From assembly GCA_900469475.1 (NCBI GenBank), contig UBXG01000016.1, positions 9,407 to 73,406 of the forward strand: 64,000 nucleotides of DNA, given 5' to 3'. A model generated the notes under the pieces. The model saw only the letters and a list, made by a program, of their open reading frames with translations, ran no database searches and was not told the origin of the DNA. Position 1 is the stretch's first letter. Every line of letters starts with the position of its first letter. The position numbers were made by a program, and so were the translations under genes. This DNA is from Hyphomicrobiales bacterium. Its GTDB lineage: Bacteria; Pseudomonadota; Alphaproteobacteria; Rhizobiales; Rhizobiaceae. Positions 1-64,000 of this stretch are shown here, in pieces.

Positions 1-71
1 ACCGCTGCTCTTACGTCCATCGAAAATTCCTCCAAAATCAATAGTCTATGATCGACATCTAATTCGACTTA

Positions 72-905
72 TCAGCCGGCTACCTTTGCCCATAAATCGA
101 GTATTTCCTGCCGCATAAGCAGCGATTCTTCCCAGCGGTCGGTGGTATCTTCACCGTCCCTGCCGGTGATCGCATAAGGCTTGGGCCCGAGCTCGCAGGT
201 GAAGGCGAGCGTTGCGTCCTCGTTGGCGCGCTTCTTCCAGCTTTTGAAGCCATATTCCCACCAGCCGAGGAAAAGGTCGACCCAGGGCCTGTGATGCGGG
301 AAGGAAATCTCGATCTGGACCTGTTCGCGCGAGGCAACGCGGCCATGGAAAGCCCAGGAGCTATCCAGTATCCGATGGATGAGCGCATGGTTCTCGTCGG
401 ATACCGGCCAGGCAAATTCGCGCCCGACAAGGAAATGGGAGATATCCCCCAACAGCCGCAGATCCGGCAGCCGATCGAGGAGATCGAGCGTGAAGAATAG
501 ATCCGTCGTCATCCGGTCGCGATGCGTCTCGATCCAGACGTCGATGCTGGCTTCTTCCGCCAGCCGCTGCCAACCCTCCAGCAATGGAATACAGTCCTCC
601 AGCCGACGTAGCCGCACGTCCGGCTGCAGACAGATATGATGAACATTGTATTCGGCCGCGATTTCCAGCACCGGCTTCAGATCGTCGACAGTCTTGGGAA
701 AGCACTGACCTTCCGCCTGCAAGCCATGCTGCTTGAGCAGCCCTGCGACGCGGGAAACGACCTTGCGGTCGTACCAGTGGGTACTGATGCCATCGAAGCC
801 CGCAGACGCGATCTTTTCGATGTTTTCTTCCAGAGAAAGCTCCGGATATTGCGCGCTGCGTCGCTCCATGGACCAGAGCGACTGGAATATGAGCAAGTTC
901 TGCAT
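72..905 (-). CDS. Xylose-isomerase-like TIM-barrel protein (sugar isomerase/epimerase family)
   Basis: The 277-residue product looks like an AP-endonuclease-2/xylose-isomerase-like TIM barrel. Visible family signs are the N-terminal strand and helix with GFDGISTHWYDR, and barrel-end acidic or His residues suited to metal binding: IETHRDR near residue 127, GDISH near 154, and CELGPKPYAITG near 240. Members usually isomerise or epimerise sugars, inositol derivatives or related polyols in the cytosol; the substrate cannot be read here. It starts at ATG 905 and is divergent from the membrane hydroxylase gene at 1206, with about 300 bases between them. It has no recognisable partner inside the window on its own strand, and the first 71 bases of the window downstream show nothing else. 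Confidence 0.8.
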   Translation of the reverse strand: MQNLLIFQSLWSMERRSAQYPELSLEENIEKIASAGFDGISTHWYDRKVVSRVAGLLKQHGLQAEGQCFPKTVDDLKPVLEIAAEYNVHHICLQPDVRLRRLEDCIPLLEGWQRLAEEASIDVWIETHRDRMTTDLFFTLDLLDRLPDLRLLGDISHFLVGREFAWPVSDENHALIHRILDSSWAFHGRVASREQVQIEISFPHHRPWVDLFLGWWEYGFKSWKKRANEDATLAFTCELGPKPYAITGRDGEDTTDRWEESLLMRQEILDLWAKVAG

Positions 906-1205
906 GGTTCCTCCCCTGCCAGTGCGCTGCTCAGATCATGAATCCGAGATCTTCGCCAGCCGGCGCGATGATGGCTTTTGATCATCGGCGCGTTTCATTG
1001 CAAAGCGGATGTATTTGCGAGCCGGGCGCCGGTGTCGTGAGGGTTTTTCATCAAGACGCTCTGGATGCCAAATTGCCACCTTCCCTCCCCGATTGCGGCT
1101 CAGCAAAGTTCCAGTGCCGTGAGCAAATTTCATCAAATCAATGCTGTCGTTTCCAGCCGACGTCGCTGACACTGACCGCATAGTTCATCCACCGGGAGGC
1201 ACATT
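906..1205. promoter_or_regulatory. Divergent intergenic region
   Basis: This spacer separates the minus-strand isomerase from the plus-strand hydroxylase and must hold both promoters. A good ribosome site (GGGAGG, about 1198) precedes ATG 1206. Open frames in it overlap on both strands and resemble no family, so I read it as non-coding. I saw no convincing operator. Confidence 0.4.
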
Positions 1206-2240
1206 ATGGACGACACGCTCTATGGCACCCGCGACAAACGCGGCGATTGGAAACCCAACAAGCTTCTGCACTATCCGCCCGTCTTCATCTGGCCGGCCAA
1301 ACCGATCGCTTTCCTGAAATGGTTCTTTGGATATCCCGGCTATCTGATGCCCTGGAATGCCGTCTATGCCGCCGTTGCAACGTTGCTGTGGCTCTACGCG
1401 ACACCTTCCATGGAAACGATGAAGACACTGGCGCCGGGCTGGATCGCCTATCTCCTCCTACGCAATGCCGCGCTGGTTTTCCTGTTCTTCGGCGCCTTTC
1501 ATCTCCGCCTCTACATGCAGAAGAAGCAGGGCACGCGCTTCAAATATAATATCAAATGGCCGTCGAAGGATAACTCGGCCTTCCTTTTCAAAAACCAGAC
1601 CGTCGACAACGTGATCTGGACCTTTGCAAGCGCCGTACCCCTCTGGACGGCATTCGAAGTTCTGACGCTATGGGCCTTTGCGAACGGCATCATTCCCTAT
1701 GTCGACTTTGCCGAGCACCCCATCTATTGCATCATCATCATGCTGTTGATCCCGGCATTCCGTGATCTGCACTTCTATCTCGTGCATCGCCTGATCCACT
1801 GGCCGCCGCTCTATCATGCGGTCCACAAGCTGCATCACAACAATGTCAATCCCGGCCCCTGGTCAGGCCTCGCCATGCATCCCGTCGAGCATCTTTTATA
1901 TTTCTCGGGCGTTCTCATCCATTGGATCTTGCCCTCCAATCCCATTCACGCCCTGTTCCATCTGACGCACGCCGCTCTTGCGCCGGCGCCAGGCCATGCC
2001 GGCTTCGACAAGATCGTGATCGGCGAGGAAGCCGGGATCGATACCCACGCCTATGACCATTATCTCCACCACAAGTTCTTCGAATGCAATTATGCCGATG
2101 GCGTCATCCCGCTCGACCAGTGGTTCGGCACTTTCCATGACGGCTCGAAGGAGGCCGAGGACCGCATGAACAAGCGCTTTATGGAGCGCGCCAAGAAATA
2201 TGCCGAAAAGCAGGCGCGCCGCTCCGGCACACCGAGCTAA
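1206..2240 (+). CDS. Sterol desaturase / fatty acid hydroxylase superfamily membrane protein
   Basis: This 344-residue integral membrane di-iron oxygenase has the three histidine boxes of the fatty acid hydroxylase superfamily. They are HRLIH near residue 198, HKLHH near 209, and HYLHH near 286, with a further conserved HPVEH between. Hydrophobic stretches near residues 50-80, 88-105, 135-160 and 175-190 fit four membrane spans. Such enzymes hydroxylate or desaturate lipids at the membrane using electrons from a ferredoxin or cytochrome b5. A Rieske ferredoxin and ferredoxin reductase follow 360 bases downstream and are plausible electron donors, although a strong terminator separates them. 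The substrate is not determinable from sequence; a lipid, hopanoid or carotenoid is possible. Confidence 0.85.
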   Translation: MDDTLYGTRDKRGDWKPNKLLHYPPVFIWPAKPIAFLKWFFGYPGYLMPWNAVYAAVATLLWLYATPSMETMKTLAPGWIAYLLLRNAALVFLFFGAFHLRLYMQKKQGTRFKYNIKWPSKDNSAFLFKNQTVDNVIWTFASAVPLWTAFEVLTLWAFANGIIPYVDFAEHPIYCIIIMLLIPAFRDLHFYLVHRLIHWPPLYHAVHKLHHNNVNPGPWSGLAMHPVEHLLYFSGVLIHWILPSNPIHALFHLTHAALAPAPGHAGFDKIVIGEEAGIDTHAYDHYLHHKFFECNYADGVIPLDQWFGTFHDGSKEAEDRMNKRFMERAKKYAEKQARRSGTPS

Positions 2241-2304
2241 AGCGGATCGAGGGCTCGGCTGGGCTGCTGGGACCGTCATCTCACGACCGGCGATGGCGGC
2301 AAAT

Positions 2305-2345
2305 GCCGGAGCCTGCGGCCTCCTTCCGCAGGCTCCGGCTTAATT
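2305..2345 (+). terminator. Rho-independent terminator after the membrane hydroxylase
   Basis: A perfect 14-bp inverted repeat (2305-2318 with 2326-2339, 7-base loop) is followed by TTAATTGT. It lies 65 bases after the hydroxylase stop codon. The stem is GC-rich and the tail moderately T-rich, so I expect efficient termination. This means the ferredoxin genes downstream have their own promoter. Confidence 0.75.
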
Positions 2346-2512
2346 GTCTATCGATATGTGGATGTGAAGCCGACGTTTTCGGCCCTATAGCCTAGCCGCC
2401 CCAGCGACGTGTCTTCTCCATGCAGCTCTTCCATGATGAAAAATGATCACAATCGACGTGGAATGCGAGGGGTTATTTCGCGCATGCTGGGAACCACGCG
2501 GGAGGAAAAACG

Positions 2513-2587
2513 ATGCGCGCTCAAAGCGTAATGTCGACCCGTTCCCAAGACTCGATAACGCCTTTCACGCCTTGGCGATTGCAATGA
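2513..2587 (+). CDS. Possible 24-codon leader ORF upstream of the ferredoxin gene
   Basis: An ATG at 2513 sits eight bases after a near-ideal ribosome site (GGGAGGAAAAA) and opens a 24-codon frame ending at TGA 2585-2587. That is ten bases before the ferredoxin start, and the ferredoxin's own GGAGGAAG site begins right at this stop codon. The arrangement suggests a translated leader or the stub of a longer first cistron whose body was lost. In described rhizopine (moc) clusters an oxygenase gene precedes ferredoxin and reductase. The peptide resembles nothing I know; chance cannot be excluded. Confidence 0.35.
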   Translation: MRAQSVMSTRSQDSITPFTPWRLQ

Positions 2588-2597
2588 GGAGGAAGAA

Positions 2598-2915
2598 ATG
2601 ACGAACTGGGTTGATGCCTGTGCTGCCGACGAAATCGATCAGGAAGATGTTGTTCGTTTCGATCACGCCGGGCGAACCTTCGCGATCTACCGCAGCCCCG
2701 ACGACGAGTATTTCGCCACAGATGGGCTGTGCACCCATGAGAAAATCCATCTGGCCGACGGGCTCGTGATGGACGACACCATCGAGTGTCCGAAGCACAA
2801 TGGCCGCTTCAGCTACAAGACCGGAGAAGCACGGGGCGCGCCCGTCTGCATCAATCTGAAGACCTATCCGGTCAAAGTGGAAGGCGATCGCGTCATGATC
2901 GGGATCGGCGCATGA
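2598..2915 (+). CDS. Rieske-type [2Fe-2S] ferredoxin, MocE-like
   Basis: The 105-residue soluble protein carries one Rieske centre: CTH near residue 46 and CPKH near residue 65, i.e. the C-x-H...C-x2-H ligand set. Its length and sequence match MocE/biphenyl-dioxygenase-type ferredoxins that shuttle electrons from a flavoprotein reductase to an oxygenase. The start at 2598 has a strong GGAGGAAG site. Its stop overlaps the ATG of the reductase gene (ATGA), so the two are translationally coupled. The nearest oxygenase is the membrane hydroxylase at 1206-2240. MocE itself belongs to rhizopine catabolism, but no other moc genes are visible here, so that specific role is not claimed. Confidence 0.9.
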   Translation: MTNWVDACAADEIDQEDVVRFDHAGRTFAIYRSPDDEYFATDGLCTHEKIHLADGLVMDDTIECPKHNGRFSYKTGEARGAPVCINLKTYPVKVEGDRVMIGIGA

Positions 2916-4153
2916 GCGGCGATGCGGGCATCATCATTGTCGGTGCCGGCGAATGTGGCGCACGCGCCGCATTGAGCCTGCGGGAGAACGGCTATCGGCG
3001 GGAGATCACCCTTATCGGCGATGAGGTTCATCTTCCCTACGAGCGACCGCCTCTTTCCAAGCAGGTCCTGCTCGATCACGCAGAGCCTCGGCTGCCTGCC
3101 GTTCTCAATGATGTCGCACTGGCTGAAAAGGCTATCCGGCATATCGGCGGCGTATCGGCTGACGCCATCGACGCAGCTGGAAAACGGCTCATCCTCTCGG
3201 ATGATCGGGCCTTGTCTTACGACAAGTTACTGCTGACGACGGGGGCTGCACCCCGGCGGCTGGCGAACACGCCCGCCAGTTCCCGGATCCTCTATCTGCG
3301 GACGATGGACGATGCGATTGCGCTTCGCTCCCATATCCGGGCAAATATGCATGTAGTCGTGCTTGGCGGCGGCTTTATCGGGCTGGAGGTTGCCGCATCG
3401 GCGCGCAGCCGAGGCGCGAAGGTAACTGTCATCGAGTCTCAGGAACGTATTCTTAAGCGCGGCGTACCCGAGCTGATCGCGGAAACGATCACAGCCCTGC
3501 ACCAGCGCAACGGCGTCACCGTAAAATGCGGCATGGCGGTTCTCGGGATCGAAGCGGATGAACGACATGTCGGCATTTCCCTTTCTGACGGAAAGGTGAT
3601 CGCTGCCGATGTGCTTGTTGTCGGGATCGGCGCGCAGCCACGCACCGAACTTGCTGCAAAATCGGGCATTGCGATCGATAATGGCATTGCAGTCAACGAG
3701 CACCTGGAAACCTCGATCGCCGACATCTTTGCCGCCGGCGATTGCTGTTCGTTTCCGCATCCGCTCTACGGCGGACGTCGGCTGCGTCTTGAAGCCTGGC
3801 GCAATGCGCAGGATCAGGGCATTCTCGCGGCGGCCAATTTGATGGGTGCGGCTCGCTGCTATCAGGCCGTCCCCTATTTTTGGTCCGACCAGTTTGATCA
3901 TACGCTACAAATCGCCGGCCTCGTCGACGAGGGGCGCACCGTCGTCAGGCGCGATCTGGATGACGGCGCCGTCATCCTGTTCCATCTCGACGCAGAACAA
4001 AGGCTGGTCGCTGCGAGCGGTGTGGGGCCTGGCAACAAGATCGCCAAGGATATCAAACTGAGCGAGATGCTGATTGCCAAGCGCATCATGCCGCCGATCG
4101 AAGCTTTAACGGATGGCGTAAACCTAAAATCGCTCTTGCCAAAGGCAGCGTAA
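2912..4153 (+). CDS. FAD-dependent ferredoxin reductase (BphA4/MocF-like)
   Basis: This 413-residue NAD(P)H:ferredoxin oxidoreductase has two Rossmann motifs. VGAGECGARAA near residue 9 binds FAD and LGGGFIGLEVAA near 150 binds NAD(P)H. The FAD-closing motif IFAAGDCCSFP lies near 272, and a C-terminal thioredoxin-reductase-like tail follows. I chose ATG 2912, overlapping the ferredoxin stop, rather than the earlier in-frame ATG at 2786, because upstream codons simply read the ferredoxin gene in another frame. It should reduce the adjacent Rieske ferredoxin, completing a two-protein electron chain for an oxygenase, possibly the histidine-box hydroxylase upstream. Confidence 0.9.
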   Translation: MSGDAGIIIVGAGECGARAALSLRENGYRREITLIGDEVHLPYERPPLSKQVLLDHAEPRLPAVLNDVALAEKAIRHIGGVSADAIDAAGKRLILSDDRALSYDKLLLTTGAAPRRLANTPASSRILYLRTMDDAIALRSHIRANMHVVVLGGGFIGLEVAASARSRGAKVTVIESQERILKRGVPELIAETITALHQRNGVTVKCGMAVLGIEADERHVGISLSDGKVIAADVLVVGIGAQPRTELAAKSGIAIDNGIAVNEHLETSIADIFAAGDCCSFPHPLYGGRRLRLEAWRNAQDQGILAAANLMGAARCYQAVPYFWSDQFDHTLQIAGLVDEGRTVVRRDLDDGAVILFHLDAEQRLVAASGVGPGNKIAKDIKLSEMLIAKRIMPPIEALTDGVNLKSLLPKAA

Positions 4154-4388
4154 GAGATTGCTGCCTGGTCAACTCATGAGCAGACACACAGTGCTTGCCG
4201 TTTCTAAGCGATAATCGCGCGGCTTCGCACCTCACCGCCATCAATCAAAGGTTGTTGTTAACGTTACAGCGAGAATCGTCTTTCCCCTAATGATGAAATG
4301 GAGGATGACCAAAAAAATTGAAACGCCAGCCGGTTGACTAAACCCAGGATGCCGGAGGCTAAAATCAACAAACTATTCCGGATGTTCG

Positions 4389-4775
4389 ATGTTCAGGATT
4401 CTCTTCCTTACTGCTGCGATCGTTACCTGCTCAAACGCCCTTGCCGCTGACGACAAGACCGCAAATCCTTTCTCGAATTACCGAGCCAATGAAAAAAGAG
4501 AAAGACAAGAGAACTTGTTCCGATGCGCGGCTGCGTATGGCATCTGGATGAAGATAGCTGAGGAAAGAAACGACGCCGATAATGCTCAAAGATACAACGC
4601 TAGATTCGAGAAGCTATCTAAAGACGCCCAGAACTCATTTGAGGCCGTAGGCAAGGGCGAGGATGAGGCGGACAATCATCTTCAAAAACACGTCGACACC
4701 CTAGTCAAACTCGCCACGAGCGACGGGCACGTCCTCCCGGCCCTAAAGACGTTTTGCAACAAGGAATTGCCTTAA
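4389..4775 (+). CDS. Small secreted protein of unknown function
   Basis: I do not recognise this 128-residue protein. It has a clear Sec signal peptide (hydrophobic residues 3-17, likely cleavage after ALA at about residue 20). The mature part is charged and helix-rich, with two cysteines (near residues 45 and 123) that could form a disulfide. The gene is more AT-rich than its neighbours and has no strong ribosome site, both consistent with recent acquisition. It converges with the minus-strand HAD remnant, ending one base before it. I expect a periplasmic protein and cannot assign a role. Confidence 0.6.
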   Translation: MFRILFLTAAIVTCSNALAADDKTANPFSNYRANEKRERQENLFRCAAAYGIWMKIAEERNDADNAQRYNARFEKLSKDAQNSFEAVGKGEDEADNHLQKHVDTLVKLATSDGHVLPALKTFCNKELP

Positions 4776-4776
4776 T

Positions 4777-5023
4777 TCACGCAGCCAAAACCGGCTGCTT
4801 GCATAAAGTTGCCATAGGGATAGGGTCGATCCCTGAAAGCCCAAGGAAGTCGATCGTCTCGATCGCATTAGGACGATGAACGGTCGCCAGCAGGTTGACC
4901 GCGTCGACGCCGCGTCTCTCCGCCCACGCGGTCCAGACCGGTTCGGTTGACCTCAATCGAATTTTGGAGGGTTTCGTCCATGTCGAACAGGAAAGCGTCA
5001 AACGAGCAGCCATGGAAGAGCAT
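4777..5023 (-). pseudogene. Decayed HAD-superfamily sugar phosphatase (5' fragment, frameshifted)
   Basis: Reading from ATG 5023 gives MLFHGCSFDAFLFDMDETL, with the HAD motif I nucleophile pattern DxDxT, then NSIEVNR. A shift of one base near 4943-4953 moves the reading into VWTAWAERRGVD and on to IETIDFLGLSGIDP. Together these match the first roughly 75 residues of HAD sugar or glycerol-phosphate phosphatases (normally about 220 residues). After that the similarity stops and a stop codon comes at 4777, so HAD motifs II-IV are absent. Its ATG overlaps the SorC-regulator stop codon (TGATG), so it was once the second gene of that operon. Its loss may be compensated elsewhere in the genome. Confidence 0.75.
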
Positions 5024-5943
5024 CAGGATCGATCCTCGGCTTTCTGATGGGACGACAGGCGATCGAGAATGGCCTGCGCGGTATTGGCGTCCGTGACCAG
5101 CGCATTGATCATTCCCGATCGTGCCGCGCCGATAATGCCGCTTGCCTTGCCGGGAGTAGCGGCAACGGCGATGCAGAGCGGCACCTTGCGCAACTGTTGG
5201 GGAGAGGCTGCAATCATCCCTTCCTCTCCATCCCAGTGCAGGATTTCGCCCTCCTCGGTGACGTAGTGGCGCAGCACATCGCCGGCCGCGTGGCTCAGCG
5301 CCTTTTCGCCGGGTAACGCCGTTTCCGAGGGGTTTGCCGCATGTGTCAGTCCGACACCGACGATTGCCGCGTCCAGCCTGTCCCAGAGAGACGTCACCTG
5401 CTGGACCGTGGGATCTCCGAGAAATGCATCCCGGAGTTCGGTCGAGGAAATATAAGGCGCATGCAGGAAATGCGGCACGCCGCCCATCTGGACTGCCGCC
5501 TGGCGCACGAATTCATTGATCTGGAAGTGAGGCGCTGCATGCTGCATGCCGCCGTTCAGCGCGACCGTGACGATACCGGGCAATTGCGGCAGACCAGCCA
5601 ATGTCACCTCGCGCACCGCCCGCCCCCAGCCGATGCCGAGCGTCGAACCCGAACGCAGGCCTGCCTGTTGCAGAAGCGAGCCGACAGGCGCGGCAAGCGC
5701 GCTCAGCACGTTTGATGACGGCGTATCGATCACTGCAGCGGTGCGCAGCTTCAGGCCGTCGATCAGCGCAGCACTTAGATCCTCGGCAGGTGAGAGATCG
5801 ATGACTTCGATCCGGACGATTCCGACTGCCCGGGCTCGCTGCAGCAACCGCGAAACAGTCGCCGTCGACAGGCCAAGCTTCCTGGCAATATCCACCTGCG
5901 CCATATCGGATTGGTAGTGCAATTTGGCGACCGTGTGCAGCAA
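5023..5943 (-). CDS. SorC-family sugar-binding transcriptional regulator
   Basis: This is a regulator of about 306 residues with an N-terminal helix-turn-helix (QVDIARKLGLSTATVSRLLQ, residues 18-37) and a C-terminal SorC sugar-phosphate-binding domain. Landmarks of that domain are GIGWGRAVREV near 105 and VGVGLTHAANPSE near 197. SorC proteins bind sugar phosphates and control neighbouring catabolic genes. The given start is TTG 5943, but no ribosome site lies at a proper distance. CTG 5985, 14 codons upstream, has AAAGGAA seven bases ahead and could be the true start. The gene diverges from the aldolase, kinase and ABC genes, which are its likely targets, and originally led a two-gene operon with the HAD phosphatase now decayed. 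Confidence 0.9.
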   Translation of the reverse strand: MLHTVAKLHYQSDMAQVDIARKLGLSTATVSRLLQRARAVGIVRIEVIDLSPAEDLSAALIDGLKLRTAAVIDTPSSNVLSALAAPVGSLLQQAGLRSGSTLGIGWGRAVREVTLAGLPQLPGIVTVALNGGMQHAAPHFQINEFVRQAAVQMGGVPHFLHAPYISSTELRDAFLGDPTVQQVTSLWDRLDAAIVGVGLTHAANPSETALPGEKALSHAAGDVLRHYVTEEGEILHWDGEEGMIAASPQQLRKVPLCIAVAATPGKASGIIGAARSGMINALVTDANTAQAILDRLSSHQKAEDRS

Positions 5944-5985
5944 CGCGCGATTTGCCGCAGCCTCCTGCGATTGAGATGAATTCAG

Positions 5986-6171
5986 GTTGAAATTCCTTTC
6001 TGCAATGTGTTACATGTATGGCACTTGAGGAGTTATCGCTTAAAAAGCCCGGTTTCGCAACGTTTATACCGCGCATGAGAGTCCTCAATTTCAAGAGCAT
6101 TGCCCTCTTCGAGGAGTGGGGAAGGCGTGCTCGTATGGGTGCCGTTTCGCAACGGTTGGAGGAAGGATCAC
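5986..6171. promoter_or_regulatory. Divergent control region with repeated GTTTCGCAACG boxes
   Basis: This region lies between the SorC gene and the aldolase. It holds two copies of GTTTCGCAACG (6052-6062 and 6144-6154); the second sits in a small palindrome just upstream of the aldolase ribosome site (GGAGGAAGG). A palindromic TACATGTA at 6011-6018 is close to the regulator start. SorC tetramers commonly use paired sites, so these are candidate operators. This is inference from position and repetition only. Confidence 0.4.
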
Positions 6172-7113
6172 ATGACGAAATTGACGACAGCGGAGATGCG
6201 CGGCTACCAGCAGATTTGCGGCAGCGACGGTGCCATGATGGTGATTGCCTGCGACCAGCGCGGCGGCATGCGCAGCCTTCTGGCTAAGGACCCGGCCGAG
6301 CAGGCGGCGATCTCCGACAAGGTGCTGGGGGATACGAAAGCTGATATCGCTCGCTTCCTGGCAAGCAAGGCGTCCTGTGTTCTCGTCGATCCCATCTGCG
6401 CCGTGCCGGCGCTGGTCGATGACCGTGTCCTTCAGCGAGATACAGCACTGCTGATCGGCCTCGATGCTTCCGGCTGGGATACATCGCCGGAAGGCTATCA
6501 TCTGTCGAAGCTGGTTCCAGGCATTTCCGCGCGCCGCGTGCGCCAGTTGGGGGCAACCGGCGGCAAAATCATGGTCTATCTGCGCTCGGATCGGGATGCG
6601 GCGAATGCCCATAATATCCAGATCCTGAAACAGTGCATCGAAGACTTCGCACATGAGGATCTTCTGCTGGTCGTTGAATTCCTGACCTACAGGTTCGAAG
6701 ACGAGGATGAGGCCGACTACAAGGCGAAGCTGTCGTCTCTGATCGTCGGCGGCAGCAAGATCTGCCTCGATCTCGGCGCGAAAGTCTTGAAAATCCCTTA
6801 TCCGGGCTCGTCGGAAGCGTGTGCCGAAGTCACGCGTCTTTCAGGCGACGTGCCGTGGGCGGTGCTGTCGGCCGGCGTCGACCATGCGACCTTCCTTGCC
6901 CAGGTTGAGGATGCCATGCGCAACGGCGCTTCGGGTGTCATCGCCGGCCGCTCGCTCTGGAAAGACTGCATCTCGCTCGATCGTTCGGTAACGAAGGATC
7001 GGCTGGAGACGGTCGCGGTGCCGAGGCTTCGCGAAATCCAGGCCGTCATCGCGACGCACTTCAAGGGCACTGGCTCGCACGGCGCTGATCAAAGGCAGCG
7101 CGCCCATGGCTGA
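6172..7113 (+). CDS. Class I aldolase, LacD/YihT (tagatose-bisphosphate / sulfofructose-phosphate aldolase) family
   Basis: The 313-residue protein belongs to the DeoC/LacD TIM-barrel aldolases. The Schiff-base lysine is probably Lys207 in AKVLKIPYPG. Other family-like segments are ACDQRGGMRS near residue 26, VLVDP near 69 and GVIAGRSLWKD near 261. LacD cleaves tagatose 1,6-bisphosphate; YihT cleaves 6-deoxy-6-sulfofructose 1-phosphate; the substrate here cannot be told apart by eye. I chose ATG 6172 for its GGAGGAAGG ribosome site; the earlier in-frame ATG at 6100 lacks one. The gene overlaps the following kinase by 8 bases and is divergent from the SorC regulator, forming a kinase-aldolase catabolic pair fed by the ABC importer downstream. 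Confidence 0.85.
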   Translation: MTKLTTAEMRGYQQICGSDGAMMVIACDQRGGMRSLLAKDPAEQAAISDKVLGDTKADIARFLASKASCVLVDPICAVPALVDDRVLQRDTALLIGLDASGWDTSPEGYHLSKLVPGISARRVRQLGATGGKIMVYLRSDRDAANAHNIQILKQCIEDFAHEDLLLVVEFLTYRFEDEDEADYKAKLSSLIVGGSKICLDLGAKVLKIPYPGSSEACAEVTRLSGDVPWAVLSAGVDHATFLAQVEDAMRNGASGVIAGRSLWKDCISLDRSVTKDRLETVAVPRLREIQAVIATHFKGTGSHGADQRQRAHG

Positions 7114-8518
7114 CATCGCCATCGGCGTCGATATTGGCGGCACGAATATTCGTGCCACCCTCGTCTCCGTTCAGGGCGAGATCCTTGCCAAGCTGTCGGA
7201 AAGAACCCCGACCGATCCGCTGTTGGCATTGGAGCGCGTCATCGCGATGGCGCGCGCGCTCGACACTCCTGAAGCTCTGGGGATCGGCGTCGGCATACCA
7301 GGGCGTGTCGATGTCGACAGTCGCGAAATCCTGTCTGGCGGCATTCTTAATCTCTCTGGCCTCGATTTCGCACGGCGGATTGAGGCGGCACTTGGAAAGC
7401 CTGTCGCCATCGAGAATGATTGCAGCATGGCACTCATCGCCGAAATGCGGATCGGCGGCGCCAAGGGCTATCAAAATGTTGCGATGCTGACGATCGGAAC
7501 GGGCATTGGCGGCGCGGTCGCCCATGCCGGGCGCATCTATCACGGACACAAGGCGGCCGGACAACTCGGCCATATTTGTGTATCGCAGGATGGCCCGCCC
7601 TGCCCCTGCGGCAGGCGCGGCTGTGTCGAAACCTTCAGTTCTGGAACCGCTTTGCGCCGACACATCGCTGAAGCGGGATTGTCGGTCGTAACAATCAAGG
7701 AGGTGTTCGACATGGCTGCCGAGGGAGATGATGCGGCGGTGCGCGTCTTGCGCCAATGGGCAGTCCCTTTACGAGCGGCACTCGATAATATCGCGGCGAC
7801 GATGGATCCCGAAGTCATCCTGCTTGGCGGCGGGCTCGGCTGCGACGCGGCGCGTGCGCTTGCAGATCTGCCGGCGGCAGCGCCTTGGTTCTGCCCCGCA
7901 ATATTGCCGGCCAAACTCGCCGATGACGCCGGCGTCATCGGCGCGGGCCTGTCGATTTTCACTGCCGATGCGCCGTCACGGGAAAAGCGTGTCATCCTGG
8001 TCAACGGCGTGCCGGCTTCCGGTAAAAGCCGCCTTGCCAAGGCTTTGTCCGATCGAACCGGTTGGCCGGTCCTGTCCCTCGATGGCATCAAGAATCCGTT
8101 CCTGCAGCATATCGGACCAGTCGATCGCGACTTCAACCGGACTTTGGGAAAGGCGAGCTACCAGGCGATCTGGTCCATTATCGCGGATGCTCCGGCCGGC
8201 TCGACCTTCATCATCGACGCCTGGTTCGGTTTTCAGCCGAAAGCGCAGCTCGAAAACTATATCGAGGCTGCGAGAGTCGGGGATGTCGCGGAGCTGTGGT
8301 GCAAGGTGCCTGGAGCGGTCGCGGGCGAGCGTTATGCCAGCCGACTGAAGGAGCGGTTGCCTGGGCATCCGGGCGCCGAATATGTGCCGGAATTGATAAC
8401 GCTGGCGGATCGGGCCGAGCCTATGGGCTGCGGCGCAGTCATGACCGTCGACCAGACCAAAGAACCGGACATGGAGGTAATTCTCGCTTGGGTTTGGCAG
8501 GTATTCAACCGCCAATAA
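7106..8518 (+). CDS. ROK-family sugar kinase fused to a C-terminal P-loop kinase domain
   Basis: This 470-residue protein is two enzymes in one. Residues 1-290 are a ROK sugar kinase: phosphate-binding GVDIGGTN at 7-14, catalytic Asp105 in IENDCSM, and the ROK zinc site with His156 and Cys166, 168 and 173. Residues 295-470 form a separate P-loop nucleotide kinase: a Walker A GVPASGKS near 301 after a hydrophobic strand, then SLDGIKN and FIIDAWFGF. The second part resembles chloramphenicol-phosphotransferase or gluconate-kinase-like folds. Most ROK kinases stop near 300 residues. The start overlaps the aldolase stop, so the pair is co-translated. It may phosphorylate one sugar twice, or the second domain may act on another metabolite; that is inference. 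Confidence 0.85.
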   Translation: MADIAIGVDIGGTNIRATLVSVQGEILAKLSERTPTDPLLALERVIAMARALDTPEALGIGVGIPGRVDVDSREILSGGILNLSGLDFARRIEAALGKPVAIENDCSMALIAEMRIGGAKGYQNVAMLTIGTGIGGAVAHAGRIYHGHKAAGQLGHICVSQDGPPCPCGRRGCVETFSSGTALRRHIAEAGLSVVTIKEVFDMAAEGDDAAVRVLRQWAVPLRAALDNIAATMDPEVILLGGGLGCDAARALADLPAAAPWFCPAILPAKLADDAGVIGAGLSIFTADAPSREKRVILVNGVPASGKSRLAKALSDRTGWPVLSLDGIKNPFLQHIGPVDRDFNRTLGKASYQAIWSIIADAPAGSTFIIDAWFGFQPKAQLENYIEAARVGDVAELWCKVPGAVAGERYASRLKERLPGHPGAEYVPELITLADRAEPMGCGAVMTVDQTKEPDMEVILAWVWQVFNRQ

Positions 8519-8671
8519 TATCGGTCGCCGTCCGAATGGTCGGAACAAATTCGCAATAGTGCCGAGCGCCGTGCGACGCTATGTCTTCGGCGGATTGCGA
8601 TATTGCGATTGTAGTCGAATTGCTCAATTATATCAATTGGATATAAGAAATTCTTTGCAGAAAAAAATTAC

Positions 8672-8700
8672 TTGACGTGCCGCAGTAACCCACTGATTAT
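8672..8700 (+). promoter_or_regulatory. Candidate sigma70-type promoter of the ABC importer operon
   Basis: TTGACG (8672-8677) and GATTAT (8695-8700) are 17 bases apart, 45 bases upstream of the binding-protein start. Just upstream, around 8622-8640, CAATT repeats face each other across ATATC in an AT-rich stretch and may be an operator. The importer can thus be expressed separately from the aldolase and kinase genes. Confidence 0.5.
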
Positions 8701-8745
8701 CGCGTTGCCGGACAGGGGAGGTTCGGTTTCAAGAGGAGGAAAATC

Positions 8746-9735
8746 ATGGAGCGCCGCTCATTTCTGAAGGCTTCGGCCGTGGCATCGCTCGCGACCGGTG
8801 TTGCCGCTATTGCCGGCACCACACAGGCTGCAGATAAGAAATTTACGATTGCCCTTATTCCGGGGCTGACGACCGATGCCTTTTACATCACCATGCGCAA
8901 AGGCGCCGAGGCAGCGGCCAAGGCCGTCGGTGCGACGCTGGTGTTCCAGGGCGGCCCCGATTTCAACCCGGTAACGCAAGTTCCGGTTCTTGATGCGGTG
9001 ATCGCCAAGAAGCCCGATGCGATCCTCATCGCACCGACCGACAAGGATCAGCTGATCCAGCCGCTGAAAAAGGCAAATGATGCCGGCATCCCGATCATCA
9101 CTGTCGATACATTCATCGGCACCGGCGTCTACCAGACCGGCAAGGGCGATGCCGATTTTCCGCTGGCTTACATCGCTTCCGACAACCTGCTCGGCGGTGC
9201 GATTGCCGCGCGCGCACTGGCAAAGGCTGTCGGAGAAAAGGGCAAGGTTTACGTTTCCAACGTCAAGCCCGGCATCTCGACCACCGATCAGCGCGAGCAG
9301 GGCTTCAAGGAGGAGATGAAGAAGTATCCGAACATCACTGTTCTGGAGACGCAATATAACGACGACGACGCCAACAAGGCGGCATCGCAGCTACAGGCGG
9401 TTTTTGCCCGCAACTCCGATCTCGACGGCGTTTTCGGAGCCAATCTGTTCTCCGCTCTCGGTGCCGCCAACGGCGTGCAGCAGGCCGGCCAGACCGGGAA
9501 GATCCGCGTGGTTGCCTTCGATGCGCCGACATCGATCGTCGACAATATCAACTCCGGTCTCGTCGATCTGGCGATCGCACAGCACCCGGCGGAAATCGGC
9601 TATTTCGGCGTGATGGCAGCCTATGCGCACCTGACCGGCAATTCGATCCCGACGGCGATCGGCACCGGCTTCACGGTCATCGATAAATCGAACGTGACGG
9701 ATAAGAACGTCGCGAAGTTCATCTACTCCGATTGA
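8746..9735 (+). CDS. Sugar ABC importer substrate-binding protein (ribose/fructose type)
   Basis: This 329-residue periplasmic binding protein is of the PBP1/RbsB class. The N-terminus MERRSFLKASAVAS carries a twin-arginine-like RRSFLK motif followed by a hydrophobic segment and cleavage near TTQA (about residue 28), so export by Tat is likely. The two-lobed fold shows in ALIPGLTTDAFYITMRKGAE at the start of the mature part, ILIAPTD near 103 and VVAFDAP near 255. A strong GAGGAGG ribosome site precedes ATG 8746. It heads the operon with permease and ATPase. The adjacent aldolase and ROK kinase suggest the ligand is a sugar routed to those enzymes. Confidence 0.9.
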   Translation: MERRSFLKASAVASLATGVAAIAGTTQAADKKFTIALIPGLTTDAFYITMRKGAEAAAKAVGATLVFQGGPDFNPVTQVPVLDAVIAKKPDAILIAPTDKDQLIQPLKKANDAGIPIITVDTFIGTGVYQTGKGDADFPLAYIASDNLLGGAIAARALAKAVGEKGKVYVSNVKPGISTTDQREQGFKEEMKKYPNITVLETQYNDDDANKAASQLQAVFARNSDLDGVFGANLFSALGAANGVQQAGQTGKIRVVAFDAPTSIVDNINSGLVDLAIAQHPAEIGYFGVMAAYAHLTGNSIPTAIGTGFTVIDKSNVTDKNVAKFIYSD

Positions 9736-9844
9736 TACGGAGATAGTCTGTGCCTCGCCGATGGGCGAGGCACATCATCCAACGATGATAGAGCGAACGG
9801 CGCCGTGATCTTCGCGCCTTCAACGCTTCAGTTTGGACCAGTCC

Positions 9845-10909
9845 ATGACAATCGACAATGCAGAGGTCCGCAAGGCGGATCAGCACGTGGCGCCGCAGGC
9901 GGACCATGGCGACCAAGCAAAAACCATTCTAAACCGCATCGCGCAATTGCGTGCATGGCTCTTTCTTGCCGCACTTATCGTGAGTTTCGAGATCTGGGCG
10001 CGGATCGATTTTGGTGGCACGTTCGTTGGCTCAAGCTTCAACTGGCAGTCCGTCGCGATCTTCGCGGTGGCGCCGCTGCTGCTGGCGATCGGGCAGACCT
10101 TCGTCATCATTTCCGGCGGCATCGATCTGTCGACCGGCTTCATCATGGGCCTTGCGGCCGTCGTCGCTGCACATATTGCCAATATTGCCGGGCTCTACAT
10201 GCCGCTGCCGGTCGCGATGGTATTCGGCATTCTCGTTGCCATGCTGGCTGCCGCGGTGCCTGGCTTCATCAACGGTCTCTTGATCTCCCGTCTCAAGGTT
10301 CCGCCATTCATCGGCACGCTTGGCATGTTCGGCGTCGCCCGCGGCACGGCCTTCCTGATTGCCGGCGGCACCACCGTGCCGGTCAAGAATTCCTATTTCG
10401 CCGAGCTCGGCAACGGCCGGTTCTACGGTATCCCCTATCTGGTCATCGTCACGCTCGTCTTCGTGATTATCATGCATTACCTCTTGAGCCAGACACGCTT
10501 CGGCCAACATAACTACGCCATAGGCGCCAATGCCCAGGCCGCCCGCCGCGCGGGCATCGACATCAAGTCCCATCTCTTGCGGCTCTATATTCTATCGGCC
10601 GTCTGCGCCGGCTTGGGCGGCGCGCTCTATGCAGCCCGTTTTACCGCAGGCGCGGCCCAAGCCGGCGAGCCGCTGTTGCTTGATAGCGTGGCTGCCGTCG
10701 TCATCGGCGGTGCCAGCCTGTTTGGCGGCTCCGGCACGATCATCGGCACCGTTGCCGGCGCTCTCGTTATCGCTGTCATCCAATACGGTCTCGTGTTCAT
10801 GAACGTGGAACCGTTCTGGCAGTTCATCGCGGTCGGCATCGTCATCATCATTTCGGTGCTCATCGACCAGGCGCAGCGCCGGTTCAGCGGAGCAAAACAG
10901 GATGAATAG
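9845..10909 (+). CDS. Sugar ABC importer permease (RbsC/FrcC-like)
   Basis: This polytopic inner-membrane permease of about 354 residues belongs to the branched-chain/ribose transporter family (BPD_transp_2). Several hydrophobic helices are visible and the family segment GGIDLSTGFIMGLAA lies near residue 94. The coupling-loop region GANAQAARRAGID lies near 225. A TTG at 9833 would add four residues; ATG 9845 seems the more ordinary start, but neither has a strong ribosome site. It ends eight bases into the ATPase gene, a coupled arrangement. Its role is the membrane channel for the sugar delivered by the preceding binding protein. Confidence 0.88.
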   Translation: MTIDNAEVRKADQHVAPQADHGDQAKTILNRIAQLRAWLFLAALIVSFEIWARIDFGGTFVGSSFNWQSVAIFAVAPLLLAIGQTFVIISGGIDLSTGFIMGLAAVVAAHIANIAGLYMPLPVAMVFGILVAMLAAAVPGFINGLLISRLKVPPFIGTLGMFGVARGTAFLIAGGTTVPVKNSYFAELGNGRFYGIPYLVIVTLVFVIIMHYLLSQTRFGQHNYAIGANAQAARRAGIDIKSHLLRLYILSAVCAGLGGALYAARFTAGAAQAGEPLLLDSVAAVVIGGASLFGGSGTIIGTVAGALVIAVIQYGLVFMNVEPFWQFIAVGIVIIISVLIDQAQRRFSGAKQDE

Positions 10910-11648
10910 TGCAACTCCCCTCCTCGAGGTCCGCAATCTCTCGCGTTATTTCGGTGCGGTGCGTGCCCTCGACAATTGCTCCATGGTCGTCCGGCCCGGT
11001 GAAGTCGTAGCACTTGCGGGTGATAATGGTGCGGGCAAGACGACGATGATCAAGGCGATCTCCGGCGTCTATCCACCGACCGCGGGCGAAATCCTGATCG
11101 AAGGCAAGCCTGTCACCTTCTCCTCGCCGCAGGATGCGCGGGAGAAAGGCATAGAGACGATTTACCAGGATCTGGCGCTTGCCGACAATCTGACGATCGG
11201 CTCCAACATCTTCCTCGGGCGCGAACCGATGAAGAAGCTTTTCGGCTTCCTGCCGGTGCTCGACCGGAAGGCAATGGCCGAAGCAGCGCGCAAGACGATG
11301 GCGGAGCTGGATTTCCATGTGAAGCGGCTCGATGCGCCGGTCAGCAACTTCTCCGGCGGCCAGCGTCAGGCGGTCGCGATCGGGCGTGCGGTTTATTGGA
11401 ATGCCCGCATTCTGGTCATGGACGAGCCGACCGCTGCGCTCGGCGTGCCCGAACAGCGCAAGGTCGTGGCCCTCATCAAATCGCTGAAGGCACAGGGACG
11501 CGGTGTTATCTTCATCTCGCACAATCTGCAGGACATCTTCGCGGTCTCCGACCGCATCGTCGTCCTGCGGCGCGGGATTGTGGCAGGCGAGCGCAACATC
11601 GCCGACACCAATCACGAGGAAGTCGTCAAGCTCATGATCGGCGGCTGA
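10902..11648 (+). CDS. Sugar ABC importer ATP-binding protein (single-domain, FrcA-like)
   Basis: This 248-residue ATPase has one nucleotide-binding domain. Walker A is GDNGAGKTT (near residue 41), signature SGGQRQAVAIG (near 151), Walker B ILVMDEPTAALG (near 168) and the switch His is in FISHN (near 206). RbsA-type ATPases are double length; a single domain matches the FrcA type found in rhizobial fructose uptake systems. The start ATG 10902 lies inside the permease 3' end. A terminator-like hairpin follows 31 bases downstream, closing the importer operon. Confidence 0.9.
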   Translation: MNSATPLLEVRNLSRYFGAVRALDNCSMVVRPGEVVALAGDNGAGKTTMIKAISGVYPPTAGEILIEGKPVTFSSPQDAREKGIETIYQDLALADNLTIGSNIFLGREPMKKLFGFLPVLDRKAMAEAARKTMAELDFHVKRLDAPVSNFSGGQRQAVAIGRAVYWNARILVMDEPTAALGVPEQRKVVALIKSLKAQGRGVIFISHNLQDIFAVSDRIVVLRRGIVAGERNIADTNHEEVVKLMIGG

Positions 11649-11678
11649 TTCCTCACCCGCTACAACTTTTTAACAAGG

Positions 11679-11718
11679 GCGATCGCGATAGGTGTCATCG
11701 CGATCGCATTGTTTGTTT
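11679..11718 (+). terminator. Rho-independent terminator of the ABC importer operon
   Basis: A perfect 11-bp inverted repeat built on GCGATCGC (11679-11689 with 11697-11707, 7-base loop) is followed by ATTGTTTGTTT. It separates the importer operon from the lyase-like operon. The rest of the gap to 11941 holds no recognisable gene. Confidence 0.65.
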
Positions 11719-11941
11719 GCTTCAAGATATCGGATGACCATCTGGTGCTGATTGAGCTTTTCTCAGCATCGCTTATTGCCGCACAATGAGATAGCGGTGT
11801 TCTTCAATCGATATGACCGTGGCTGGTCACGTGCCGTGCTATGGGAGATATCGATCTATTCCAGCGACTCCAGTGTCGCCTGGAAGAGCATTTATCCAGA
11901 GATCGCGGAAAGCCGAGCGCACGTCTTTGAGGCAAGCAGGA

Positions 11942-13471
11942 ATGAGCAAAGCAGACAATATCGTGTCCTTTATCGATGCGCCTCCGACAGTGAGCGATAT
12001 CGCCGCAATCGCACGGCGCAACGCCACAATAGTGATTTCGCCAAACGTCAAAGACAGAATCAACGCTGCGCGCGCCGTGGTTGAACGCTACCTGGCGGCC
12101 GACCAGCCAGTTTATGGTTTGACGACAGCGTTAGGCGCGGGCGTCGATACTCGCCTTGCCACGGACGACCTGATCGCCTTTCAGTTACGTGTACCACAAG
12201 CCCGCGCAGTCGGAGTTGGGCCTGCCCTTCCCCGCGAAGCCGTCAGGGCGATGATGGCGGCTCGCATCGCCGGCATGGCGGCCGGCGGCTCCGGCGTGTC
12301 GCTACCGGTTTTCGTCGGCCTCGTTGAGGCACTTAATGCCGGCTTTCATCCGGTCGTGCCATCGCTCGGTTCGATCGGCGCTGCCGATCTCGCGCCTTTG
12401 GCGCACATGGCACGAGCCTTGTTGGGCGATGGCGAGGCCGAAGTGGATGGCACCGTCATGCAGGCATTAGACGCTCTCTTGGAGGCCGACCTGAAGCCTC
12501 TGCCGATCGCTCCGAAGGATGGTCATGTCCTCGTGGTCGCCAATAGCCTGTCGGTTGGCAAGGCCTGCCTCTGCATCGAGGATATCGAACGGCTGTTCGA
12601 TTGGTCGCTTGCTGCCGTCGCGCTGAACTTCGAGGCATTCCGGGCCAACGTCTCGGCTTTCGATGACCGGGCACTAGCAGCAAGACCGGCCTTCGGCCAG
12701 TGCGAGGCGGCGGCGAGACTTCGCGAGCTGCTTTCCGGAAGTTCTCTTTTTATTGATGGTGCCGCCCGGCGCTTGCAGGATCCTTTGAGCTATCGCTGCG
12801 TCCCGCAGGTGTGGGGCGCCCTACTTCATGCGATCGGCGAAGCCCGCGCGGCAACCGAGATCGAACTTGCGAGTTCCGGCGACAATCCCGTCGTACTGGC
12901 CGACGAAGGGCTTATTTTGTCGCATGGAAATTTCGACATGACGGCCTTCGTTCTCGCATGGGAGCGGCTCGGCCAGGCAATCGCCCATTGTGCGGCGGCT
13001 ACCGCCTATAGAACGATGAAAATCATGTCTCCGGGCATGTCGGCGCTACCACGCTTCCTGACCCCGCGCGGGCAGAGCAGAACGGGTTTTGCCACCGCGC
13101 AGAAAACGGTCTCGGCGCTTGAAGCCGCGATACGCCATCTGGCCAATCCCGTGTCGCTCACGCCGATCCCGGTCGCCGATGGTGTCGAAGATCAGGCGTC
13201 GATGGCGCCGAGCGTCCTGAGCAAGATCGAAGCGATGATCGAGCGAATGCGTTATCTCGTGGCGATCGAGCTTGTCGCGTCCGCCCAAGCCGTTGAGCTG
13301 CGCGGTGTGGCGGGCGAGCTCGGCAGCGGGACGCTGGACGCCTATCGACAGGTGCGCCAGCTGGTGGCGCCGCTCGAGGAAGACCGTGCGCAAGGCCCTG
13401 ATTTTCAAAGAGTCTCGGAATTTATCGCAGAGACCGCGGCGAAAGCCGGTGACATGCCTGGAGAACGGTAA
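11942..13471 (+). CDS. HAL/PAL-fold protein lacking the MIO tripeptide (histidine-ammonia-lyase homologue)
   Basis: The 509 residues match histidine ammonia-lyase in length and fold, including YGLTTALGAG, QDPLSYRCVPQVWG, GDNPV and GVEDQASM. Active lyases build the MIO electrophile from Ala-Ser-Gly in GASGDLAPL; here the segment reads GSIGAADLAPL (Ala147-Ala148-Asp149), one residue short and without the serine. By motif alignment with bacterial HutH, catalytic His83 is replaced by Gln86 and Tyr280 by Leu282, while Tyr53, Arg283 and Glu414 equivalents remain. Ordinary ammonia elimination therefore seems impossible. ATG 11942 is chosen for homology and a GAGG site; an earlier in-frame start at 11813 is unlikely. 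It ends by overlapping the next gene (13471) and so forms an operon with it. Confidence 0.88.
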   Translation: MSKADNIVSFIDAPPTVSDIAAIARRNATIVISPNVKDRINAARAVVERYLAADQPVYGLTTALGAGVDTRLATDDLIAFQLRVPQARAVGVGPALPREAVRAMMAARIAGMAAGGSGVSLPVFVGLVEALNAGFHPVVPSLGSIGAADLAPLAHMARALLGDGEAEVDGTVMQALDALLEADLKPLPIAPKDGHVLVVANSLSVGKACLCIEDIERLFDWSLAAVALNFEAFRANVSAFDDRALAARPAFGQCEAAARLRELLSGSSLFIDGAARRLQDPLSYRCVPQVWGALLHAIGEARAATEIELASSGDNPVVLADEGLILSHGNFDMTAFVLAWERLGQAIAHCAAATAYRTMKIMSPGMSALPRFLTPRGQSRTGFATAQKTVSALEAAIRHLANPVSLTPIPVADGVEDQASMAPSVLSKIEAMIERMRYLVAIELVASAQAVELRGVAGELGSGTLDAYRQVRQLVAPLEEDRAQGPDFQRVSEFIAETAAKAGDMPGER

Positions 13472-14475
13472 TGCAGGAAATCTGGATCGACTATCTCAAT
13501 GCCATCGACGCCAAGGCGCTGGCGCTTTCCAACGACGAAATCCTCGACGCCGTGACCAAGGCGCTCGATGCACAGGGGCGCGGCGAAACCGTCATCGAGC
13601 CTCGCGTTCATCTCGTCCCCGAGAGTTCCGACAAGGGTCATTTCAACGTGCTGCGCGGTTATGTGAAGCCTCTCGACTATGCCGGCGTCAAGGTCGTCGG
13701 CGATTTCGTCGACAACTACAAGCAGGGCTTGCCCTCGGAACTGGCGGTTCTCAATCTCTTCGATCCGCGCACCGGTGTACCGAAGGCGATCATCGATGCG
13801 ACTGCCATCACCGACATGCGCACCGGTGCCGTCACCGCTATCGGCGCGCGCCATCTCGCCCGCAAGGATAGCAAGATCCTCGGCCATATCGGCGCACGCG
13901 GCACTTCCTACTGGAACGTGCGATTGCTCGACCACATCTTCGATTTCGACGAAATCCGCGTGCATTCGCGCCGTCCGGAAAGCCGCGACGCCTTCGCCGC
14001 ACGGCTGGAAAAGGATCTCGGCAAGAGAATCATCGTGACGGACAATTGGGAGGATTGCCTGAAGGGCGCCGATATCATGATCGAGGCAAGCCGGCTGCCG
14101 GAGCCGACGCCACTCTTCAAGACCGCCTGGGTCAAGAAGGGCGCTTTTGTCGTGCCTTACGGCACCATGAGCGCGCTCGAATTCGACCTGACCGACATCA
14201 TGGACAAGGTCGTCGTCGATGACTGGGGGCAATGCGGACCGGGGCGTCCCTTCGGTGCCCTTCGCCGCCATGTCGACGAGGGCAAGGTGACGGCCGAGAC
14301 GCTGCATGCTGAAATCGGCCAGATCGTCTGCGGCGCCAAGCCGGGCCGAGAAAGCGATGACGAGACCATCCTCTTCTGGCATCGCGGCCTGAGCACCACC
14401 GACGTCGCGCTCGGCGCAGCAATGGTCGAAAAGGCAAAGCGCATGAATATCGGCCAACGACTTCGGTTTGCGTGA
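13471..14475 (+). CDS. Ornithine cyclodeaminase / mu-crystallin family protein
   Basis: The 334 residues fit the OCD/mu-crystallin family, whose members include ornithine cyclodeaminase, alanine dehydrogenase, ketimine reductases and amino-acid-precursor synthases. Visible segments are the substrate domain with GVKVVGDFVDNYKQGLPSE near residue 71, and LFDPRTGVPKAIIDATAITDMRTGAVTAI leading to the Rossmann domain. The nucleotide loop ILGHIGARGTS is near residue 137. It overlaps the MIO-less lyase gene by one base and is followed seven bases later by the PhnD-like gene. A joint role in amine or imino-acid chemistry is plausible, but the substrate is unknown. Confidence 0.88.
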   Translation: MQEIWIDYLNAIDAKALALSNDEILDAVTKALDAQGRGETVIEPRVHLVPESSDKGHFNVLRGYVKPLDYAGVKVVGDFVDNYKQGLPSELAVLNLFDPRTGVPKAIIDATAITDMRTGAVTAIGARHLARKDSKILGHIGARGTSYWNVRLLDHIFDFDEIRVHSRRPESRDAFAARLEKDLGKRIIVTDNWEDCLKGADIMIEASRLPEPTPLFKTAWVKKGAFVVPYGTMSALEFDLTDIMDKVVVDDWGQCGPGRPFGALRRHVDEGKVTAETLHAEIGQIVCGAKPGRESDDETILFWHRGLSTTDVALGAAMVEKAKRMNIGQRLRFA

Positions 14476-14481
14476 CGCGCT

Positions 14482-15291
14482 ATGACGACTTCGAGTGCTA
14501 TCGCCTGCTCGCGAATGTATAATCTCAGCCCCAGAATATCTACTCTCTGGGATCAGCTCTTTCATTGGCTTGCCGACCGATCGGGCGTCGAACTCGAAGT
14601 CATTGCCCATGCCGCTCCGGCACCTTTGTCCGAGCTTTGGGCACGTCCGGACATGGGCGCCGTTTTCATGTGCGGCTTTCCCTTCTCCCAGCTATCGCCG
14701 GCGGAGCGCCCGCAACCATTGGCAGCGCCTGTTTCGCTGGCCGACTGGGCAAACGGGCAGCCAGTCTATACGAGCCACATCGTCGCCGCGCGCGATAAAC
14801 AGCTTACGGAAGCGGATCTTGCAACCGCCCGCTGGGGCTGGACGGTGCGGGACTCGCAGTCCGGCTATAATGCCCCGCGTGAATTCTTTGCCATGCTTGC
14901 GAATAGGCCTTCAGCAGCTCAAACCGTCGGCTCGCTCCTCAATCCGCGTGGCGTAGTCGACGCCATTCGTTCAGACACCATAGATGTCGGCGCCATCGAC
15001 GCCTACGCGTTTCAGCTGATGGCAATGCACGAGCCGGACATGATCGCGCCACTGCGCATTGTTGCTACGACAAAACCGGCCCCCTTCCCTTTGCTGGTGG
15101 CCGCGCGGCAGCAGTCGGCGGATATCGTCGATGCGTTACGCGCCGCTCTTCTCGGCGCGCACCAGGATACGGAGGGGAGCGATATCCTCGCATCGCTTGG
15201 CCTTAGCGCCTTTGCCAAACCGGATGTTGCCGCCTATGACCAGCTTCCCATACGAGCGCGGGCGATCGATGCGGCTCTCGGAGCGTGGTGA
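14482..15291 (+). CDS. PhnD-like (phosphate/phosphonate-type) binding protein without signal peptide
   Basis: This 269-residue protein resembles the PhnD/SsuA type of periplasmic binding proteins. LSPRISTLWDQLFHWLA matches the usual opening strand-helix and WGWTVRDSQSGYNAPREF the usual ligand-binding Ser/Gly loop. VGAIDAYAFQLM is also characteristic. The N-terminus begins directly with the mature-like fold and has no Sec, Tat or lipoprotein signal, so it is predicted to stay in the cytosol. No permease or ATPase adjoins it. As third gene of the operon with the MIO-less lyase and the OCD-like protein it may be a ligand carrier, a sensor or an enzyme built on the same fold. Confidence 0.75.
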   Translation: MTTSSAIACSRMYNLSPRISTLWDQLFHWLADRSGVELEVIAHAAPAPLSELWARPDMGAVFMCGFPFSQLSPAERPQPLAAPVSLADWANGQPVYTSHIVAARDKQLTEADLATARWGWTVRDSQSGYNAPREFFAMLANRPSAAQTVGSLLNPRGVVDAIRSDTIDVGAIDAYAFQLMAMHEPDMIAPLRIVATTKPAPFPLLVAARQQSADIVDALRAALLGAHQDTEGSDILASLGLSAFAKPDVAAYDQLPIRARAIDAALGAW

Positions 15292-15300
15292 CGCTCGAAC

Positions 15301-15328
15301 GCGCACAATAGCCGAGCCTATTGTGCGC
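15301..15328. terminator. Bidirectional terminator between convergent genes
   Basis: A perfect 11-bp inverted repeat (15301-15311 with 15318-15328, 6-base loop) lies between the PhnD-like gene and the oppositely oriented deoxyribosyltransferase gene, whose stop codon falls within it. There is no long T run, so efficiency is uncertain. Confidence 0.55.
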
Positions 15329-15902
15329 TGGCGGTCTGTTTCAACAATTGCTCCGCCGCGAAGCTCAGGCATTCTTCGAAGGCCGTCAGATCGAGAAAGA
15401 GCTGCTCCGGCGCGACCTGGCGCGTGACGATGACACCGCCGCGTGCCGTAATGCCGCCGTCGAGCATCAGATTGTCAGCCATGTCGAAGTTTTCCAGCGC
15501 CATTCCGTCGGGACCACGGTGGCGTCCGTCTTCACCGAGAAGTACCTCGCCGCCATAGAGCCTGCTCACGCGCTCGAAGTGATTATCGAGGCAGTTGGAA
15601 AAAGCGAATGCCGGGCAGCCGCGGGCGCACATGAAGCCTAGTTCGAAGGCTGTGCCGATATCGGCCGCTATGCCACGAAACGGCGTGAGATTGGCGATGA
15701 TGAGGTCGGCGCTCGTCATCAGCTTTTCATTGATGGCGCTGATGGCAAGGCCACGCTGGCGACGTGTCTCGGTTTCCGGCACCACCAAATCACCCGGTGA
15801 AACGGGCGTGAAGCCGTAGCTGCGTGCCATTGCGATCTTGCGATCGAGGATTTCCCTTGCGTTCGGAAGGAAAACTTCCGGCCCTGCCAGATATGCTCTC
15901 AA
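15318..15902 (-). CDS. Nucleoside 2-deoxyribosyltransferase family protein
   Basis: The product of about 194 residues opens with LRAYLAGPEVF, typical of this family. It continues with IAMARSYGFTPVSPGD and the SADLIIANLTPFRG segment whose Asp and Asn line the active site. GTAFELGFMCARG carries the nucleophile Glu. These enzymes transfer deoxyribose between bases, or hydrolyse deoxynucleotides, in salvage. I prefer TTG 15902 (AGAGGC ribosome site eight bases ahead) over the open frame reaching 15998, because family homology begins exactly there. It is convergent with the PhnD-like gene and divergent from the cyclase gene. Confidence 0.85.
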   Translation of the reverse strand: MRAYLAGPEVFLPNAREILDRKIAMARSYGFTPVSPGDLVVPETETRRQRGLAISAINEKLMTSADLIIANLTPFRGIAADIGTAFELGFMCARGCPAFAFSNCLDNHFERVSRLYGGEVLLGEDGRHRGPDGMALENFDMADNLMLDGGITARGGVIVTRQVAPEQLFLDLTAFEECLSFAAEQLLKQTASAQ

Positions 15903-16124
15903 TGCTTTGCCTCTTTGACCGAATATTGCAACGCGGGAGTCGCGGAACCATATGAAGCCTATGGCCGATTCAGGGCTGTTCTGCCATACCCGGCACATAA
16001 TTTACGAAGTCGCGAATTAAAAGTGATTGCCGTTCCAGGTCACTGGCGAGACGCGTATAGTTCTATTCGGATCGAATAGCGCTCACGATCCAGGACGGAT
16101 GACGGAACCTGTGGGGTATAGAAA

Positions 16125-17387
16125 ATGCAATCTTCCATTGAGGCCGTTGCCGCCTCGACCCAGGACGACCAGGGCAACTGGCCGACAAAACAAAGCAAGA
16201 TCCTCGATTGGCTTATGAATGATGTCCGCGACCAGCGGTTCATCGACAATATCCTCGTGGAACTTTGTGAGAAAATGCAGGCAATCGGAGTTCCGGTCGC
16301 AAGAGCGACGATGCACTTCCGAACGCTGCATCCGCAATGGCTAGGGGCGAGAATTCTTTGGCGCACCGGCATGAAGGAGGCCGATATTGCGACCTTCAGC
16401 TATGGGGTCGAGAATACGCCTCAATTTCTGGCAAGCCCCATCAATGAGATATTCAACGGCGCGACCGAAGTCCGGAAAAATCTTGAGGTCTGCGAGAAGG
16501 CGGAACTGAACTATCCGCTTTATAAGGAAATGTATGCGGAAGGACTGACCGACTATATCGCCTGGCCAATTTATCACACGCTCGGCAAGCGCCACATCGT
16601 GACCTTTGCCTCGGACGCGCCTGGCGGCTTCACCGATGAGCATATCACCTTCCTGAAAGACCTGCTGCCCGCGTTGACGATGGTGACCGAAATCCGTTTG
16701 AAGAACATCATGGCCCGCACGCTGCTGCGGACCTATGTCGGGCCGCATGCCAGCGAGAAGATCCTGGCCGGCGCCACGACGCGCGGCAGCGGCACCACCG
16801 TCGGGGCCGCAATCCTCATCTGCGACCTGCGTGATTTCACCACCATCTCGGACATGTGGCCGCGCGACGATGTCATCGAATTGCTGAACAGTTATTTCGA
16901 CGCGATGGTCGAACCCATCGAAAAACACGGCGGTGAGATCCTCAAATTCATGGGCGACGGACTGTTGGCCATTTTCCCGTTGAGTGATCCGAATGCCTGC
17001 CACAATCTTCTCGTTGCCATCACCGAGGCGCAGGCGGCCGTTGCAACGCTCAATGAGGAAAACCGCGCGCAGGGACGCGAAGTGCTGCGCTATGGCGTCG
17101 GGGTGCATGTCGGCGACGTGATGTATGGTAACATTGGCTCGCGGACGCGCCTTGACTTCACGGTCATCGGCCCGGCTGTCAATATCGCCTCACGGCTTGA
17201 ATCGCTAACAAAAGAGGTAAAGCGGCCTGTGCTTCTTTCCAAGGCTTTTGTCGACATGGCTGGTTGCCGACGCGATATGGAAAGCCTTGGCTCCTTTCCT
17301 CTAAAAGGTCTCGGTGAACCCGTCGACGTCTTTGCTTTCGCCGCAAAAGACAAACTGCCGCAGAAAGCGGAGCCAACCGCCGGGTGA
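16125..17387 (+). CDS. Class III adenylate cyclase
   Basis: The 420 residues have an N-terminal sensory-type region of about 195 residues with no membrane span (probably GAF-like), then a class III cyclase domain. Catalytic signs are complete: metal-binding Asp pair in ICDLRDFTT near 245, ILKFMGDGLLAIF near 278 with the adenine-selecting Lys, and LDFTVIGPAVNIASRLE near 343 supplying the second specificity Asp plus the Asn and Arg that stabilise the transition state. It should make cAMP in the cytosol. Rhizobia carry many such cyclases with varied sensor domains. The gene appears monocistronic, with about 126 bases of promoter region upstream. Confidence 0.9.
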   Translation: MQSSIEAVAASTQDDQGNWPTKQSKILDWLMNDVRDQRFIDNILVELCEKMQAIGVPVARATMHFRTLHPQWLGARILWRTGMKEADIATFSYGVENTPQFLASPINEIFNGATEVRKNLEVCEKAELNYPLYKEMYAEGLTDYIAWPIYHTLGKRHIVTFASDAPGGFTDEHITFLKDLLPALTMVTEIRLKNIMARTLLRTYVGPHASEKILAGATTRGSGTTVGAAILICDLRDFTTISDMWPRDDVIELLNSYFDAMVEPIEKHGGEILKFMGDGLLAIFPLSDPNACHNLLVAITEAQAAVATLNEENRAQGREVLRYGVGVHVGDVMYGNIGSRTRLDFTVIGPAVNIASRLESLTKEVKRPVLLSKAFVDMAGCRRDMESLGSFPLKGLGEPVDVFAFAAKDKLPQKAEPTAG

Positions 17388-17624
17388 AGATTGGGTCCGA
17401 CGGGGCGTAAATTCGGTACGGCGCGATTCAGTCGGTAGTAAAACGTGAAATGGCAAAGGGGTGTCCCGGTATATAGATCTTCCTATATTGTGAGGTGGAT
17501 CATGACGGTAGCTGCCTTAATTTTGGGATCGTTCTGCGCGTACGAACATTAACTAAGGGTTGATTCTATCGGCTCGACCACGAGGGTGCCAGTCACCCAT
17601 AATACTCTGACAAGGAGAAAACAG

Positions 17625-18146
17625 ATGAGAAAAATCCTGACCCTGGCGTTTTCAGCGGCATCGTTGATCGTTGCGGGCACCGCTGCGGCACGTGCAGCCG
17701 ACATGCCGGCGACCTATAGCGAGGAGCCCGATGAGCGCAATGGCGTAAAGATCGGCTATCTCGAGTGCGATATCGGCGGCGGCGTTGGTTATGTGCTCGG
17801 TTCGGCCAAGGAAATGGATTGCACTTTCCATTCGACGGTCGGGCGCGCTCGCGTTGATCACTATACCGGCGCGATCAGAAAGATGGGTGTCGACCTCGGG
17901 TTTACGACCCGCAGCCGGCTTGTCTGGCTAGTTTTCGCGCCGACAGCCGGCTATCATCGTGGTTCTCTGGGCGGCCTTTACCAGGGCGCTACCGTTGAAG
18001 CCACTGTCGGTGCCGGCGTCGGCACGAATATTCTCGTTGGCGGCACCTCCGGCTCCATCCAGCTGCAGACCGTGAGCGTTACGGGTCAGCTCGGCTTGAA
18101 TGTTGCGGCTACCGGTACATCGGTGACGCTGACGTCGGCCGATTGA
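17625..18146 (+). CDS. DUF992 family secreted protein
   Basis: This 173-residue protein has a signal peptide (MRKILTLAFSAASLIVAG, cleavage near ARA at about 24). The DUF992 body is rich in glycine and beta strands: IGYLECDIGGGVGYVLGSAKEMDC near 40-63 with two cysteines, and a C-terminal repeat of short strands. The family is common in Rhizobiales and of unknown function, and the protein is probably periplasmic or outer-membrane-associated. ATG 17625 is chosen because AAGGAG precedes it; the in-frame ATG at 17586 lacks a site and would bury the signal. The 237 bases upstream hold no other gene. Confidence 0.88.
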   Translation: MRKILTLAFSAASLIVAGTAAARAADMPATYSEEPDERNGVKIGYLECDIGGGVGYVLGSAKEMDCTFHSTVGRARVDHYTGAIRKMGVDLGFTTRSRLVWLVFAPTAGYHRGSLGGLYQGATVEATVGAGVGTNILVGGTSGSIQLQTVSVTGQLGLNVAATGTSVTLTSAD

Positions 18147-18178
18147 GTATTCGGTTAAAGTCCTGACCAATATGATAT

Positions 18179-18211
18179 GGCCGCTCCTGCCTGGCGCTGG
18201 AGCGGCCTTTT
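18179..18211 (+). terminator. Rho-independent terminator after the DUF992 gene
   Basis: A 9-bp GC-rich stem (18179-18187 with 18199-18207, 11-base loop) is followed by TTTT, 33 bases past the DUF992 stop codon. Confidence 0.8.
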
Positions 18212-18331
18212 CCGTCGTGGCGGCGACAGCCAGCTTTGCACACCAGCGTCTTCAGCGCGAAATCGGTTTATCCATGCACCCTCGCAGCGCTATAGCTATG
18301 TAAACCCTAGCGATTCTTCGGAGCCAGAATC

Positions 18332-19564
18332 ATGACCGATACCGTCACCGATCGTTTTCTTCGTTATGTTGTTGTCGATACGCAATCGGACCCGTCTTCG
18401 GTTACGCAGCCTTCCACTGCGAAGCAGAAGAATCTCGGGCGCATGCTGGTTGAGGAATTGCTGGCGATCGGGCTTGCCGATGCCCATCTGGACGAACACG
18501 GCTATGTCTATGCCACCATTCCATCGAATGTCGACAAGCCGGTCCCCGTCATCTGCTTCTGCTCGCATATGGACACAGCGCCCGATTTCGCCGGAACGAA
18601 CGTCAAGCCGCAAATCCTGCGGAACTACGCCGGCGGCGATATTCGCCTTAGCGCCGATGCGCAGCAGGTCATTCGGGTTGACGAACACCCTGCCCTGCAA
18701 GATCAGATCGGCAACGACATCATCACGTCGGATGGCACGACACTCCTTGGCGCCGACGACAAGGCCGGTCTCGCCGAAATTGTCGCAGCCGCCCAATATC
18801 TCGTCGACAATCCCGATATCCGCCACGGCACCATCAAGCTGCTGTTCACGACGGACGAAGAGATCGGGCGTGGGGTCGACAAGGTCGATCTGAAGAAGTT
18901 GGGAGCACAATTTGCCTATACGGTCGATGGCGAAACGGCGGGTCATATAGAAGACGAGACTTTCTCCGCCGATAGCGTCGAGATCGTCATCCAGGGCGTC
19001 GCCATTCATCCGGGCTTCGCCAAAGGCAAAATGGAAAACGCCATCAAGATAGCCGGCGCGATCATCGACAGGCTGCCGAAGGACATGGCGCCGGAAACGA
19101 CGGAGGGACGCGACGGCTTTATCCATCCCACCGGAATCAGTGGCTTGATGGAAAAGGCTTCGCTCGGTTTCATCATCCGCGATTTCGAGGAAGCCGGCCT
19201 TGCTGACAAGGAGGCTATGCTGGAAGCGATCGTCAAGGACGTCATGGCCGCCTATCCCGGCTCCTCGCATAAGTTTACCGTCAGACATCAGTACCGCAAC
19301 ATGAAGGTGATCCTCGATCGCCATCCGGAAATCGTTGAAAACGCTGTCGAGGCTATCCGTCGTGCCGGCATGGCACCGGTGCGAGGCAGTATTCGCGGCG
19401 GCACGGATGGCTCCAGGCTCTCTTTCATGGGCCTGCCTTGCGCCAATATCTTTGCCGGCGGTCATGCCTTTCATTCACCACTGGAATGGGTGAGCCGACA
19501 GGACATGGAAAAGGCCGTCAAGACGCTCGTGGAGTTGGCGAAGGTCTGGGAAGAACGTTCCTGA
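18332..19564 (+). CDS. pepT: Peptidase T (M20B aminotripeptidase)
   Basis: The 410 residues are a full-length M20 metallopeptidase of the PepT type, which removes the N-terminal residue from tripeptides. Zinc-site motifs are present: CSHMDTAPD near residue 74, LLGADDKAGLAEIVAA near 138, the catalytic TTDEEIGRG near 173, DGETAGHIEDETF near 194, and the closing His in GGHAFHSPLEW near 379. The enzyme is cytosolic and usually dimeric. The gene stands alone between a terminator and the glycine-rich protein gene. Confidence 0.95.
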   Translation: MTDTVTDRFLRYVVVDTQSDPSSVTQPSTAKQKNLGRMLVEELLAIGLADAHLDEHGYVYATIPSNVDKPVPVICFCSHMDTAPDFAGTNVKPQILRNYAGGDIRLSADAQQVIRVDEHPALQDQIGNDIITSDGTTLLGADDKAGLAEIVAAAQYLVDNPDIRHGTIKLLFTTDEEIGRGVDKVDLKKLGAQFAYTVDGETAGHIEDETFSADSVEIVIQGVAIHPGFAKGKMENAIKIAGAIIDRLPKDMAPETTEGRDGFIHPTGISGLMEKASLGFIIRDFEEAGLADKEAMLEAIVKDVMAAYPGSSHKFTVRHQYRNMKVILDRHPEIVENAVEAIRRAGMAPVRGSIRGGTDGSRLSFMGLPCANIFAGGHAFHSPLEWVSRQDMEKAVKTLVELAKVWEERS

Positions 19565-19838
19565 ATTCTTGCCAGAATAGGCCTTGCTTCCTCCATGGAA
19601 ACCAGCAACTCCGTCGTGAAATAGCGCATTTTCTCCTGCACGAAATTTAATCTCGTTGTCATTATGCAAGTCATCCGTGAATTTTTATATTGAAGCATTG
19701 CTAAATTAGATTATTCTGTACTTTAGTCTTGGGAGGAAAGGAGAATAGGTAAGCCCCTTTATTCCAACTCTACGGTGCGCGCGCTCCGGCAATCAGAAAC
19801 AGACTGTCACAAAGTCTAAGCTGAAACGGAGTTTAGTC

Positions 19839-20696
19839 ATGAGAATACAATCTTCACGGATGGCAATTGCTGCATCCGCACTTCTTTTATTGGCCTCGAC
19901 GAGCTATGCGGAACCCGGTGGCGGGACGGATCACGGCGGCAGCCAGCCCGGAAGCGGCGGACTGGGCGCTGGCGTCGGCGTATCGGTCGGAGGCATCAAT
20001 GCCGGCTTAGGTGCCGGGCTGGGTTCAAATGGGCTTGGTGCCGGCCTCGGCGCTTCCATAGGCGGAAAGAACGGCGTCAATGCGGGCGCGGGTACTTCGG
20101 TATCCGGAACAAGCGGCGTTAACGCAGGTGTCGGGGCTTCCGTTGGTGGCTCCAATGGCATCAATGCCGGAGCGGGAGCTTCCGTATCCGGAACGAGCGG
20201 CATTAATGCCGGTGCTGGCGCCTCCGTTGGCGGCTCAAGTGGCGTTAATGCCGGATTGGGAGCGTCGGTTAACGGTTCCGGGGTCAATGCTGGCCTTGGC
20301 GCTTCGGTTGGCGGTTCGGGCGGCATTAATGCCGGTGGGGGCGTTTCCCTCGGAGGATCCGGAGCGGGTGTCGGCGTTGGTGTCGGCATTGGCGGATCCG
20401 GAGGCACAGGTTCCGGCGGCAGTGGCACCGGCAGCGGGTCCGGAGGCAAGGGCTCGGGCGGCATTGGCACGACAATCGGCGGCCTGGGCGGTACGGGCGG
20501 TACAGGACTTGGGTCGGGACGTTCCGGCACAGGATCGAGCACCCGCACACTCGCCGCCTTCCGTACCATGTCGAGTGCCGAGCAGAAACGTATGCTGATT
20601 GCCTGTCGTCAGGTGACGGCATCCGGCAATTTCGATGCAGGCCTTGTCAGCCTTTGCCGGCTGCTGCGCAGCACAGCTAGCGCCGGTGGCCTGTAG
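19839..20696 (+). CDS. Secreted glycine-rich repeat protein
   Basis: The 285-residue protein has a signal peptide (residues 1-25, cleavage after SYA), then a low-complexity Gly/Ala/Ser/Val/Asn region to about residue 233. A short globular tail contains two cysteines and AFRTMSSAEQKRMLIACRQ. The middle holds seven near-identical 14-residue units of the form GxNAGxGASVxGxS, followed by pure GSGG runs. Such regular glycine repeats favour stacked beta or polyglycine-II structure, as in surface adhesins or matrix proteins. No anchor or autotransporter domain is visible. A pilus operon lies 1.1 kb downstream. Function unknown; a structural or surface role is inferred. Confidence 0.8.
   Translation: MRIQSSRMAIAASALLLLASTSYAEPGGGTDHGGSQPGSGGLGAGVGVSVGGINAGLGAGLGSNGLGAGLGASIGGKNGVNAGAGTSVSGTSGVNAGVGASVGGSNGINAGAGASVSGTSGINAGAGASVGGSSGVNAGLGASVNGSGVNAGLGASVGGSGGINAGGGVSLGGSGAGVGVGVGIGGSGGTGSGGSGTGSGSGGKGSGGIGTTIGGLGGTGGTGLGSGRSGTGSSTRTLAAFRTMSSAEQKRMLIACRQVTASGNFDAGLVSLCRLLRSTASAGGL
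20073..20363 (+). repeat. Tandem 42-bp coding repeat (seven units)
   Basis: Seven tandem units of 42 bases (one of 39) encode the 14-residue GxNAGxGASVxGxS motif of the glycine-rich secreted protein. Units alternate between endings like SGTS and GGSN, suggesting duplication of a 28-residue pair. Unit number probably varies between strains by slippage or recombination. Confidence 0.8.
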
Positions 20697-20796
20697 GTGG
20701 CCGGCGTCAAGGGGGCTTGATGTCCCTCTTTCGCTTCGGTTCCAAGGTCCGCGCCCCGGCTGCTATATCGCCAATGGGCGCGGACGCCTGTCCAGC

Positions 20797-21411
20797 CTAC
20801 CAATCCGCGCGGGCCACATTGTCGATCACCTGCCGGCTGCGGCGCAGCATCATGCCTGGCGCATCCACCGCTTTGCTCAAAAGGCTTCGTGCGTCTGCAA
20901 GGGGATGAAATCCGGCCCTTTCTTCCATCACGGGAGACGGAGCATCGTCTGCAACAGGCAGAGCAGCCTCTGCATAGTCCGGATTGTTTGTTATCAGCGG
21001 ATCCCGCGTTTCACATTGCGGCATGCAGCGGTCAAAATGCTCCACCTCCGCGGATGACGCGACCTTCGTATTCCCCGCATCGGCGCGAACAACACGCTTT
21101 GCCGGCGCGCTGCTCTTGATCATGGCTGCAAGCGGCGAAGGCTGCGGAATTGGCACCGACACCAGCGATCTTGCAGGGCTTGTGTCGACTGCCAACTGTA
21201 ATCTGTTCAATGCGAATTGTTGTGCGGATGCCGCGCCATTGATCGCGATGCGGCCACCCTCGTCGATGAGCCGGATCGAGCGGTCGGCAGGGCCGGTTTG
21301 GACGATCAGATAGAGGGCGCCGACAACAGTGCCGCAAACCGCGAGCCCGCAACCCAGCCTGCGAGTCGTTTCGCTTTGACCATTCCACCACTTCACGGGC
21401 TGCATATCCAT
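20797..21411 (-). CDS. Small single-pass membrane protein of unknown function
   Basis: This 204-residue protein is unrecognised. Residues 17-38 (RLGCGLAVCGTVVGALYLIVQ) form one likely membrane span near the N-terminus, so the rest is probably periplasmic. The remainder is polar and largely disordered in appearance, with two cysteines in CMPQC near residue 128. ATG 21411 follows an AAGGAGCG ribosome site, and codon use is like that of neighbours, which supports a real gene. It faces the glycine-rich protein gene and diverges from the pilus operon. Confidence 0.6.
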   Translation of the reverse strand: MDMQPVKWWNGQSETTRRLGCGLAVCGTVVGALYLIVQTGPADRSIRLIDEGGRIAINGAASAQQFALNRLQLAVDTSPARSLVSVPIPQPSPLAAMIKSSAPAKRVVRADAGNTKVASSAEVEHFDRCMPQCETRDPLITNNPDYAEAALPVADDAPSPVMEERAGFHPLADARSLLSKAVDAPGMMLRRSRQVIDNVARADW

Positions 21412-21781
21412 CGACCGCTCCTTTGGGAAAATCTCGAACAGCCATTCTCATGAAAACTGTGGCGCGGCTTTTACCGAAACGTGGCCAATTGCAGGCTTTT
21501 CGCAAAGAAATGTTGATGAATGCGTTTCGCACATCGGGTCGTGGCTAACACGGCCGATCAGATCGGAGCGTTGCCACTGAAAGACAATATTAACCATGTT
21601 TCTCAAAAGTCTCGCTCATCCATAAGTATTAACTAAATAAATTGAAGTTCTACTTTGGAGGTATTCTGTCGAGACTATCGCCGCCGCCGCCGCGGTTCCG
21701 ACCTGCATTGCCAGCGAATCATATATGTGCTTATTTTATTATATTCTGATATTTTTGGGGCTTATGCGAAGGGGAATGTGA
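21412..21781. promoter_or_regulatory. AT-rich upstream region of the pilus operon
   Basis: The 370 bases between the membrane-protein gene and the first pilus gene include a markedly AT-rich part (about 21585-21775, with TTATTTTATTATATTCTGATA). It is interrupted by a short GCC/CGC-rich stretch near 21680-21700. The pilus promoter most likely lies here. AAGGGG precedes ATG 21782. No gene is seen. Confidence 0.45.
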
Positions 21782-22279
21782 ATGCTGAGAATGCTCCGCG
21801 GCGCCAGCCTTATCGGTATCGCAATGACCGTAGCAGCGCCATCCGCAATTGCCGCCACCACAAGCGCCAACATGACGGTTACCATTACTATCCAGGCGCA
21901 ATGCACGATCCAGAGTGCCAATAATCTCAACTTCGGCACCAACGGCGTCATCACCAGCAATATCGATCAAGCAACCACCATCGGTGTGCAATGCACATCC
22001 GGGCAGACCTATAATGTCGGCCTGAGCGCCGGCGCTGGAGCTGGCGCGACAACGGCCGTCCGTGTCATGACAGGACCAGCAAGTGCGACGATCAATTATG
22101 CGATCTATACCGACTCCAATCGAACGCAGACCTGGGGCACGACCATAGGGACGGACACCGTCTCGGGGACAGGAAACGGCGCGGTCCAGAACATAAATGT
22201 CTATGGCCGAGTACCTCCGCAAACCACACCGGCTGCGGGCGTCTACACAGATATCGTAGCGGTTACCGTCACATACTGA
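21782..22279 (+). CDS. Spore coat U (SCPU) domain pilin-like protein, Csu-type major subunit
   Basis: The 165 residues comprise a signal peptide (cleavage near SAIA-ATTSA at about 24) and one SCPU domain. Conserved features are a cysteine pair (CTIQ near 39 and VQC near 70), NLNFGTNG, and the C-terminal NVYGRVPPQTTP...YTDIVAVTVTY strand. In the Csu system such proteins polymerise by donor-strand exchange into thin archaic pili used for attachment. It is the first gene of a four-gene operon with chaperone, usher and a two-domain SCPU protein. It is paralogous to the C-terminal half of that last protein. Confidence 0.88.
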   Translation: MLRMLRGASLIGIAMTVAAPSAIAATTSANMTVTITIQAQCTIQSANNLNFGTNGVITSNIDQATTIGVQCTSGQTYNVGLSAGAGAGATTAVRVMTGPASATINYAIYTDSNRTQTWGTTIGTDTVSGTGNGAVQNINVYGRVPPQTTPAAGVYTDIVAVTVTY

Positions 22280-22304
22280 AAACTCACAAGTCCGGGAGGC
22301 CATC

Positions 22305-23024
22305 ATGCAACGCATGTTGCCATGCATTGCCGCGACTATGCTTTTGCTGTTCAGTGCTTACGAAATAAACGCAGCCTCGCTGCGGGTAGCGCCCACAAGC
22401 CTGGAGCTTGTAGCGCCGGCTGCTGCCACCGTCTTGAATCTGGCTAATGACGGAGACCATCCAATCAACGTCCAGATACGTGTCTTCAAGTGGAGCCAGG
22501 CGGGCGGGATAGAGACCTTGGAACCGACCAGGGATGTCGTTGCCAGTCCTCCCGCGACGCGGATGAATCCGAACGCACAGTATGTGGTCAGAGTGGTTCG
22601 TACGAGCAAGGCTCCTGTCAAGGCCGAAGAGACTTATCGTGTTATCGTCGATGAGCTGCCAGACCCTACCCGCGCACGCTCCGGCACGGTCACCCTCATC
22701 ATGCGCCAGTCCATTCCAGTCTTCTTCAAGCGGCCGGACGTAAAGCCCGCCGATATCGTCTGGAGCCTCAAACGACAGGGCAACAGCCTCTCTCTGACCG
22801 GCAAGAACAATGGCGGCAGCCGCTTCCGTCTGTCGAACGTAACTCTGATACAAGGCCCAACGAAGATTGGCAGCCGTAACGGGCTGGTCGGATACGTACT
22901 TGCTGGCGCGACGATGCAATGGCTGATGGGAACCGCAAAGTCCCTCACCGGCAGCGTCGTAACACTCCATGGCCAGAGCGATCTTGGGCCGTTCGATGCT
23001 GAAGTTGCCGTTAATCAACGGTAG
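22305..23024 (+). CDS. Periplasmic pilus chaperone (PapD-like, CsuC-type)
   Basis: The 239 residues start with a signal peptide (cleavage near INA-ASL at about 24). They continue as a PapD-type two-domain immunoglobulin-fold chaperone: LRVAPTSLELVAPAAATVLNLAND at the start, FKWSQ near 66, and YRVIVDELP near 112 ending the first domain. It binds pilin subunits in the periplasm, completes their fold and delivers them to the usher. It sits 25 bases after the pilin gene and overlaps the usher by 29 bases. Archaic-type identity is inferred from the SCPU partners. Confidence 0.9.
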   Translation: MQRMLPCIAATMLLLFSAYEINAASLRVAPTSLELVAPAAATVLNLANDGDHPINVQIRVFKWSQAGGIETLEPTRDVVASPPATRMNPNAQYVVRVVRTSKAPVKAEETYRVIVDELPDPTRARSGTVTLIMRQSIPVFFKRPDVKPADIVWSLKRQGNSLSLTGKNNGGSRFRLSNVTLIQGPTKIGSRNGLVGYVLAGATMQWLMGTAKSLTGSVVTLHGQSDLGPFDAEVAVNQR

Positions 23025-25407
23025 TGCCAGCGCCGTTTGCATATGCATGCTTTTCTCAGTTTCGGCGCTGCGTGCTCAGGAAGTGCCCGATTTGCCGGAA
23101 AGCACAGCCATGGCAGGCCAACCGGCGGCCACGCTGGACGTCTACCTCGAAGTATTCATCAACAACGCGTCGATGAAGATGATCGGCAATTTCAAACAGC
23201 GTCCGAATGGCTCGCTCGCTGCAACCGCAGAAGAGCTGCGCGAAGTTGGCATTAAGCCGCCGGCCGGCGCTGACGATAAGCTGATCGAGCTCAGCACCTT
23301 GCCCGGCCTGTCATATCAGGTCGACATAGAGACGCAGCGTCTTTACGTGCAGACGACCGACGAAGGGCGCGCAGCTCGCGTCATCAATGTCAGGCAACAG
23401 CAGGACAATGCAGTCCCTGCACCCCAGTCCGGCTATGGCGCCGTCCTCAACTATTCCCTCTACGCAAGTTCCAACGGTCTCTTTCAAGGCAATTCGAACA
23501 TGTTCCAGGGAATATCCGGATCTTTCGATGCACGCCTCTTCAGCCCCTATGGCACGCTCAGCCAGTCCTTCCTCGCCGGATATTCCGAAGGCAGTCTTGA
23601 CGGCATAACCCGCCTCAACACGACCTGGAGCTACTCCGATCCGAAGAACCTTGTTACCTATCGCGCCGGCGACCTGACCACCGGCGGCCTGTCATGGACT
23701 CGGCCAGTCTATTTCGGCGGTATTCAGTTTCAGCGCAATTTTGCGCTGCGCTCGGACCTGGTGACTGAACCGCTGCCCTCATTTGCCGGGACGGCCGCCG
23801 TTCCTTCGACGCTCGATATCTATACGCAGAACGTGCGCACCTATTCCAGCGACGTGCCCGCCGGGCCTTTCCAGGTGACCAACCTTCCTGTCTTTTCCGG
23901 AGGTGGGCAAGCGACCGTCGTGCTGCGCGACAGCCTCGGGCGCGAAACCACGCAAACCTTGCCGTTCTATTCCTCCAATTGGCTTCTGCGTCGGGGCCTT
24001 TTGGACTTTTCCGCCGAACTCGGCACTCCGCGTCTGAATTTCGGAACCGATTCCAGTGACTATGACGGTCGTATCATGGGCGCCGCCACCGCTAGGTACG
24101 GCCTGACCGATTGGCTGACACTGGAAGGCCACTTCGAGGGCGGTCCCGACCTTCTGAATGGCGGCGCTGGGACCGCTTTTCCGGTCGGCTCATTCGGCGT
24201 CGCTTCCATGGCGGGCGCAGCAAGCAAAAGCGGGTCGCGTTCCGGCGCGCTGGTGAATGCCGCGTTCGAGCTCAGTTACGACAGATGGGCCCTCTATGCC
24301 CGAGTGCAACGGACCTTTGGCGATTATGACGACATCGCCTCGGTTTCCGCGCGGCCCACAACCAGCATTGCCGGAGATGTAAGCATTCTCAGCGCCGGTG
24401 TGCCGCGTGCCATCGATCAGATTACGCTCAGCGTACCGACGCCGCTCGATCTTTCCAGTCTCAACCTGTCTTACACGAACCTCGAAAGCGCGGACGGCAC
24501 CAGGAGCAAGATCGCGGGTCTTTCCTACAGTCAGACGTTCAAGCATGCGACAGTCTATGCGAGCGCCTTCACCGACCTCGACAACCGAAGCAATTTCGGG
24601 TTCTTTGCCGGCCTTTCCATTCCCTTCGGTGGCAATATCACGGCCAATACCGGCGTACAGGGCGGGCCTAACGGCCTCGGCGTCGTGGCCGACGTTTCCA
24701 AGTCGATGCAGCAGGAGGATGGCAGTTTCGGCTGGCGGCTGCGCACCTCCGAAGGCGAAGATACCAATCGCGAGGCGGCAGTCCGCTATCGGGCACCCTT
24801 TGCCGAGGTCGAAGCTGGCCTCCAGCAGCAGGCTCATCAGACCAGCGCCACCGCCAGGCTCGATGGTGCCATTGCCGTTGCAGGCGGCGGCGTCTTTGCC
24901 ACCAATCGGATCGACGATGCATTTGCCGTCGTCGATGTCGGCGCTCCCGATGTCGAGGTTCAGCAGCAGAACCGGCCGGCCGGCAAGACCAATTCGAGCG
25001 GCCGCATTCTGGTGCCCAATCTCAACTCCTATGAACCGAACACCGTGTCCATCGATCCCAAGAACCTGCCCGTCGATGCCGACGTGCCCGCGACGAAGGA
25101 AATCGTTGTGCCGGCAGACCGCAGCGGCGTAGTCGTCAAGTTCGGCGTGTCCGAAGCACCGCAAGCAGCCCTGGTTACGATCAAGGACAAGAACGGGGTG
25201 CCACTGCGTGCCGGGCTCGGCGGCACCTTACAAGGATCGAACGAAGACTTCGTGGTCGGCTATGACGGTCAGACTTATATTCGCGGGTTGCATGCGAGGA
25301 ATGCGATCGATGTCTCGCTGGAGGATGGAACGAAATGCCATGCCGAATTCGCCTATAGGCCGCAGCGGGGTGAGCAGGTTGTCATCGACGACGTCAGGTG
25401 CTTCTGA
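22996..25407 (+). CDS. Outer-membrane usher of an archaic chaperone-usher pilus (CsuD-type)
   Basis: The protein of about 803 residues has a signal peptide (cleavage near LRA-QEV at about 28), a usher N-terminal domain beginning VYLEVFINNAS, and a long beta-rich barrel region. The middle includes YTQNVRTYSSDVPAGPFQVTNLPVFSGGGQATVVLRDSLGRE, the classical usher segment, and the C-terminal domains carry FGVSEAPQAALVTIKDKNGVPLRAGLGG and two cysteines (CHAEF and VRCF). It forms the export pore and assembly platform for the pilus. I prefer ATG 22996 over ATG 22969 because the signal peptide then starts at once. It overlaps the chaperone gene. Confidence 0.92.
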   Translation: MLKLPLINGSASAVCICMLFSVSALRAQEVPDLPESTAMAGQPAATLDVYLEVFINNASMKMIGNFKQRPNGSLAATAEELREVGIKPPAGADDKLIELSTLPGLSYQVDIETQRLYVQTTDEGRAARVINVRQQQDNAVPAPQSGYGAVLNYSLYASSNGLFQGNSNMFQGISGSFDARLFSPYGTLSQSFLAGYSEGSLDGITRLNTTWSYSDPKNLVTYRAGDLTTGGLSWTRPVYFGGIQFQRNFALRSDLVTEPLPSFAGTAAVPSTLDIYTQNVRTYSSDVPAGPFQVTNLPVFSGGGQATVVLRDSLGRETTQTLPFYSSNWLLRRGLLDFSAELGTPRLNFGTDSSDYDGRIMGAATARYGLTDWLTLEGHFEGGPDLLNGGAGTAFPVGSFGVASMAGAASKSGSRSGALVNAAFELSYDRWALYARVQRTFGDYDDIASVSARPTTSIAGDVSILSAGVPRAIDQITLSVPTPLDLSSLNLSYTNLESADGTRSKIAGLSYSQTFKHATVYASAFTDLDNRSNFGFFAGLSIPFGGNITANTGVQGGPNGLGVVADVSKSMQQEDGSFGWRLRTSEGEDTNREAAVRYRAPFAEVEAGLQQQAHQTSATARLDGAIAVAGGGVFATNRIDDAFAVVDVGAPDVEVQQQNRPAGKTNSSGRILVPNLNSYEPNTVSIDPKNLPVDADVPATKEIVVPADRSGVVVKFGVSEAPQAALVTIKDKNGVPLRAGLGGTLQGSNEDFVVGYDGQTYIRGLHARNAIDVSLEDGTKCHAEFAYRPQRGEQVVIDDVRCF

Positions 25408-25421
25408 AGAGAGGTGAAAGG

Positions 25422-26381
25422 ATGCTGCGTTCGATCATTGTTTTGCTCGTATTGCTGCTGCCTTCGCTTTGCCTGGCGCAAAGCTGTAGCTTCAGTGCCA
25501 CCAATATGAACTTCGGGGCAGTTGATATCTTGTCGGCTACCCCGGTCACTTCGACATCCACGATAAGTGTAAATTGTTCCGGGGGCGTCCTGGACCTGGG
25601 CAAGCGGCTGCTCATTTGCCCGGATATCGGCGCCGGCAGTGGTGGCGCATCTTCGGCGGCGGCACGTCAGATGCTGAACGGTGCCAGTTCTTTGAACTAT
25701 CAGCTTTATTCCGATAATGGCCGGAGTGTGGTGTGGGGATCGAGCAGCTGGCCCTATCCATCGCGGGCACCGGTCTATGCGCTGACAATGTCCCTATTGA
25801 ATGGCTCGCTGGTGGGCGCAACCGGTAGCCTGACGGTCTATGGCACGGCGCTTGGAACGCCATCGACGGCGCTGCCCGGGTCGTATACCTCCAGCTTCGC
25901 ATCCGGCACATCATTCTATTACAGCTACAGCAGCGCAACGAACTGTAATGCACCCACCGGAACGACAGGAACCGCGCCGTTTACCGTCAACGCAAGCGTT
26001 GCCGCCAATTGCCTGGTGAGCGTCCAAAACATCAATTTCGGAACGCAGGGTGTTCTGAGTGCGAATACCGATGCCTCCGGATCGGTGACGGCAACCTGTA
26101 CGCCAGGTACGACCTACACGATCTCGTTGAATGGCGGCACAACGAACGCGGCACCGACGGCGCGAAAGATGACGAAGGGATCGGAGACGGTGACCTACGG
26201 TCTTTACAAGGATATCAACCGGTCGCAGCCCTGGGGCGATGTCAACACACCGGGCAGCACGGTTGCTGGAACGGGAACGGGCACGGCGCAGCTTTTGACG
26301 GTCTATGGCCGCGTCCCGCCACAGACGACGCCCTCTCCAGGCACTTACGTGGATACGGTCGTTGTGACGCTCACCTACTGA
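25422..26381 (+). CDS. Two-domain SCPU protein, probable pilus tip adhesin (CsuE-like)
   Basis: The 319 residues have a signal peptide (MLRSIIVLLVLLLPSLCLAQ) and two SCPU domains, about residues 21-175 and 190-319. The second, with NFGTQGVLSANTD and VYGRVPPQTTPSPGTY, closely matches the single domain of the first pilus gene. The first is more divergent. Two-domain SCPU proteins at the end of Csu operons form the tip adhesin. GAGGTGAAAGG precedes ATG 25422, 14 bases after the usher stop. Tip function is inferred from gene order and domain number. Confidence 0.87.
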   Translation: MLRSIIVLLVLLLPSLCLAQSCSFSATNMNFGAVDILSATPVTSTSTISVNCSGGVLDLGKRLLICPDIGAGSGGASSAAARQMLNGASSLNYQLYSDNGRSVVWGSSSWPYPSRAPVYALTMSLLNGSLVGATGSLTVYGTALGTPSTALPGSYTSSFASGTSFYYSYSSATNCNAPTGTTGTAPFTVNASVAANCLVSVQNINFGTQGVLSANTDASGSVTATCTPGTTYTISLNGGTTNAAPTARKMTKGSETVTYGLYKDINRSQPWGDVNTPGSTVAGTGTGTAQLLTVYGRVPPQTTPSPGTYVDTVVVTLTY

Positions 26382-26684
26382 CTTCGAATTTCAAGCTGCC
26401 GCGTGATGCTCTGGCTGACTGGACGGCGCGTCAGACCGCCGCCTGTTTCGACCCGCGGGTCTTGCTGGCGCCAAATTTAGTTTGGCAGAAGGTGACAGCG
26501 GTTCGCAACAAACCAAGTCTATGCGCCTCATCTTTTCTGCTGTGCGGCAGAAATCACAGAGGCTAATATTGGCCGGTAACCGTGGACTTTCATGGCGAAT
26601 TCATGGAGGGAGATCTGGCGTGGCCTGCCGCCCCGCCAGAGATTGCGCGCCATCGAGATCAATCCGTTTGCCCCAAGGAGTAGG
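26382..26684 (+). other. Intergenic stretch without a recognised gene
   Basis: About 300 bases between the pilus operon and the acetyltransferase. An open frame continues through the last two thirds into the acetyltransferase, but its translation is Arg- and Ser-rich and unrelated to the family, so I treat it as untranslated. No terminator with a T run was found. Confidence 0.4.
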
Positions 26685-27243
26685 ATGCCCATTTCTCGAA
26701 ACCTCCCGGCTCGTTCTCAGGCCTTGGCAAGATAGTGACCGCGCTCCTTTTGCAGCCGTGAATGCAGATGCGCAGGTTCGCAAATATTACTATCCGAGCC
26801 TGCTCACGGCGGGCGAGACGAATGAACTGATCGATGAAGCCAACGAGCGGTTCGCAAAGGAAGGTTTCGGCTTCCTGGCCGTGGAGCGGAAAGCCGATGG
26901 CGCGCTGATTGGCGGCGCAGGTCTTTCACGTCCTGGGCCGGAAGTTCCGGGTGAATTTCCATTGGAGATCGGTTGGATTCTGGGGCGTGCCTATTGGCGG
27001 CAGGGCTATGCGACGGAAATTAGCCAACACTGCCTGGATTTCGCGTGGCAGGAGCTACGGGCCTATTGCGTGATCGGTTATACCTCAGCGATCAACATTC
27101 CTTCCCGCCACACGATGGAGAAGATTGGCATGATCCACGTCGACGGTGGCGATTTCGATGATATCACCGTGCCGCCAGGCAATATTCTGCGGCCGCACGT
27201 GCTCTATCGCATCGATCGTCCCAAACAAGAAATTCATGAATGA
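26685..27243 (+). pseudogene. GNAT N-acetyltransferase with a probable one-base insertion just after the start
   Basis: The reading frame from about 26689 gives PFLETSRLVLRPWQDSD and the rest of a complete RimJ/RimL-type GNAT domain, with GWILGRAYWRQGYATE as the acetyl-CoA loop and INIPSRHTMEKIGM near the end. The only ATG behind a strong ribosome site (CAAGGAGTAGG, ATG 26685) is one base out of frame. Removing one C from the run at 26688-26690 would give ATG-CCA-TTT and a normal start, about 185 residues. Either this is a real inactivating frameshift or sequencing error, or translation begins at TTG 26668 with a few extra residues. Substrate unknown. Confidence 0.65.
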
Positions 27244-27327
27244 AAAGGGAGTAAGCCGCGACGAGAGCCTAGCGGATCGGTAATCTTGCTTCTTGCCTTA
27301 GGCGTGCTTTCCCGCGAAAAACTTGCC

Positions 27328-28287
27328 ATGAGTATCCCGACATCCCACCCCTTCGACTTCGATCCGACCTATGGCATGCAGCTTGGGCAATTGCAGGCGA
27401 TAGAGACACCGGAAGCTCCGGCGGGCTTCAACGACTTCTGGCAGCAGCGCTACAAGACGGCCCTAGCCATCGATCCGCAACCCAAGCTTCGCCACAGCAA
27501 GCAGCCTCACGACAACTGGCACGTCTTCGATATCAGCTACATGTCGACAGGGTCGTTTCAGATCAATGGCTGGCTGCTTATCCCCCGCAGCGGACAGGTG
27601 CGGCGCGGCCTCGTTGTCGGACACGGATATGGCGGAAGAGACCAACCGGAATTCGATTGGCCGGTAGAAGAAACGGCTATCCTTTTTCCCTGCTGCCGCG
27701 GGCTTTCCCTCAGCGCCAGCCCCAAAATCCCTTCGGACGCATCGGGCCATGTCCTTTGCGGTATCGAAAGCCGCGATACCTATGTCATCGGCGGCTGTGT
27801 GGAAGACATCTGGCTTGCCGTCTCGACATTGGAGACCCTCTATCCGTGGCTTGCTGGCCATATCGGCTATAGCGGCATCAGTTTCGGCGGCGGCATTGGC
27901 GCCCTGGCAATTCCTTTCGATGCGCGGATCAGGCGCGGCCACCTCATCGTTCCGACTTTCGGCCACCGGCAACTATGGCTGACACTGCCAACCGTCGGCA
28001 GCGCCCAATCGGTTCAGGCCTATCAGGAACAGCACGGTAGCGTTCTCGAGATATTGCGGTTCTTCGATGCCGCGATCGCCGCGCGGCGCATCACTGTGCC
28101 GATGCTCGTCGCACCCGCGCTTTTCGATCCCGCCGTCGCTCCACCCTGCCAGTTCTCCGTCGCAAATGCGCTGCAGAAATTTAACGAAATCTTCATTCTG
28201 GATGCCGGTCACTTCGATTATGCTGGCAGCGAGCAGCAGAACGCGGTTCTGCGAGACAAGGTCGGGCAATTCTTCAAGGTGCTATGA
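27328..28287 (+). CDS. Acetylxylan esterase (AXE1) family alpha/beta hydrolase
   Basis: The 319 residues match the AXE1/cephalosporin-C deacetylase family, esterases that remove acetyl groups from sugars or small esters. The opening PAGFNDFWQQRYKTAL is typical. The nucleophile serine lies in GYSGISFGGG near residue 190, the acid Asp probably in ALFDPAVAPP near 268, and the His in DAGHFDYAG near 300. There is no signal peptide, so a cytosolic enzyme is expected. ATG 27328 is preferred to the TTG at 27286. The stop overlaps the start of a second esterase gene, indicating co-translation. Confidence 0.85.
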   Translation: MSIPTSHPFDFDPTYGMQLGQLQAIETPEAPAGFNDFWQQRYKTALAIDPQPKLRHSKQPHDNWHVFDISYMSTGSFQINGWLLIPRSGQVRRGLVVGHGYGGRDQPEFDWPVEETAILFPCCRGLSLSASPKIPSDASGHVLCGIESRDTYVIGGCVEDIWLAVSTLETLYPWLAGHIGYSGISFGGGIGALAIPFDARIRRGHLIVPTFGHRQLWLTLPTVGSAQSVQAYQEQHGSVLEILRFFDAAIAARRITVPMLVAPALFDPAVAPPCQFSVANALQKFNEIFILDAGHFDYAGSEQQNAVLRDKVGQFFKVL

Positions 28288-29012
28288 ACCGCGAATATCT
28301 ATGCTGGTACAGTCCTCGGCTGCATCGAGACATGGAATTGCTGGTGTTCGGCCATGCCGGCGCCAAGGTATTGGTATTTCCCACCCGCGACGGTCGCTTC
28401 TGGGAGTATGAGCAGGTCGGCATCGTCGCCAGCCTCGCGGACAAGCTGAATGCCGGACAGCTTCAGCTCTATTGCATCGAGGGACTGGCAGCCGAAACCT
28501 TCTATGCTTTCCATCACCATCCGGCCGAGCGCATTCGCAGGCACAATGCTTTCGAGGAATATATTCTCAAGGAAGTCCTGCCGCTGATGGCGCAGAAGAA
28601 CGGGCATGAGTGCACCATAGTTCACGGCTGCAGCCTCGGCGCCTTCCAGGCGGCGAGCCTGGTTTTCCGCCACCCTCACCTCTTCCGCAAGCTGGTCGTC
28701 TTTTCCGGCCGCTACGACCTGACGATAAAGGTCGAATCCTTCACGGATCTATTCGATGGCTATTACGACGACGAGATCTATTTTCACATCCCGACGCATT
28801 TTCTGCCGGGACTTGTCTGCGAGTGGCATTTGGAGAGGCTGCGTCAGATCGATATCGTCATGACGATCGGAGACGCCGATCCCTTCTTCGACAATAATCG
28901 CCATCTGAGCCGACTGCTCGCCGACAAGCGGATCGATCATCGGCTGCATGTGTGGGATGGGCGCGCCCATCAGGCAGGTGCATGGCGGCGAATGGCGCCG
29001 CTGTACATCTGA
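28284..29012 (+). CDS. Putative esterase, alpha/beta hydrolase (esterase D/enterochelin-esterase-like)
   Basis: The 242-residue hydrolase resembles the putative-esterase family (esterase D type). HGCSLGAFQAA near residue 112 holds the nucleophile serine (GxSxG), GDADPFFDNN near 194 the likely acid, and HVWDGRAHQAGAWR near 222 the histidine. No signal peptide is visible. It overlaps the AXE1-type gene (ATGA), so both esterases are made together and may deacylate the same compound at different positions. The natural substrate is not evident. Confidence 0.8.
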   Translation: MNREYLCWYSPRLHRDMELLVFGHAGAKVLVFPTRDGRFWEYEQVGIVASLADKLNAGQLQLYCIEGLAAETFYAFHHHPAERIRRHNAFEEYILKEVLPLMAQKNGHECTIVHGCSLGAFQAASLVFRHPHLFRKLVVFSGRYDLTIKVESFTDLFDGYYDDEIYFHIPTHFLPGLVCEWHLERLRQIDIVMTIGDADPFFDNNRHLSRLLADKRIDHRLHVWDGRAHQAGAWRRMAPLYI

Positions 29013-29036
29013 CGAAGGCAGTAAGTTTCGGGCCGT

Positions 29037-29225
29037 TCAGGCAAGTCCGGCCGGTATGGGTCGGAGCACCTTGTGTGCGCCATAATCACGCTCGTGGGAT
29101 TTGCGGTGTTGCCGCTCGGAGCTTGCGGAAAACTCGATAAGAATACGCTCCATCATGCCATCTGGATAGGTTCCGGTGTCGTTCGTTTCGACTTCCGACT
29201 GGGCGGTAACGATCTTCATATTCAT
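29037..29225 (-). CDS. Possible small protein of 62 residues
   Basis: ATG 29225 follows GGAGGA at a good distance, and the frame runs 62 codons beginning MNMKIVTAQSEVETNDTG. The peptide has no signal, cysteines or known domain and ends in a basic segment. The ribosome site is the main support. It converges with the esterase gene. It could be spurious. Confidence 0.35.
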   Translation of the reverse strand: MNMKIVTAQSEVETNDTGTYPDGMMERILIEFSASSERQHRKSHERDYGAHKVLRPIPAGLA

Positions 29226-29582
29226 CTCTAGTCCTCCGGCTCTGCACGGAAACCCTTGATTCCAATATCTGTTCCATTAGTATTCCGGAAAATTGTTAAA
29301 AAATTAACTACGTCCGTTAATCAAATCGGGCGCCACGGCATCGAACTTGAATGGCTGGCCGGATTGGAACATTCTTGCAATCATGACGTTCAGTCTCTGA
29401 TTTGATTGGGGGGCTTGATGTATCGATCCAAATCGCCCAGGGCGCGGTTCTTCTCGTTGCCGGCGAAGCAACTGATATCGGTTTAGACTTTAACTTCGAC
29501 GTTGAGGTCCGAAGGGATCTTGGCCGGGTTCGCATGCCTTCGATCAATCACTGTCCAATCAGCGGATAGACTGGAGCAGATC
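29226..29582 (+). promoter_or_regulatory. Upstream region of the glucose dehydrogenase gene
   Basis: These 357 bases hold no supported gene. The first third is AT-rich (TTGTTAAAAAATTAACTACG near 29290) and is the likeliest place for promoters in either direction. An earlier in-frame start of the dehydrogenase at 29502 is not supported by a ribosome site. Confidence 0.35.
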
Positions 29583-31919
29583 ATGGCCGTCATCATCACA
29601 TCGATCATCCTTGCACTCATCGGTCTGGCGCTTGGCGGCGGTGGCCTTTGGCTTGTGCTACTTGGCGGAAGCCCCTTCTATCTTTTGGCCGGCATCGCCT
29701 TCCTCCTAACGGCGATCCTGCTTTATATGCGCAAAGAGGCCGCGCTCTGGCTCTACGCGATCTTCGTGCTGGCAGCGCTTGGATGGGCGATATGGGAGGT
29801 CGGTTTCGACTGGTGGCAACTCGGTCCGCGCGGCGGGTTGATCATTCTGATCGGTCTCTGGCTATTGACGCCGTGGGTCCGGCGGCCGCTGGGCTTTCGA
29901 AGCCTCGACGGTGTTCACTATGGAGCCAATCCATGGCCGCTCGCGATCCCATTGATCATCGCCATTCTCGTTGCCGTCTATTCGATGACGACCGATCCGC
30001 ACGATCTCTCCGGCGATTTGCCGACGACAATGGCTGCGAATGCCCCGATGGGCGGCGATGTGCCCGATGGTGAGTGGCATCAATATGGTCGAACCTCGTT
30101 TGGTCAGCGTTACTCGCCTCTCGACCAGATCAATGCGCAGAACGTCGCGGACCTGAAGGAGGCCTGGCGATATCAGACAGGTGATGTGAAGCGCCCCGAT
30201 GACATCGGCGAGACGACTTATCAGGTTACGCCGCTCAAGATCGGCGACACGCTTTACATCTGCACGCCCCATAGCCTGGCGATCGCCATCGGTGCGACGG
30301 ACGGCAAGGAAAAATGGCGTTACGATGCCAATGCCGGCATGAACCCCAACCGACAGCATCAGACCTGCCGCGGCGTCTCTTATTATCATGACAAGGCGGC
30401 TGCCGCCGGGGCATCGTGCGCCGATCGTGTCTATCTGCCGACCTCGGATGCCCGGCTGATCGCGCTCGATGCTGCCAACGGCAAGGTTTGTCCGAGCTTT
30501 GCCGACCAGGGCATCCTGCATCTTGAAACCGGGATGAAATACAATCCGGCTGGCTATTATTATTCGACCTCGCCGCCCGTCATCGTCGCCGACAAGATCA
30601 TCATCGGCGGCGCGGTGAACGACAATTATTCCACGCAGGAGCAATCCGGCGTCATCCGCGCGTTCGACGCCCGGACCGGCGCGCTGCTCTGGAACTGGGA
30701 TTCGGGCAATCCGGATCAGACAGCGCCGCTGCCCGCCGGCCAGACCTATACGACCAATTCGCCGAACAGCTGGTCGGTTTCCAGCGCCGACGAAAAGCTC
30801 GGCATGGTTTACGTTCCGCTTGGCAACCAGACGCCAGACCAGCTTGGCATGGGCCGCAGCGCCAATGTCGAACGCTTCTCCTCCTCTGTGGTCGCGCTCG
30901 ACATCAATACCGGCCAGCTCAAATGGGTGCAGCAATTCGTCCATCACGATCTCTGGGATATGGACGTGCCGGCCCAACCCGTGCTGGTCGATCTGACAAA
31001 GGCCGACGGCAGCACGGTTCCCGCATTGGTCGCCTCCACCAAGCAGGGCGACATATACGTGCTCGATCGCCGCACCGGCGCGCCGATCATTCCCTTCAAG
31101 GAAATACCGGCACCTGGCGGCACCATTCCGGAGGATCATGCCTCGCCGACCCAGCCGATCTCCGATCTAACCTTCTCGCCGCCGCCCTTGCAGGAAAAGG
31201 ACATGTGGGGCGTCTCGCTGTTCGATCAGCTCGCCTGCCGTATCGCCTTCCACCAGCATCAATATGAAGGCCGCTACACGCCACCATCGCTGCGTGGCTC
31301 CATCATCTTTCCCGGCAATTTCGGCACTTTCAACTGGGGCAGCGTCGCCGTCGACCCTGAGCGGCAGATCATGTTCGGCATGCCGACCTATCTCGCCTTT
31401 ACCTCCCGACTGGTGCCGCGCGCCGAGATTCCTCCAAAGGGAGCCGGCGACAAGGGCAGCGAACAGGGGCTCAATCGAAATGAAGGCTCGCCCTATGGCG
31501 TCTACATGGGTCCGTTCGTCAGCCCGCTCGGCATTCCCTGCCAAGCACCGCCTTGGGGCTATGTCGCCGGTGTCGATCTGAAGACCGGCAAGATCGCCTA
31601 CAAGCATAAGAACGGTACCGTCCACGATATGACGCCCCTGCCCCTTCCCTTCAAGGTCGGGGTTCCCGGCATTGGCGGCCCGATCGTGACCAAGGGCGGA
31701 GTAGCGTTCCTGGGCGCAGCCGTGGACGATTATCTCAGAGCCTATGACGTGACGACCGGAAAACAGCTCTGGCAGGCACGTCTGCCGGCCGGCGGTCAGG
31801 CAACGCCGATGACCTATACCGCCAGCGACAACAAGCAGTATGTCGTCATGGTCGCCGGCGGTCACGGTTCCGTTGGAACGAAACCGGGCGACTATGTGAT
31901 CGGTTACACCCTGCCATGA
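29583..31919 (+). CDS. gcd: Membrane-bound PQQ-dependent glucose dehydrogenase (quinate/shikimate family)
   Basis: The 778 residues are a full-length membrane quinoprotein dehydrogenase. About 140 N-terminal residues form five membrane spans. The periplasmic eight-bladed propeller begins near DGEWHQYGRTSFGQRYSPLDQIN and carries repeated tryptophan-docking blades such as GKEKWRYDA, TGALLWNWDSGNP and TGKQLWQARLPAG. It oxidises glucose or a related polyol in the periplasm and passes electrons to ubiquinone; PQQ synthesis genes are not in the window. ATG 29583 follows GGAGCAG. Substrate (glucose versus quinate or shikimate) is not certain from sequence alone. A convergent terminator follows. Confidence 0.9.
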   Translation: MAVIITSIILALIGLALGGGGLWLVLLGGSPFYLLAGIAFLLTAILLYMRKEAALWLYAIFVLAALGWAIWEVGFDWWQLGPRGGLIILIGLWLLTPWVRRPLGFRSLDGVHYGANPWPLAIPLIIAILVAVYSMTTDPHDLSGDLPTTMAANAPMGGDVPDGEWHQYGRTSFGQRYSPLDQINAQNVADLKEAWRYQTGDVKRPDDIGETTYQVTPLKIGDTLYICTPHSLAIAIGATDGKEKWRYDANAGMNPNRQHQTCRGVSYYHDKAAAAGASCADRVYLPTSDARLIALDAANGKVCPSFADQGILHLETGMKYNPAGYYYSTSPPVIVADKIIIGGAVNDNYSTQEQSGVIRAFDARTGALLWNWDSGNPDQTAPLPAGQTYTTNSPNSWSVSSADEKLGMVYVPLGNQTPDQLGMGRSANVERFSSSVVALDINTGQLKWVQQFVHHDLWDMDVPAQPVLVDLTKADGSTVPALVASTKQGDIYVLDRRTGAPIIPFKEIPAPGGTIPEDHASPTQPISDLTFSPPPLQEKDMWGVSLFDQLACRIAFHQHQYEGRYTPPSLRGSIIFPGNFGTFNWGSVAVDPERQIMFGMPTYLAFTSRLVPRAEIPPKGAGDKGSEQGLNRNEGSPYGVYMGPFVSPLGIPCQAPPWGYVAGVDLKTGKIAYKHKNGTVHDMTPLPLPFKVGVPGIGGPIVTKGGVAFLGAAVDDYLRAYDVTTGKQLWQARLPAGGQATPMTYTASDNKQYVVMVAGGHGSVGTKPGDYVIGYTLP

Positions 31920-31928
31920 GTCGATGAC

Positions 31929-31953
31929 GGAGCGGCGCCAAGCCGCTCCCTTC
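31929..31953. terminator. Hairpin terminator between gcd and the DUF763 gene
   Basis: An 8-bp perfect GC-rich stem (31929-31936 with 31942-31949, 5-base loop) is followed by CTTCT. It lies between two converging genes and could serve both, though T runs are short. Confidence 0.55.
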
Positions 31954-31966
31954 TGCCGTACGCAGT

Positions 31967-33259
31967 CTAGCTCTTTGAAGAGCGGCGGTTACCCTCGACG
32001 ACGTTGCTTTCGGCATCCGTTGCAGGTTCCCAACCAAACACGCTGCGGCCGCCATAGGAGAAGGAGCGGTCGAACTCGCCGGCAACGATTTCCTTGAGAT
32101 CGGGGCCGGTGACGTAGCGCTCCAGCATCCGCGATTGATCATCCAGCCGCTTCAGCGCCGACAATTCTTCGTCACGACCGAGGCGGCCCTTTCTGACGGC
32201 GGATTTCATCACGTTGATCGTCTCGTCATACACCTTTAGCGGCACGGGAAAGGGATGCCGGTCCTTACCGCCGTGGGCGAGCGAGAAGCGCGCCGGGTCG
32301 GAAAAACGGCAGGGTGCGCCATGCACGACTTCGGCGACCATCGCCAAGGCCTTGACCGTTCTGGCGCCGACGCCGGGCGTCAGCAGCAATTCCTGGAAAT
32401 CGACTGGGCCACGCTCGACCGCGGCGGCAAGATTTCCATGCAGGCGCCGCATGTTCACGTCTTCCTGGCGCACATCATGATGTGCCGGCATGACGAGGTA
32501 TGGCAGCATCGGCTGTGCTTCTTGTTTGTCAATTACTGGAGATTTCCCTTCCAGTGCATTGAATTCACGAATGATTTTATCTGGTCCTAATGAGGCAAGC
32601 AGATCCAGCTGACCGTCGCGGGAACGCTCGGCACGCCGATCGGCAAGATTGACGATCTCGCCCTGCTCGCGCCCCTCGATAGCCGCGTGCGGCGAATCCA
32701 GGAAGCTCGTCAAACCCTCCGATAGCCAGTGATATCGGCGTGCTTGCCGGCGTTCGTCGTTCATGCCCTGCTGGATGACGACCCACTTGCCGTCGTCGGC
32801 GACGATGAAGCCATGCAGGTAGAGGTCGAAGCCATCTTGCACGGCTGCGCTGTCCACCTTCGCGATCAGCCGGCTCTTCATGGCAAGGGACGCGCCGTCG
32901 ATACCGACGCGATCGCCGATATCAAGCAGTTCGCCCGGCGTCTTGCGCGATTGCGCGCCGCGGCCGCCGCAGACATGGATGCCAAGTTCGCCGGATAGCG
33001 GCGTCAGGCCGCGCTTCAGGGCGCCAAGGACACTCGTCGTGATCCCCGAGGAATGCCAATCCATGCCCATGACGGCGCCGAAAGACTGGAACCAGAAGGG
33101 ATTGGCGAGGCGGCGAAAGAGCTCGTCGCGACCGTAATGCTGCACGATCGCCTCGGTGATGACGGCGCCCAGGCGCGTCATGCGGTCCCCAAGCCAGCGC
33201 GGCACGCGACCGCCATGCAGGGGAAGATCAGCTTTGCCGGCTCTCTGTGCCAAATCCAC
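31967..33259 (-). CDS. DUF763 domain protein
   Basis: The 430 residues match the DUF763 family, found in archaea and scattered bacteria and of unknown biochemical role. Characteristic segments are LPLHGGRVPRWLGDRM at the N-terminus, FQSFGAVMGMDWHSSGITTSVLGALK near 53-78, and ELLLTPGVGARTVKALAMVAEVVHG near 288, which resembles a helix-hairpin-helix DNA-binding element. The start is GTG 33259. Upstream in-frame extension is not supported. A nucleic-acid role is suggested only by the HhH-like segment. It stands alone, 102 bases downstream of the racemase gene on the same strand. Confidence 0.85.
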   Translation of the reverse strand: MDLAQRAGKADLPLHGGRVPRWLGDRMTRLGAVITEAIVQHYGRDELFRRLANPFWFQSFGAVMGMDWHSSGITTSVLGALKRGLTPLSGELGIHVCGGRGAQSRKTPGELLDIGDRVGIDGASLAMKSRLIAKVDSAAVQDGFDLYLHGFIVADDGKWVVIQQGMNDERRQARRYHWLSEGLTSFLDSPHAAIEGREQGEIVNLADRRAERSRDGQLDLLASLGPDKIIREFNALEGKSPVIDKQEAQPMLPYLVMPAHHDVRQEDVNMRRLHGNLAAAVERGPVDFQELLLTPGVGARTVKALAMVAEVVHGAPCRFSDPARFSLAHGGKDRHPFPVPLKVYDETINVMKSAVRKGRLGRDEELSALKRLDDQSRMLERYVTGPDLKEIVAGEFDRSFSYGGRSVFGWEPATDAESNVVEGNRRSSKS

Positions 33260-33361
33260 AACTCTCGTACTTTACCGCGGCATTATAGTCCCGGTAGCCG
33301 AGATATGCCATTCGCAAGGTGCAGCGATCAGCAGAGGCACGAAATATGAATTGTGATGAGG

Positions 33362-34105
33362 TTAAGCCGACGCCGCAGCCGGCGCAAAATCCTGCATCGC
33401 ACCTGAAAAAGACTTGGGCAATGGGGAGGCGTAGGAACTGCGCTTGCTGGTGGATAGGCCCAGCGACACCAAAGCTTCGGCCTGTTTAACCGCTGCGGCG
33501 ACACCATCCACGACCGGGATGCCGTAGATCGATTGCAGCTGTCTTGCGAGATCCGTCATGCCGGCGCAGCCGAGGACAATGGCCTCCGCCCCGTCTTCAG
33601 CGAGCGCTCGCTCGATTTCCGCCCGCAGCTTTCCGATTGCACTCGAAGACGAATCTTCAAGCTCGAGCACGGGGATATCGGAGGCGCGAACCTTCGCCCG
33701 CGCGCCCATGCCATAACGATGGACAAGATTGTCGATGAGGATGCGTGAGCGTTCGAGCGTCGTCACCACGCTGAAGCGCTGTGCCAGGAAGCCGGCCGTG
33801 GCTACGGCTGCTTCACACAGACCGACGACAGGTACATCGCAGAACATGCGTGCGGCTTCCAGACCGGTGTCGTCGAAACAGCAGATGATCGCGGCGTCAT
33901 AGCCTTCGACCTGCCTCTCCTTCAGCTCGCGCAGCATGCCCGGCACGGCTATCGCGCCATCGTAATAGCCCTCGATCGAAGCCGGTCCCATCTGCGATGT
34001 GGCGGCGATGATCTCCGTGCCGGGACCTGCTACGGCACGCGCAGCGATTGCCGCCTTCTCCGTCATGGAAACGGTCGTATTCGGATTGATAAGCAGCAGG
34101 CGCAT
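33362..34105 (-). CDS. Asp/Glu/hydantoin racemase family protein
   Basis: The 247 residues open with LLLINPNTTVSMTEK, typical of hydantoin and allantoin racemases. The two cysteine bases of this cofactor-free racemase family appear in IICCFDDTGL near residue 75 and IVLGCAGMTDL near 180. The enzyme should invert the chiral centre of a 5-substituted hydantoin or an amino-acid-like compound. It is the last gene of an operon with a polyamine/opine-type ABC importer, beginning four bases after a permease gene, so its substrate is probably what the importer brings in. The cytosine-deaminase-like hydrolase across the divergent promoter may act in the same route. Confidence 0.88.
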   Translation of the reverse strand: MRLLLINPNTTVSMTEKAAIAARAVAGPGTEIIAATSQMGPASIEGYYDGAIAVPGMLRELKERQVEGYDAAIICCFDDTGLEAARMFCDVPVVGLCEAAVATAGFLAQRFSVVTTLERSRILIDNLVHRYGMGARAKVRASDIPVLELEDSSSSAIGKLRAEIERALAEDGAEAIVLGCAGMTDLARQLQSIYGIPVVDGVAAAVKQAEALVSLGLSTSKRSSYASPLPKSFSGAMQDFAPAAASA

Positions 34106-34109
34106 GATC

Positions 34110-34931
34110 TCAACTTTTCTTGGCTTGGCGGCGGCCGAGCATGGTCATGACCGCAAGCGCCAGCAGGATAATGGTGAAGGAAAAGAGCGTCGTCACCGTT
34201 CCGAGCGCATAGAGCACCGGCGTCGTGACATTCGTCGTCATGCCGTAGATTTCGAGCGGCAGGGTATTGTAGGTGCCCGATGTCATCAGGGTGCGGGCAA
34301 ACTCGTCATAGGACAGCGTGAAGCCGAAGAGGCCGACGCCGATCAGGCTCGGAGCAATCATCGGCAACACCACATGGCGGAAGGTTTGCCAGGAACTGGC
34401 GCCGAGATCGCGAGCCGCCTCCTCATAGGCCGGCGAAAACCGGTTGAAGACGGCAAACATAATCAGCACGCCGAACGGCAAGGTCCAGGTGAGATGCGCG
34501 CCGAAGGCGGAGGAATACCACGCCGGCGCGATGCCACCCTGCTGAAAGACGACGCCGATCCCCAGCGAAATGATGATGGATGGGACGACGAGGCTGGCGA
34601 CGGTCGCATAGAACAGGAATGTCGAGCCGCGAAAACGGCGACGGAAGGCAAGCCCGGCAAGCAGCGAGACGACGACGGTTACGATCATGACCATCACGCC
34701 GAGGATCAAGGAGCGCTGGAACGATGCACCAAAGTCTCCGACCGCCTGCTTCTCGAAGAGGTTGGCGAACCAATGCAGCGAGACGCCATTCAACGGGAAG
34801 GTCAGGCCGCCGTCAGGCCCCTGGAAAGACAGAATGATGACCGCCGAGAGCGGACCATAGAGAAACAGCACGAAAATCGTGAAGAAGATTGCGAGAAGAT
34901 AGAATTCCAGGCCGCGCTTTTCACTGTTCAT
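34110..34931 (-). CDS. ABC importer permease, PotC-like
   Basis: The 273-residue inner-membrane permease has about six spans and the binding-protein-dependent transport signature around EEAARDLGASSWQTFRHVVLPMIAPSLIG (residues 164-192), where the EAA loop docks the ATPase. The family is that of spermidine/putrescine PotC. It directly follows the second permease gene (one base between) and precedes the racemase gene. It forms the channel with the PotB-like subunit. Confidence 0.9.
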   Translation of the reverse strand: MNSEKRGLEFYLLAIFFTIFVLFLYGPLSAVIILSFQGPDGGLTFPLNGVSLHWFANLFEKQAVGDFGASFQRSLILGVMVMIVTVVVSLLAGLAFRRRFRGSTFLFYATVASLVVPSIIISLGIGVVFQQGGIAPAWYSSAFGAHLTWTLPFGVLIMFAVFNRFSPAYEEAARDLGASSWQTFRHVVLPMIAPSLIGVGLFGFTLSYDEFARTLMTSGTYNTLPLEIYGMTTNVTTPVLYALGTVTTLFSFTIILLALAVMTMLGRRQAKKS

Positions 34932-34932
34932 C

Positions 34933-35844
34933 TTAGAGTTCCTTGCGGATGTCGACGATGCGCAGGATGGCAGCGACCATCAGCAATACGACAATCAGAA
35001 GCACGACCGCATTGGCGGCGGCGGCGGGATATTGCAGCAGCGACATCTGGTTCTTCATCATCAGGGCAATGGATGCGCTCTGGCCACCCGACATCACCTG
35101 CACGGTGGAGAAATCCGCCATGACGAGCGTGACGACGAAGATGCTGCCGATCGCCATGCCCGGCTTGGCAAGCGGGATGACGACATTCCACAGCACCTGC
35201 CATCCGCTGGCGCCGGCATCCCGCGCCGCTTCGAACAGAGAACGGTCGATACGCATCAGCGTGTTGAAGATCGGTGTCACCATAAACAGCGTGTAGAGAT
35301 GCACCATGGCAAGTACGACAGCGAAATCGGAATAAAGCAGCCATTCTATCGGCTTTGGGATCAGGCCCATTTCGATCAGCGTCGAATTGACAAGTCCGTT
35401 GCGCCCGAGGACGGGTATCCACGAGATCATGCGAATGATGTTGGAGGTCATGAAAGGCACGGTGCAGACGAGGAAAAGGATCATCTGCGTCGAGGTGCGC
35501 CGAATATGGAAAGCCAGAAAATAGGCGACCCAGAAGCCGATGAAGAGCGTCAGCGCCCAGACAATTGCTGTGAATTTCAATGTGTTGAGGTAGGTTTTCC
35601 ATGTAACCCACGAACCGAGCGTATCGGTGTAATTCGCGGTCAGGAATGCCGGATAGAGGCCAGCGAAATCATAATCCCAGAAACTGACGATGCCGATCAT
35701 GGCGATCGGCAACAGGAAGAAGAAGCCGAGAATGAGAAACAGCGGCGTTGCCTGCAGATAAGCGACGGCCCAGCCGGGCACGGCAAATCCACGCCCGGGC
35801 TTCTGAGTTTCTTGCTCCGCATCCGAGGAAGCGATTGTCGCCAT
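34933..35844 (-). CDS. ABC importer permease, PotB-like
   Basis: The 303-residue permease is of the PotB type, with a long polar N-terminus before the first span (near residue 25), a periplasmic loop, then about five further spans. The EAA loop reads LFEAARDAGASGWQVLWNVVIPLAKPGM near residue 205. ATG 35844 is chosen because GGAGAGG precedes it; the in-frame ATG at 35865 adds seven residues and has no site. It sits between the binding protein and the PotC-like partner on the minus strand. Confidence 0.9.
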   Translation of the reverse strand: MATIASSDAEQETQKPGRGFAVPGWAVAYLQATPLFLILGFFFLLPIAMIGIVSFWDYDFAGLYPAFLTANYTDTLGSWVTWKTYLNTLKFTAIVWALTLFIGFWVAYFLAFHIRRTSTQMILFLVCTVPFMTSNIIRMISWIPVLGRNGLVNSTLIEMGLIPKPIEWLLYSDFAVVLAMVHLYTLFMVTPIFNTLMRIDRSLFEAARDAGASGWQVLWNVVIPLAKPGMAIGSIFVVTLVMADFSTVQVMSGGQSASIALMMKNQMSLLQYPAAAANAVVLLIVVLLMVAAILRIVDIRKEL

Positions 35845-35913
35845 AGTCCGGCCTCTCCATTGCAAGGATCCTCTCCCCGTTTTTGAAGGGGAGAGGAAAT
35901 GATCGATCGCAGC

Positions 35914-37212
35914 TTAGGCAGCGATGAATTCGTTCCAGCGACGAACCATGTAGCGGTCCTCGTCCATGACCGAGTTCCAGCAGGCGACGGCACCCATGCG
36001 GGTTTCGAAGGAGCCGCCGTCGCGAACGGCGCCCGCCTTCTCCATCACCTTGCCTTCCGGAGAGAGGATATCGCCCTGCGCCGGTTTGCCTTCGATCCAG
36101 TAGCCCCATTCATCGGCCGACATGAAGTTCTTGGCCGTTTCCATGCAGGCGGAATAGTAACCCTGACGGTTGAGGTAACCACCGACCCAGCCGGAGGTGT
36201 ACCAATTGATATATTCATAAGCCGCGTCGAGCTGTGCGCCCTTGAGATGCGAGGCGAGGCCGAGGCCGCCGCCCCAGGCGCGATAGCCTTCCTTAAGCGG
36301 CTGGAAGGTGCAGGCAATACCCTTGGAGCGGACTGCAGCAACCGCCGGCGACCACATGGACTGGATGACCACTTCGCCCGATGCCATCAGATTGACGCTC
36401 TCGTCAAAGGACTTCCAGAAAGCGCGGAACTGGCCATCGCCCTTGGTCTTAATCAGGAAGTCGATGGTCTTGTCGATTTCCGCCTTCGTCATGTTGCCCT
36501 TGTCGGCATATTTGATCTTGCCGGCAGCTTCCATGATCATCGCGGCGTCCATGATGCCGATCGACGGGATATTGAGGATCGCGGTCTTGCCCTTGAAGGC
36601 CGGATCGAGAATGTCGGCCCAGCTGGTGATCGGACGACCGGTGAGATCGGGACGGATACCGAGCGTGTCGGCGTTGTAGATGGTCGGAACCATCGTCATC
36701 CACTGCGTCGGCTCCTTGGCGAATTTCTTCGAGCCCTGCCCTTCGACAAAGCCCACCGTGTGCGGCGCCGTGCCCTGTGCGATGACGCTGTCGGGCTTCA
36801 GCTTGCCATTGATGAAGAGCGGCACGATCTTGTCGTAATATTTGAGCTTCTTGACATCCATCGGCTGCATGACGCCGGTCGGGAAAACCTTCTTGGCGAT
36901 CCAGTATTCGATGTCGGCGATATCGTAGCTGTTCGGCTGCGTCACGGCTCGCTGTGCCGCGGCATCCGAATCGGTCGCCGTCATCTCGAGCGTAATGCCG
37001 AGATCGGCCTTGCACTTCTCCGCGATGGCATTGATGTTCGAAACGCCGGTACCGAACTGGCGCAGCGTGATGTTCGATTGCGCCCAGATGGTCGGAAAGC
37101 CGGTGATGGCGCCGGAGCCGGCCATGGCGCCGAGAGCGGCAGCGCCGGTCTTCAGCAGCGAGCGGCGGGAAATGCCTTTCGTCGTCTTGGTAGTCTTGGT
37201 TTCAGTCGTCAT
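35914..37212 (-). CDS. ABC importer substrate-binding protein (polyamine/opine type, Tat-exported)
   Basis: The 432-residue periplasmic protein has an N-terminus with GISRRSLLKTGAAALGAMAG, a twin-arginine motif and hydrophobic stretch, so folded export by Tat is likely (cleavage near residue 48). The body matches PotD/extracellular solute-binding proteins, with WGGGLGLASHLKGAQLDAAYEYINW near 318. ATG 37212 follows GGGGAAC; earlier in-frame ATGs read back into the ATPase 3' end. It lies between the ATPase and permease genes. The racemase and amidohydrolase neighbours suggest a nitrogenous cyclic ligand rather than a polyamine; that is inference. Confidence 0.9.
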   Translation of the reverse strand: MTTETKTTKTTKGISRRSLLKTGAAALGAMAGSGAITGFPTIWAQSNITLRQFGTGVSNINAIAEKCKADLGITLEMTATDSDAAAQRAVTQPNSYDIADIEYWIAKKVFPTGVMQPMDVKKLKYYDKIVPLFINGKLKPDSVIAQGTAPHTVGFVEGQGSKKFAKEPTQWMTMVPTIYNADTLGIRPDLTGRPITSWADILDPAFKGKTAILNIPSIGIMDAAMIMEAAGKIKYADKGNMTKAEIDKTIDFLIKTKGDGQFRAFWKSFDESVNLMASGEVVIQSMWSPAVAAVRSKGIACTFQPLKEGYRAWGGGLGLASHLKGAQLDAAYEYINWYTSGWVGGYLNRQGYYSACMETAKNFMSADEWGYWIEGKPAQGDILSPEGKVMEKAGAVRDGGSFETRMGAVACWNSVMDEDRYMVRRWNEFIAA

Positions 37213-37241
37213 GTCAGTTCCCCTTTTTTGATAGTTTGGAT

Positions 37242-38333
37242 TCATGCGGATACACGGCCGAGAAGGATTGCATCCTCCTGAGCCCAACTCAGTGAGACGG
37301 CGTCGCCGACGGCGATCGATCTGGCGGCAGCATCGTCGTTGCTTGCGATGACGGTGAAATCGTCGCTACCGGCGCCGATGACGGTGATCTTCAGCGTTGC
37401 GCCGCGATATTCGACATTGGAGACGACGCCGTTGAAGCCCAGCCCTTTGTCCGATGGCTGCGAAAGCCGGACGCGGTCGGTGCGCACGGCGATGTCGACG
37501 GCTTCGCCGACGGCGCGACCTGCCCCTTTCACCGAGAAGCCCTGCCCTTCCGGCGCGGTCATGGTGATCACGCCATCTTCGCTCGACGTTATGCGACCGG
37601 ACAAGACGTTATGGTCACCCATGAAGCGGGCAACGAAGGCCGTCGCGGGATGTTCGAAAACCTCACGCGGCGATCCCGCCTGCTCGATCCGGCCGTCATT
37701 CATGATGACCATGATATCGGCAAGCGCCATCGCCTCTTCCTGGCTGTGCGTGACATGAACGAAAGTGATGCCGAGCGACTTCTGCAGCTTCTTAAGCTCA
37801 GCGCGCATGCGGATCTTCAGGAAGGGATCGAGCGCTGACAGCGGCTCGTCCAACAGCAGAGCTTCCGGATCGGTGATCAGGGCGCGGGCCAGCGCGACAC
37901 GCTGTTGCTGGCCGCCTGAAAGCTGGGCCGGACGGCGGGTCGCATAGGCTTCCATCTGCATGAGCTTCAGCATGTCGAGCGCCTTCGCGCGGCGCTCTTC
38001 CTTGTCGACACCCTTCATCTTCAGGCTGAAGGCGACATTGTCGATAAGGTCCAGATGGGGAAACAGCGCATAGGACTGGAACATCATCGCCGTGCCACGT
38101 CTGGCGGGCGGGAAGTCGGTGACGACGGTATTGCCAAGCCTGATGTCGCCCGAGGAAATGCCCTCGTGACCCGCAATCATGCGCAAGGTCGATGTCTTGC
38201 CGCAACCGGATGGGCCGAGGAAACAGCAATAGGAGCCCGCCGGTATCTTCAGACTGATCGCATGGACTGCCGTGGTCGTGCCGTAGACCTTCGAAACGGA
38301 CACTATATCGATCTCTGCCGCTTTCGACATCAT
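37242..38333 (-). CDS. ABC importer ATP-binding protein, PotA-like
   Basis: The 363 residues have the complete ATPase domain: Walker [11 protein letters not shown] near 39, Q-loop [12 protein letters not shown] near 84, signature [15 protein letters not shown] near 138, Walker [12 protein letters not shown] near 160, and H-loop [10 protein letters not shown]-terminal TOBE domain follows from about 240. It energises the polyamine-type importer. It is the first gene of the minus-strand operon ATPase, binding protein, two permeases, racemase, and diverges from the GntR regulator that probably controls it. ATG 38333 or 38330 could start it. Confidence 0.92.
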
Positions 38334-38494
38334 CTTCCCCTGTGGTTTGGGAAAGACACTGCATCAATCGTGCCAGTTTTGCGGAGGCTGACTAAGCGAC
38401 TGAATTTACTTAATTTTAGCCCGGGATAGAAATTATGCTCCCCAATAGGCAATCATGATTCTGCACAGGAAATAGGCTATTGTGCGCGATTTAT

Positions 38495-38515
38495 GCAAAA
38501 TATCGTATACACTTT
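38495..38515. promoter_or_regulatory. Candidate GntR operator between divergent operons
   Basis: GTATAC (38505-38510) lies within an AT-rich stretch (AAAATATCGTATACACTTTT) roughly 90 bases ahead of the regulator start and 170 ahead of the ATPase start. FCD-type GntR regulators often use palindromes centred on GTATAC-like cores. This is inference from position and resemblance. Confidence 0.3.
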
Positions 38516-38596
38516 TGGCCTCGTTTGCATCAGATTTCGTTTAACTTCCGCGCGAAACCTGTCTATCATTGCAGCCAGTTACTCAGGCTACCGATC

Positions 38597-39310
38597 ATGA
38601 ATTCTTCAGCAGATGCGCTTTTGACGCCCGGCGACGCTACCGACAGTGGCGCGCAACAGATCCGCGAGGCCATTCGCGACGCGATCGTCGAGCGCCGGCT
38701 CGCACCCGGAACGAAACTGTCCGAAAGCGATGTCGGCGCTCTCTTCAGCGTCAGCCGGACTCTGGCACGTGCCGCCCTGCAGGCTCTTTCCTATGAAGGA
38801 CTCGTCAGCGTCGAAAAGAACCGAGGCGCTTTCGTCGCCTATCCATCGCCCGAGGAGGCGCGACAGATATTCGCTGCGCGTCGCCTGGTCGAGCCGGGGA
38901 TACTGAGATCGGCAGCCGAACGTATCACCGCACCTCAGCTCGCACAGCTCCGGCAGCTCCTCGTGGAAGAAGGCCGCTTGATGGGAGAGCGCGGTCAACC
39001 CGCGCGCCGGGCCGAGATCAAGGCCTCGGGCGACTTTCATCTCATGCTCGCGTCGATATCGGGCAATCTTATCATGCAGCGCTTCATGGAGGAGCTTGTC
39101 GCCCGCTCCTCGCTGGTAATCGCGCTCTACGGACAATCAAGCGCCTCCAGTTGCGGGCATGCCGAGCATGGCGATATCATCACCGCACTGGAGCGCAAGG
39201 ATGTCGACACAGCCTGTGACCTAATGCTTCATCATATCGCCCATATCGAGGCCGATCTCGACCTACGTGAGCGCAAGAGCTTCGGCCTGAAAGAAGCGTT
39301 CGAGCGGTAA
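38597..39310 (+). CDS. GntR-family regulator, FCD ligand-binding type
   Basis: The 237-residue protein has an N-terminal winged helix (QQIREAIRDAIVERRLAPGTKLSESDVGALFSVSRTLARAALQAL, residues 16-60) and a C-terminal helical FCD domain. Metal-binding histidines of the FCD domain may be those in DFHLML near 150, EHGD near 195 and HHIAH near 217. ATG 38597 matches the family start; codons back to 38480 are not homologous. It is divergent from the importer-racemase operon and 60 bases ahead of the amidohydrolase, and most likely represses both until a substrate or intermediate binds. Confidence 0.9.
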   Translation: MNSSADALLTPGDATDSGAQQIREAIRDAIVERRLAPGTKLSESDVGALFSVSRTLARAALQALSYEGLVSVEKNRGAFVAYPSPEEARQIFAARRLVEPGILRSAAERITAPQLAQLRQLLVEEGRLMGERGQPARRAEIKASGDFHLMLASISGNLIMQRFMEELVARSSLVIALYGQSSASSCGHAEHGDIITALERKDVDTACDLMLHHIAHIEADLDLRERKSFGLKEAFER

Positions 39311-39370
39311 GATATCCGTCATCCAGACGGTTCGCGCCCGACCGGTAGCCATGGATTCAAGGAGAAAAAA

Positions 39371-40573
39371 TTGAGCACGATCGAAACGCTCTTCACCCGG
39401 GCCAAGCTTGCCGATGGCATTATCAAGGATATCGGCGTCACGGGCGGGCGGATCGTGACGATCACGGAGACCGGAGCGCCGATCTCTGCCTCCGAGCTCA
39501 TCGACCTCGAAGGCGCCCTCGTGGTGCCGGGCTTCGTCGAAGGGCACATTCATCTCGACACCAGCTTCTACGGTGACGCCTGGATACCGCACAAGCCCTG
39601 CACCAACGGCTTCGATGTCCATGAGCGCGTCGCCTTCCAGGCGCAAAACATGGCGCAGGCCGCACCTATGGACGAAAGGGCCAGAAACCAGCTCGACCTC
39701 TGCATCGCCAATGGCAGCACATATATGCGCAGCCATGTCATGGTGGACGGTTCCGTTGGATTGAAGTCGCTGGAGACTGTGCTTGCCGTACGCGAAGAAT
39801 ACCGCGGATTGATCGACATCCAGCTCGTTGCCTTTCCGCAAAGCGGCATTCTGAAAAGCCCCGGCACGCCCGAGCTTCTGGATCAGGCGATCGCCATGGG
39901 TGCCGATCTCGTCGGTGGGCTCGATCCTGCAAGCTTCGATCGTGATGTCGAAAAACATCTCGATGTCGTTTTCGGCGTCGCCGAGAAGCATGGCGTCGAT
40001 GTCGACATCCATCTTCATGACGGCGGCACGCTCGGGCTCTTCACCATCGAGCAGATCTGCGCTCGCACCCGCGCGCTCTCCATGGGCGGACATGTCGCGA
40101 TCAGCCATGCCTATGGTCTTGGCGATCTCTCGATCGAGGCGGCTAAGCGTGCCGCGGCTCTCATCGCCGAGAGCGGTGTCTCCATCATGACCAACGCACC
40201 CGGCGCCCACACCTTCCCGCCCGTCGCCCTGCTTCGGGCTGCCGGTGCCACCGTTTTCAGCGGCAGCGACAATATCCGCGATTCATGGTGGCCCTATGGC
40301 GATGGCGACATGCTGGGCCGCGCTATGATGATTGGCTATCGGTCCGGCTTCTATACCGACGACGAATTGAAGACCGCCTTCGATGTGGTGACGGAAGGCG
40401 GCGCCAAGGCCTTGCGCCTGGAGGGCTATGGCTTGAAGATCGGTGCCAAAGCCGATTTCGTTACCCTGAAGGCAGACCACGTTCCGGAGGCCGTCGTTGC
40501 AGTGCCGAAAGGACGCGCTGTCTACAAGGCGGGCAAGCTCGTCGCCAGAGACGGGGCCGTCCTGCGGCGCTGA
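39371..40573 (+). CDS. Cytosine-deaminase-like amidohydrolase
   Basis: The 400 residues are a metal-dependent amidohydrolase near CodA. Metal and catalytic motifs are GHIHLDTSFY near residue 59, DIHLHDGG near 212, ISHAYGL near 242 and SGSDNIRDSWWPYGDGDML near 298 with the essential Asp. Such enzymes deaminate or open cyclic amide or amidine compounds (cytosine, creatinine, triazines). The start is TTG 39371 with AAGGAG eight bases upstream; an ATG at 39351 gives only seven codons. With hydantoin-type racemase, importer and GntR regulator across the divergent region, a pathway for a heterocyclic nitrogen compound is likely. Confidence 0.88.
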   Translation: MSTIETLFTRAKLADGIIKDIGVTGGRIVTITETGAPISASELIDLEGALVVPGFVEGHIHLDTSFYGDAWIPHKPCTNGFDVHERVAFQAQNMAQAAPMDERARNQLDLCIANGSTYMRSHVMVDGSVGLKSLETVLAVREEYRGLIDIQLVAFPQSGILKSPGTPELLDQAIAMGADLVGGLDPASFDRDVEKHLDVVFGVAEKHGVDVDIHLHDGGTLGLFTIEQICARTRALSMGGHVAISHAYGLGDLSIEAAKRAAALIAESGVSIMTNAPGAHTFPPVALLRAAGATVFSGSDNIRDSWWPYGDGDMLGRAMMIGYRSGFYTDDELKTAFDVVTEGGAKALRLEGYGLKIGAKADFVTLKADHVPEAVVAVPKGRAVYKAGKLVARDGAVLRR

Positions 40574-40606
40574 CCGAGCACTAGTGCTACGAATCGGCAA
40601 GCGCTG

Positions 40607-40741
40607 CTAGCGCTTCAACTCACGTTCGAATTTTTCGATCTGCTGCAGGACCCACGGATCATCGGCGGAGTGCTGGAGCGTTTCCTGTTCCGGCTGCCGC
40701 TTCCGGCAAATCCAATCGATGAAGGCACGAAGCAGGCGCAT
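40607..40741 (-). CDS. Possible 44-residue small protein
   Basis: From ATG 40741 the frame reads MRLLRAFIDWICRKRQPEQ and ends in a charged helix-like tail (VLQQIEKFERELKR). Composition is protein-like, amphipathic then charged, but the ribosome site is weak and no family is recognised. An in-frame extension upstream to 40888 seems less likely. Confidence 0.3.
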   Translation of the reverse strand: MRLLRAFIDWICRKRQPEQETLQHSADDPWVLQQIEKFERELKR

Positions 40742-40974
40742 GTGGGTATCCAAGGTTCTCAGTGTCTGCGAGGCCCGGCGACCTGGCCCGGAAGCCATAA
40801 AAACCGGGCCTCGACGACCGCAAGGCGTTGCGGTCATTGCTTTTTGCCCGCGTGAAAATGAATGCCAGCTGAACAGATTGCACGGCACGATGGTTTTGCC
40901 ATGGCTTTGCAGCCAGTGAGGGAAGTCTGCAAACTGACCGCGCTTTACAAATAAATGCTTTTTTCCTTGAGCGT

Positions 40975-41092
40975 ACCGCTATCGCCAAAACTGACCTAGT
41001 CGGGAGAGAAGGCGACCGTTAGACAATGCCGCGTCGCTTCCGATTTCCCCGGAGCGGCACAAGCTTAGCCTCGCCTGTGCGGGGCTTTTTTC
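40975..41092 (+). ncRNA. Candidate small RNA ending in a strong intrinsic terminator
   Basis: A hairpin (41067-41073 with 41080-41086, one G-T pair) followed by six T residues is a good Rho-independent terminator on the plus strand, yet no plus-strand gene ends within 490 bases. Just upstream, 41024-41059 can fold into a second stem (GCTTCCG opposite CGGAGC, closed by GCCGC and GCGGC). An orphan terminator with a structured leader suggests a transcribed small RNA. The 5' end and promoter are guesses, and no known RNA family is recognised. Confidence 0.4.
41067..41092 (+). terminator. Orphan Rho-independent terminator
   Basis: A 7-bp stem, 6-base loop and TTTTTT tail; the reverse strand has no T run after the stem, so direction is plus. 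See the candidate small RNA that it would end. Confidence 0.75.
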
Positions 41093-41110
41093 TTTCCGGG
41101 ATACGCTTAC

Positions 41111-41365
41111 TCAGCGCCGCGGCTCGCCGCCCGGTGCATAAACCGTGTCCTGCTCGAAAGGAAACACCGAGCCGCATCGGCAGCGGACCATATGCTTGCG
41201 CGGATCGGTCGACGGCCGTTCCGTGGAAAAGCCGCGCGGCATCTCGTCTATCTTGAAATCGCGGCTCATCGCCCGACGATCGTCAGTTTCGGACACTTCG
41301 GCAAAGCCGGTGTGGTCGCATTTCGCGCATTCCAGCTTCCGTGAATATCGATCTCTAGCGGCCAT
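41111..41365 (-). CDS. Small zinc-ribbon-like protein of unknown function
   Basis: The 84-residue protein has CAKC near residue 13 and CRCG near 63, a split four-ligand arrangement (C-x2-C and C-x-C) like zinc ribbons. The centre, SETDDRRAMSRDFKIDEMPRGF, is polar. I recall similar unnamed proteins in rhizobia but cannot name the family. No signal peptide. It is transcribed alone from about 41370 and its 3' end lies next to the orphan terminator. A regulatory or nucleic-acid-binding role is possible. Confidence 0.65.
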   Translation of the reverse strand: MAARDRYSRKLECAKCDHTGFAEVSETDDRRAMSRDFKIDEMPRGFSTERPSTDPRKHMVRCRCGSVFPFEQDTVYAPGGEPRR

Positions 41366-41546
41366 TCTCTTCCAGCTCGGGACTCACAACACGTTCCTTC
41401 TATCAGCGCTGCCGGCGCTCTTGAAGGCCGCAAACAACCTTCGCTGCTGCTCGCTTTGCGTCCTTGAAAATTTAAGGGCCAGAAAAATGACCGGGCCGAG
41501 AAAAAGGGATTGACCAGATGGCAGATGTCAGACCAATTTACCATCC

Positions 41547-42254
41547 ATGACGAAACCCATGCTTAGCCCTCTTCCTTCCATCGACCGGACGCAGCAAGTC
41601 ATCGAGGCGCTGTCGACCTTCATCGAATCGTCCAAGCTACAAGCCGGCGACCGGCTTCCGACCGAGCGCGAGCTGATGGCCGCCCTTTCGGTAGGACGCT
41701 CCACCATTCGCGAGGTAATCACCTACTTCCAGGCGCTCGGCGTCATGGAAACGCGCAAAGGCAGCGGCACCTACCTGCTGAAGCCGGTTTCGAAGGCGAC
41801 GATCCATATGCCGCTTTCCTTCAACCCGTCACACCTGCGCGATGCGCTGTTGCAGACGCTGGAGGTCCGCCGCGGCATCGAATGTGAAGCCGGCATGGTG
41901 GCTGCGAGAAAGCGAACCGACGAAGACCTCGTCATCATCGAGGAGAAGCTCAACGAGATGGAGCGCGTGCACATGGCCAAGGGCACATCCGGGCCTGAGG
42001 ACCTCGCCTTCCATCTTGCCGTCTATGACGCCACCCACAATCCGCTGTTCCGGCAACTTCTCGAACAGATGCGCGAAACCTTCGAGCGCTTCTGGGAGCA
42101 TCCTTTCGACCGGCAGGATTTTGCCCGCCGGTCCTTCCCCTATCATCGCACGCTGTTCAACGCGATCGCCGACCAGGATCCCGAGGCTGCGCGCGCCGAA
42201 ACATTGAAAATTCTCGACGTGGTCGAGGAAGACATCAAGGAAATGTCCAAATGA
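41547..42254 (+). CDS. FadR-type GntR regulator
   Basis: The 235 residues show a winged helix (IESSKLQAGDRLPTERELMAALSVGRSTIREVI, residues 28-60) and an FCD/FadR-like helical ligand domain. DLAFHLAVYDATHNPL near residue 152 supplies likely metal or ligand histidines. Its stop overlaps the start of the PLP enzyme gene (ATGA), so regulator and enzyme are co-translated at the head of a six-gene plus-strand operon. It probably senses the imported substrate or a product. Confidence 0.9.
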   Translation: MTKPMLSPLPSIDRTQQVIEALSTFIESSKLQAGDRLPTERELMAALSVGRSTIREVITYFQALGVMETRKGSGTYLLKPVSKATIHMPLSFNPSHLRDALLQTLEVRRGIECEAGMVAARKRTDEDLVIIEEKLNEMERVHMAKGTSGPEDLAFHLAVYDATHNPLFRQLLEQMRETFERFWEHPFDRQDFARRSFPYHRTLFNAIADQDPEAARAETLKILDVVEEDIKEMSK

Positions 42255-43417
42255 CTGACGGGTTAGAGCCGTTCGAACTTGCCTCCCTCATCACCGCCCA
42301 TGACGACGGCAACTTCGCCGATGCCGTAGTGCCGCCGATCTTCCAGACCTCGCTTTTCACCTTTTCCAGCTATGACGAGATGATCGCCTCCTATCGCGGC
42401 GAAAAGGTGCGGCCGACCTATACGCGTGGCCTCAACCCGACGGTGCGTCTGTTCGAGGAAATGCTGGCAAAGCTCGAGGGTGCCGAGGATGCGCTCGGTT
42501 TTGCCAGCGGCATGGCCGCGATATCGTCGGCCGTTTTAAGCTTTGTCGAGCCAGGCGACCGTATCGTTTCAGTCAAGCACGTCTATCCCGATGCCTTCCG
42601 CCTCTTCGGCACGGTTCTGAAACGCATGAAGGTCGAGGTGACTTATGTCGATGGCCGCGATGAGGAGGCTGTCGCCAAGGCGCTTCCCGGCGCCAAGGTT
42701 TTCTACATGGAAAGCCCGACGAGCTGGGTCATGGAAGCGCATGATGTGGGTGCACTTGCCGCACTCGCCAAACAGCACGGCGTCGTCTCGATGATCGACA
42801 ACAGCTGGGCAACCCCCTTTTTCCAGCAGCCTTTGAAACTCGGTGTCGATCTCGTCATCCATTCCGCCTCGAAATATCTCGGTGGGCATAGCGACGTGGT
42901 CGCCGGTGTCGTCGCCGGTTCGAGGGAGATGATCGCGCGGCTGAAAGCCGAAGCCTATCCTTATCTCGGCGGCAAGCTTTCGCCCTTCGACGCATGGCTC
43001 CTGATCCGCGGCCTGCGCACGCTGCCGATCCGCATGAAGGCGCATGAGGCGGCGGCGATGATGATCGCCAAGCGGCTGCAGGAGCTCGATGTCGTCGAGC
43101 AGGTCTGCCATCCGGGCCTAGCCAACCGGCTGCCTGCCGGCCTGAACGGCACTTCGGGCCTGTTTTCATTCATCTTCCGCGAAGGCGTGGACGTGCGTGC
43201 GTTCGCGGATCACCTCAAGCTCTTCAAGCTGGGGGTGAGCTGGGGCGGGCATGAGAGCTTGATCGTGCCAGGCGAAGTCGTGCTGCAGCAAAAGGCACAG
43301 CCGAATTCTGCGCATACCTTCGGCATCAACCCGCGCTCCGTACGTCTGCATGTCGGTCTCGAAGGAACCGAGGCTTTGTGGAAGGAACTCGAGGAGGCAA
43401 TCGCCGCCGCCTCGTGA
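42251..43417 (+). CDS. PLP-dependent trans-sulfuration enzyme (Cys/Met metabolism family)
   Basis: The 388 residues belong to the cystathionine gamma-synthase / beta-lyase / methionine gamma-lyase family. Visible motifs are the tetramer Tyr region YTRGLNPTVRLFEEMLAKLEGAEDALGFASGMAAI (residues 57-91), the PLP aspartate in SMIDNSWATPFFQQPL near 180, and the Schiff-base lysine in HSASKYLGGHSD near 205. Reaction direction cannot be told from sequence. Its setting, between a FadR-type regulator and a CUT1 sugar-type importer, is unusual for a methionine biosynthetic gene and points to breakdown of an imported sulfur or amino compound. Confidence 0.88.
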   Translation: MTDGLEPFELASLITAHDDGNFADAVVPPIFQTSLFTFSSYDEMIASYRGEKVRPTYTRGLNPTVRLFEEMLAKLEGAEDALGFASGMAAISSAVLSFVEPGDRIVSVKHVYPDAFRLFGTVLKRMKVEVTYVDGRDEEAVAKALPGAKVFYMESPTSWVMEAHDVGALAALAKQHGVVSMIDNSWATPFFQQPLKLGVDLVIHSASKYLGGHSDVVAGVVAGSREMIARLKAEAYPYLGGKLSPFDAWLLIRGLRTLPIRMKAHEAAAMMIAKRLQELDVVEQVCHPGLANRLPAGLNGTSGLFSFIFREGVDVRAFADHLKLFKLGVSWGGHESLIVPGEVVLQQKAQPNSAHTFGINPRSVRLHVGLEGTEALWKELEEAIAAAS

Positions 43418-43458
43418 CATCGTCAATCTGAGAGGAAAACCTAAAAAGGGGAACCAAC

Positions 43459-44718
43459 ATGAAAAGACTGATAACAGCAGTACTCTTTACCGCCTTGATG
43501 GGCGGCACAGCCTTCGCCGATACGACGCTGAAACTCGTGGAAGTCATCACAAGCCCGGAGCGTACCGAGACGCTGAAGTCGATCGTTGCCAAATTCGAGG
43601 CCGCGAATCCCGGTACCAAGGTCGACATCATCTCCCTGCCCTGGAACGAAGCCTTCCAAAAGTTCGCCACCATGGTTTCGGCCGGCGATACGCCCGACGT
43701 GATGGAAATGCCTGATACCTGGCTGTCACTCTACGGCAATAACGGCATGCTCGAAAGCCTCGAGCCCTACCTCGCGAAGTGGGAGCATACGAGTGAACTG
43801 ACGCCGCGCGCGCTTCAACTCGGTCGCGATGTCAAGAACACCGCCTATATGCTGCCCTACGGCTTCTATCTGCGCGCCATGTTCTACAACAAGAAGATCT
43901 TGAAGGATGCCGGCGTCGCCGAACCGCCAAAGACGTTGGACGAATTCGTCAAGGCATCCGAGGCCATCTCGAAATTGCCCGGCAAATACGGCTACTGCAT
44001 GCGCGGCGGTCCGGGCGGTCTCAACGGCTGGATGATCTTTGCTGCCTCCATGGCCGGCGACAACAAATACTTCAAGGATGACGGCACGTCGACGATGAAC
44101 AGCCCGGGCTGGGCGAAGGGCATCGAGTGGATGGTCGATCTCTACAAGAAGGGCTATGCGCCGAAGGATAGCGTCAACTGGGGCTTCAACGAAGTCGTCG
44201 CCGGCTTCTATTCCGGCACCTGTGCCTTCCTCGACCAGGATCCGGATGCTCTGATCGCCGTTGCGGAACGCATGAAAAAGGATGATTTCGGCGTTGCACC
44301 GCTGCCGAAGGGTCCGGATGGCAAGTCCTTCCCGACCATTGGCTATGCCGGCTGGTCGATGTTCTCGACGAGCCAGAACAAGGATCTGTCCTGGAAGCTG
44401 ATTGCAACCCTTGAAGGCAAGGAAGGCAATCTCGAGTGGAACAAGAAGATTGGTGCTCTGCCGGCCTATACGGCCGCGGAAAAGGACCCCTTCTACGCCG
44501 GCGATCAGTTCAAGGGCTGGTTCCAGGAACTGGCCGACAAGGACACGGTGCCAACCGTAATGCCGACCTATCTTGAGGAATTCGCCTTCTTCAAGGATTC
44601 GCTGGCGATCAAGACGTCGCAGCAGGCGCTGCTCGGCGATATCTCGGCGAAGGACCTTGCCGATCAATGGGCCGATTACCTGACCAAGGCCCAGCAGAAA
44701 TTCCTCGCGAAGAAATAG
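43459..44718 (+). CDS. ABC importer substrate-binding protein (CUT1 sugar type)
   Basis: The 419-residue extracellular solute-binding protein has a Sec signal (MKRLITAVLFTALMGGTAFA, cleavage at about 20). The mature start TTLKLVEVITSPERTETLKSIVAKFEAANPGTKVDII and the segment ATMVSAGDTPDVMEMPDTW are typical of family-1 carbohydrate binding proteins. GGGGAAC precedes the ATG. It lies 41 bases after the PLP enzyme and is followed by two permeases and an ATPase. CUT1 proteins mostly bind oligosaccharides or glycerol-phosphate-like ligands, but the enzymes of this operon suggest something else. Confidence 0.92.
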   Translation: MKRLITAVLFTALMGGTAFADTTLKLVEVITSPERTETLKSIVAKFEAANPGTKVDIISLPWNEAFQKFATMVSAGDTPDVMEMPDTWLSLYGNNGMLESLEPYLAKWEHTSELTPRALQLGRDVKNTAYMLPYGFYLRAMFYNKKILKDAGVAEPPKTLDEFVKASEAISKLPGKYGYCMRGGPGGLNGWMIFAASMAGDNKYFKDDGTSTMNSPGWAKGIEWMVDLYKKGYAPKDSVNWGFNEVVAGFYSGTCAFLDQDPDALIAVAERMKKDDFGVAPLPKGPDGKSFPTIGYAGWSMFSTSQNKDLSWKLIATLEGKEGNLEWNKKIGALPAYTAAEKDPFYAGDQFKGWFQELADKDTVPTVMPTYLEEFAFFKDSLAIKTSQQALLGDISAKDLADQWADYLTKAQQKFLAKK

Positions 44719-44808
44719 AACGTACATGCGGCGGCGGAGCGATCCGCCGCCATCTCTGCCCACTTGAAACAGACGGCGTTCGAACGCCGCGAATGGGAAC
44801 TCTTGCAG

Positions 44809-45744
44809 ATGACTTCGATCACCGACACGCTCGACAGGCGTCACGACCGCAGGCCGTGGCTGAAGCGCCTCGCCGACGCCTCGGAACCCTATCTCTACAG
44901 CGCCCCTGCCCTCATTCTGATCATCGCCGTGATGCTGGTGCCGCTGGCGATCGGCATATCCTACGCCTTTCGCGATATTCAGCTGCTCAATCCGTTTTCC
45001 GGCGGCTTCATCGGCCTGGAGCATTTTCGCGATCTTTCCAAGGATAAGGCCTTTTACTGGGCGCTGAAGAATACACTTTGCTGGACGGGCGCCTCCGTGG
45101 TGCTGCAGTTCATCTTTGGGCTGATCCTGGCACTTCTGTTGGACAAGCCGTTTTTCGGCAGATCGATCGTTCAGGCGCTGGTGTTCCTGCCTTGGGCTGT
45201 TCCTTCTTTCCTCGCCGGCCTCAACTGGTCGTGGCTCTTCAATCCGGTTATAGGCCCGATACCGCATTGGCTCTATGGTATGGGCCTGACGAGCGAGCCG
45301 GGCAACATTCTCTCCGATCCGAACCATGCGATGTGGGGGCCGATCATCGCCAATGTCTGGTGGGGTATTCCCTTCTTCGCGATCACGCTTCTGGCGGCAC
45401 TGCAGGCGATCCCGCGCGATCTCTATGAGGCGGCTTCGATCGACGGCGCCGGCTGGTTCGAGCGCTTCCGCTCAATCACGCTTCCCTTCCTCGCACCGAC
45501 CATCGCCATCACGGTCCTCCTGCGCACTGTCTGGGTGTCCAACTTCGCCGATCTGATTGTCGTCATGACGGGCGGCGGACCCGCGGACCGCACGCAGATC
45601 GTTGCCAGCTACATCTTCACGCAGGCCTTCAAACGGCTGGATTTCGGCTATGCCTCGGCCATCGCCCTGGTTCTGCTAGTTCTCCTTCTCAGCTATTCGA
45701 TGCTGATCATCCTGCTGCGGCAGACCCTGCTGAACAAGGATTGA
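44809..45744 (+). CDS. CUT1 ABC importer permease (MalF/UgpA-like)
   Basis: The 311-residue permease has six predicted spans, from residue 40 onward (ALILIIAVMLVPLAIGISYAF), and an EAA loop YEAASIDGAGWFERFRSITLPFLAPTIAI near 223. ATG 44809 is chosen over TTG 44764, which would add 15 polar residues without a better ribosome site. It pairs with the next permease, whose ATG begins three bases after this stop. Confidence 0.88.
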   Translation: MTSITDTLDRRHDRRPWLKRLADASEPYLYSAPALILIIAVMLVPLAIGISYAFRDIQLLNPFSGGFIGLEHFRDLSKDKAFYWALKNTLCWTGASVVLQFIFGLILALLLDKPFFGRSIVQALVFLPWAVPSFLAGLNWSWLFNPVIGPIPHWLYGMGLTSEPGNILSDPNHAMWGPIIANVWWGIPFFAITLLAALQAIPRDLYEAASIDGAGWFERFRSITLPFLAPTIAITVLLRTVWVSNFADLIVVMTGGGPADRTQIVASYIFTQAFKRLDFGYASAIALVLLVLLLSYSMLIILLRQTLLNKD

Positions 45745-45747
45745 GCC

Positions 45748-46578
45748 ATGAGACGATCCGTTCTTCCCACTATCGCGCATCGCCTAGCCATTCTTTGCTA
45801 CGTCGTCTTCGCGCTCTTCCCGCTCTTCTGGCTGCTGAAAGTGTCAGTGACGCCGAACGATCTGCTCTATACCGAAGGCGTGCGCATGTGGCCGTCGCGC
45901 ACGACCTGGGAACACTACGCCTTCGTGCTGCAGCACAGCGACTTCCCGACCTTCTTCAAGAACAGCCTCATCGTCTCCGGCTCGACGGCGATTGCCGTGA
46001 CCATCTGTGCGTCGCTCTCCGGCTATGCTCTCTCGCGCTTCAATTTCCGCGCCAAATACTGGATCGTGGCGCTGATGCTGCTGACGCAGATGTTTCCGCT
46101 AGTGATGCTTGTGGCACCGATCTTCAAGATCCTGACGCCGCTGCATCTGACCAACAGCCTAACCGGCCTCGTCATCGTCTACACGGCCTTCAACGTGCCC
46201 TTCGCCACCTTCCTGATGCAGTCCTTCTTCGACGGCATTCCGAAGGATCTGGAAGAGGCAGCCATGATCGACGGCGCAACGCAGTTCACGGCTTTCCGGC
46301 AAATCATCCTGCCGCTGACGCTGCCCGGTATCGCAGCCACCCTCGGCTTCGTCTTCACGGCGGCATGGAGCGAGCTTCTCTTTGCGCTGATGCTCATCAA
46401 CGGCAATCAGGCTGCGACCTTCCCGGTCGGGCTTCTCACCTTCGTCTCGAAATTCTCGGTGGATTTCGGACAGATGATGGCGGCGGGCGTCATGGCGCTC
46501 ATTCCGGCGGCCCTCTTCTTCCTGCTCATCCAACGCTATCTCGTGCAGGGCCTGACGGCCGGCGCGGTCAAGGGTTAG
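45748..46578 (+). CDS. CUT1 ABC importer permease (MalG/UgpE-like)
   Basis: The 276-residue second permease starts with a short cytoplasmic segment, a span near 14-35, and five more spans. The EAA loop reads LEEAAMIDGATQFTAFRQIILPLTLPGIAA near residue 168. It completes the membrane channel with the upstream permease and is followed four bases later by the ATPase gene. Confidence 0.9.
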   Translation: MRRSVLPTIAHRLAILCYVVFALFPLFWLLKVSVTPNDLLYTEGVRMWPSRTTWEHYAFVLQHSDFPTFFKNSLIVSGSTAIAVTICASLSGYALSRFNFRAKYWIVALMLLTQMFPLVMLVAPIFKILTPLHLTNSLTGLVIVYTAFNVPFATFLMQSFFDGIPKDLEEAAMIDGATQFTAFRQIILPLTLPGIAATLGFVFTAAWSELLFALMLINGNQAATFPVGLLTFVSKFSVDFGQMMAAGVMALIPAALFFLLIQRYLVQGLTAGAVKG

Positions 46579-46582
46579 TCAC

Positions 46583-47641
46583 ATGGCATCGATCGATATT
46601 CAGAACGTCAAGAAAGCCTACGGCCACGTGCAGGTGCTGCATGACATCGATCTCAGGATCAAGGACGGCGAGTTTGTCGTCCTCGTCGGTCCTTCCGGAT
46701 GTGGCAAATCTACGCTTCTCAGGATGATTGCCGGCCTTGAGGACATCAGCGGCGGCGAAATCCGCATTGCCGACAATCGTGTCAACGAGCTGCATCCGAA
46801 AGACCGCGACATTGCCATGGTCTTCCAGTCCTATGCGCTCTATCCGCATATGAATGTCGCCGGCAATATGAGCTACAGCCTGCGGTTGCGGAAGGTGGCC
46901 AAGGATGGCATTGCCAAGGCTGTCGCCGGCGCGGCATCCAAGCTCGGTCTCGATCCGCTATTGGAGCGCCGGCCGAAGGCCCTCTCCGGTGGCCAACGCC
47001 AGCGCGTCGCCATGGGCCGCGCCATCGTTCGCCAGCCGAAGGCCTTTCTCTTCGATGAGCCGCTATCGAATCTCGATGCGCGCCTGCGCGAGCAGATGCG
47101 CGCTGAAATCAAGAAGTTGCATAGCGATCTTAAAGCGACGTCGATCTATGTCACTCACGATCAGATCGAGGCGATGACGCTAGCGGATCGCATCGTCGCT
47201 ATGCATGGCGGGGTCGTTCAGCAGGTCGGCAGCCCGCTCGAACTCTACGACCGCCCCGCCAATCTCTTCGTGGCCGGCTTCATTGGTTCACCCGGCATGA
47301 ACTTCCTTGATGCGACTTACGAGGGCAATGCTGTCCAGCTCAAGGATGGCACACTCGTTTCGCTTCCGGAGCCGCTAAAATCGGCAACCGCTGCGAAGGT
47401 CACGCTCGGCATTCGGCCGGAGCATGTCGTGCTGTCGTCCAACCCGTCCGACATGGCCGCCAATGTCGAGCTGATTGAGCCTACCGGCTTCGGCATCATC
47501 CTGCATCTTTCGCTGCACGGCCTGCCGTTCAAGGTGTTCACCTTGGATCGCACCGCTTTGAGCGCGGGCACGCAGGTCCACGTCGCCTTCCCGGCGCAGC
47601 ATCTGCATGTCTTCGATGAGGATGGAAAAAGGGCGGCTTGA
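46583..47641 (+). CDS. CUT1 ABC importer ATP-binding protein (UgpC/MsmK-like)
   Basis: The 352-residue ATPase contains Walker A GPSGCGKSTLL near 37, Q-loop VFQSYALYPHMN near 80, signature LSGGQRQRVAMGRAI near 134, Walker B FLFDEPLSNLD near 156 and VTHDQIEAMTLADRI near 191. The C-terminal MalK-type regulatory fold starts near 240. It is the last gene of the plus-strand operon. Its stop codon lies inside a hairpin that probably terminates the oppositely oriented peptidase gene. Confidence 0.92.
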   Translation: MASIDIQNVKKAYGHVQVLHDIDLRIKDGEFVVLVGPSGCGKSTLLRMIAGLEDISGGEIRIADNRVNELHPKDRDIAMVFQSYALYPHMNVAGNMSYSLRLRKVAKDGIAKAVAGAASKLGLDPLLERRPKALSGGQRQRVAMGRAIVRQPKAFLFDEPLSNLDARLREQMRAEIKKLHSDLKATSIYVTHDQIEAMTLADRIVAMHGGVVQQVGSPLELYDRPANLFVAGFIGSPGMNFLDATYEGNAVQLKDGTLVSLPEPLKSATAAKVTLGIRPEHVVLSSNPSDMAANVELIEPTGFGIILHLSLHGLPFKVFTLDRTALSAGTQVHVAFPAQHLHVFDEDGKRAA

Positions 47642-47650
47642 CGGCCGCCC
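47626..47650 (-). terminator. Intrinsic terminator of the M24 peptidase gene
   Basis: A perfect 7-bp stem (47631-47637 with 47644-47650, 6-base loop) is followed, on the minus strand, by TTTTT. It lies 12 bases past the peptidase stop codon and inside the last codons of the convergent ATPase gene. Confidence 0.7.
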
Positions 47651-47661
47651 GACTAAGACTC

Positions 47662-48807
47662 TCAGCTCGCAAACGGTTCGGTCGGCCCGCTGGACGGCTG
47701 CGTGAACCAGTGCGGCCCATCCGACGCCATATAGATGTGGTCCTCCAGTCGGATGCCGAATTTCTTCGGAAAGACGATCATCGGCTCGTTTGAGAAGCAC
47801 ATGCCGGCCTCAAGCACCGTCGCGTTGCCGCGCAAGATGTAGGGCTCCTCATGAATCTCCAAACCAAGGCCGTGACCGGCACGATGCGGCAGTCCCGGCA
47901 GCTTATAGTCGGGGCCAAGCGAATGCCTGGCAAGCACCGCGCGGGCCGCATCATCCAGGCTGGAGCAGGCAGCGCCCAGCTTTGCCGCGTCGAAAACGGC
48001 CTGCTGCGCCTCGCGTTCGATCGCCCAGGCATCTTCGAAGGCGCGGTCGCCGCTCTTCAACTTGTATGTGCGGGTGAGGTCGGAATGATAGCCGTCGATG
48101 CGGGCGCCCGTATCCACTAAGATGACGTCGTCTTTGCCGAGCGTCTGGTCGCCATCCGCGCCGTGCGGCAGGGACGTGGCTTCGCCGAAGGATACGATGC
48201 AGAAGGTCGAGCCGCCGTCGGCGCCCGCCTCGCGATGCCGCCGGTCGATGAATTTGACGACTTCCGATGCGCGAATTCCCGGCTTGAGCATGGCATGGGC
48301 CTGTTTGTGCACGTCCAGTGTCAGGTTCATGGCGTATTGAATGAGCGCGATTTCAGCTGGGGACTTGATCCGGCGCAGGCCGTTGATGATCAGCCCGCCA
48401 TTGACAAGCCTTTCAGCTCCAAGCTCGGCGGCCAACGCATTGTAGAAGTAAAGCGGCATGTTGTCGTCGAGCGCCAAGATGCCCTTATCTCCCAGCACGC
48501 GGGCTATGAGTGCCGCGCTGCTCTCCTCCTCCTGCCATTCAAGAATTTCGGCCGGCAGATGCGGCAGGGTTTCAACCCTGCTGCGCTCGAAGCCCGGCAC
48601 AATGTAGTAGAGGTCTGTCGGCGTCACCAATGCGCCGAGAAACCGCTCGCTTGCATGCCAGACTAGGCCGGTGAAATAGCGGAGGCTTTCGGTCGGCCCG
48701 AGCAGCATGCCGGCCCATCCATTCGCATCAAGCAGCTTTCGAAGCCTTGAAAGGCGCTGTTGTCTTTCCTCCGCTGAAATCCGGGGTACTGGGTGTTGCC
48801 ACGACAT
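47662..48807 (-). CDS. M24 family Xaa-Pro dipeptidase-like metallopeptidase
   Basis: The 381 residues have a creatinase-like N-terminal domain and a pita-bread M24 domain. Metal ligands are all visible: VDTGARIDGYHSDLTRTY near 236 (two Asp), GHGLGLEIHEEP near 313 (His), SNEPMIVF near 344 and GIRLEDHIY near 357 (two Glu). It should cleave Xaa-Pro dipeptides or a related amide in the cytosol; creatinase-like activity is the alternative. ATG 48807 is chosen for its GGAGAGTAGGA ribosome site rather than the frame reaching 48915. It converges on the importer-PLP enzyme operon, suggesting that the imported compound may be a peptide-like conjugate. Confidence 0.88.
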   Translation of the reverse strand: MSWQHPVPRISAEERQQRLSRLRKLLDANGWAGMLLGPTESLRYFTGLVWHASERFLGALVTPTDLYYIVPGFERSRVETLPHLPAEILEWQEEESSAALIARVLGDKGILALDDNMPLYFYNALAAELGAERLVNGGLIINGLRRIKSPAEIALIQYAMNLTLDVHKQAHAMLKPGIRASEVVKFIDRRHREAGADGGSTFCIVSFGEATSLPHGADGDQTLGKDDVILVDTGARIDGYHSDLTRTYKLKSGDRAFEDAWAIEREAQQAVFDAAKLGAACSSLDDAARAVLARHSLGPDYKLPGLPHRAGHGLGLEIHEEPYILRGNATVLEAGMCFSNEPMIVFPKKFGIRLEDHIYMASDGPHWFTQPSSGPTEPFAS

Positions 48808-49026
48808 TCCTACTCTCCTCAATACTCTTCGCCCTGCATAGCTTATCGTCCCGCCATGTGGAGCGGTACCGACACTATCGCTCCTGCAAGACGTATGTCG
48901 ACAAGGAAAATACAACTACTGCCTTTCCGAAGGTCGCCGCCCCGTTCGATAGCTAAATTATTTGACAGCGCGAATACGGCTCCAGTGGTTCACTGCTCTC
49001 ATCGAAGCAACCGATGGAGTATCACC

Positions 49027-49254
49027 ATGCAAGCCACAAGCATCATCACTTCTTCCGAACAGGCCAGCACCTTCCGCAAGACTCGACTCGCGTCTTTCTC
49101 GACCTTGCTGGACCTTGTACGTATGCTCGTACGCAAAATGGTCGAGCGCAGGAATCGCAATGCGCTTCTCGGGCTGTCGGACGATCAATTGAAAGACATT
49201 GGCCTTTCCCGCGGCCAGAATGGAAGCGATGTCCATATTTATAGCCGCTACTAA
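49027..49254 (+). CDS. DUF1127 small basic protein
   Basis: The 75-residue protein ends with the DUF1127 motif: VRMLVRKMVERRNRNALLGLSDDQLKDIGLSRG. Short DUF1127 proteins in alphaproteobacteria are linked to phosphate, RNA and stress physiology; the longer N-terminal part here is Ser/Thr-rich and unlike the 45-50-residue forms. It lies upstream of the AraC regulator on the same strand, with a 70-base gap. Confidence 0.85.
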   Translation: MQATSIITSSEQASTFRKTRLASFSTLLDLVRMLVRKMVERRNRNALLGLSDDQLKDIGLSRGQNGSDVHIYSRY

Positions 49255-49324
49255 AAAGATGGCGCAGGATGTGTTAGGCTTCACTGGTGTGGCGGGCGTC
49301 AACGCCGGGATGGGGAAGTTCGGC

Positions 49325-50176
49325 ATGTCAGAAATTACGACCGCCTTGCTGCTGAAGACGAAAACCGTCCTCATCCGCGATATCGTCTGCAATGGCGAAT
49401 GCCGACATAAGAGCGGTGAGGAATGCGCCCACAAGACAAGCCTCGTCTATCCCTATCGTGGCGTTTTCAAGCGCCACGTCGACCAGAGTGATACTGTTGC
49501 GGAAGCAAACCAGGTATTATTCTTCAATAACGGACAGGGATATCGGATCAGTCATCCCGTTGATGGTGGCGATTCCTGTCTCGATTTCAGTATAGATGAG
49601 AGCGTCCTTCACGAGCTCGCGCCGAAAGAGCAGGTTCAGTCCGGCGAAAGCGTCATCTTCCGTCGGCAGCGCCGACGCATAGATCCACGTGCGCAGGCAC
49701 TCGTGGCGATGCTTCGCCATGGGCTCAGCCGCAATATAGCCGAGAGCCTGGAGGGCGAAACGCTGGCATTGACCCTGGTGCGCCGCTCTCTCGGCGAACG
49801 TACGTCGCATGCGGCCGGCGCAAGTTCCGGCCGGCAGAAGCTTGTCGATCGGGCAAAGCTCGTTCTGTCCTCCGATCTTGCCCGCCGCTGGACGCTTGCA
49901 GAGATCGCAAAAGAAGTCGGCGTCTCACCCGTCTATCTGACGCAAGTCTTCCAACAGGTAGAAGCCATTCCGCTTTATCGCTATCAGCTGCGCCTACGGC
50001 TGGCACGCGCGCTCGATCTCCTCGGCGCCTATGACGACCTGACCATGCTCGGGCTCGATCTCGGCTTTTCCAGCCACAGCCATTTCAGTGCTGCGTTTAA
50101 ACAGACCTACGCGCAGACACCGGCGGAATTTCAGCGTTCGGCGCAGCTGAAGCCGAAGCGCTACGCGGTTCGCTAA
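49325..50176 (+). CDS. AraC-family regulator with Cys/His-rich N-terminus
   Basis: The product is about 283 residues. The C-terminal 100 residues form the double helix-turn-helix: WTLAEIAKEVGVSPVYLTQVFQQVEAIPLYRYQLRLRLARAL, then LDLGFSSHSHFSAAFKQTYAQTPAEFQ. The N-terminal domain begins with IRDIVCNGECRHKSGEECAHKTSLVYP, a C-x3-C-x7-C-x-H cluster that could bind a metal or respond to redox. ATG 49325 is preferred because homology-like sequence starts there, but several in-frame ATGs lie upstream. The next gene encodes a mini zinc-ribbon protein, which may be its target. Confidence 0.88.
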   Translation: MSEITTALLLKTKTVLIRDIVCNGECRHKSGEECAHKTSLVYPYRGVFKRHVDQSDTVAEANQVLFFNNGQGYRISHPVDGGDSCLDFSIDESVLHELAPKEQVQSGESVIFRRQRRRIDPRAQALVAMLRHGLSRNIAESLEGETLALTLVRRSLGERTSHAAGASSGRQKLVDRAKLVLSSDLARRWTLAEIAKEVGVSPVYLTQVFQQVEAIPLYRYQLRLRLARALDLLGAYDDLTMLGLDLGFSSHSHFSAAFKQTYAQTPAEFQRSAQLKPKRYAVR

Positions 50177-50258
50177 AGATTCCGACAGCGCCGACATAAT
50201 GATCGGTGCTCTTATGATCCTACCCCGGCAAGGGGATCGATCAGGAAAGGATCATGAT

Positions 50259-50420
50259 ATGAAGAAAACAACATGTGCTGCCTGTGATTGTGAACTCGGC
50301 GCAGATACGATCAAGGTCAACCTTGGCGGCAAATCGGTCGAGGTATGCTGCGAGGAATGTGCGGCTGCCTTGAAGGAAGCCGGGCAATCGACGTCGGCAA
50401 CTTCCGGAGCCAAGGAATAA
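50259..50420 (+). CDS. Mini metal-binding protein (C-x2-C / CC-x2-C)
   Basis: The 53-residue protein is little more than a metal site: CAACDCELG near residue 6 and VCCEECAAAL near 29, with a polar tail. The pattern is that of TRASH/YHS-like zinc or copper ribbons. Many metal-handling proteins carry this module, but standing alone it could be a metal chaperone or sensor partner. GGAAAGG precedes ATG 50259. It follows the AraC regulator with its Cys/His-rich domain by 82 bases and may be co-transcribed. Confidence 0.75.
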   Translation: MKKTTCAACDCELGADTIKVNLGGKSVEVCCEECAAALKEAGQSTSATSGAKE

Positions 50421-50681
50421 GACACCAGGGGAGAGCTTCTAATCAAAAGGAGGCCCTCCCCATCTGCAAGCTGCAAATGGCTGCGCCTGTTCGTCATGAC
50501 ATCGGGACGTGAAATTAAGGCGAGAATAGAGGAAATTGTAATAAAGTATTGCTGTTGACCCATCAGCAAAATTCATTCGCAACATTCCTTTCGCGGGAAA
50601 AACTCAGAAATATAGCGACGTATTGCATTCATACGAGCGCCCTAGCTTTCGCAGCAGTTGCTCATAGCGAAGGCATTGATC

Positions 50682-51296
50682 ATGAGGAAACGACTTATCG
50701 CTGCTGCATTGGTTGCAACGGCAATTGGCGGTACTGCCGCTTCGGCTTATGCCGCAGGTCCGGATATCGCATGCGACCAGCAAAAGCCTGTGGACGTCCA
50801 GATCGCTCAGCCGGATCCAGCTGGCCCGCCACCGGACGGCCGGGATTTCTGGGGCCGTCATCCCGAAGGGCCAATGATCGGCTTCGGCGGCGGCATGCCA
50901 ATGCCGCCCGGTTTCCCGCATGGGCCGAATCCCGCCGTGATGATTGCCGGTAAGTTATCAGCGCTCGAAACGCTCATCGGCGTCCGCGGCAACCAGCTCG
51001 ACGCATGGAGGGATTATACCGGTGCTCTGATCGATCTTCTCACCCCTCCGAAGCATGAGCCGCCCGAGCAGCGGGCTGCGGATGGGGCTGCGGCTCCCCC
51101 GACGGCCGGTGGCGGCGACGGCCAAGTTCTGCTTTTCGGAGAGCGCCTAGCCGATCACATGCTGGATCGCGCTACCAAGGCCAAGGCTCTGAAGGACAAG
51201 GCTGCTGCCCTTCGCAACGTGCTGAATGCCGATCAGCTCGCCAAGCTGGAAGATGCTGAGCGATCACTCGTCGCAGGTCCGCATCCATTCCATTGA
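50682..51296 (+). CDS. Spy/CpxP-like periplasmic protein (LTxxQ-type)
   Basis: The 204-residue protein has a signal peptide (MRKRLIAAALVATAIGGTAASAYA, cleavage near 24), then a Pro/Gly-rich segment and a helical region. Helical segments LSALETLIGVRGNQLDAWRDYTGALIDLL and LNADQLAKLEDAERSL resemble the LTxxQ-motif helices of Spy/CpxP chaperones that guard envelope proteins. In enterobacteria CpxP and Spy are controlled by two-component systems; here a sensor kinase-regulator pair lies 770 bases downstream on the other strand. GAAGG precedes ATG 50682. Confidence 0.75.
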   Translation: MRKRLIAAALVATAIGGTAASAYAAGPDIACDQQKPVDVQIAQPDPAGPPPDGRDFWGRHPEGPMIGFGGGMPMPPGFPHGPNPAVMIAGKLSALETLIGVRGNQLDAWRDYTGALIDLLTPPKHEPPEQRAADGAAAPPTAGGGDGQVLLFGERLADHMLDRATKAKALKDKAAALRNVLNADQLAKLEDAERSLVAGPHPFH

Positions 51297-51428
51297 TCGA
51301 TGAGGAGATGGGGCGAAAAGCCCCCCTCGTCTTGCTACGGCGGACTATGTCCTCTCCGCTTCCATCCAATTGAGATCCCCCCGGACGCCTCAGCTGGCTG
51401 GAAGGAGCGGCCCGACAATGGGCCGAAC

Positions 51429-51462
51429 GGTCCGGGAACGCCCCGCCCGGCGCTCCCGGACC
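51429..51462. repeat. Imperfect 14-bp inverted repeat in intergenic DNA
   Basis: GGTCCGGGAACGCC (51429-51442) pairs with 51449-51462 across a six-base loop with one A/C mismatch. No T run follows on either strand, so a simple terminator is unlikely. It may be a REP-like palindrome. Confidence 0.5.
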
Positions 51463-51717
51463 AATGGCGTGTGAGCAGTGTGGTCGTTCTTCGAGGGAAG
51501 AAACGATGGCTTCGATAGATCCCCATCAACGGGCCGGAACTTGCCTCCACGCTCAATAAGACTGGGATCGCCCGCTTCCTGAGAACAGGATGCCGAACAC
51601 TATGGCATCTCAATGTTCCCGCACCTGCGGGTCCACAACGCGTCTTGCTGGACTTCGCAGCGACATTATCAAGAAACTGATATTTTCGAGAAAAATTGAC
51701 CGTGGCCGAGAGCAAAT

Positions 51718-51759
51718 CCGGCTTCGCCATTCGTGTTGGGGGCGTAATGGCGAAGCCGG
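51718..51759. repeat. Perfect 14-bp inverted repeat in intergenic DNA
   Basis: CCGGCTTCGCCATT (51718-51731) and its exact reverse complement (51746-51759) flank a 14-base G-rich loop. No T run follows. Together with the palindrome 290 bases upstream it suggests a repeat element of the kind dispersed in rhizobial intergenic regions. Confidence 0.55.
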
Positions 51760-52064
51760 GTATGCGGGGCGACCAAAGCTTGCTCGAGTCAAACTGCTGA
51801 TCGGCTGCAATTTTACATCAGTTGCCGGCCAGAACATTTCGGAAGATTGCTGAAATGAGGCATTTCTACGAAATTTAATGTCTTGGCTTTTCCACTGCGG
51901 CGAATTATTTGATAAGTTCTGCAACCTTATTTTCAATATTGCTTCAAGTAAAGTTCCCGGGTGTTTTACCCAAGTAAAACCTTGTGATAGCGCGAATGTA
52001 CCGCCAGCTGCTCGCGGCTTCGCAAAAGACCGCGCTGCAACAATGAATCGGCTCGAGCCGCGCG

Positions 52065-53330
52065 CTAGCTGACGACCTTGGCCTCGGCGTTTTTGAACGA
52101 TACGACCTGCTCCAAGCCGCGTGGCTGGCGGTTGCGTACCTTGATCTCGCCTCCGAACCGGTTGATGATTTCGCGCGCAATAGCCATCCCGAGACCAGCC
52201 CCCGGAAAAGACCTTTGTCTTGCGATATCGATCCTGAAGAAGGGTTCGAACACCTGGTTCAGCCGGTCCTCCGGAATGCCGGGGCCGGTATCGACAATGC
52301 GCACAACGGCTCTATCGCCAAGATGCGTCACCGTCACCATGGCCGACTGGCCGTGGGTCGCGGCATTGATGAGCAAGTTTCGCAGGGCTCTTGTGATGGC
52401 GAGCGGGCCGGCGCAGATCGTTGCCTGCTCCAGTTCGCCGCTCGCGACATTCATATCGATCGCCTTCAGCTCGGTAACGATATCGTCGACGATCTGGTCA
52501 AGCCTGACCTGCTCCGAGCTGTCCCTGGAGATCTCTTCCCGGACCAGCCCGATTGCGCTGTCGGCGATCCTGTCGAGCTCCGCGAGATCGGCAAGCCATT
52601 TGCGACGCTCTTCGTCGTCCCGGATGAATTCTGCCCGCAGGCGCATGCGGGTCATTGGCGTCCGCAGATCGTGTCCGGCGGCAGCAACAAGGCGCATGCG
52701 GCTTTCCGTTGCCGCCTTCACCCGGGCCGACAGGCCGTTAAGCGCCTGGGCCGTCGCGCGAATTTCACCTGGCCCGCTTTCCGCTATATGAGGCAGGGTG
52801 CCGTCAGGATTGACCGCCGCAATGGCCTCCTCCAGCAGACGTAGCGGCTTCATGATTTTCGAGGCGGCAAAGATGGAAACCAGCACGCTGCCGACTATGA
52901 TGAGACCGAGCCAGCCTACCAGGATCTTCCATCCGCCCGGCGGGGGTCCATGCTCCGGCAGCGGCATGATCAGCCAATTACCGTCGGAGAGCTTCAGGGA
53001 CGCAATCATCTCGCCTGTCGATTGGCGCACTATGGTGGCTTCGCGCATGCCCGCTATTCGAAGCAGCGCCTCCATCAGAAAGCGCGACAGCTCTTCGTCG
53101 CGCTGGCCTTCAGCCGGCTTGTGAGCAACGACCAACCCCGCCGATGCCGTTGTGGTTCTGTCCTTCTCGGCAAAGGTGGCGAGAATGGAAAGCTGCCGCG
53201 CCATCCGTTCGACGGTCATATCCGGACGTGGCCCGCGCATGACAAGGCTTGCCACGAAGGACGAGGAAATGACAACCAGCACAATCGCCGTCATTAAAAG
53301 CAGCGCCAGCCGCGCACCAAGCGACCTCAT
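52065..53330 (-). CDS. Two-component sensor histidine kinase (EnvZ/CpxA type)
   Basis: The 421 residues have two membrane spans (about 8-30 and 135-155) enclosing a small periplasmic domain of about 100 residues, a HAMP domain near 155-210, then the His-phosphorylation helix AAAGHDLRTPMTRMRLRAEF near 217. The ATPase domain shows LRNLLINAATHG (N box), VVRIVDTGPGIPEDRLNQVFEPFFR (G1 and F boxes) and GAGLGMAIAREI (G2). It overlaps the response-regulator stop codon (ATGA), so they form one operon. The nearby Spy-like periplasmic protein suggests envelope stress as a possible signal. Confidence 0.93.
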   Translation of the reverse strand: MRSLGARLALLLMTAIVLVVISSSFVASLVMRGPRPDMTVERMARQLSILATFAEKDRTTTASAGLVVAHKPAEGQRDEELSRFLMEALLRIAGMREATIVRQSTGEMIASLKLSDGNWLIMPLPEHGPPPGGWKILVGWLGLIIVGSVLVSIFAASKIMKPLRLLEEAIAAVNPDGTLPHIAESGPGEIRATAQALNGLSARVKAATESRMRLVAAAGHDLRTPMTRMRLRAEFIRDDEERRKWLADLAELDRIADSAIGLVREEISRDSSEQVRLDQIVDDIVTELKAIDMNVASGELEQATICAGPLAITRALRNLLINAATHGQSAMVTVTHLGDRAVVRIVDTGPGIPEDRLNQVFEPFFRIDIARQRSFPGAGLGMAIAREIINRFGGEIKVRNRQPRGLEQVVSFKNAEAKVVS

Positions 53331-54067
53331 GAATCGCCTTTAATGGCCATCACCGGGACAACCAGTTGATAACCACCGTTGCGGATCGTTCTGAAGATCG
53401 GATCTCCGGCTGTCTCGCCGAGCTTGCGGCGCAGTCGGCTCATCAGGACATCGATGGAACGGTCGGCGGGGTCGCGATCACGCCCTTGCGTGAGATCAAG
53501 CAATTGATCGCGCGACAGGAGCCGGCCTGCACGCTCCAGAAACGCCTTGAGAAGATCGAATTCGGCGCCAGTCAGCGAAATCGCCTCGCCGCTGTCTCTA
53601 CTAACCCTGCGAAGCTGCGGATCGAGCATCATGTTCGCAAATCGATAGCGCCTCTGTTCGGGCTCCGAGGACGAATCCTCATTCGTCCGACGCAGGACGG
53701 CGCGGATGCGCGCAGCCAATTCGCGTGGATTGAAAGGCTTGCCGAGGTAGTCGTCAGCACCGATCTCCAGGCCAAGAATGCGATCGATATCCTCCTTCAA
53801 GGCGGTCAGCAGAATGACGGGCACGCGAGGGCGCCGGTTTCGCAGATCGCGGCAAAGATCGAGACCCGACCCATCCGGCAGCATAACGTCAAGAACGAGA
53901 AGATCGGGGTTCCGCCGGTTGAGCGCGTCGTTGCACCCGCGAAGATCGCTCGCCGTCGATACGCGAAAGCCCTGTTCCTCGAGATATCGGCTCAGGAGCG
54001 AGCGTATTTCATGATCGTCATCGACTATCAGAATATCCGGTGCGGCGCTCGCGTTCATAGGCTTCAT
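53327..54067 (-). CDS. OmpR-family response regulator
   Basis: The 246 residues have a receiver domain with acidic pocket IVDDDHE near 14, phospho-acceptor Asp in LLVLDVMLPDGSG near 60, the LLTA switch Thr, and the GADDYLGKPF lysine near 112. The C-terminal winged helix includes ISLTGAEFDLLKAFLERAGRLLSRDQLLDL and ends in RRKLGETAGDPIFRTIRNGGYQL. It is first in the operon with the kinase. Its promoter lies in the 215 bases between 54068 and 54282, where no other gene is seen. Confidence 0.94.
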   Translation of the reverse strand: MKPMNASAAPDILIVDDDHEIRSLLSRYLEEQGFRVSTASDLRGCNDALNRRNPDLLVLDVMLPDGSGLDLCRDLRNRRPRVPVILLTALKEDIDRILGLEIGADDYLGKPFNPRELAARIRAVLRRTNEDSSSEPEQRRYRFANMMLDPQLRRVSRDSGEAISLTGAEFDLLKAFLERAGRLLSRDQLLDLTQGRDRDPADRSIDVLMSRLRRKLGETAGDPIFRTIRNGGYQLVVPVMAIKGDS

Positions 54068-54282
54068 TCCGTTTTCTCAATCCTTATACAAACTATGACT
54101 TCCCAGAAAAGAAGGACTTTGCGGCACCAATACGGAAATTTCCGCCGCGAAACATTGGTTTACAAAATTCCGGCGTCGGAAACGCTGAGCAACAAAATAG
54201 CGGGTGAAAAAGTGAATCCATTGGCCCGCGGGCGGCGCAGCAGCCCTGCTCGCATGCAGCTGTCAACGACGAGAGCCGATTG

Positions 54283-55332
54283 TCAGGCCGCTCGCAGCCA
54301 CTCGACGCTCCAGGCGGAAAGACGCCCCTCGATGGCGCCGCTATCCATCATCAATCGGATTTCGATCGGCGCACGCGGATCGACAACATCGATCGGCACT
54401 GCCGCTTCGAATGAGCCGGTGCCTTGCGGGCACACGCGCAGGCGGCCGAGCAATTCGGCAGCATGTACCTCTACGGTGAAGATCTGCCCCTGGCAGTCTT
54501 CGTCGACATCGAAAATGAATTTCGCATTCCAGCGCCCCGTCGGCAGGTGAAGATAGGGGCCATAGATGAGGCAGCGGGCGCCACCGGTGAGATCGACAAG
54601 ATCGTCCAGAGCCTGCCCCAAACTATCGCCTGATAAGAACGCTTCTTGCGGCCAGAAGACGGTGCTCGGGGCTTTACGGCGGTCGAATTCGAGGGGACGG
54701 AGAACCTTCTTTGCCGTCTCGCGCAGTCCCTCGCTGACCTCCGGAACCGCCTCCTGCGGTGTCAGATAGCCCGCAATGACAGCCGCGGCGGCTTCCTCCA
54801 GTTTCGGTGCTTTATGCGGTGGTTGTCCGGCAGGCGCCATGCCGACATGCAGCAGCGCGTTGGCTATCTGCTCCAGTTTAAGATCGGTGCTGAAATGCCG
54901 GTCTATGGTCTTCAGCAACAGATCTATGCTGCCCTTTTGATCGACATCGCCGCGACGCAAGACCAGCGCGCCGGAAGCGCCCGCAAGCGGCTCGAGGCAG
55001 GCAAGGCTTGCCGAAACAGCCCTGACCAAACCGATATCTCGCTGCCCGGTCGCACGAGCGAGGTAGGAAACAGCGTCGAGGGGATCTTCGAGAAATAACA
55101 GAAACGGCACGTTGACCCTGAGGATCAGTTCCGATAGCCGTGCTTCGGGAAACTGCGAGACGAGAACGGCATGCGCGCCCGATCGCGCGAGGACGTGCTG
55201 CTTGAGATCCTCCACAGTATCGGTGGCAATGACCGCATAATCGCCGAAGGCTTCGCGGGCCAGGGCGTGAACCGCTGCAACGCCCCAGGAAGACATGACC
55301 CCCGGCATTCCGAATGCAAAGAGGATGGTCAC
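54283..55332 (-). CDS. Unknown protein of the polysaccharide locus (sulfotransferase-like N-terminus, beta-sandwich C-terminus)
   Basis: I cannot assign this 349-residue protein to a named family. The N-terminal 120 residues (LFAFGMPGVMSSWGVAAVHAL, then VNVPFLLFLEDPLDAVSYLARATG) look like a P-loop-less Rossmann or sulfotransferase-like fold. The C-terminal 110 residues (ARCLIYGPYLHLPTGRWNAKFIFDV onward) resemble a carbohydrate-binding-like beta sandwich often attached to glycan-synthesis proteins. No signal peptide or membrane span. It is the last gene of the minus-strand run from AraC regulator through export lipoprotein, methyltransferase and glycosyltransferase, 18 bases after the last, and so probably acts in making or decorating the polysaccharide. 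Confidence 0.6.
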   Translation of the reverse strand: MTILFAFGMPGVMSSWGVAAVHALAREAFGDYAVIATDTVEDLKQHVLARSGAHAVLVSQFPEARLSELILRVNVPFLLFLEDPLDAVSYLARATGQRDIGLVRAVSASLACLEPLAGASGALVLRRGDVDQKGSIDLLLKTIDRHFSTDLKLEQIANALLHVGMAPAGQPPHKAPKLEEAAAAVIAGYLTPQEAVPEVSEGLRETAKKVLRPLEFDRRKAPSTVFWPQEAFLSGDSLGQALDDLVDLTGGARCLIYGPYLHLPTGRWNAKFIFDVDEDCQGQIFTVEVHAAELLGRLRVCPQGTGSFEAAVPIDVVDPRAPIEIRLMMDSGAIEGRLSAWSVEWLRAA

Positions 55333-55350
55333 GACGCACTCCTCGTTTGA

Positions 55351-56676
55351 TTATCCGTTGAAGAGGCTGTCATAAAGCGAGCCAACCTTCTGTTGATATC
55401 GATCCGGCGAAAAACGCGCTGCCTGCCTGGGCCCGGATTTGGCAAATGAGGCGCACAACCCGTCGTCCTGATCCAGGCTGACGATCGCCTTGCGCATCTC
55501 TTCCGTATCATAGGGATCGACCAGCAGCGCCGCATTCCCGGCTATCTCGGGAATTGATCCCTCCGTGGAACTCAGAACAGGCGTTCCAAGCTGCATGGAT
55601 TCAAGTACGGGCAGCCCGAAGCCTTCATAAAGCGAAGGAAATAGCACCGCACGCGCTCCCCTGATCAGGCTGATCAGCAAGGGATAGGACACGAAGTCGA
55701 AACGCTGGATCTGTCGTTGAGGCAGGATGCGGTCCTCCGCGCGAAGATAGAAGCGGAAGCGGTCGTCATCGATCAGCTGCTGCGTCTCGGCACCCTTCCA
55801 GCCGGGGGCACCGACAATGATAAGCGGCTTGTCCGTCTTTGCGGCAAGATAGGCTTCGATCAGCCGAGAGATGTTCTTTTTCGGCTCGAAGGCACCGAAG
55901 AAAAGGAAATAGCCCTTCCAATCGAGATGGAAGATGCCGGCAACCTCGTCCGCCACAACGTCGTCCGGCTTCTCGCGAAGCCGCTCCGGCACCTGAACGG
56001 CCTGGTAGGTATTGCTGACCCGCGCCTCGTCGACGCCGAGAACCTTGATGATATCGGCCCGCGACGTTTCCGATACCGTCACGATGTGATCCGCTCGCCG
56101 GACCAGAGAGCGCAGCATCTTGTAGTGATAGCGCTTGTTGTCCTCAGTCAGATAAGGCAGCCGCAAGGGGACCAAATCGTGGATCGTGTAGACATTCAAC
56201 GCCCGTTTTGCCGCGATCGGCATCGGATAGGTGCAATGAAGAAGATCGGGCTGCGTCTCGAACTTCATGTTCAGATTGTTGCCGTAACGCTTGAAATGAT
56301 AGCGCGCGAGCTGGAACAAATCGTTGGCGGCATAAATGGTGTCGGCCGCACCAAGTTGCGATTGAAGCGATTTCACAATGACGGTGCCGCTCAAAGGGAT
56401 CGGAACCGGAGCGATGCCGAACGGGGCGGCGATGCGACGCCGCAGCCAGCGCTTTGCGACCGAAATCGTTCCGGGGACTTGAGCACTGGCGTCATCGAAG
56501 AGGAGCACTTCCCGCAAAACTGGGTCCGTCGGAACGTTTCCGGGAATTCCATGGACCACGCCCGTCCGATAGCCGAGGGACTGCGCCGTCGCCATCAGAC
56601 CACGGGTATAGGTCGCAACCCCGGTGCCCTTTTTGAGGGAAAGATTGAGACCGTCGTAAAGGATCGTCTGGCTCAT
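55351..56676 (-). CDS. Family 4 glycosyltransferase
   Basis: The 441 residues form a GT-B glycosyltransferase. Landmarks are the glycine-rich N-terminal loop LSLKKGTGVATYTRGL near 12-28, FFGAFEPKKNISRLIEAYLAA near 261, LIIVGAPGWKG near 290, and the donor-binding segment FPSLYEGFGLPVLESMQLGTPVLSS near 348 with the E-x7-E pair. Donors in this family are often GDP-mannose or UDP-sugars. ATG 56676 gives the normal family start; the frame upstream reads into the spacer. It lies between the FkbM methyltransferase and the unknown protein and should add one sugar to the repeat unit in the cytosol. Confidence 0.9.
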   Translation of the reverse strand: MSQTILYDGLNLSLKKGTGVATYTRGLMATAQSLGYRTGVVHGIPGNVPTDPVLREVLLFDDASAQVPGTISVAKRWLRRRIAAPFGIAPVPIPLSGTVIVKSLQSQLGAADTIYAANDLFQLARYHFKRYGNNLNMKFETQPDLLHCTYPMPIAAKRALNVYTIHDLVPLRLPYLTEDNKRYHYKMLRSLVRRADHIVTVSETSRADIIKVLGVDEARVSNTYQAVQVPERLREKPDDVVADEVAGIFHLDWKGYFLFFGAFEPKKNISRLIEAYLAAKTDKPLIIVGAPGWKGAETQQLIDDDRFRFYLRAEDRILPQRQIQRFDFVSYPLLISLIRGARAVLFPSLYEGFGLPVLESMQLGTPVLSSTEGSIPEIAGNAALLVDPYDTEEMRKAIVSLDQDDGLCASFAKSGPRQAARFSPDRYQQKVGSLYDSLFNG

Positions 56677-56720
56677 TCCTATCTCTCCCTCAGCATTTTG
56701 GGAACTCTCACCACTCTCGA

Positions 56721-57584
56721 TCAAGCTGGCTTGTCGCGCGAAAGAACGAGCAGCGAATCGTCGGCCCCGTATTTCGAAAGCAGGTCTTCGCTGGTGATGG
56801 GAACTGCCTCGCCGCTGAAATCGAGACGCCGCATTGCTCCGTAGATGCCGGCAAGCCGTTCGAGAAAACCGGATGCGTCGGCATATCGGGCAGGATTGAA
56901 TTCGACCACGAGCATCGGCTTATGGCGGGCAATGGTTTCGGCCATTCCTTCGAGGATCACCTCCTCCGCCCCCTCCGCGTCGATCTTGATGAAATCGACA
57001 CGCGAGCAGGCGGCGCTCATCCCGTCGAGGGTTGTCACGGGGACCTTGATGACAACGCCGTCCTGTGGGCGAGGTTGAAACATTTCCGAAACGATCTGCG
57101 CATTCTTCGGCTCGCTATGGGGAACATATAAAGAGGCGTCTCCCGATATCGTTGCACCGAGCGCCGATGTTTCGATCCTTGTCCGTCCGAGCAGCCCGTT
57201 GAGCTCGACGCTGCGACGCAGGAAATCGGCGGCATGAGGATTGGGCTCGACGGCGATCAATTCGCCCCTTGTGCCGACGAGTTCGGCAAGCAAAAGGGAG
57301 TAATAGCCAAAATTCGCACCGACATCGATCGCGGTCATGCCGCGTTTGACGTTGCGCGCGCAGAACAGCGTCAGCCAGATTTCCCAAAAGCCGTCCAGAA
57401 GAACATGAGATCCGAAACCTCTATCTCGGGTGTCCACATAGAGCTTGTAGCGACCGAGTACGCGCACCAAAGCGGTGCGGTTTCCAAGGTAGGCGCTGTT
57501 CACGCGCTGCAAGATGGCCGTTTCGGCCTGATGCCGATCGAACGCCATCAATTCATGAAGATGTAGCAGTGCCGAAGAACTCAT
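56721..57584 (-). CDS. FkbM-family methyltransferase
   Basis: The 287 residues have the SAM-binding motif MTAIDVGANFGYYSLLLAELVG near 82, followed by LIAVEPNPHAADFLRRSVELN and the FkbM-type segment VDFIKIDAEGAEEVILEGM near 196. Family members O-methylate sugars of surface polysaccharides among other targets. ATG 57584 has a GAGAGG site; the frame upstream to 57638 is not homologous. It lies upstream of the GT4 gene on the minus strand. A role in methylating the exported polysaccharide is inferred from context. Confidence 0.88.
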   Translation of the reverse strand: MSSSALLHLHELMAFDRHQAETAILQRVNSAYLGNRTALVRVLGRYKLYVDTRDRGFGSHVLLDGFWEIWLTLFCARNVKRGMTAIDVGANFGYYSLLLAELVGTRGELIAVEPNPHAADFLRRSVELNGLLGRTRIETSALGATISGDASLYVPHSEPKNAQIVSEMFQPRPQDGVVIKVPVTTLDGMSAACSRVDFIKIDAEGAEEVILEGMAETIARHKPMLVVEFNPARYADASGFLERLAGIYGAMRRLDFSGEAVPITSEDLLSKYGADDSLLVLSRDKPA

Positions 57585-57706
57585 CGTACCTCTCTCGTTC
57601 CAGCATGCCCGTAACGCATTCCGCAAGCCGGGCAGCATCAGGAAACTCCCTCGATCGCAGCGAGATCATCCGCCTCCGGCCGTTCCAGGCACTTGCTCCT
57701 TCGTCT

Positions 57707-58879
57707 TCAGTTTGCTGCCGACGCGGAGATGCCGACCGATGCCGCCGACAGAGCCGTCCCGGTAACCCCCTGGAAGAGGCCCATGAACTTCTGAATATCG
57801 ACCGACGAGGCATTGGAGATATAAATTATATCTCGCGGCTGAACCTCGAAGTTCTGCATCGCAAGCAGCGTCGAGCCGTTCTTCAGGTTGAACCGGTAGA
57901 CGATCGGGACAGGTCCACCACGGCGCAGCAACGGATTGCTCGGCGCAACGATGCGGCGGGCAACCTCAATCGGCTCGTAGCGGAAAAGGAAGACGCCGGA
58001 AGCATCGGCGCGGCTATCCTGCAAGCCTCCTGCACGTGCAACGGCGTTTGCCATGGTCAAATGCTGAACGCTGAAGGGGACTTCGCCACTCTGACCTGAT
58101 GCGCCAAGAATCGTGTAGGTAACCGGCTCGCGCACCACCGTAACGACGTCTTCGGGCCGCAATCTCACGTTTTCGCGCGGATTTTGAACAATCGCGGTAA
58201 AAGGCAGATGCATGGTTCGTCCGCCGCGCGTCAGGTAGACGACGCTGTCGTTGACGCCGGCGCGCAATCCTCCCGCCGCGGCAATAGCATCGAGCACCCG
58301 GCTGCCGGCGGGCGAAAGTGCGACGCGTGCACCGCCGGCCACCTCGCCCGTAACCGTGACGGTGTTCGATGAGCTTTGCTGGACGGTCACCAATGCCTGT
58401 GGCTGCACCGCCTTGCCCGTCAGGCCGGAAACCACCGCCTTTTCCACCGAAGCTGGCGTGCGGCCGGCAGCCGTGATCCGGCCCACATAGGGAATACTGA
58501 TCGTGCCATCGCTGTTGATGGTTTGCGGCGGGATCGTCACCGAACTGCCGGTCGCCTGTTGCTGACCCGAAGCGCTCGAGGCCATCCCGAACAAACTTCC
58601 GGGTGGTGCTTCCCAGAGGCTGACCGAGACTACGTCCCCCACCGCGATCCTTAAGCCAGGATCACGTGCGCCCTGGCCGAAATAGGCGGCAAAGCTGGCT
58701 TCAGGTCGCGCAACGCTCTTGACCATCGCCGTCGATGCCACATCGATCACCGCAAATGGCGGCATGGCGCGCGCAGCTGCCTCCTCCAATATGCGGGAGG
58801 CCTTGGGGCCGGCCTCCGGTAATCCACAGCCCGTAAGAACGCAGGCAAGAACGCACAATAATCCGAACTTCAACGGCAT
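57707..58879 (-). CDS. Polysaccharide export outer-membrane lipoprotein (Wza/KpsD-like)
   Basis: The 390 residues have a lipoprotein signal with lipobox LTGC (Cys at 18). An export domain follows: DPGLRIAVGDVVSVSLWEAPPGSLFG near 72, GTISIPYVGRITAAGRTPASVEKAVV near 129. Two SLBB-like repeats lie around 170-330, and a C-terminal helical segment (residues 365-385) could be the transmembrane helix. Such proteins form the octameric channel taking polysaccharide through the outer membrane. With the KpsE- and KpsT-like proteins 2 kb upstream it makes most of an ABC-dependent capsule exporter. Confidence 0.92.
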   Translation of the reverse strand: MPLKFGLLCVLACVLTGCGLPEAGPKASRILEEAAARAMPPFAVIDVASTAMVKSVARPEASFAAYFGQGARDPGLRIAVGDVVSVSLWEAPPGSLFGMASSASGQQQATGSSVTIPPQTINSDGTISIPYVGRITAAGRTPASVEKAVVSGLTGKAVQPQALVTVQQSSSNTVTVTGEVAGGARVALSPAGSRVLDAIAAAGGLRAGVNDSVVYLTRGGRTMHLPFTAIVQNPRENVRLRPEDVVTVVREPVTYTILGASGQSGEVPFSVQHLTMANAVARAGGLQDSRADASGVFLFRYEPIEVARRIVAPSNPLLRRGGPVPIVYRFNLKNGSTLLAMQNFEVQPRDIIYISNASSVDIQKFMGLFQGVTGTALSAASVGISASAAN

Positions 58880-58936
58880 CGATGATCCTGATTGGCATGG
58901 AGGCAGTTTTGACGAGGCAACATCGTGCCAGGCAGG

Positions 58937-59950
58937 CTAGGCCGTTCCGGCATTGTCGCTACGCTCCCGGGAAAAACGAAGGATCGACGATGGGCTGGAG
59001 CCGTAGGCGTGTTTGTAGAGCACGGAGAATCGCCCGGGATTGGAGAATTGCAGGCTCATGGCAAGATCGGTGATGCTTTCGGCCTGACCACCCTTGATGG
59101 CGCCATGTGCCGCGGCCAGCCGGTAATTGCAAAGGATTCCCATCGGCGTATCGCCGCGATAGGTCTTGAACATGCGTTGCAGCGCTCGCGGGCTGCAGCT
59201 CGCGGCGTGCGCGAGATCCTCCAGCATGATGGCATTATGCAGATTGTCGCGCATGAACGCCTCTGCCCTCAGGAGCTGTCGCGGCGCGTTATCCAAGGTG
59301 CCGCGATTGAAGGCATCGGACAGATTGTGCGGCAACTTGGCAAACAGCTTCACCAGCAGGAGCTCGCCGTAGGCCTTGGCGAGCATCATTCGCTCCGTCT
59401 GGCGCGCAGTCGTCAGATCCTTTTCGGCCTGGCGCAATGTCTGATAGAGCCCCTGCGCACCACCTTGGCGGAAGCTTACCGGTGCCAGCGCGAATTCCTG
59501 CACGTAGGGCTTGCCGGTCAACTCTTCAAAGTGCTGCCGAATAACCGCTTCCGGGATCTGAAACAGCAGCCAGGAGCTGCGCGGCTTGATTTCGATGCGC
59601 TTGCCGGCACGATCACTGATGCTCGCGACATAGTTGGCGGGAATCCGGAGGGATTTATGCATTCGCCGGTGATTGATCTCTATTTCTCCGGCGAGAACGA
59701 AGACGATGCTGACGCGCGGCAAATCCTGTTTGGCGATACCTTCCAGGCCCGCCGAATGCTCGGCGCTTATGATCGATGCTGACTGAAGGGGTTGCTTGCT
59801 GAATTTGAAGGAATAGTCGCCAGAAGTTTCTGAGGGAACAGACCATTTCCAGTTTGGCTCAAGCATGTCGAGATTACGAATGATTGCATCACGGGAATAC
59901 ACCTCGAAAGTACCCACGCATTGCTCGACAACTCTTTCCAACATCGCCAT
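58937..59950 (-). CDS. AraC-family regulator heading the polysaccharide gene run
   Basis: The 337 residues have an N-terminal AraC-binding-like beta-barrel domain (about 40-200) and C-terminal HTH: IMLEDLAHAASCSPRALQRMFKTYRGDTPMGIL and SITDLAMSLQFSNPGRFSVLYKHAYGSSPSS. It starts at ATG 59950 and ends only 57 bases before the export lipoprotein gene on the same strand, so it may be co-transcribed with the five-gene polysaccharide unit and regulate it. A perfect palindrome and direct repeats lie in its own upstream region, suggesting autoregulation. Confidence 0.88.
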   Translation of the reverse strand: MAMLERVVEQCVGTFEVYSRDAIIRNLDMLEPNWKWSVPSETSGDYSFKFSKQPLQSASIISAEHSAGLEGIAKQDLPRVSIVFVLAGEIEINHRRMHKSLRIPANYVASISDRAGKRIEIKPRSSWLLFQIPEAVIRQHFEELTGKPYVQEFALAPVSFRQGGAQGLYQTLRQAEKDLTTARQTERMMLAKAYGELLLVKLFAKLPHNLSDAFNRGTLDNAPRQLLRAEAFMRDNLHNAIMLEDLAHAASCSPRALQRMFKTYRGDTPMGILCNYRLAAAHGAIKGGQAESITDLAMSLQFSNPGRFSVLYKHAYGSSPSSILRFSRERSDNAGTA

Positions 59951-59972
59951 CCGCTATTCCTACTCAAAATCT

Positions 59973-60142
59973 CAAGTTGCATATTAGCAATTGCTAACAC
60001 GTGATTTCTATCTAGGCTACACTTTTTCCAGCGTTCGTTATGACGACTCCATCATCCCGTTCCCGCGGCTATGAAGTTGCGGGATCGTTTAGCGCAAGTT
60101 GCATTATCTGTCTTTAAATTAGCACGACGAATTTTAGCGCAA
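59973..60142. promoter_or_regulatory. Palindrome and direct repeats upstream of the AraC regulator
   Basis: TTAGCAATTGCTAA (59984-59997) is a perfect 14-bp palindrome 34 bases from the regulator start. CAAGTTGCAT occurs at 59973-59982 and again at 60095-60104; TTTAGCGCAA occurs at 60088-60097 and 60133-60142. AraC proteins bind direct repeats, so these are candidate operators. Confidence 0.45.
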
Positions 60143-60601
60143 CAGTACAGATAGTGACGATGTTATACAGAATCCTACCAGTTCACAGCTCGACTGAACG
60201 TTGAATTCCCAAAGCGACGAGATCGGACAAAATACAGCCCTACCGAACAATATAACCGGAGCCCTACGGGTTTAGGTTGCAAAGGTAGTCGCCTGCTTCT
60301 GCGAATAGACTTGCCGTAAGACAGTTAACTCGGCCTAGTCCTTTGGATTGCAGGGGGCGATGAAACTTGATGGTGCCGTGGCCGATGGGTCGATTGCTTC
60401 ATCACGGTATTTTCAATTATCCTAATTTATCTAGAGGTTTAGATGTGCAAGCCTCTGACGACACGCGAAGCTCTCGCCTCTCCTTTGGCGGAGCACGCAA
60501 AGGTAGCGAAATGCCGCCGGCTGCCGTCCGTTATTGTGTCAATTTGCAATGGTCGCATGCACTATTGTTGCCAATCAACGCAACCAAGACACCGATCCAG
60601 C
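60143..60601. other. AT-richer spacer downstream of kpsT without a recognised gene
   Basis: The remaining 460 bases between the AraC promoter region and the 3' end of the ABC ATPase gene hold only short overlapping frames without ribosome sites. Base composition is lower in GC than the coding neighbours. I saw no clear terminator for kpsT. Confidence 0.4.
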
Positions 60602-61336
60602 CTACAATGTGGAGTAGATGCGAAACGCTGCCTCAATATCGTTGAACACGCGACCGCGACCGTTCTTCAACACAAGCGCCGACGTGCATAAATCACTGAT
60701 CACGTTGAGATTATGTCCCACAATGATCATCGAGCGATCCTTGCGCTTGACGAAAAGCTCCTCGAAGCTACGCGTTTGGAAGCGTTTGTCCCCGACGGCC
60801 AGCACCTCATCGATGAGATAGCAATCAAAATCGATGGCAAGCGACATTCCAAACGCCAGCCTAGCCCGCATGCCCGAGGAATAGGTTCTGAGAGGCATGC
60901 GCAGATAGCGGCCAAGTTCGCTGAAATCCTCTACCAGATCACGAATTTCGTTGAATGGCTTATCATAGATGCGCGACAGGAAGCGCATGCAGTCGAATCC
61001 GGTCATCGAACCGCCGAAGCCACCGCTCAGGGCGATTGGCCACGACATCGACATGTTGCGCACGACCTTACCCGAGGTCGGCTCCTCTATCCCCGCAATC
61101 ATGCGCACCAGGGTCGATTTGCCGGCGCCATTGTGCCCAAGCACGGCGATCTTCTCGCCTCGGCCGATCTTGAATGACACGCCATCAACTACGCGGCGCA
61201 TCCGGCCATTTACTTCATACTCTTTGACGAGATCGAATACCCCGACGATGCCATCTTCATGCCAGGGAATTTCTGGCTTCGACCCCGGCGCGTCTGACGG
61301 CGCGATTCGCGCAAGACTGGAAGGAAGAATAGTCAT
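60602..61336 (-). CDS. kpsT: Capsular polysaccharide ABC exporter ATP-binding protein (KpsT/RkpS-like)
   Basis: The 244 residues carry Walker A LGHNGAGKSTLVRMIAG near 72, the KpsT-type segment WPIALSGGFGGSMTGFDCMRFLSRIY near 103, signature YSSGMRARLAFG near 155 and Walker B DCYLIDEVLAVGD near 174. It energises export of polysaccharide across the inner membrane together with a KpsM-type permease. ATG 61336 overlaps the KpsE stop codon (ATGA), so an earlier in-frame start at 61402 is rejected. The permease gene normally next to it is not in the window. Confidence 0.92.
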   Translation of the reverse strand: MTILPSSLARIAPSDAPGSKPEIPWHEDGIVGVFDLVKEYEVNGRMRRVVDGVSFKIGRGEKIAVLGHNGAGKSTLVRMIAGIEEPTSGKVVRNMSMSWPIALSGGFGGSMTGFDCMRFLSRIYDKPFNEIRDLVEDFSELGRYLRMPLRTYSSGMRARLAFGMSLAIDFDCYLIDEVLAVGDKRFQTRSFEELFVKRKDRSMIIVGHNLNVISDLCTSALVLKNGRGRVFNDIEAAFRIYSTL

Positions 61337-62538
61337 TGCTGGGCCGCATGCTCGTAGACCTGGATCACGAAAAAGCGCACGATCCAGAAGGTTGCAAAGC
61401 AAACCGCAACCAGAAGCAGAAACGAAGTCAGCCGTTTTGGGTACAATGCATGGTCGGGCAAATTCGGGTCAGCGATTCGTTCGAGATACAGTTGCTGGCG
61501 TTGCGCATCGATCCTGGCGTTTTCCAGGGAGGTGGTCGCCGATGTCAGCATCTTCGCAGCCATTTCCCGCTCCAGCAGCAATTGTTCATATTGTGCGATG
61601 CGGGGCGCCATTGATCCGTCGCTGCCGACGATCCTTGTCCGTTCATCGCTGATCTGCCGTTCCATCGCCGCCACCCGCGCCCTCAGCGCCTCACCCTGCG
61701 GGCTTTGCGGCGCTTGCTCCTCAAGCGCTGAAAGCCGTGCCTTGTTGTCGGCGAGACCGTCCGAGAGCCTGGCGATCATATCCAGAGCGGCCGCTGATTG
61801 CTTGTTCGGGTCGACGAGCGCCTCGCGATTGCGAAAATCGGTCAGGCTTGTCTGCATCTTGGACAGTCTCGTTTGGCTGTCATTTACCTCGATCTGAGCA
61901 TAGCGAATGGCATCCTCACGGGCGCGATCGTTGAGCCGGTTGATGAGCTCTTCCGCATGCTGCACCAGGGCATTGGCGAGGCGATAAGCATCGTCAGCGC
62001 GAAATGCACGCACATCCAGCGTGGTCACGCCGCTGCCGCTGTCGGTGTGCACATTGATGAAACGAAGATAATGCTGATACAGCTCCTCATTATTGGCCTC
62101 AGCCCAGGGTAGCGGATAGCGGCTGAGGAAGTCGCCTTCCGGTCGGGAAAGAATCGCTTTCAGATCGTCCCTGCTCGCCAGCGCGTCGACGGCTGCGCGC
62201 GACTTGATGAACTCGGTGACGATGTAGCTATCGTCCTGTGCGCGAACGAACCCAGTGCTCTGAAGGAACCCGCTGAGCAGGCCGGCAGCATTTCTATTAG
62301 GGCTGCGCACGACAAATTGCGTTTCCGAGGCATATTGATCAGCGCAGATGAAACCATAATAGATCGCCCCGAACACGCCGGGGACGACGACGATCAGCAA
62401 TAGCAGCAGCTGCGATCGAACCCACCGCACAACGGAATAGGGCCAGGAAACCGGTTGGCCTATGATGACGCCGGACGAACGAGCATCCACCAGTGTAATG
62501 AAGTCGGTAAATTCCTTATTATTCTCGATGCGGCTCAT
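61333..62538 (-). CDS. kpsE: Capsule export inner-membrane/periplasmic adaptor (KpsE/CtrB/RkpR-like)
   Basis: The 401 residues have one span near 33-55 and another near 370-392, enclosing a periplasmic part that is largely coiled coil (about 175-350). This is the polysaccharide co-polymerase layout of KpsE/CtrB proteins, which link the inner-membrane ABC exporter to the outer-membrane channel. ATG 62538 begins the family-like N-terminus. It overlaps kpsT. With the Wza/KpsD-like lipoprotein at 57707-58879 the trans-envelope path is represented except for the permease. Confidence 0.9.
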   Translation of the reverse strand: MSRIENNKEFTDFITLVDARSSGVIIGQPVSWPYSVVRWVRSQLLLLLIVVVPGVFGAIYYGFICADQYASETQFVVRSPNRNAAGLLSGFLQSTGFVRAQDDSYIVTEFIKSRAAVDALASRDDLKAILSRPEGDFLSRYPLPWAEANNEELYQHYLRFINVHTDSGSGVTTLDVRAFRADDAYRLANALVQHAEELINRLNDRAREDAIRYAQIEVNDSQTRLSKMQTSLTDFRNREALVDPNKQSAAALDMIARLSDGLADNKARLSALEEQAPQSPQGEALRARVAAMERQISDERTRIVGSDGSMAPRIAQYEQLLLEREMAAKMLTSATTSLENARIDAQRQQLYLERIADPNLPDHALYPKRLTSFLLLVAVCFATFWIVRFFVIQVYEHAAQQ

Positions 62539-63173
62539 CTGGGACCATCAAATCTCTCTCGGAATTGCCAAGACCATTCCACTGGCTGCCTCTCCGAAAT
62601 TCCATCGGCTCTCGTGAATCTCGCGGCTTGCGCCGTTCAGCATCCCCTTCTGCGACAATGCGCGGGGACGATTTAGGCGGAAATTTACTCGCAAGAGATT
62701 CCCATATATCCTTCAAAAGTCAAATATAATTCCGACGTTTGAAAATTTTTACATGGGTATGCAAGAATAATTTCCCTTCTGTCGCAATTAATACTTTGAC
62801 GACGCGATCCGTATGGCGAGGCGAGATTGCGACGGCAATAACTGCCATTCGATTAGCTGTTTTTCCCTCATTGCTGGTTCAAGGATTCGGAATGGGAAAG
62901 CTCGGAGGCACCTTGAGGCAAGTCGGCAGTAACGTTGCGACGCATGGTCATGAAGACCTGCTGTTCGGCCGGCTTCAGCGAAGCCTCCTGAAATTTCTCG
63001 CCCGCCGCCGGCGCAAATCAGCAAGCGGAATATTTGCGGATGTCATCCGGCTGCAACTGCTTTTCGTGCCCCCGAAAGCGGTTCCGCTCATGCAGCTGGC
63101 CGTGGTCGGATATCGCAGGCCCCGCCGCTCCGGCACGGGTGATTGCTCCTAGCGGCATCTCGGGGGGATTTAT
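62539..63173. promoter_or_regulatory. Long divergent region between kpsE and the KpsC-like gene
   Basis: The 635 bases hold no protein I can support. An AT-rich part at about 62690-62800 is a probable promoter zone. A 137-codon frame (62739-63152) overlaps a 78-codon frame on the other strand; both are arginine-rich with no family likeness and no ribosome site. A GGGGGG run precedes ATG 63174. Confidence 0.4.
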
Positions 63174-64000
63174 ATGTACAGGGATTCGACGGTCTTTCCC
63201 GAAGGAGCGCAATCTTCGGTCGTAAAACCAAATGAGCAGCCGTCCTGGTTACCGCCAATCAACGCGCGGCTGCTTGCTTTCCTTCCGACGCGTCAGCGCT
63301 TTCCCCTTATCGGTCCCGCCTTTTCCGCGTCTCTCAGGCCGATCGAATTGACGATGGGTGCGGCAGATGGCGTCGTCAGCTGGGGAAACGGTCCGCTTTC
63401 CCGCCTGGCGCGCCTCTATGCGCAGGTGCTGCGCCTGCCTTTCTGGACGGTGGAAGGTGGCTTCCTGCAATCGACCGACCCGGACGCCGCTTCACCGATC
63501 TCCGTTATCGCCGACGACCTCGGCATTCATTTTTCCGCACGCCAACCTTCGCGGCTCGAGGCACTGCTTCAAGACGCGTCCTCCGATGCGGATGTTCGGC
63601 GAGCGCGGGACCTGCGGCGCTGGATCAACCGCGAGAGACTTTCCCAAGATGGCCACGTCCCCGAAGGAACGTTTCGTCTTCGCCGAAGCCATCGCAGGCG
63701 CATCCTGCTCGTCGACGAAGTGGTCGGAAATAGCGCCGTCGAAAGCGCCGGCGCCAATGCAGAGACCTTCGCGAGAATGTGGACGGCGGCTCTGGCGGAG
63801 GCAAATGCCGACATCATCGTAAAATGCCATCCCGACGTCGTCGCTGGCCGCGCGCGAGGTTTTCTTCAGCCTCTTGCGCAAACCGTGGATGTGCAATTCG
63901 TGGACAAGGCGATTTCAACGCACTCTCTTCTGGATATGGTGGATGAGGTCTGGACGGTATCAAGCCAGCTCGGCCTCGAAGCTCTCCTGCGGGAAATACC
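63174..64000 (+). CDS. KpsC-like capsule polysaccharide glycosyltransferase, partial at window end
   Basis: An open frame from ATG 63174 (GGGGGGAT site) runs without a stop to the end of the window, 275 codons. It carries the KpsC/capsule-synthesis pattern: VVSWGNGPLS near residue 69, the signature FWTVEGGFLQS near 90, ILLVDEVVGNSAVESAG near 182, and IIVKCHPDVVAGRARGF near 220 leading to WTVSSQLGLEALL near 260. KpsC proteins are retaining Kdo transferases that build the lipid-linked primer on which group-2-type capsules are attached. Full-length KpsC is over 600 residues, so more than half lies beyond the window. It diverges from kpsE and belongs to the same capsule locus. Confidence 0.82.
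   Translation, partial: MYRDSTVFPEGAQSSVVKPNEQPSWLPPINARLLAFLPTRQRFPLIGPAFSASLRPIELTMGAADGVVSWGNGPLSRLARLYAQVLRLPFWTVEGGFLQSTDPDAASPISVIADDLGIHFSARQPSRLEALLQDASSDADVRRARDLRRWINRERLSQDGHVPEGTFRLRRSHRRRILLVDEVVGNSAVESAGANAETFARMWTAALAEANADIIVKCHPDVVAGRARGFLQPLAQTVDVQFVDKAISTHSLLDMVDEVWTVSSQLGLEALLREI

Follow-up and report, generated by a model that had tools for sequence, protein, structure and literature searches.

An MIO-less lyase-fold protein encoded beside an OCD-family enzyme in a Hyphomicrobiales bacterium: a candidate MIO-independent betaine lyase

Introduction

What can a protein with the fold of histidine ammonia-lyase (HutH) do once the MIO tripeptide is gone from its chain? The question is raised by P0001, the first gene of a three-gene operon in a stretch of 64,000 nucleotides (the window) from contig UBXG01000016.1 of a Hyphomicrobiales bacterium. 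MIO enables a primary amino group to act as a leaving group. The initial annotation had regarded an MIO-less member of this fold as unprecedented and had offered a new reaction or a binding role, perhaps addition to or isomerisation of an amino-acid-like compound that the second enzyme of the operon would reduce or cyclise.

Organization of the locus

The ORF calls confirmed that the three genes are tightly linked, with a 1-base overlap between P0001 and P0002 and a 6-base gap between P0002 and P0003 (Table 1). The family assignments were also upheld: P0001 belongs to the PF00221 superfamily (443.4 bits, cut-off 27.3, residues 16-473), P0002 to the OCD/mu-crystallin family (PF02423, 181.5 bits, cut-off 24) and P0003 matches PF12974 with 105 bits. 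The models of P0001 and P0003 reached a pLDDT of 90.8 and 94.8, respectively. The hairpin upstream of P0001 suggests that the operon is a transcription unit separate from the sugar-type ABC genes, and a single operon with these is unlikely; the hairpin has the longest stem of the four terminator-like sites found in the region, a number barely above chance (3.0 expected from shuffles). A promoter scan of the region found none (1.0 expected), and the 293-bp gap upstream of P0001 gave no convincing match to MaoC or HutC remnants (best E 0.06). The window's three-gene operon holds no transporter gene, and neither a quaternary-amine importer gene nor a HutC gene adjoins it.

Table 1. Positions of the genes, codons and hairpin discussed in the text, numbered along the window.
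Feature	Position	Strand	Basis
P0001, MIO-less aromatic-amino-acid-lyase-fold protein, 509 aa	11942..13471	+	PF00221, ergothionase 6s7j match, tree, model
P0002, OCD/mu-crystallin-family oxidoreductase, 334 aa	13471..14475	+	PF02423, dN/dS
P0003, periplasmic-binding-fold protein (AioX/ArrX/PhnD/PtxB-like), 269 aa	14482..15291	+	PF12974, model
P0001 codons G146-A147-A148-D149, replacing G-A-S-G-D of MIO enzymes	12377..12388	+	alignments
P0001 codon Arg88, column of HutH His83	12203..12205	+	alignment
P0001 codon Lys388, column of ergothionase Lys383 and HutH Val386; common to MIO-less clade	13103..13105	+	
Terminator-like 11-pair hairpin preceding P0001, after the sugar-type ABC genes	11679..11707	+	

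Loss of the MIO motif and its conservation

Alignment with Pseudomonas putida HutH bore out the replacement of the MIO tripeptide with a deletion of one residue (GSIG-AA-DLAPLAH in P0001, GSVG-ASG-DLAPLAH in HutH); with GAAD for GASGD, MIO formation is not expected and P0001 should not carry the group. The equivalents of HutH Tyr53, Arg283 and Glu414 are kept as Tyr58, Arg285 and Glu416, and residue 280 is represented by Leu282, all as initially reported. The equivalent of His83, for which Gln86 had been given, is Arg88 in the alignment. Additionally, HutH Met382 corresponds to Ala384, the Asn195 equivalent is changed, and the loss of MIO is accompanied by Lys388, which had been overlooked.

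The change spans a whole conserved clade and not one gene, a possibility raised at the outset. GAAD is kept in the closest homologues examined (80-94% identity to P0001), with 94% for Rhizobium tropici CIAT 899 and 92% for R. hainanense, and also in R. johnstonii 3841 (76%) and Martelella (64%); among the homologues examined, none carries ASG at more than 90% identity. ASG was found in 0 of the 61 lyase-type genes near an OCD partner at 80 loci, the 61 being counted from 63 entries after dropping the 12-residue fragment L132_1 and taking the two L107 pieces as one. The dN/dS of P0001 is 0.14 against CIAT 899, 0.06 against R. hainanense and 0.12 against R. johnstonii. A sequencing error or lone mutation is ruled out, because relatives retain GAAD and selection maintains it, and so is a pseudogene, given the open frame and the dN/dS of 0.06-0.14. 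In Rhizobium and other bacteria, clade members are encoded on plasmids as well as chromosomes.

In the public records seen, the MIO-less relatives are mostly annotated as histidine ammonia-lyase, and annotated relatives of P0001 bear this name or hutH. These automatic names are the evidence for a conventional histidine ammonia-lyase whose motif is atypical, a reading which we consider highly improbable. P0001 has no serine for MIO, and in PMC3903478, a study which like PMC12535398 concerns MIO-deficient mutants, changing this serine to alanine in HutH and PAL lowers activity more than 1000-fold. Moreover, P0001 scores 377.8 bits with the HutH equivalog TIGR01225, below the cut-off of 539.15, and reaches no NCBIfam cut-off, while a regular ASG-bearing HutH (L003) adjoins a urocanase-type gene elsewhere in the genome.

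Relationship with ergothionase

The nearest solved relative of P0001, which had escaped the initial annotation, is the ergothionase of Treponema denticola. It is the top PDB sequence match (6s7j, 270.7 bits over residues 13-496; HutH 241.5) and the top fold match of the model (Foldseek 1.7e-34), superposing with a VIA Z of 45.4 and 2.2 A over 492 residues (next 43.6, HutH 41.6). Since the percent identity is about equal for ergothionase (32.3%) and HutH (34.3%), it is the profile score, the fold and the tree that carry the link. Ergothionase carries the same one-residue deletion (SSIGEGDI) and, according to PMC13405746, is active without MIO. An MIO-less member of the fold is thus not without precedent, and of the proposal that MIO loss marks undescribed chemistry, the conserved clade stands and the novelty of MIO-less chemistry does not.

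In a tree of 56 rows built with the motif columns excluded, 38 MIO-less rows form one clade (100/98), which splits into an ergothionase side (99/96, 5 rows) and the side of P0001 (93/96, 33 rows); a divergent MIO-less row with the lysine (L133) lies outside on a long branch. Lysine occupies the ergothionase Lys383 column in 37 of the 38 clade rows, the remaining one being unreadable there, and in 60/61 of the lyase-type genes near OCD at the 80 loci, the exception being a different HutH-like paralogue. In the GASGD rows of the tree this column holds Val in 11/11, and ten further readable GASGD rows hold 7 Val, 2 Ile, 1 Tyr and 0 Lys. The motif deletion, the lysine in place of HutH Val386 and the common clade with ergothionase all place P0001 among MIO-independent lyases.

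Could the fold be retained for binding of a histidine- or betaine-like ligand, with catalysis lost? MIO is gone and the His83, Asn195 and residue-280 equivalents are changed. Nevertheless, alignments of 16 and 26 rows show little or no variation at Tyr58, Gln279, Arg285, Lys388 and Glu416, the gene is under purifying selection, and MIO-less ergothionase is active (PMC13405746), all of which make a purely non-catalytic role very unlikely.

Proposed function of P0001

We favor, with a probability of roughly 55%, the reading of P0001 as an MIO-independent lyase of an ergothionase sister clade that would eliminate a tertiary amine from a betaine. Ergothionase is the best match and lacks MIO through the same deletion, so elimination of a leaving group appears likelier than the addition or isomerisation first suggested. 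A quaternary amine is already a good leaving group and would need no MIO. Trimethylamine would be the prime candidate; its loss from a betaine, here an alpha-(trimethylammonio) acid, would yield an alpha,beta-unsaturated acid. Tyr58, Glu416 and Lys388 may serve in acid/base catalysis, with Arg285 possibly holding the carboxylate. As substrate, a histidine-type betaine would be favored, as in a conversion of hercynine to urocanate. Yet Arg88, standing where imidazole-handling enzymes have His83, points to a different substrate side chain and, together with Ala384 for HutH Met382, speaks against plain hercynine.

Genomic neighborhood in relatives

The clade shows linkage to an OCD-family gene, and a PhnD-like gene often accompanies it as well. 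The gene maps come from a simple home-made ORF caller, by which single neighbors may be missing or mis-started, and each gene is labelled by its best BLAST match among reference genes, few of these labels being profile-checked. At 31 of the 80 OCD loci, an OpuAC/ProX-type (quaternary-amine) binding protein is encoded within 8.5 kb. Each of these 31 also has a lyase-type gene, and 0 of the 20 OCD loci that lack a lyase-type gene have such a binding protein; the count covers related loci and not independent events. The R. johnstonii binding protein matches acetylcholine/nicotine sensor proteins, ProX and the ergothioneine-binding EgtUC. A HutC-like regulator gene adjoins the P0002/P0003-type pair in many relatives, the R. 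johnstonii regulator scoring above the HutC cut-off (279 against 220 bits). In Salinicola (L116), one same-strand cluster encodes HutU, a BCCT betaine transporter, a HutH-like protein, HutI, HutG, the GAAD lyase, a quaternary-amine binding protein, OCD, PhnD, two permeases and an ATPase. Concerning the product, CoA-transferase (20), MaoC (24) and SDR (23) genes are found near OCD among the 80 loci, and a UbiD decarboxylase adjoins the GAAD lyase in L037; these neighbors fit an enoate. The HutU-like proteins near OCD loci (L127, L061, L124, L116) score above the ordinary HutU cut-off and below the thiourocanate-model cut-offs in 4/4 cases, which rules against thiourocanate as their substrate; such urocanases could merely serve histidine.

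Is P0001 simply ergothionase, that is, an ergothioneine trimethylamine-lyase? The sister position, the shared motif deletion, the conserved Lys388 and Glu416 and the top PDB match would suit this, as would the EgtUC-like quaternary-amine importer linked in relatives and a YeiH-family gene (putative sulfate exporter) near OCD in five lineages. On the other hand, the tree sets P0001 apart from the ergothionase side, and ergothionase Lys63 is Val68 in P0001, with lysine in no row of its side, whereas this residue is kept in Polaromonas, Paracoccus, Paraburkholderia and a second lyase of this genome, L004. The latter belongs to a separate candidate ergothioneine cluster (contig C24), where it adjoins an ErtD-type protein (784 bits, cut-off 600); a thiourocanate hydratase (1064 bits, cut-off 930) is encoded about 4.4 kb away and a hydantoin-5-propionate amidohydrolase also nearby. 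The role of L004 is drawn from its neighbors because of its long branch (3.22) and its 25.9% identity to T. denticola ergothionase. No NCBIfam model named ergothionase appeared among the matches of ten lyases, so the library is unusable for such a call. Judging from these residues and neighbors, P0001 is probably not this genome's ergothionase and L004 is the better candidate; we hold the identification of P0001 with ergothionase to be improbable.

The accessory pair P0002 and P0003

P0002 and P0003 are conserved together as an accessory pair. The P0002 subfamily is very conserved (67-99% identity among the relatives seen, dN/dS 0.006-0.053). Thirteen NCBIfam models match it and 0 exceed their cut-offs (best 188 bits against 409), including those for named OCD functions (alanine dehydrogenase, EutC, SbnB, BhcD). 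It most resembles OCD enzymes that handle imines, the archaeal alanine dehydrogenase (1omo) and pyrroline-2-carboxylate reductase (6t3e). In P0003, the oxyanion-type loop S125-x-S127-G128 is invariant in a 26-row alignment, and the score with the PhnD equivalog TIGR03431 is 30.7 bits, below the cut-off of 261.1. In line with its proposed cytosolic location, by eye and in the model no signal peptide is visible in P0003 or its relatives, whose chains, like that of P0003, begin at the first strand of the fold. For the gene that stands between OCD and PhnD in Rhodobacteraceae, TPR repeats were the only match.

Pairs of a lyase and an OCD-type reductase are known from hydroxyectoine (EutB/EutC) and beta-hydroxyaspartate (BhcB/BhcD) metabolism, where the lyase partners are PLP enzymes. 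By analogy, P0001 might remove a beta-substituent of an alpha-amino acid, the resulting dehydroamino acid giving an imine for reduction by P0002. The similarity of P0002 to imine-handling enzymes and its sub-cut-off matches to the EutC and BhcD models speak for such a route. So does the presence of OCD within about 1.5 kb of the Arg-type lyases at 15/16 genome loci examined and of the His-type GAAD relatives at 0/5, these five coming from two genera (L153, unreadable in the right frame, was omitted, and L147, this genome's own copy, was left uncounted; L148, L150 and L154 duplicate L006, L007 and L009 and so added nothing to the count). OCD is missing from the vicinity of some MIO-less relatives. 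The route is nonetheless doubtful. From the 20 OCD loci that lack a linked lyase, twelve were taken and ten genomes searched (E 1e-40 or better): an MIO-less lyase with the lysine was found elsewhere in three (Arg-type in G590, ergothionase-like in G584 and G592) and none in seven, G583 and G589 giving zero matches and G591 two partial ones only. OCD and PhnD also occur with MIO-bearing HutH (L061, L064), the known partner lyases are PLP enzymes, and quaternary-amine importers track the lyase. The earlier idea that OCD reduces or cyclises the lyase product, as an obligate second enzyme, is not upheld by these seven genomes; by the same distribution, the partners give betaine chemistry no direct support. 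If a role had to be named, P0002 would reduce an imine derived from an amino-acid-like compound, with P0003 as its cytosolic oxyanion-binding partner.

An extension of the betaine lyase reading, which we put forward only tentatively, takes the clade of P0001 for an undescribed enzyme family whose substrate would be a betaine with an acidic, perhaps sulfur-based, group. An oxidised thio-histidine betaine would be an example, Arg88 binding the anionic group; the oxyanion-fold P0003 and P0002 might act on the acidic or imine portion by a new route, and the YeiH-type exporters and NtaA/DmoA luciferase-type monooxygenases of relatives might handle released sulfur.

Significance

These data suggest that MIO loss is not confined to ergothionase, being found throughout a well-supported clade marked by a new lysine. 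This clade probably holds several betaine-degrading activities, which would bear on the use of plant or fungal betaines as nutrients by root-nodule and soil bacteria and on their release of trimethylamine. A very conserved pair of OCD and PhnD-like proteins is also brought to light. We recognised no description of the OCD-linked MIO-less clade in the open-licence literature, which is weak evidence of novelty.

Comparison with known systems

With ergothionase (6s7j/6s7q), P0001 shares the fold, the motif deletion without MIO, the Tyr53, Lys383 and Glu411 columns and a sister position in the tree; it differs in Val68 for Lys63, Arg88 for His83 and an identity of about 32%, most of its side of the tree is linked to an OCD gene, and its genome holds a separate ergothionase candidate. 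HutH resembles P0001 in fold, over most of the chain and in the Tyr53, Gln277, Arg283 and Glu414 columns, but P0001 lacks ASG, is changed at His83, Asn195 and residue 280 and scores below the HutH cut-off. P0002 matches the OCD/mu-crystallin enzymes 1omo and 6t3e over nearly its full length, yet it represents a subfamily of its own without an NCBIfam equivalog. Finally, P0003 has the fold and SxSG loop of the oxyanion-binding proteins AioX, ArrX, PhnD and PtxB, from which it is set apart by the lack of a visible signal peptide and of an operon transporter and by its score below the PhnD cut-off.

Operon Organization and Conservation

The genes for P0001 (MIO-less lyase-fold protein), P0002 (OCD/mu-crystallin protein, hereafter OCD) and P0003 (PhnD-like protein) are tightly linked, with an overlap of 1 base between the first two and a gap of 6 bases before the third. 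A hairpin of 11 pairs stands between them and the sugar-type ABC operon upstream, and the three-gene operon is a reduced form, with neither an importer nor a HutC gene adjoining. A convergent nucleoside 2-deoxyribosyltransferase-family gene adjoins it both here and in R. tropici CIAT 899 (L056). Elsewhere in the window, a ROK-family sugar kinase fused to AAA_33 has a DeoC/LacD-type aldolase gene upstream and a ribose-type ABC transporter downstream.

Features of the operon, its surroundings and related loci
Feature	Sequence	Position	Strand	Description
P0001	window	11942-13471	+	PF00221 aromatic amino acid lyase, 443 bits
P0002	window	13471-14475	+	PF02423 OCD/mu-crystallin, 181 bits
P0003	window	14482-15291	+	PF12974 phosphonate-type binding protein, 105 bits
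Hairpin	window	11679-11707		11 pairs
Deoxyribosyltransferase-family gene	window	15318-15998	-	PF05014
ROK/AAA_33 fusion	window	7106-8518	+	sugar kinase, C-terminal AAA_33 domain
Probable ergothioneine-use cluster (L004, L053, L181)	G000:C24 (own genome)	431142-438666		L004 GCAD; Lys63 and Lys383 columns kept
L002 (with L052)	G000:C34	179790-181280		HutH-like, SAG replacing ASG
L005	G000:C40	65164-66429		PF00221-type homologue, 429 aa
Shortened-motif HutH-like gene	L116	3473-5032
YeiH-family putative sulfate exporter	L055	6853-7914		LysR gene adjoining in some of the five YeiH loci
YeiH-family putative sulfate exporter	L060	5972-7069
YeiH-family putative sulfate exporter	L058	8799-9809
YeiH-family putative sulfate exporter	L101
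YeiH-family putative sulfate exporter	L110	8914-9912
UbiD-family decarboxylase	L037	6502-9486		directly upstream of GAAD lyase, no OCD nearby
UbiD-family decarboxylase	L121 (Pigmentiphaga)	10001-12430		directly downstream of OCD, no lyase
OCD and PhnD-like with MIO-bearing HutH	L061 (Comamonadaceae plasmid)	8259-11831
OCD and PhnD-like with MIO-bearing HutH	L064 (Rhodococcus plasmid)	10001-14151		OCD match limited to residues 69-333

R. tropici CIAT 899 was the top plasmid match by tblastn (P0002 99.7%, P0001 94.5%), and the source organism appears to belong to the Rhizobium tropici group. The GAAD motif is kept at 94% identity in this strain, 92% in R. hainanense, 76% in R. johnstonii 3841 (pRL12) and 64% in Martelella. 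For the lyase, dN/dS was 0.14, 0.06 and 0.12 in comparisons with CIAT 899, R. hainanense and R. johnstonii, in that order; the corresponding values were 0.006, 0.010 and 0.053 for the OCD, and 0.28, 0.13 and 0.13 for the PhnD-like gene. The P0002 subfamily is unusually conserved, with members 67–99% identical to P0002 in Rhizobium, Burkholderiales, Rhodobacterales, Salinicola and Streptomyces. The model of P0003 has an AioX/PhnD fold (pLDDT 94.8), with AioX and ArrX as best fold matches.

Active-Site Residues and the MIO-Less Clade

In P0001, G146-A-A-D149 stands in place of the G-A-S-G-D of HutH, so that the MIO-forming Ala-Ser-Gly is gone. By alignment, Tyr58, Gln279, Arg285 and Glu416 correspond to HutH Tyr53, Gln277, Arg283 and Glu414, while Asn195 is replaced by Val199, residue 280 by Leu282 and Met382 by Ala384. 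The initial annotation described all residues but one correctly; it gave Gln86 as the His83 equivalent, and the alignment places Arg88 there. Additionally, alignment with two PDB sequences puts Lys388 at the column of ergothionase Lys383, which is Val386 in HutH; the other MIO-less sequences of the group likewise have Lys there. Ordinary deamination by P0001 is unlikely, because changing the MIO serine to alanine in HutH and PAL lowers activity more than thousandfold, according to PMC3903478.

A profile of P0001's clade was run on a 397-genome sample of the phylum. Best scores were 623–796 bits in nine genomes (own included), followed by nothing down to 426 bits; the clade is therefore sharply bounded and patchy. 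Five of the nine hold a second match at 607–613 bits. A maximum-likelihood tree was built from 56 rows after removal of the motif columns. It unites 38 MIO-less rows in a single clade (100/98); the lysine is present in 37 of them, and one is truncated before that column. All 11 GASGD rows of the alignment have Val there, as do 7 of 10 further readable GASGD rows (2 Ile, 1 Tyr). P0001's side comprises 33 rows (93/96); the ergothionase side (99/96) includes Treponema denticola, Polaromonas, Paraburkholderia, Paracoccus and the own-genome L004, whose placement is less sure because it is itself a long branch. Ergothionase Lys63 is kept across the latter side and replaced across P0001's. Two long-branch rows fall outside the clade, L133, which carries the lysine, and the own-genome L005, a short, highly divergent homologue whose motif reads AGE and whose Glu414 column holds Asp.

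Gene Neighborhoods of the OCD

Scanning the genome collection with P0002 gave at least 573 related stretches at an E-value cut-off of 1e-3; the best 80 were retained, and neighbors were counted within 8.5 kb of the OCD. Among these best 80 of at least 573 loci, 60 hold a lyase-type gene, with 61 such genes in total, and the count of neighbor labels gave a lyase at 59; ASG was found in 0/61, Arg at the His83 column in 59/61 and Lys at the Lys383 column in 60/61, the exception being a paralogue that resembles HutH but differs in its motif. The Arg-type lyases have an OCD within about 1.5 kb at 15/16 genome loci; for His-type GAAD relatives (two genera) the figure is 0/5. Ergothionase-side His-type lyases occur with an OCD in Polaromonas (L060) and Paraburkholderia (L139).

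In the same best 80 of at least 573 loci, a PhnD-like gene is present at 56 (directly downstream at 49), a HutC-like regulator at 35, a CoA-transferase at 20 and YeiH at 13. An OpuAC/ProX-type quaternary-amine binding protein occurs at 31; the lyase is also present at all 31, and 0/20 lyase-free loci hold the binding protein, although the loci are mutually related and these counts are not independent events. The importer thus goes with the lyase, not with the OCD. In R. johnstonii 3841 the P0001 homologue is RL_RS36655. The linked binding protein, RL_RS36660, has matches among sensors for acetylcholine and nicotine, and also to ProX and the ergothioneine-binding EgtUC; the operon runs CoA-transferase, SDR, MaoC, HutC, lyase, binding protein, OCD, PhnD, two permeases and ATPase. 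Salinicola (L116) carries, on one strand, HutU, a BCCT betaine transporter, HutH-like, HutI and HutG, then lyase, importer, OCD and PhnD-like genes. Another group has two NtaA/DmoA-type monooxygenases instead.

Concerning YeiH, it recurs near the OCD in five lineages, namely the R. leguminosarum group (11 of the 13 loci among the best 80 of at least 573), Aminobacter (L101), Aureimonas (L110), Polaromonas and Paracoccus. This recurrence hints at sulfur, and a plain hercynine or betaine pathway leaves it unexplained. A UbiD-family gene directly downstream of a lyase-free OCD was seen in Pigmentiphaga.

We also considered the OCD as simply the next enzyme after a P0001-type lyase. The OCD and PhnD-like genes lie inside or beside hut-type genes on both plasmids with a MIO-bearing HutH, and a MIO-less lyase of P0001's clade was not found in 7 of 10 searched genomes carrying the pair; the OCD is therefore not simply the next enzyme.

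Own-Genome Paralogues and Predicted Function

The own genome holds five matches to P0001, namely itself and L002–L005. L003 is a regular HutH with ASG, adjoining a urocanase-type gene. The neighbor of L004 passes the NCBI model for ErtD, the hydantoin-5-propionate amidohydrolase of ergothioneine use (784 bits, cut-off 600), and a thiourocanate hydratase lies about 4.4 kb away (1064 bits, cut-off 930). The genome thus already seems to hold an ergothioneine pathway that includes a lyase candidate; P0001 is probably not this genome's ergothionase, and most likely has another substrate. L002, with a shortened GSAGYL against GSVGASGDL of HutH, adjoins a gene of the N-methyl-L-tryptophan-oxidase type (412.7 bits, cut-off 257); HutC-like and amino-acid ABC-type genes lie nearby. 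It belongs to a second shortened-motif HutH-like group (also L116, L156, L157, L166 and L193), which lacks the standard ASG and clusters with MIO HutH in the tree.

The best explanation of P0001, judged from sequence and gene context, is a predicted betaine lyase that would release trimethylamine and an enoate, because quaternary-amine importers, HutC-like regulators and genes suited to an unsaturated acid are linked to its relatives (CoA-transferase, MaoC and SDR at OCD loci, UbiD beside a relative in L037). HutC and the hut genes suggest a betaine of the histidine type as a candidate substrate; Arg88 for His83 together with Ala384 for Met382 would suggest that its side chain is not plain imidazole. 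A quaternary amine can leave without MIO, ergothionase being the example; PMC13405746 describes that enzyme as MIO-free.

Ergothionase is also the nearest relative. The T. denticola enzyme (6s7j) is the best PDB sequence match (270.7 bits; HutH 241.5), and its motif SSIGEGDI shows the same one-residue deletion. Identity is 32.3% to ergothionase vs. 34.3% to P. putida HutH, which by itself is not decisive. With the AlphaFold2 model (pLDDT 90.8), 6s7j ranked first by Foldseek (1.7e-34). VIA-align likewise placed it first, with a Z of 45.4 and 2.2 A across 492 residues; the runner-up scored 43.6 and HutH 41.6. The initial annotation had proposed a conserved clade with the motif change as an undescribed enzyme family: the clade is real and unnamed, with GAAD kept in relatives, but its kind of enzyme is already known through ergothionase.
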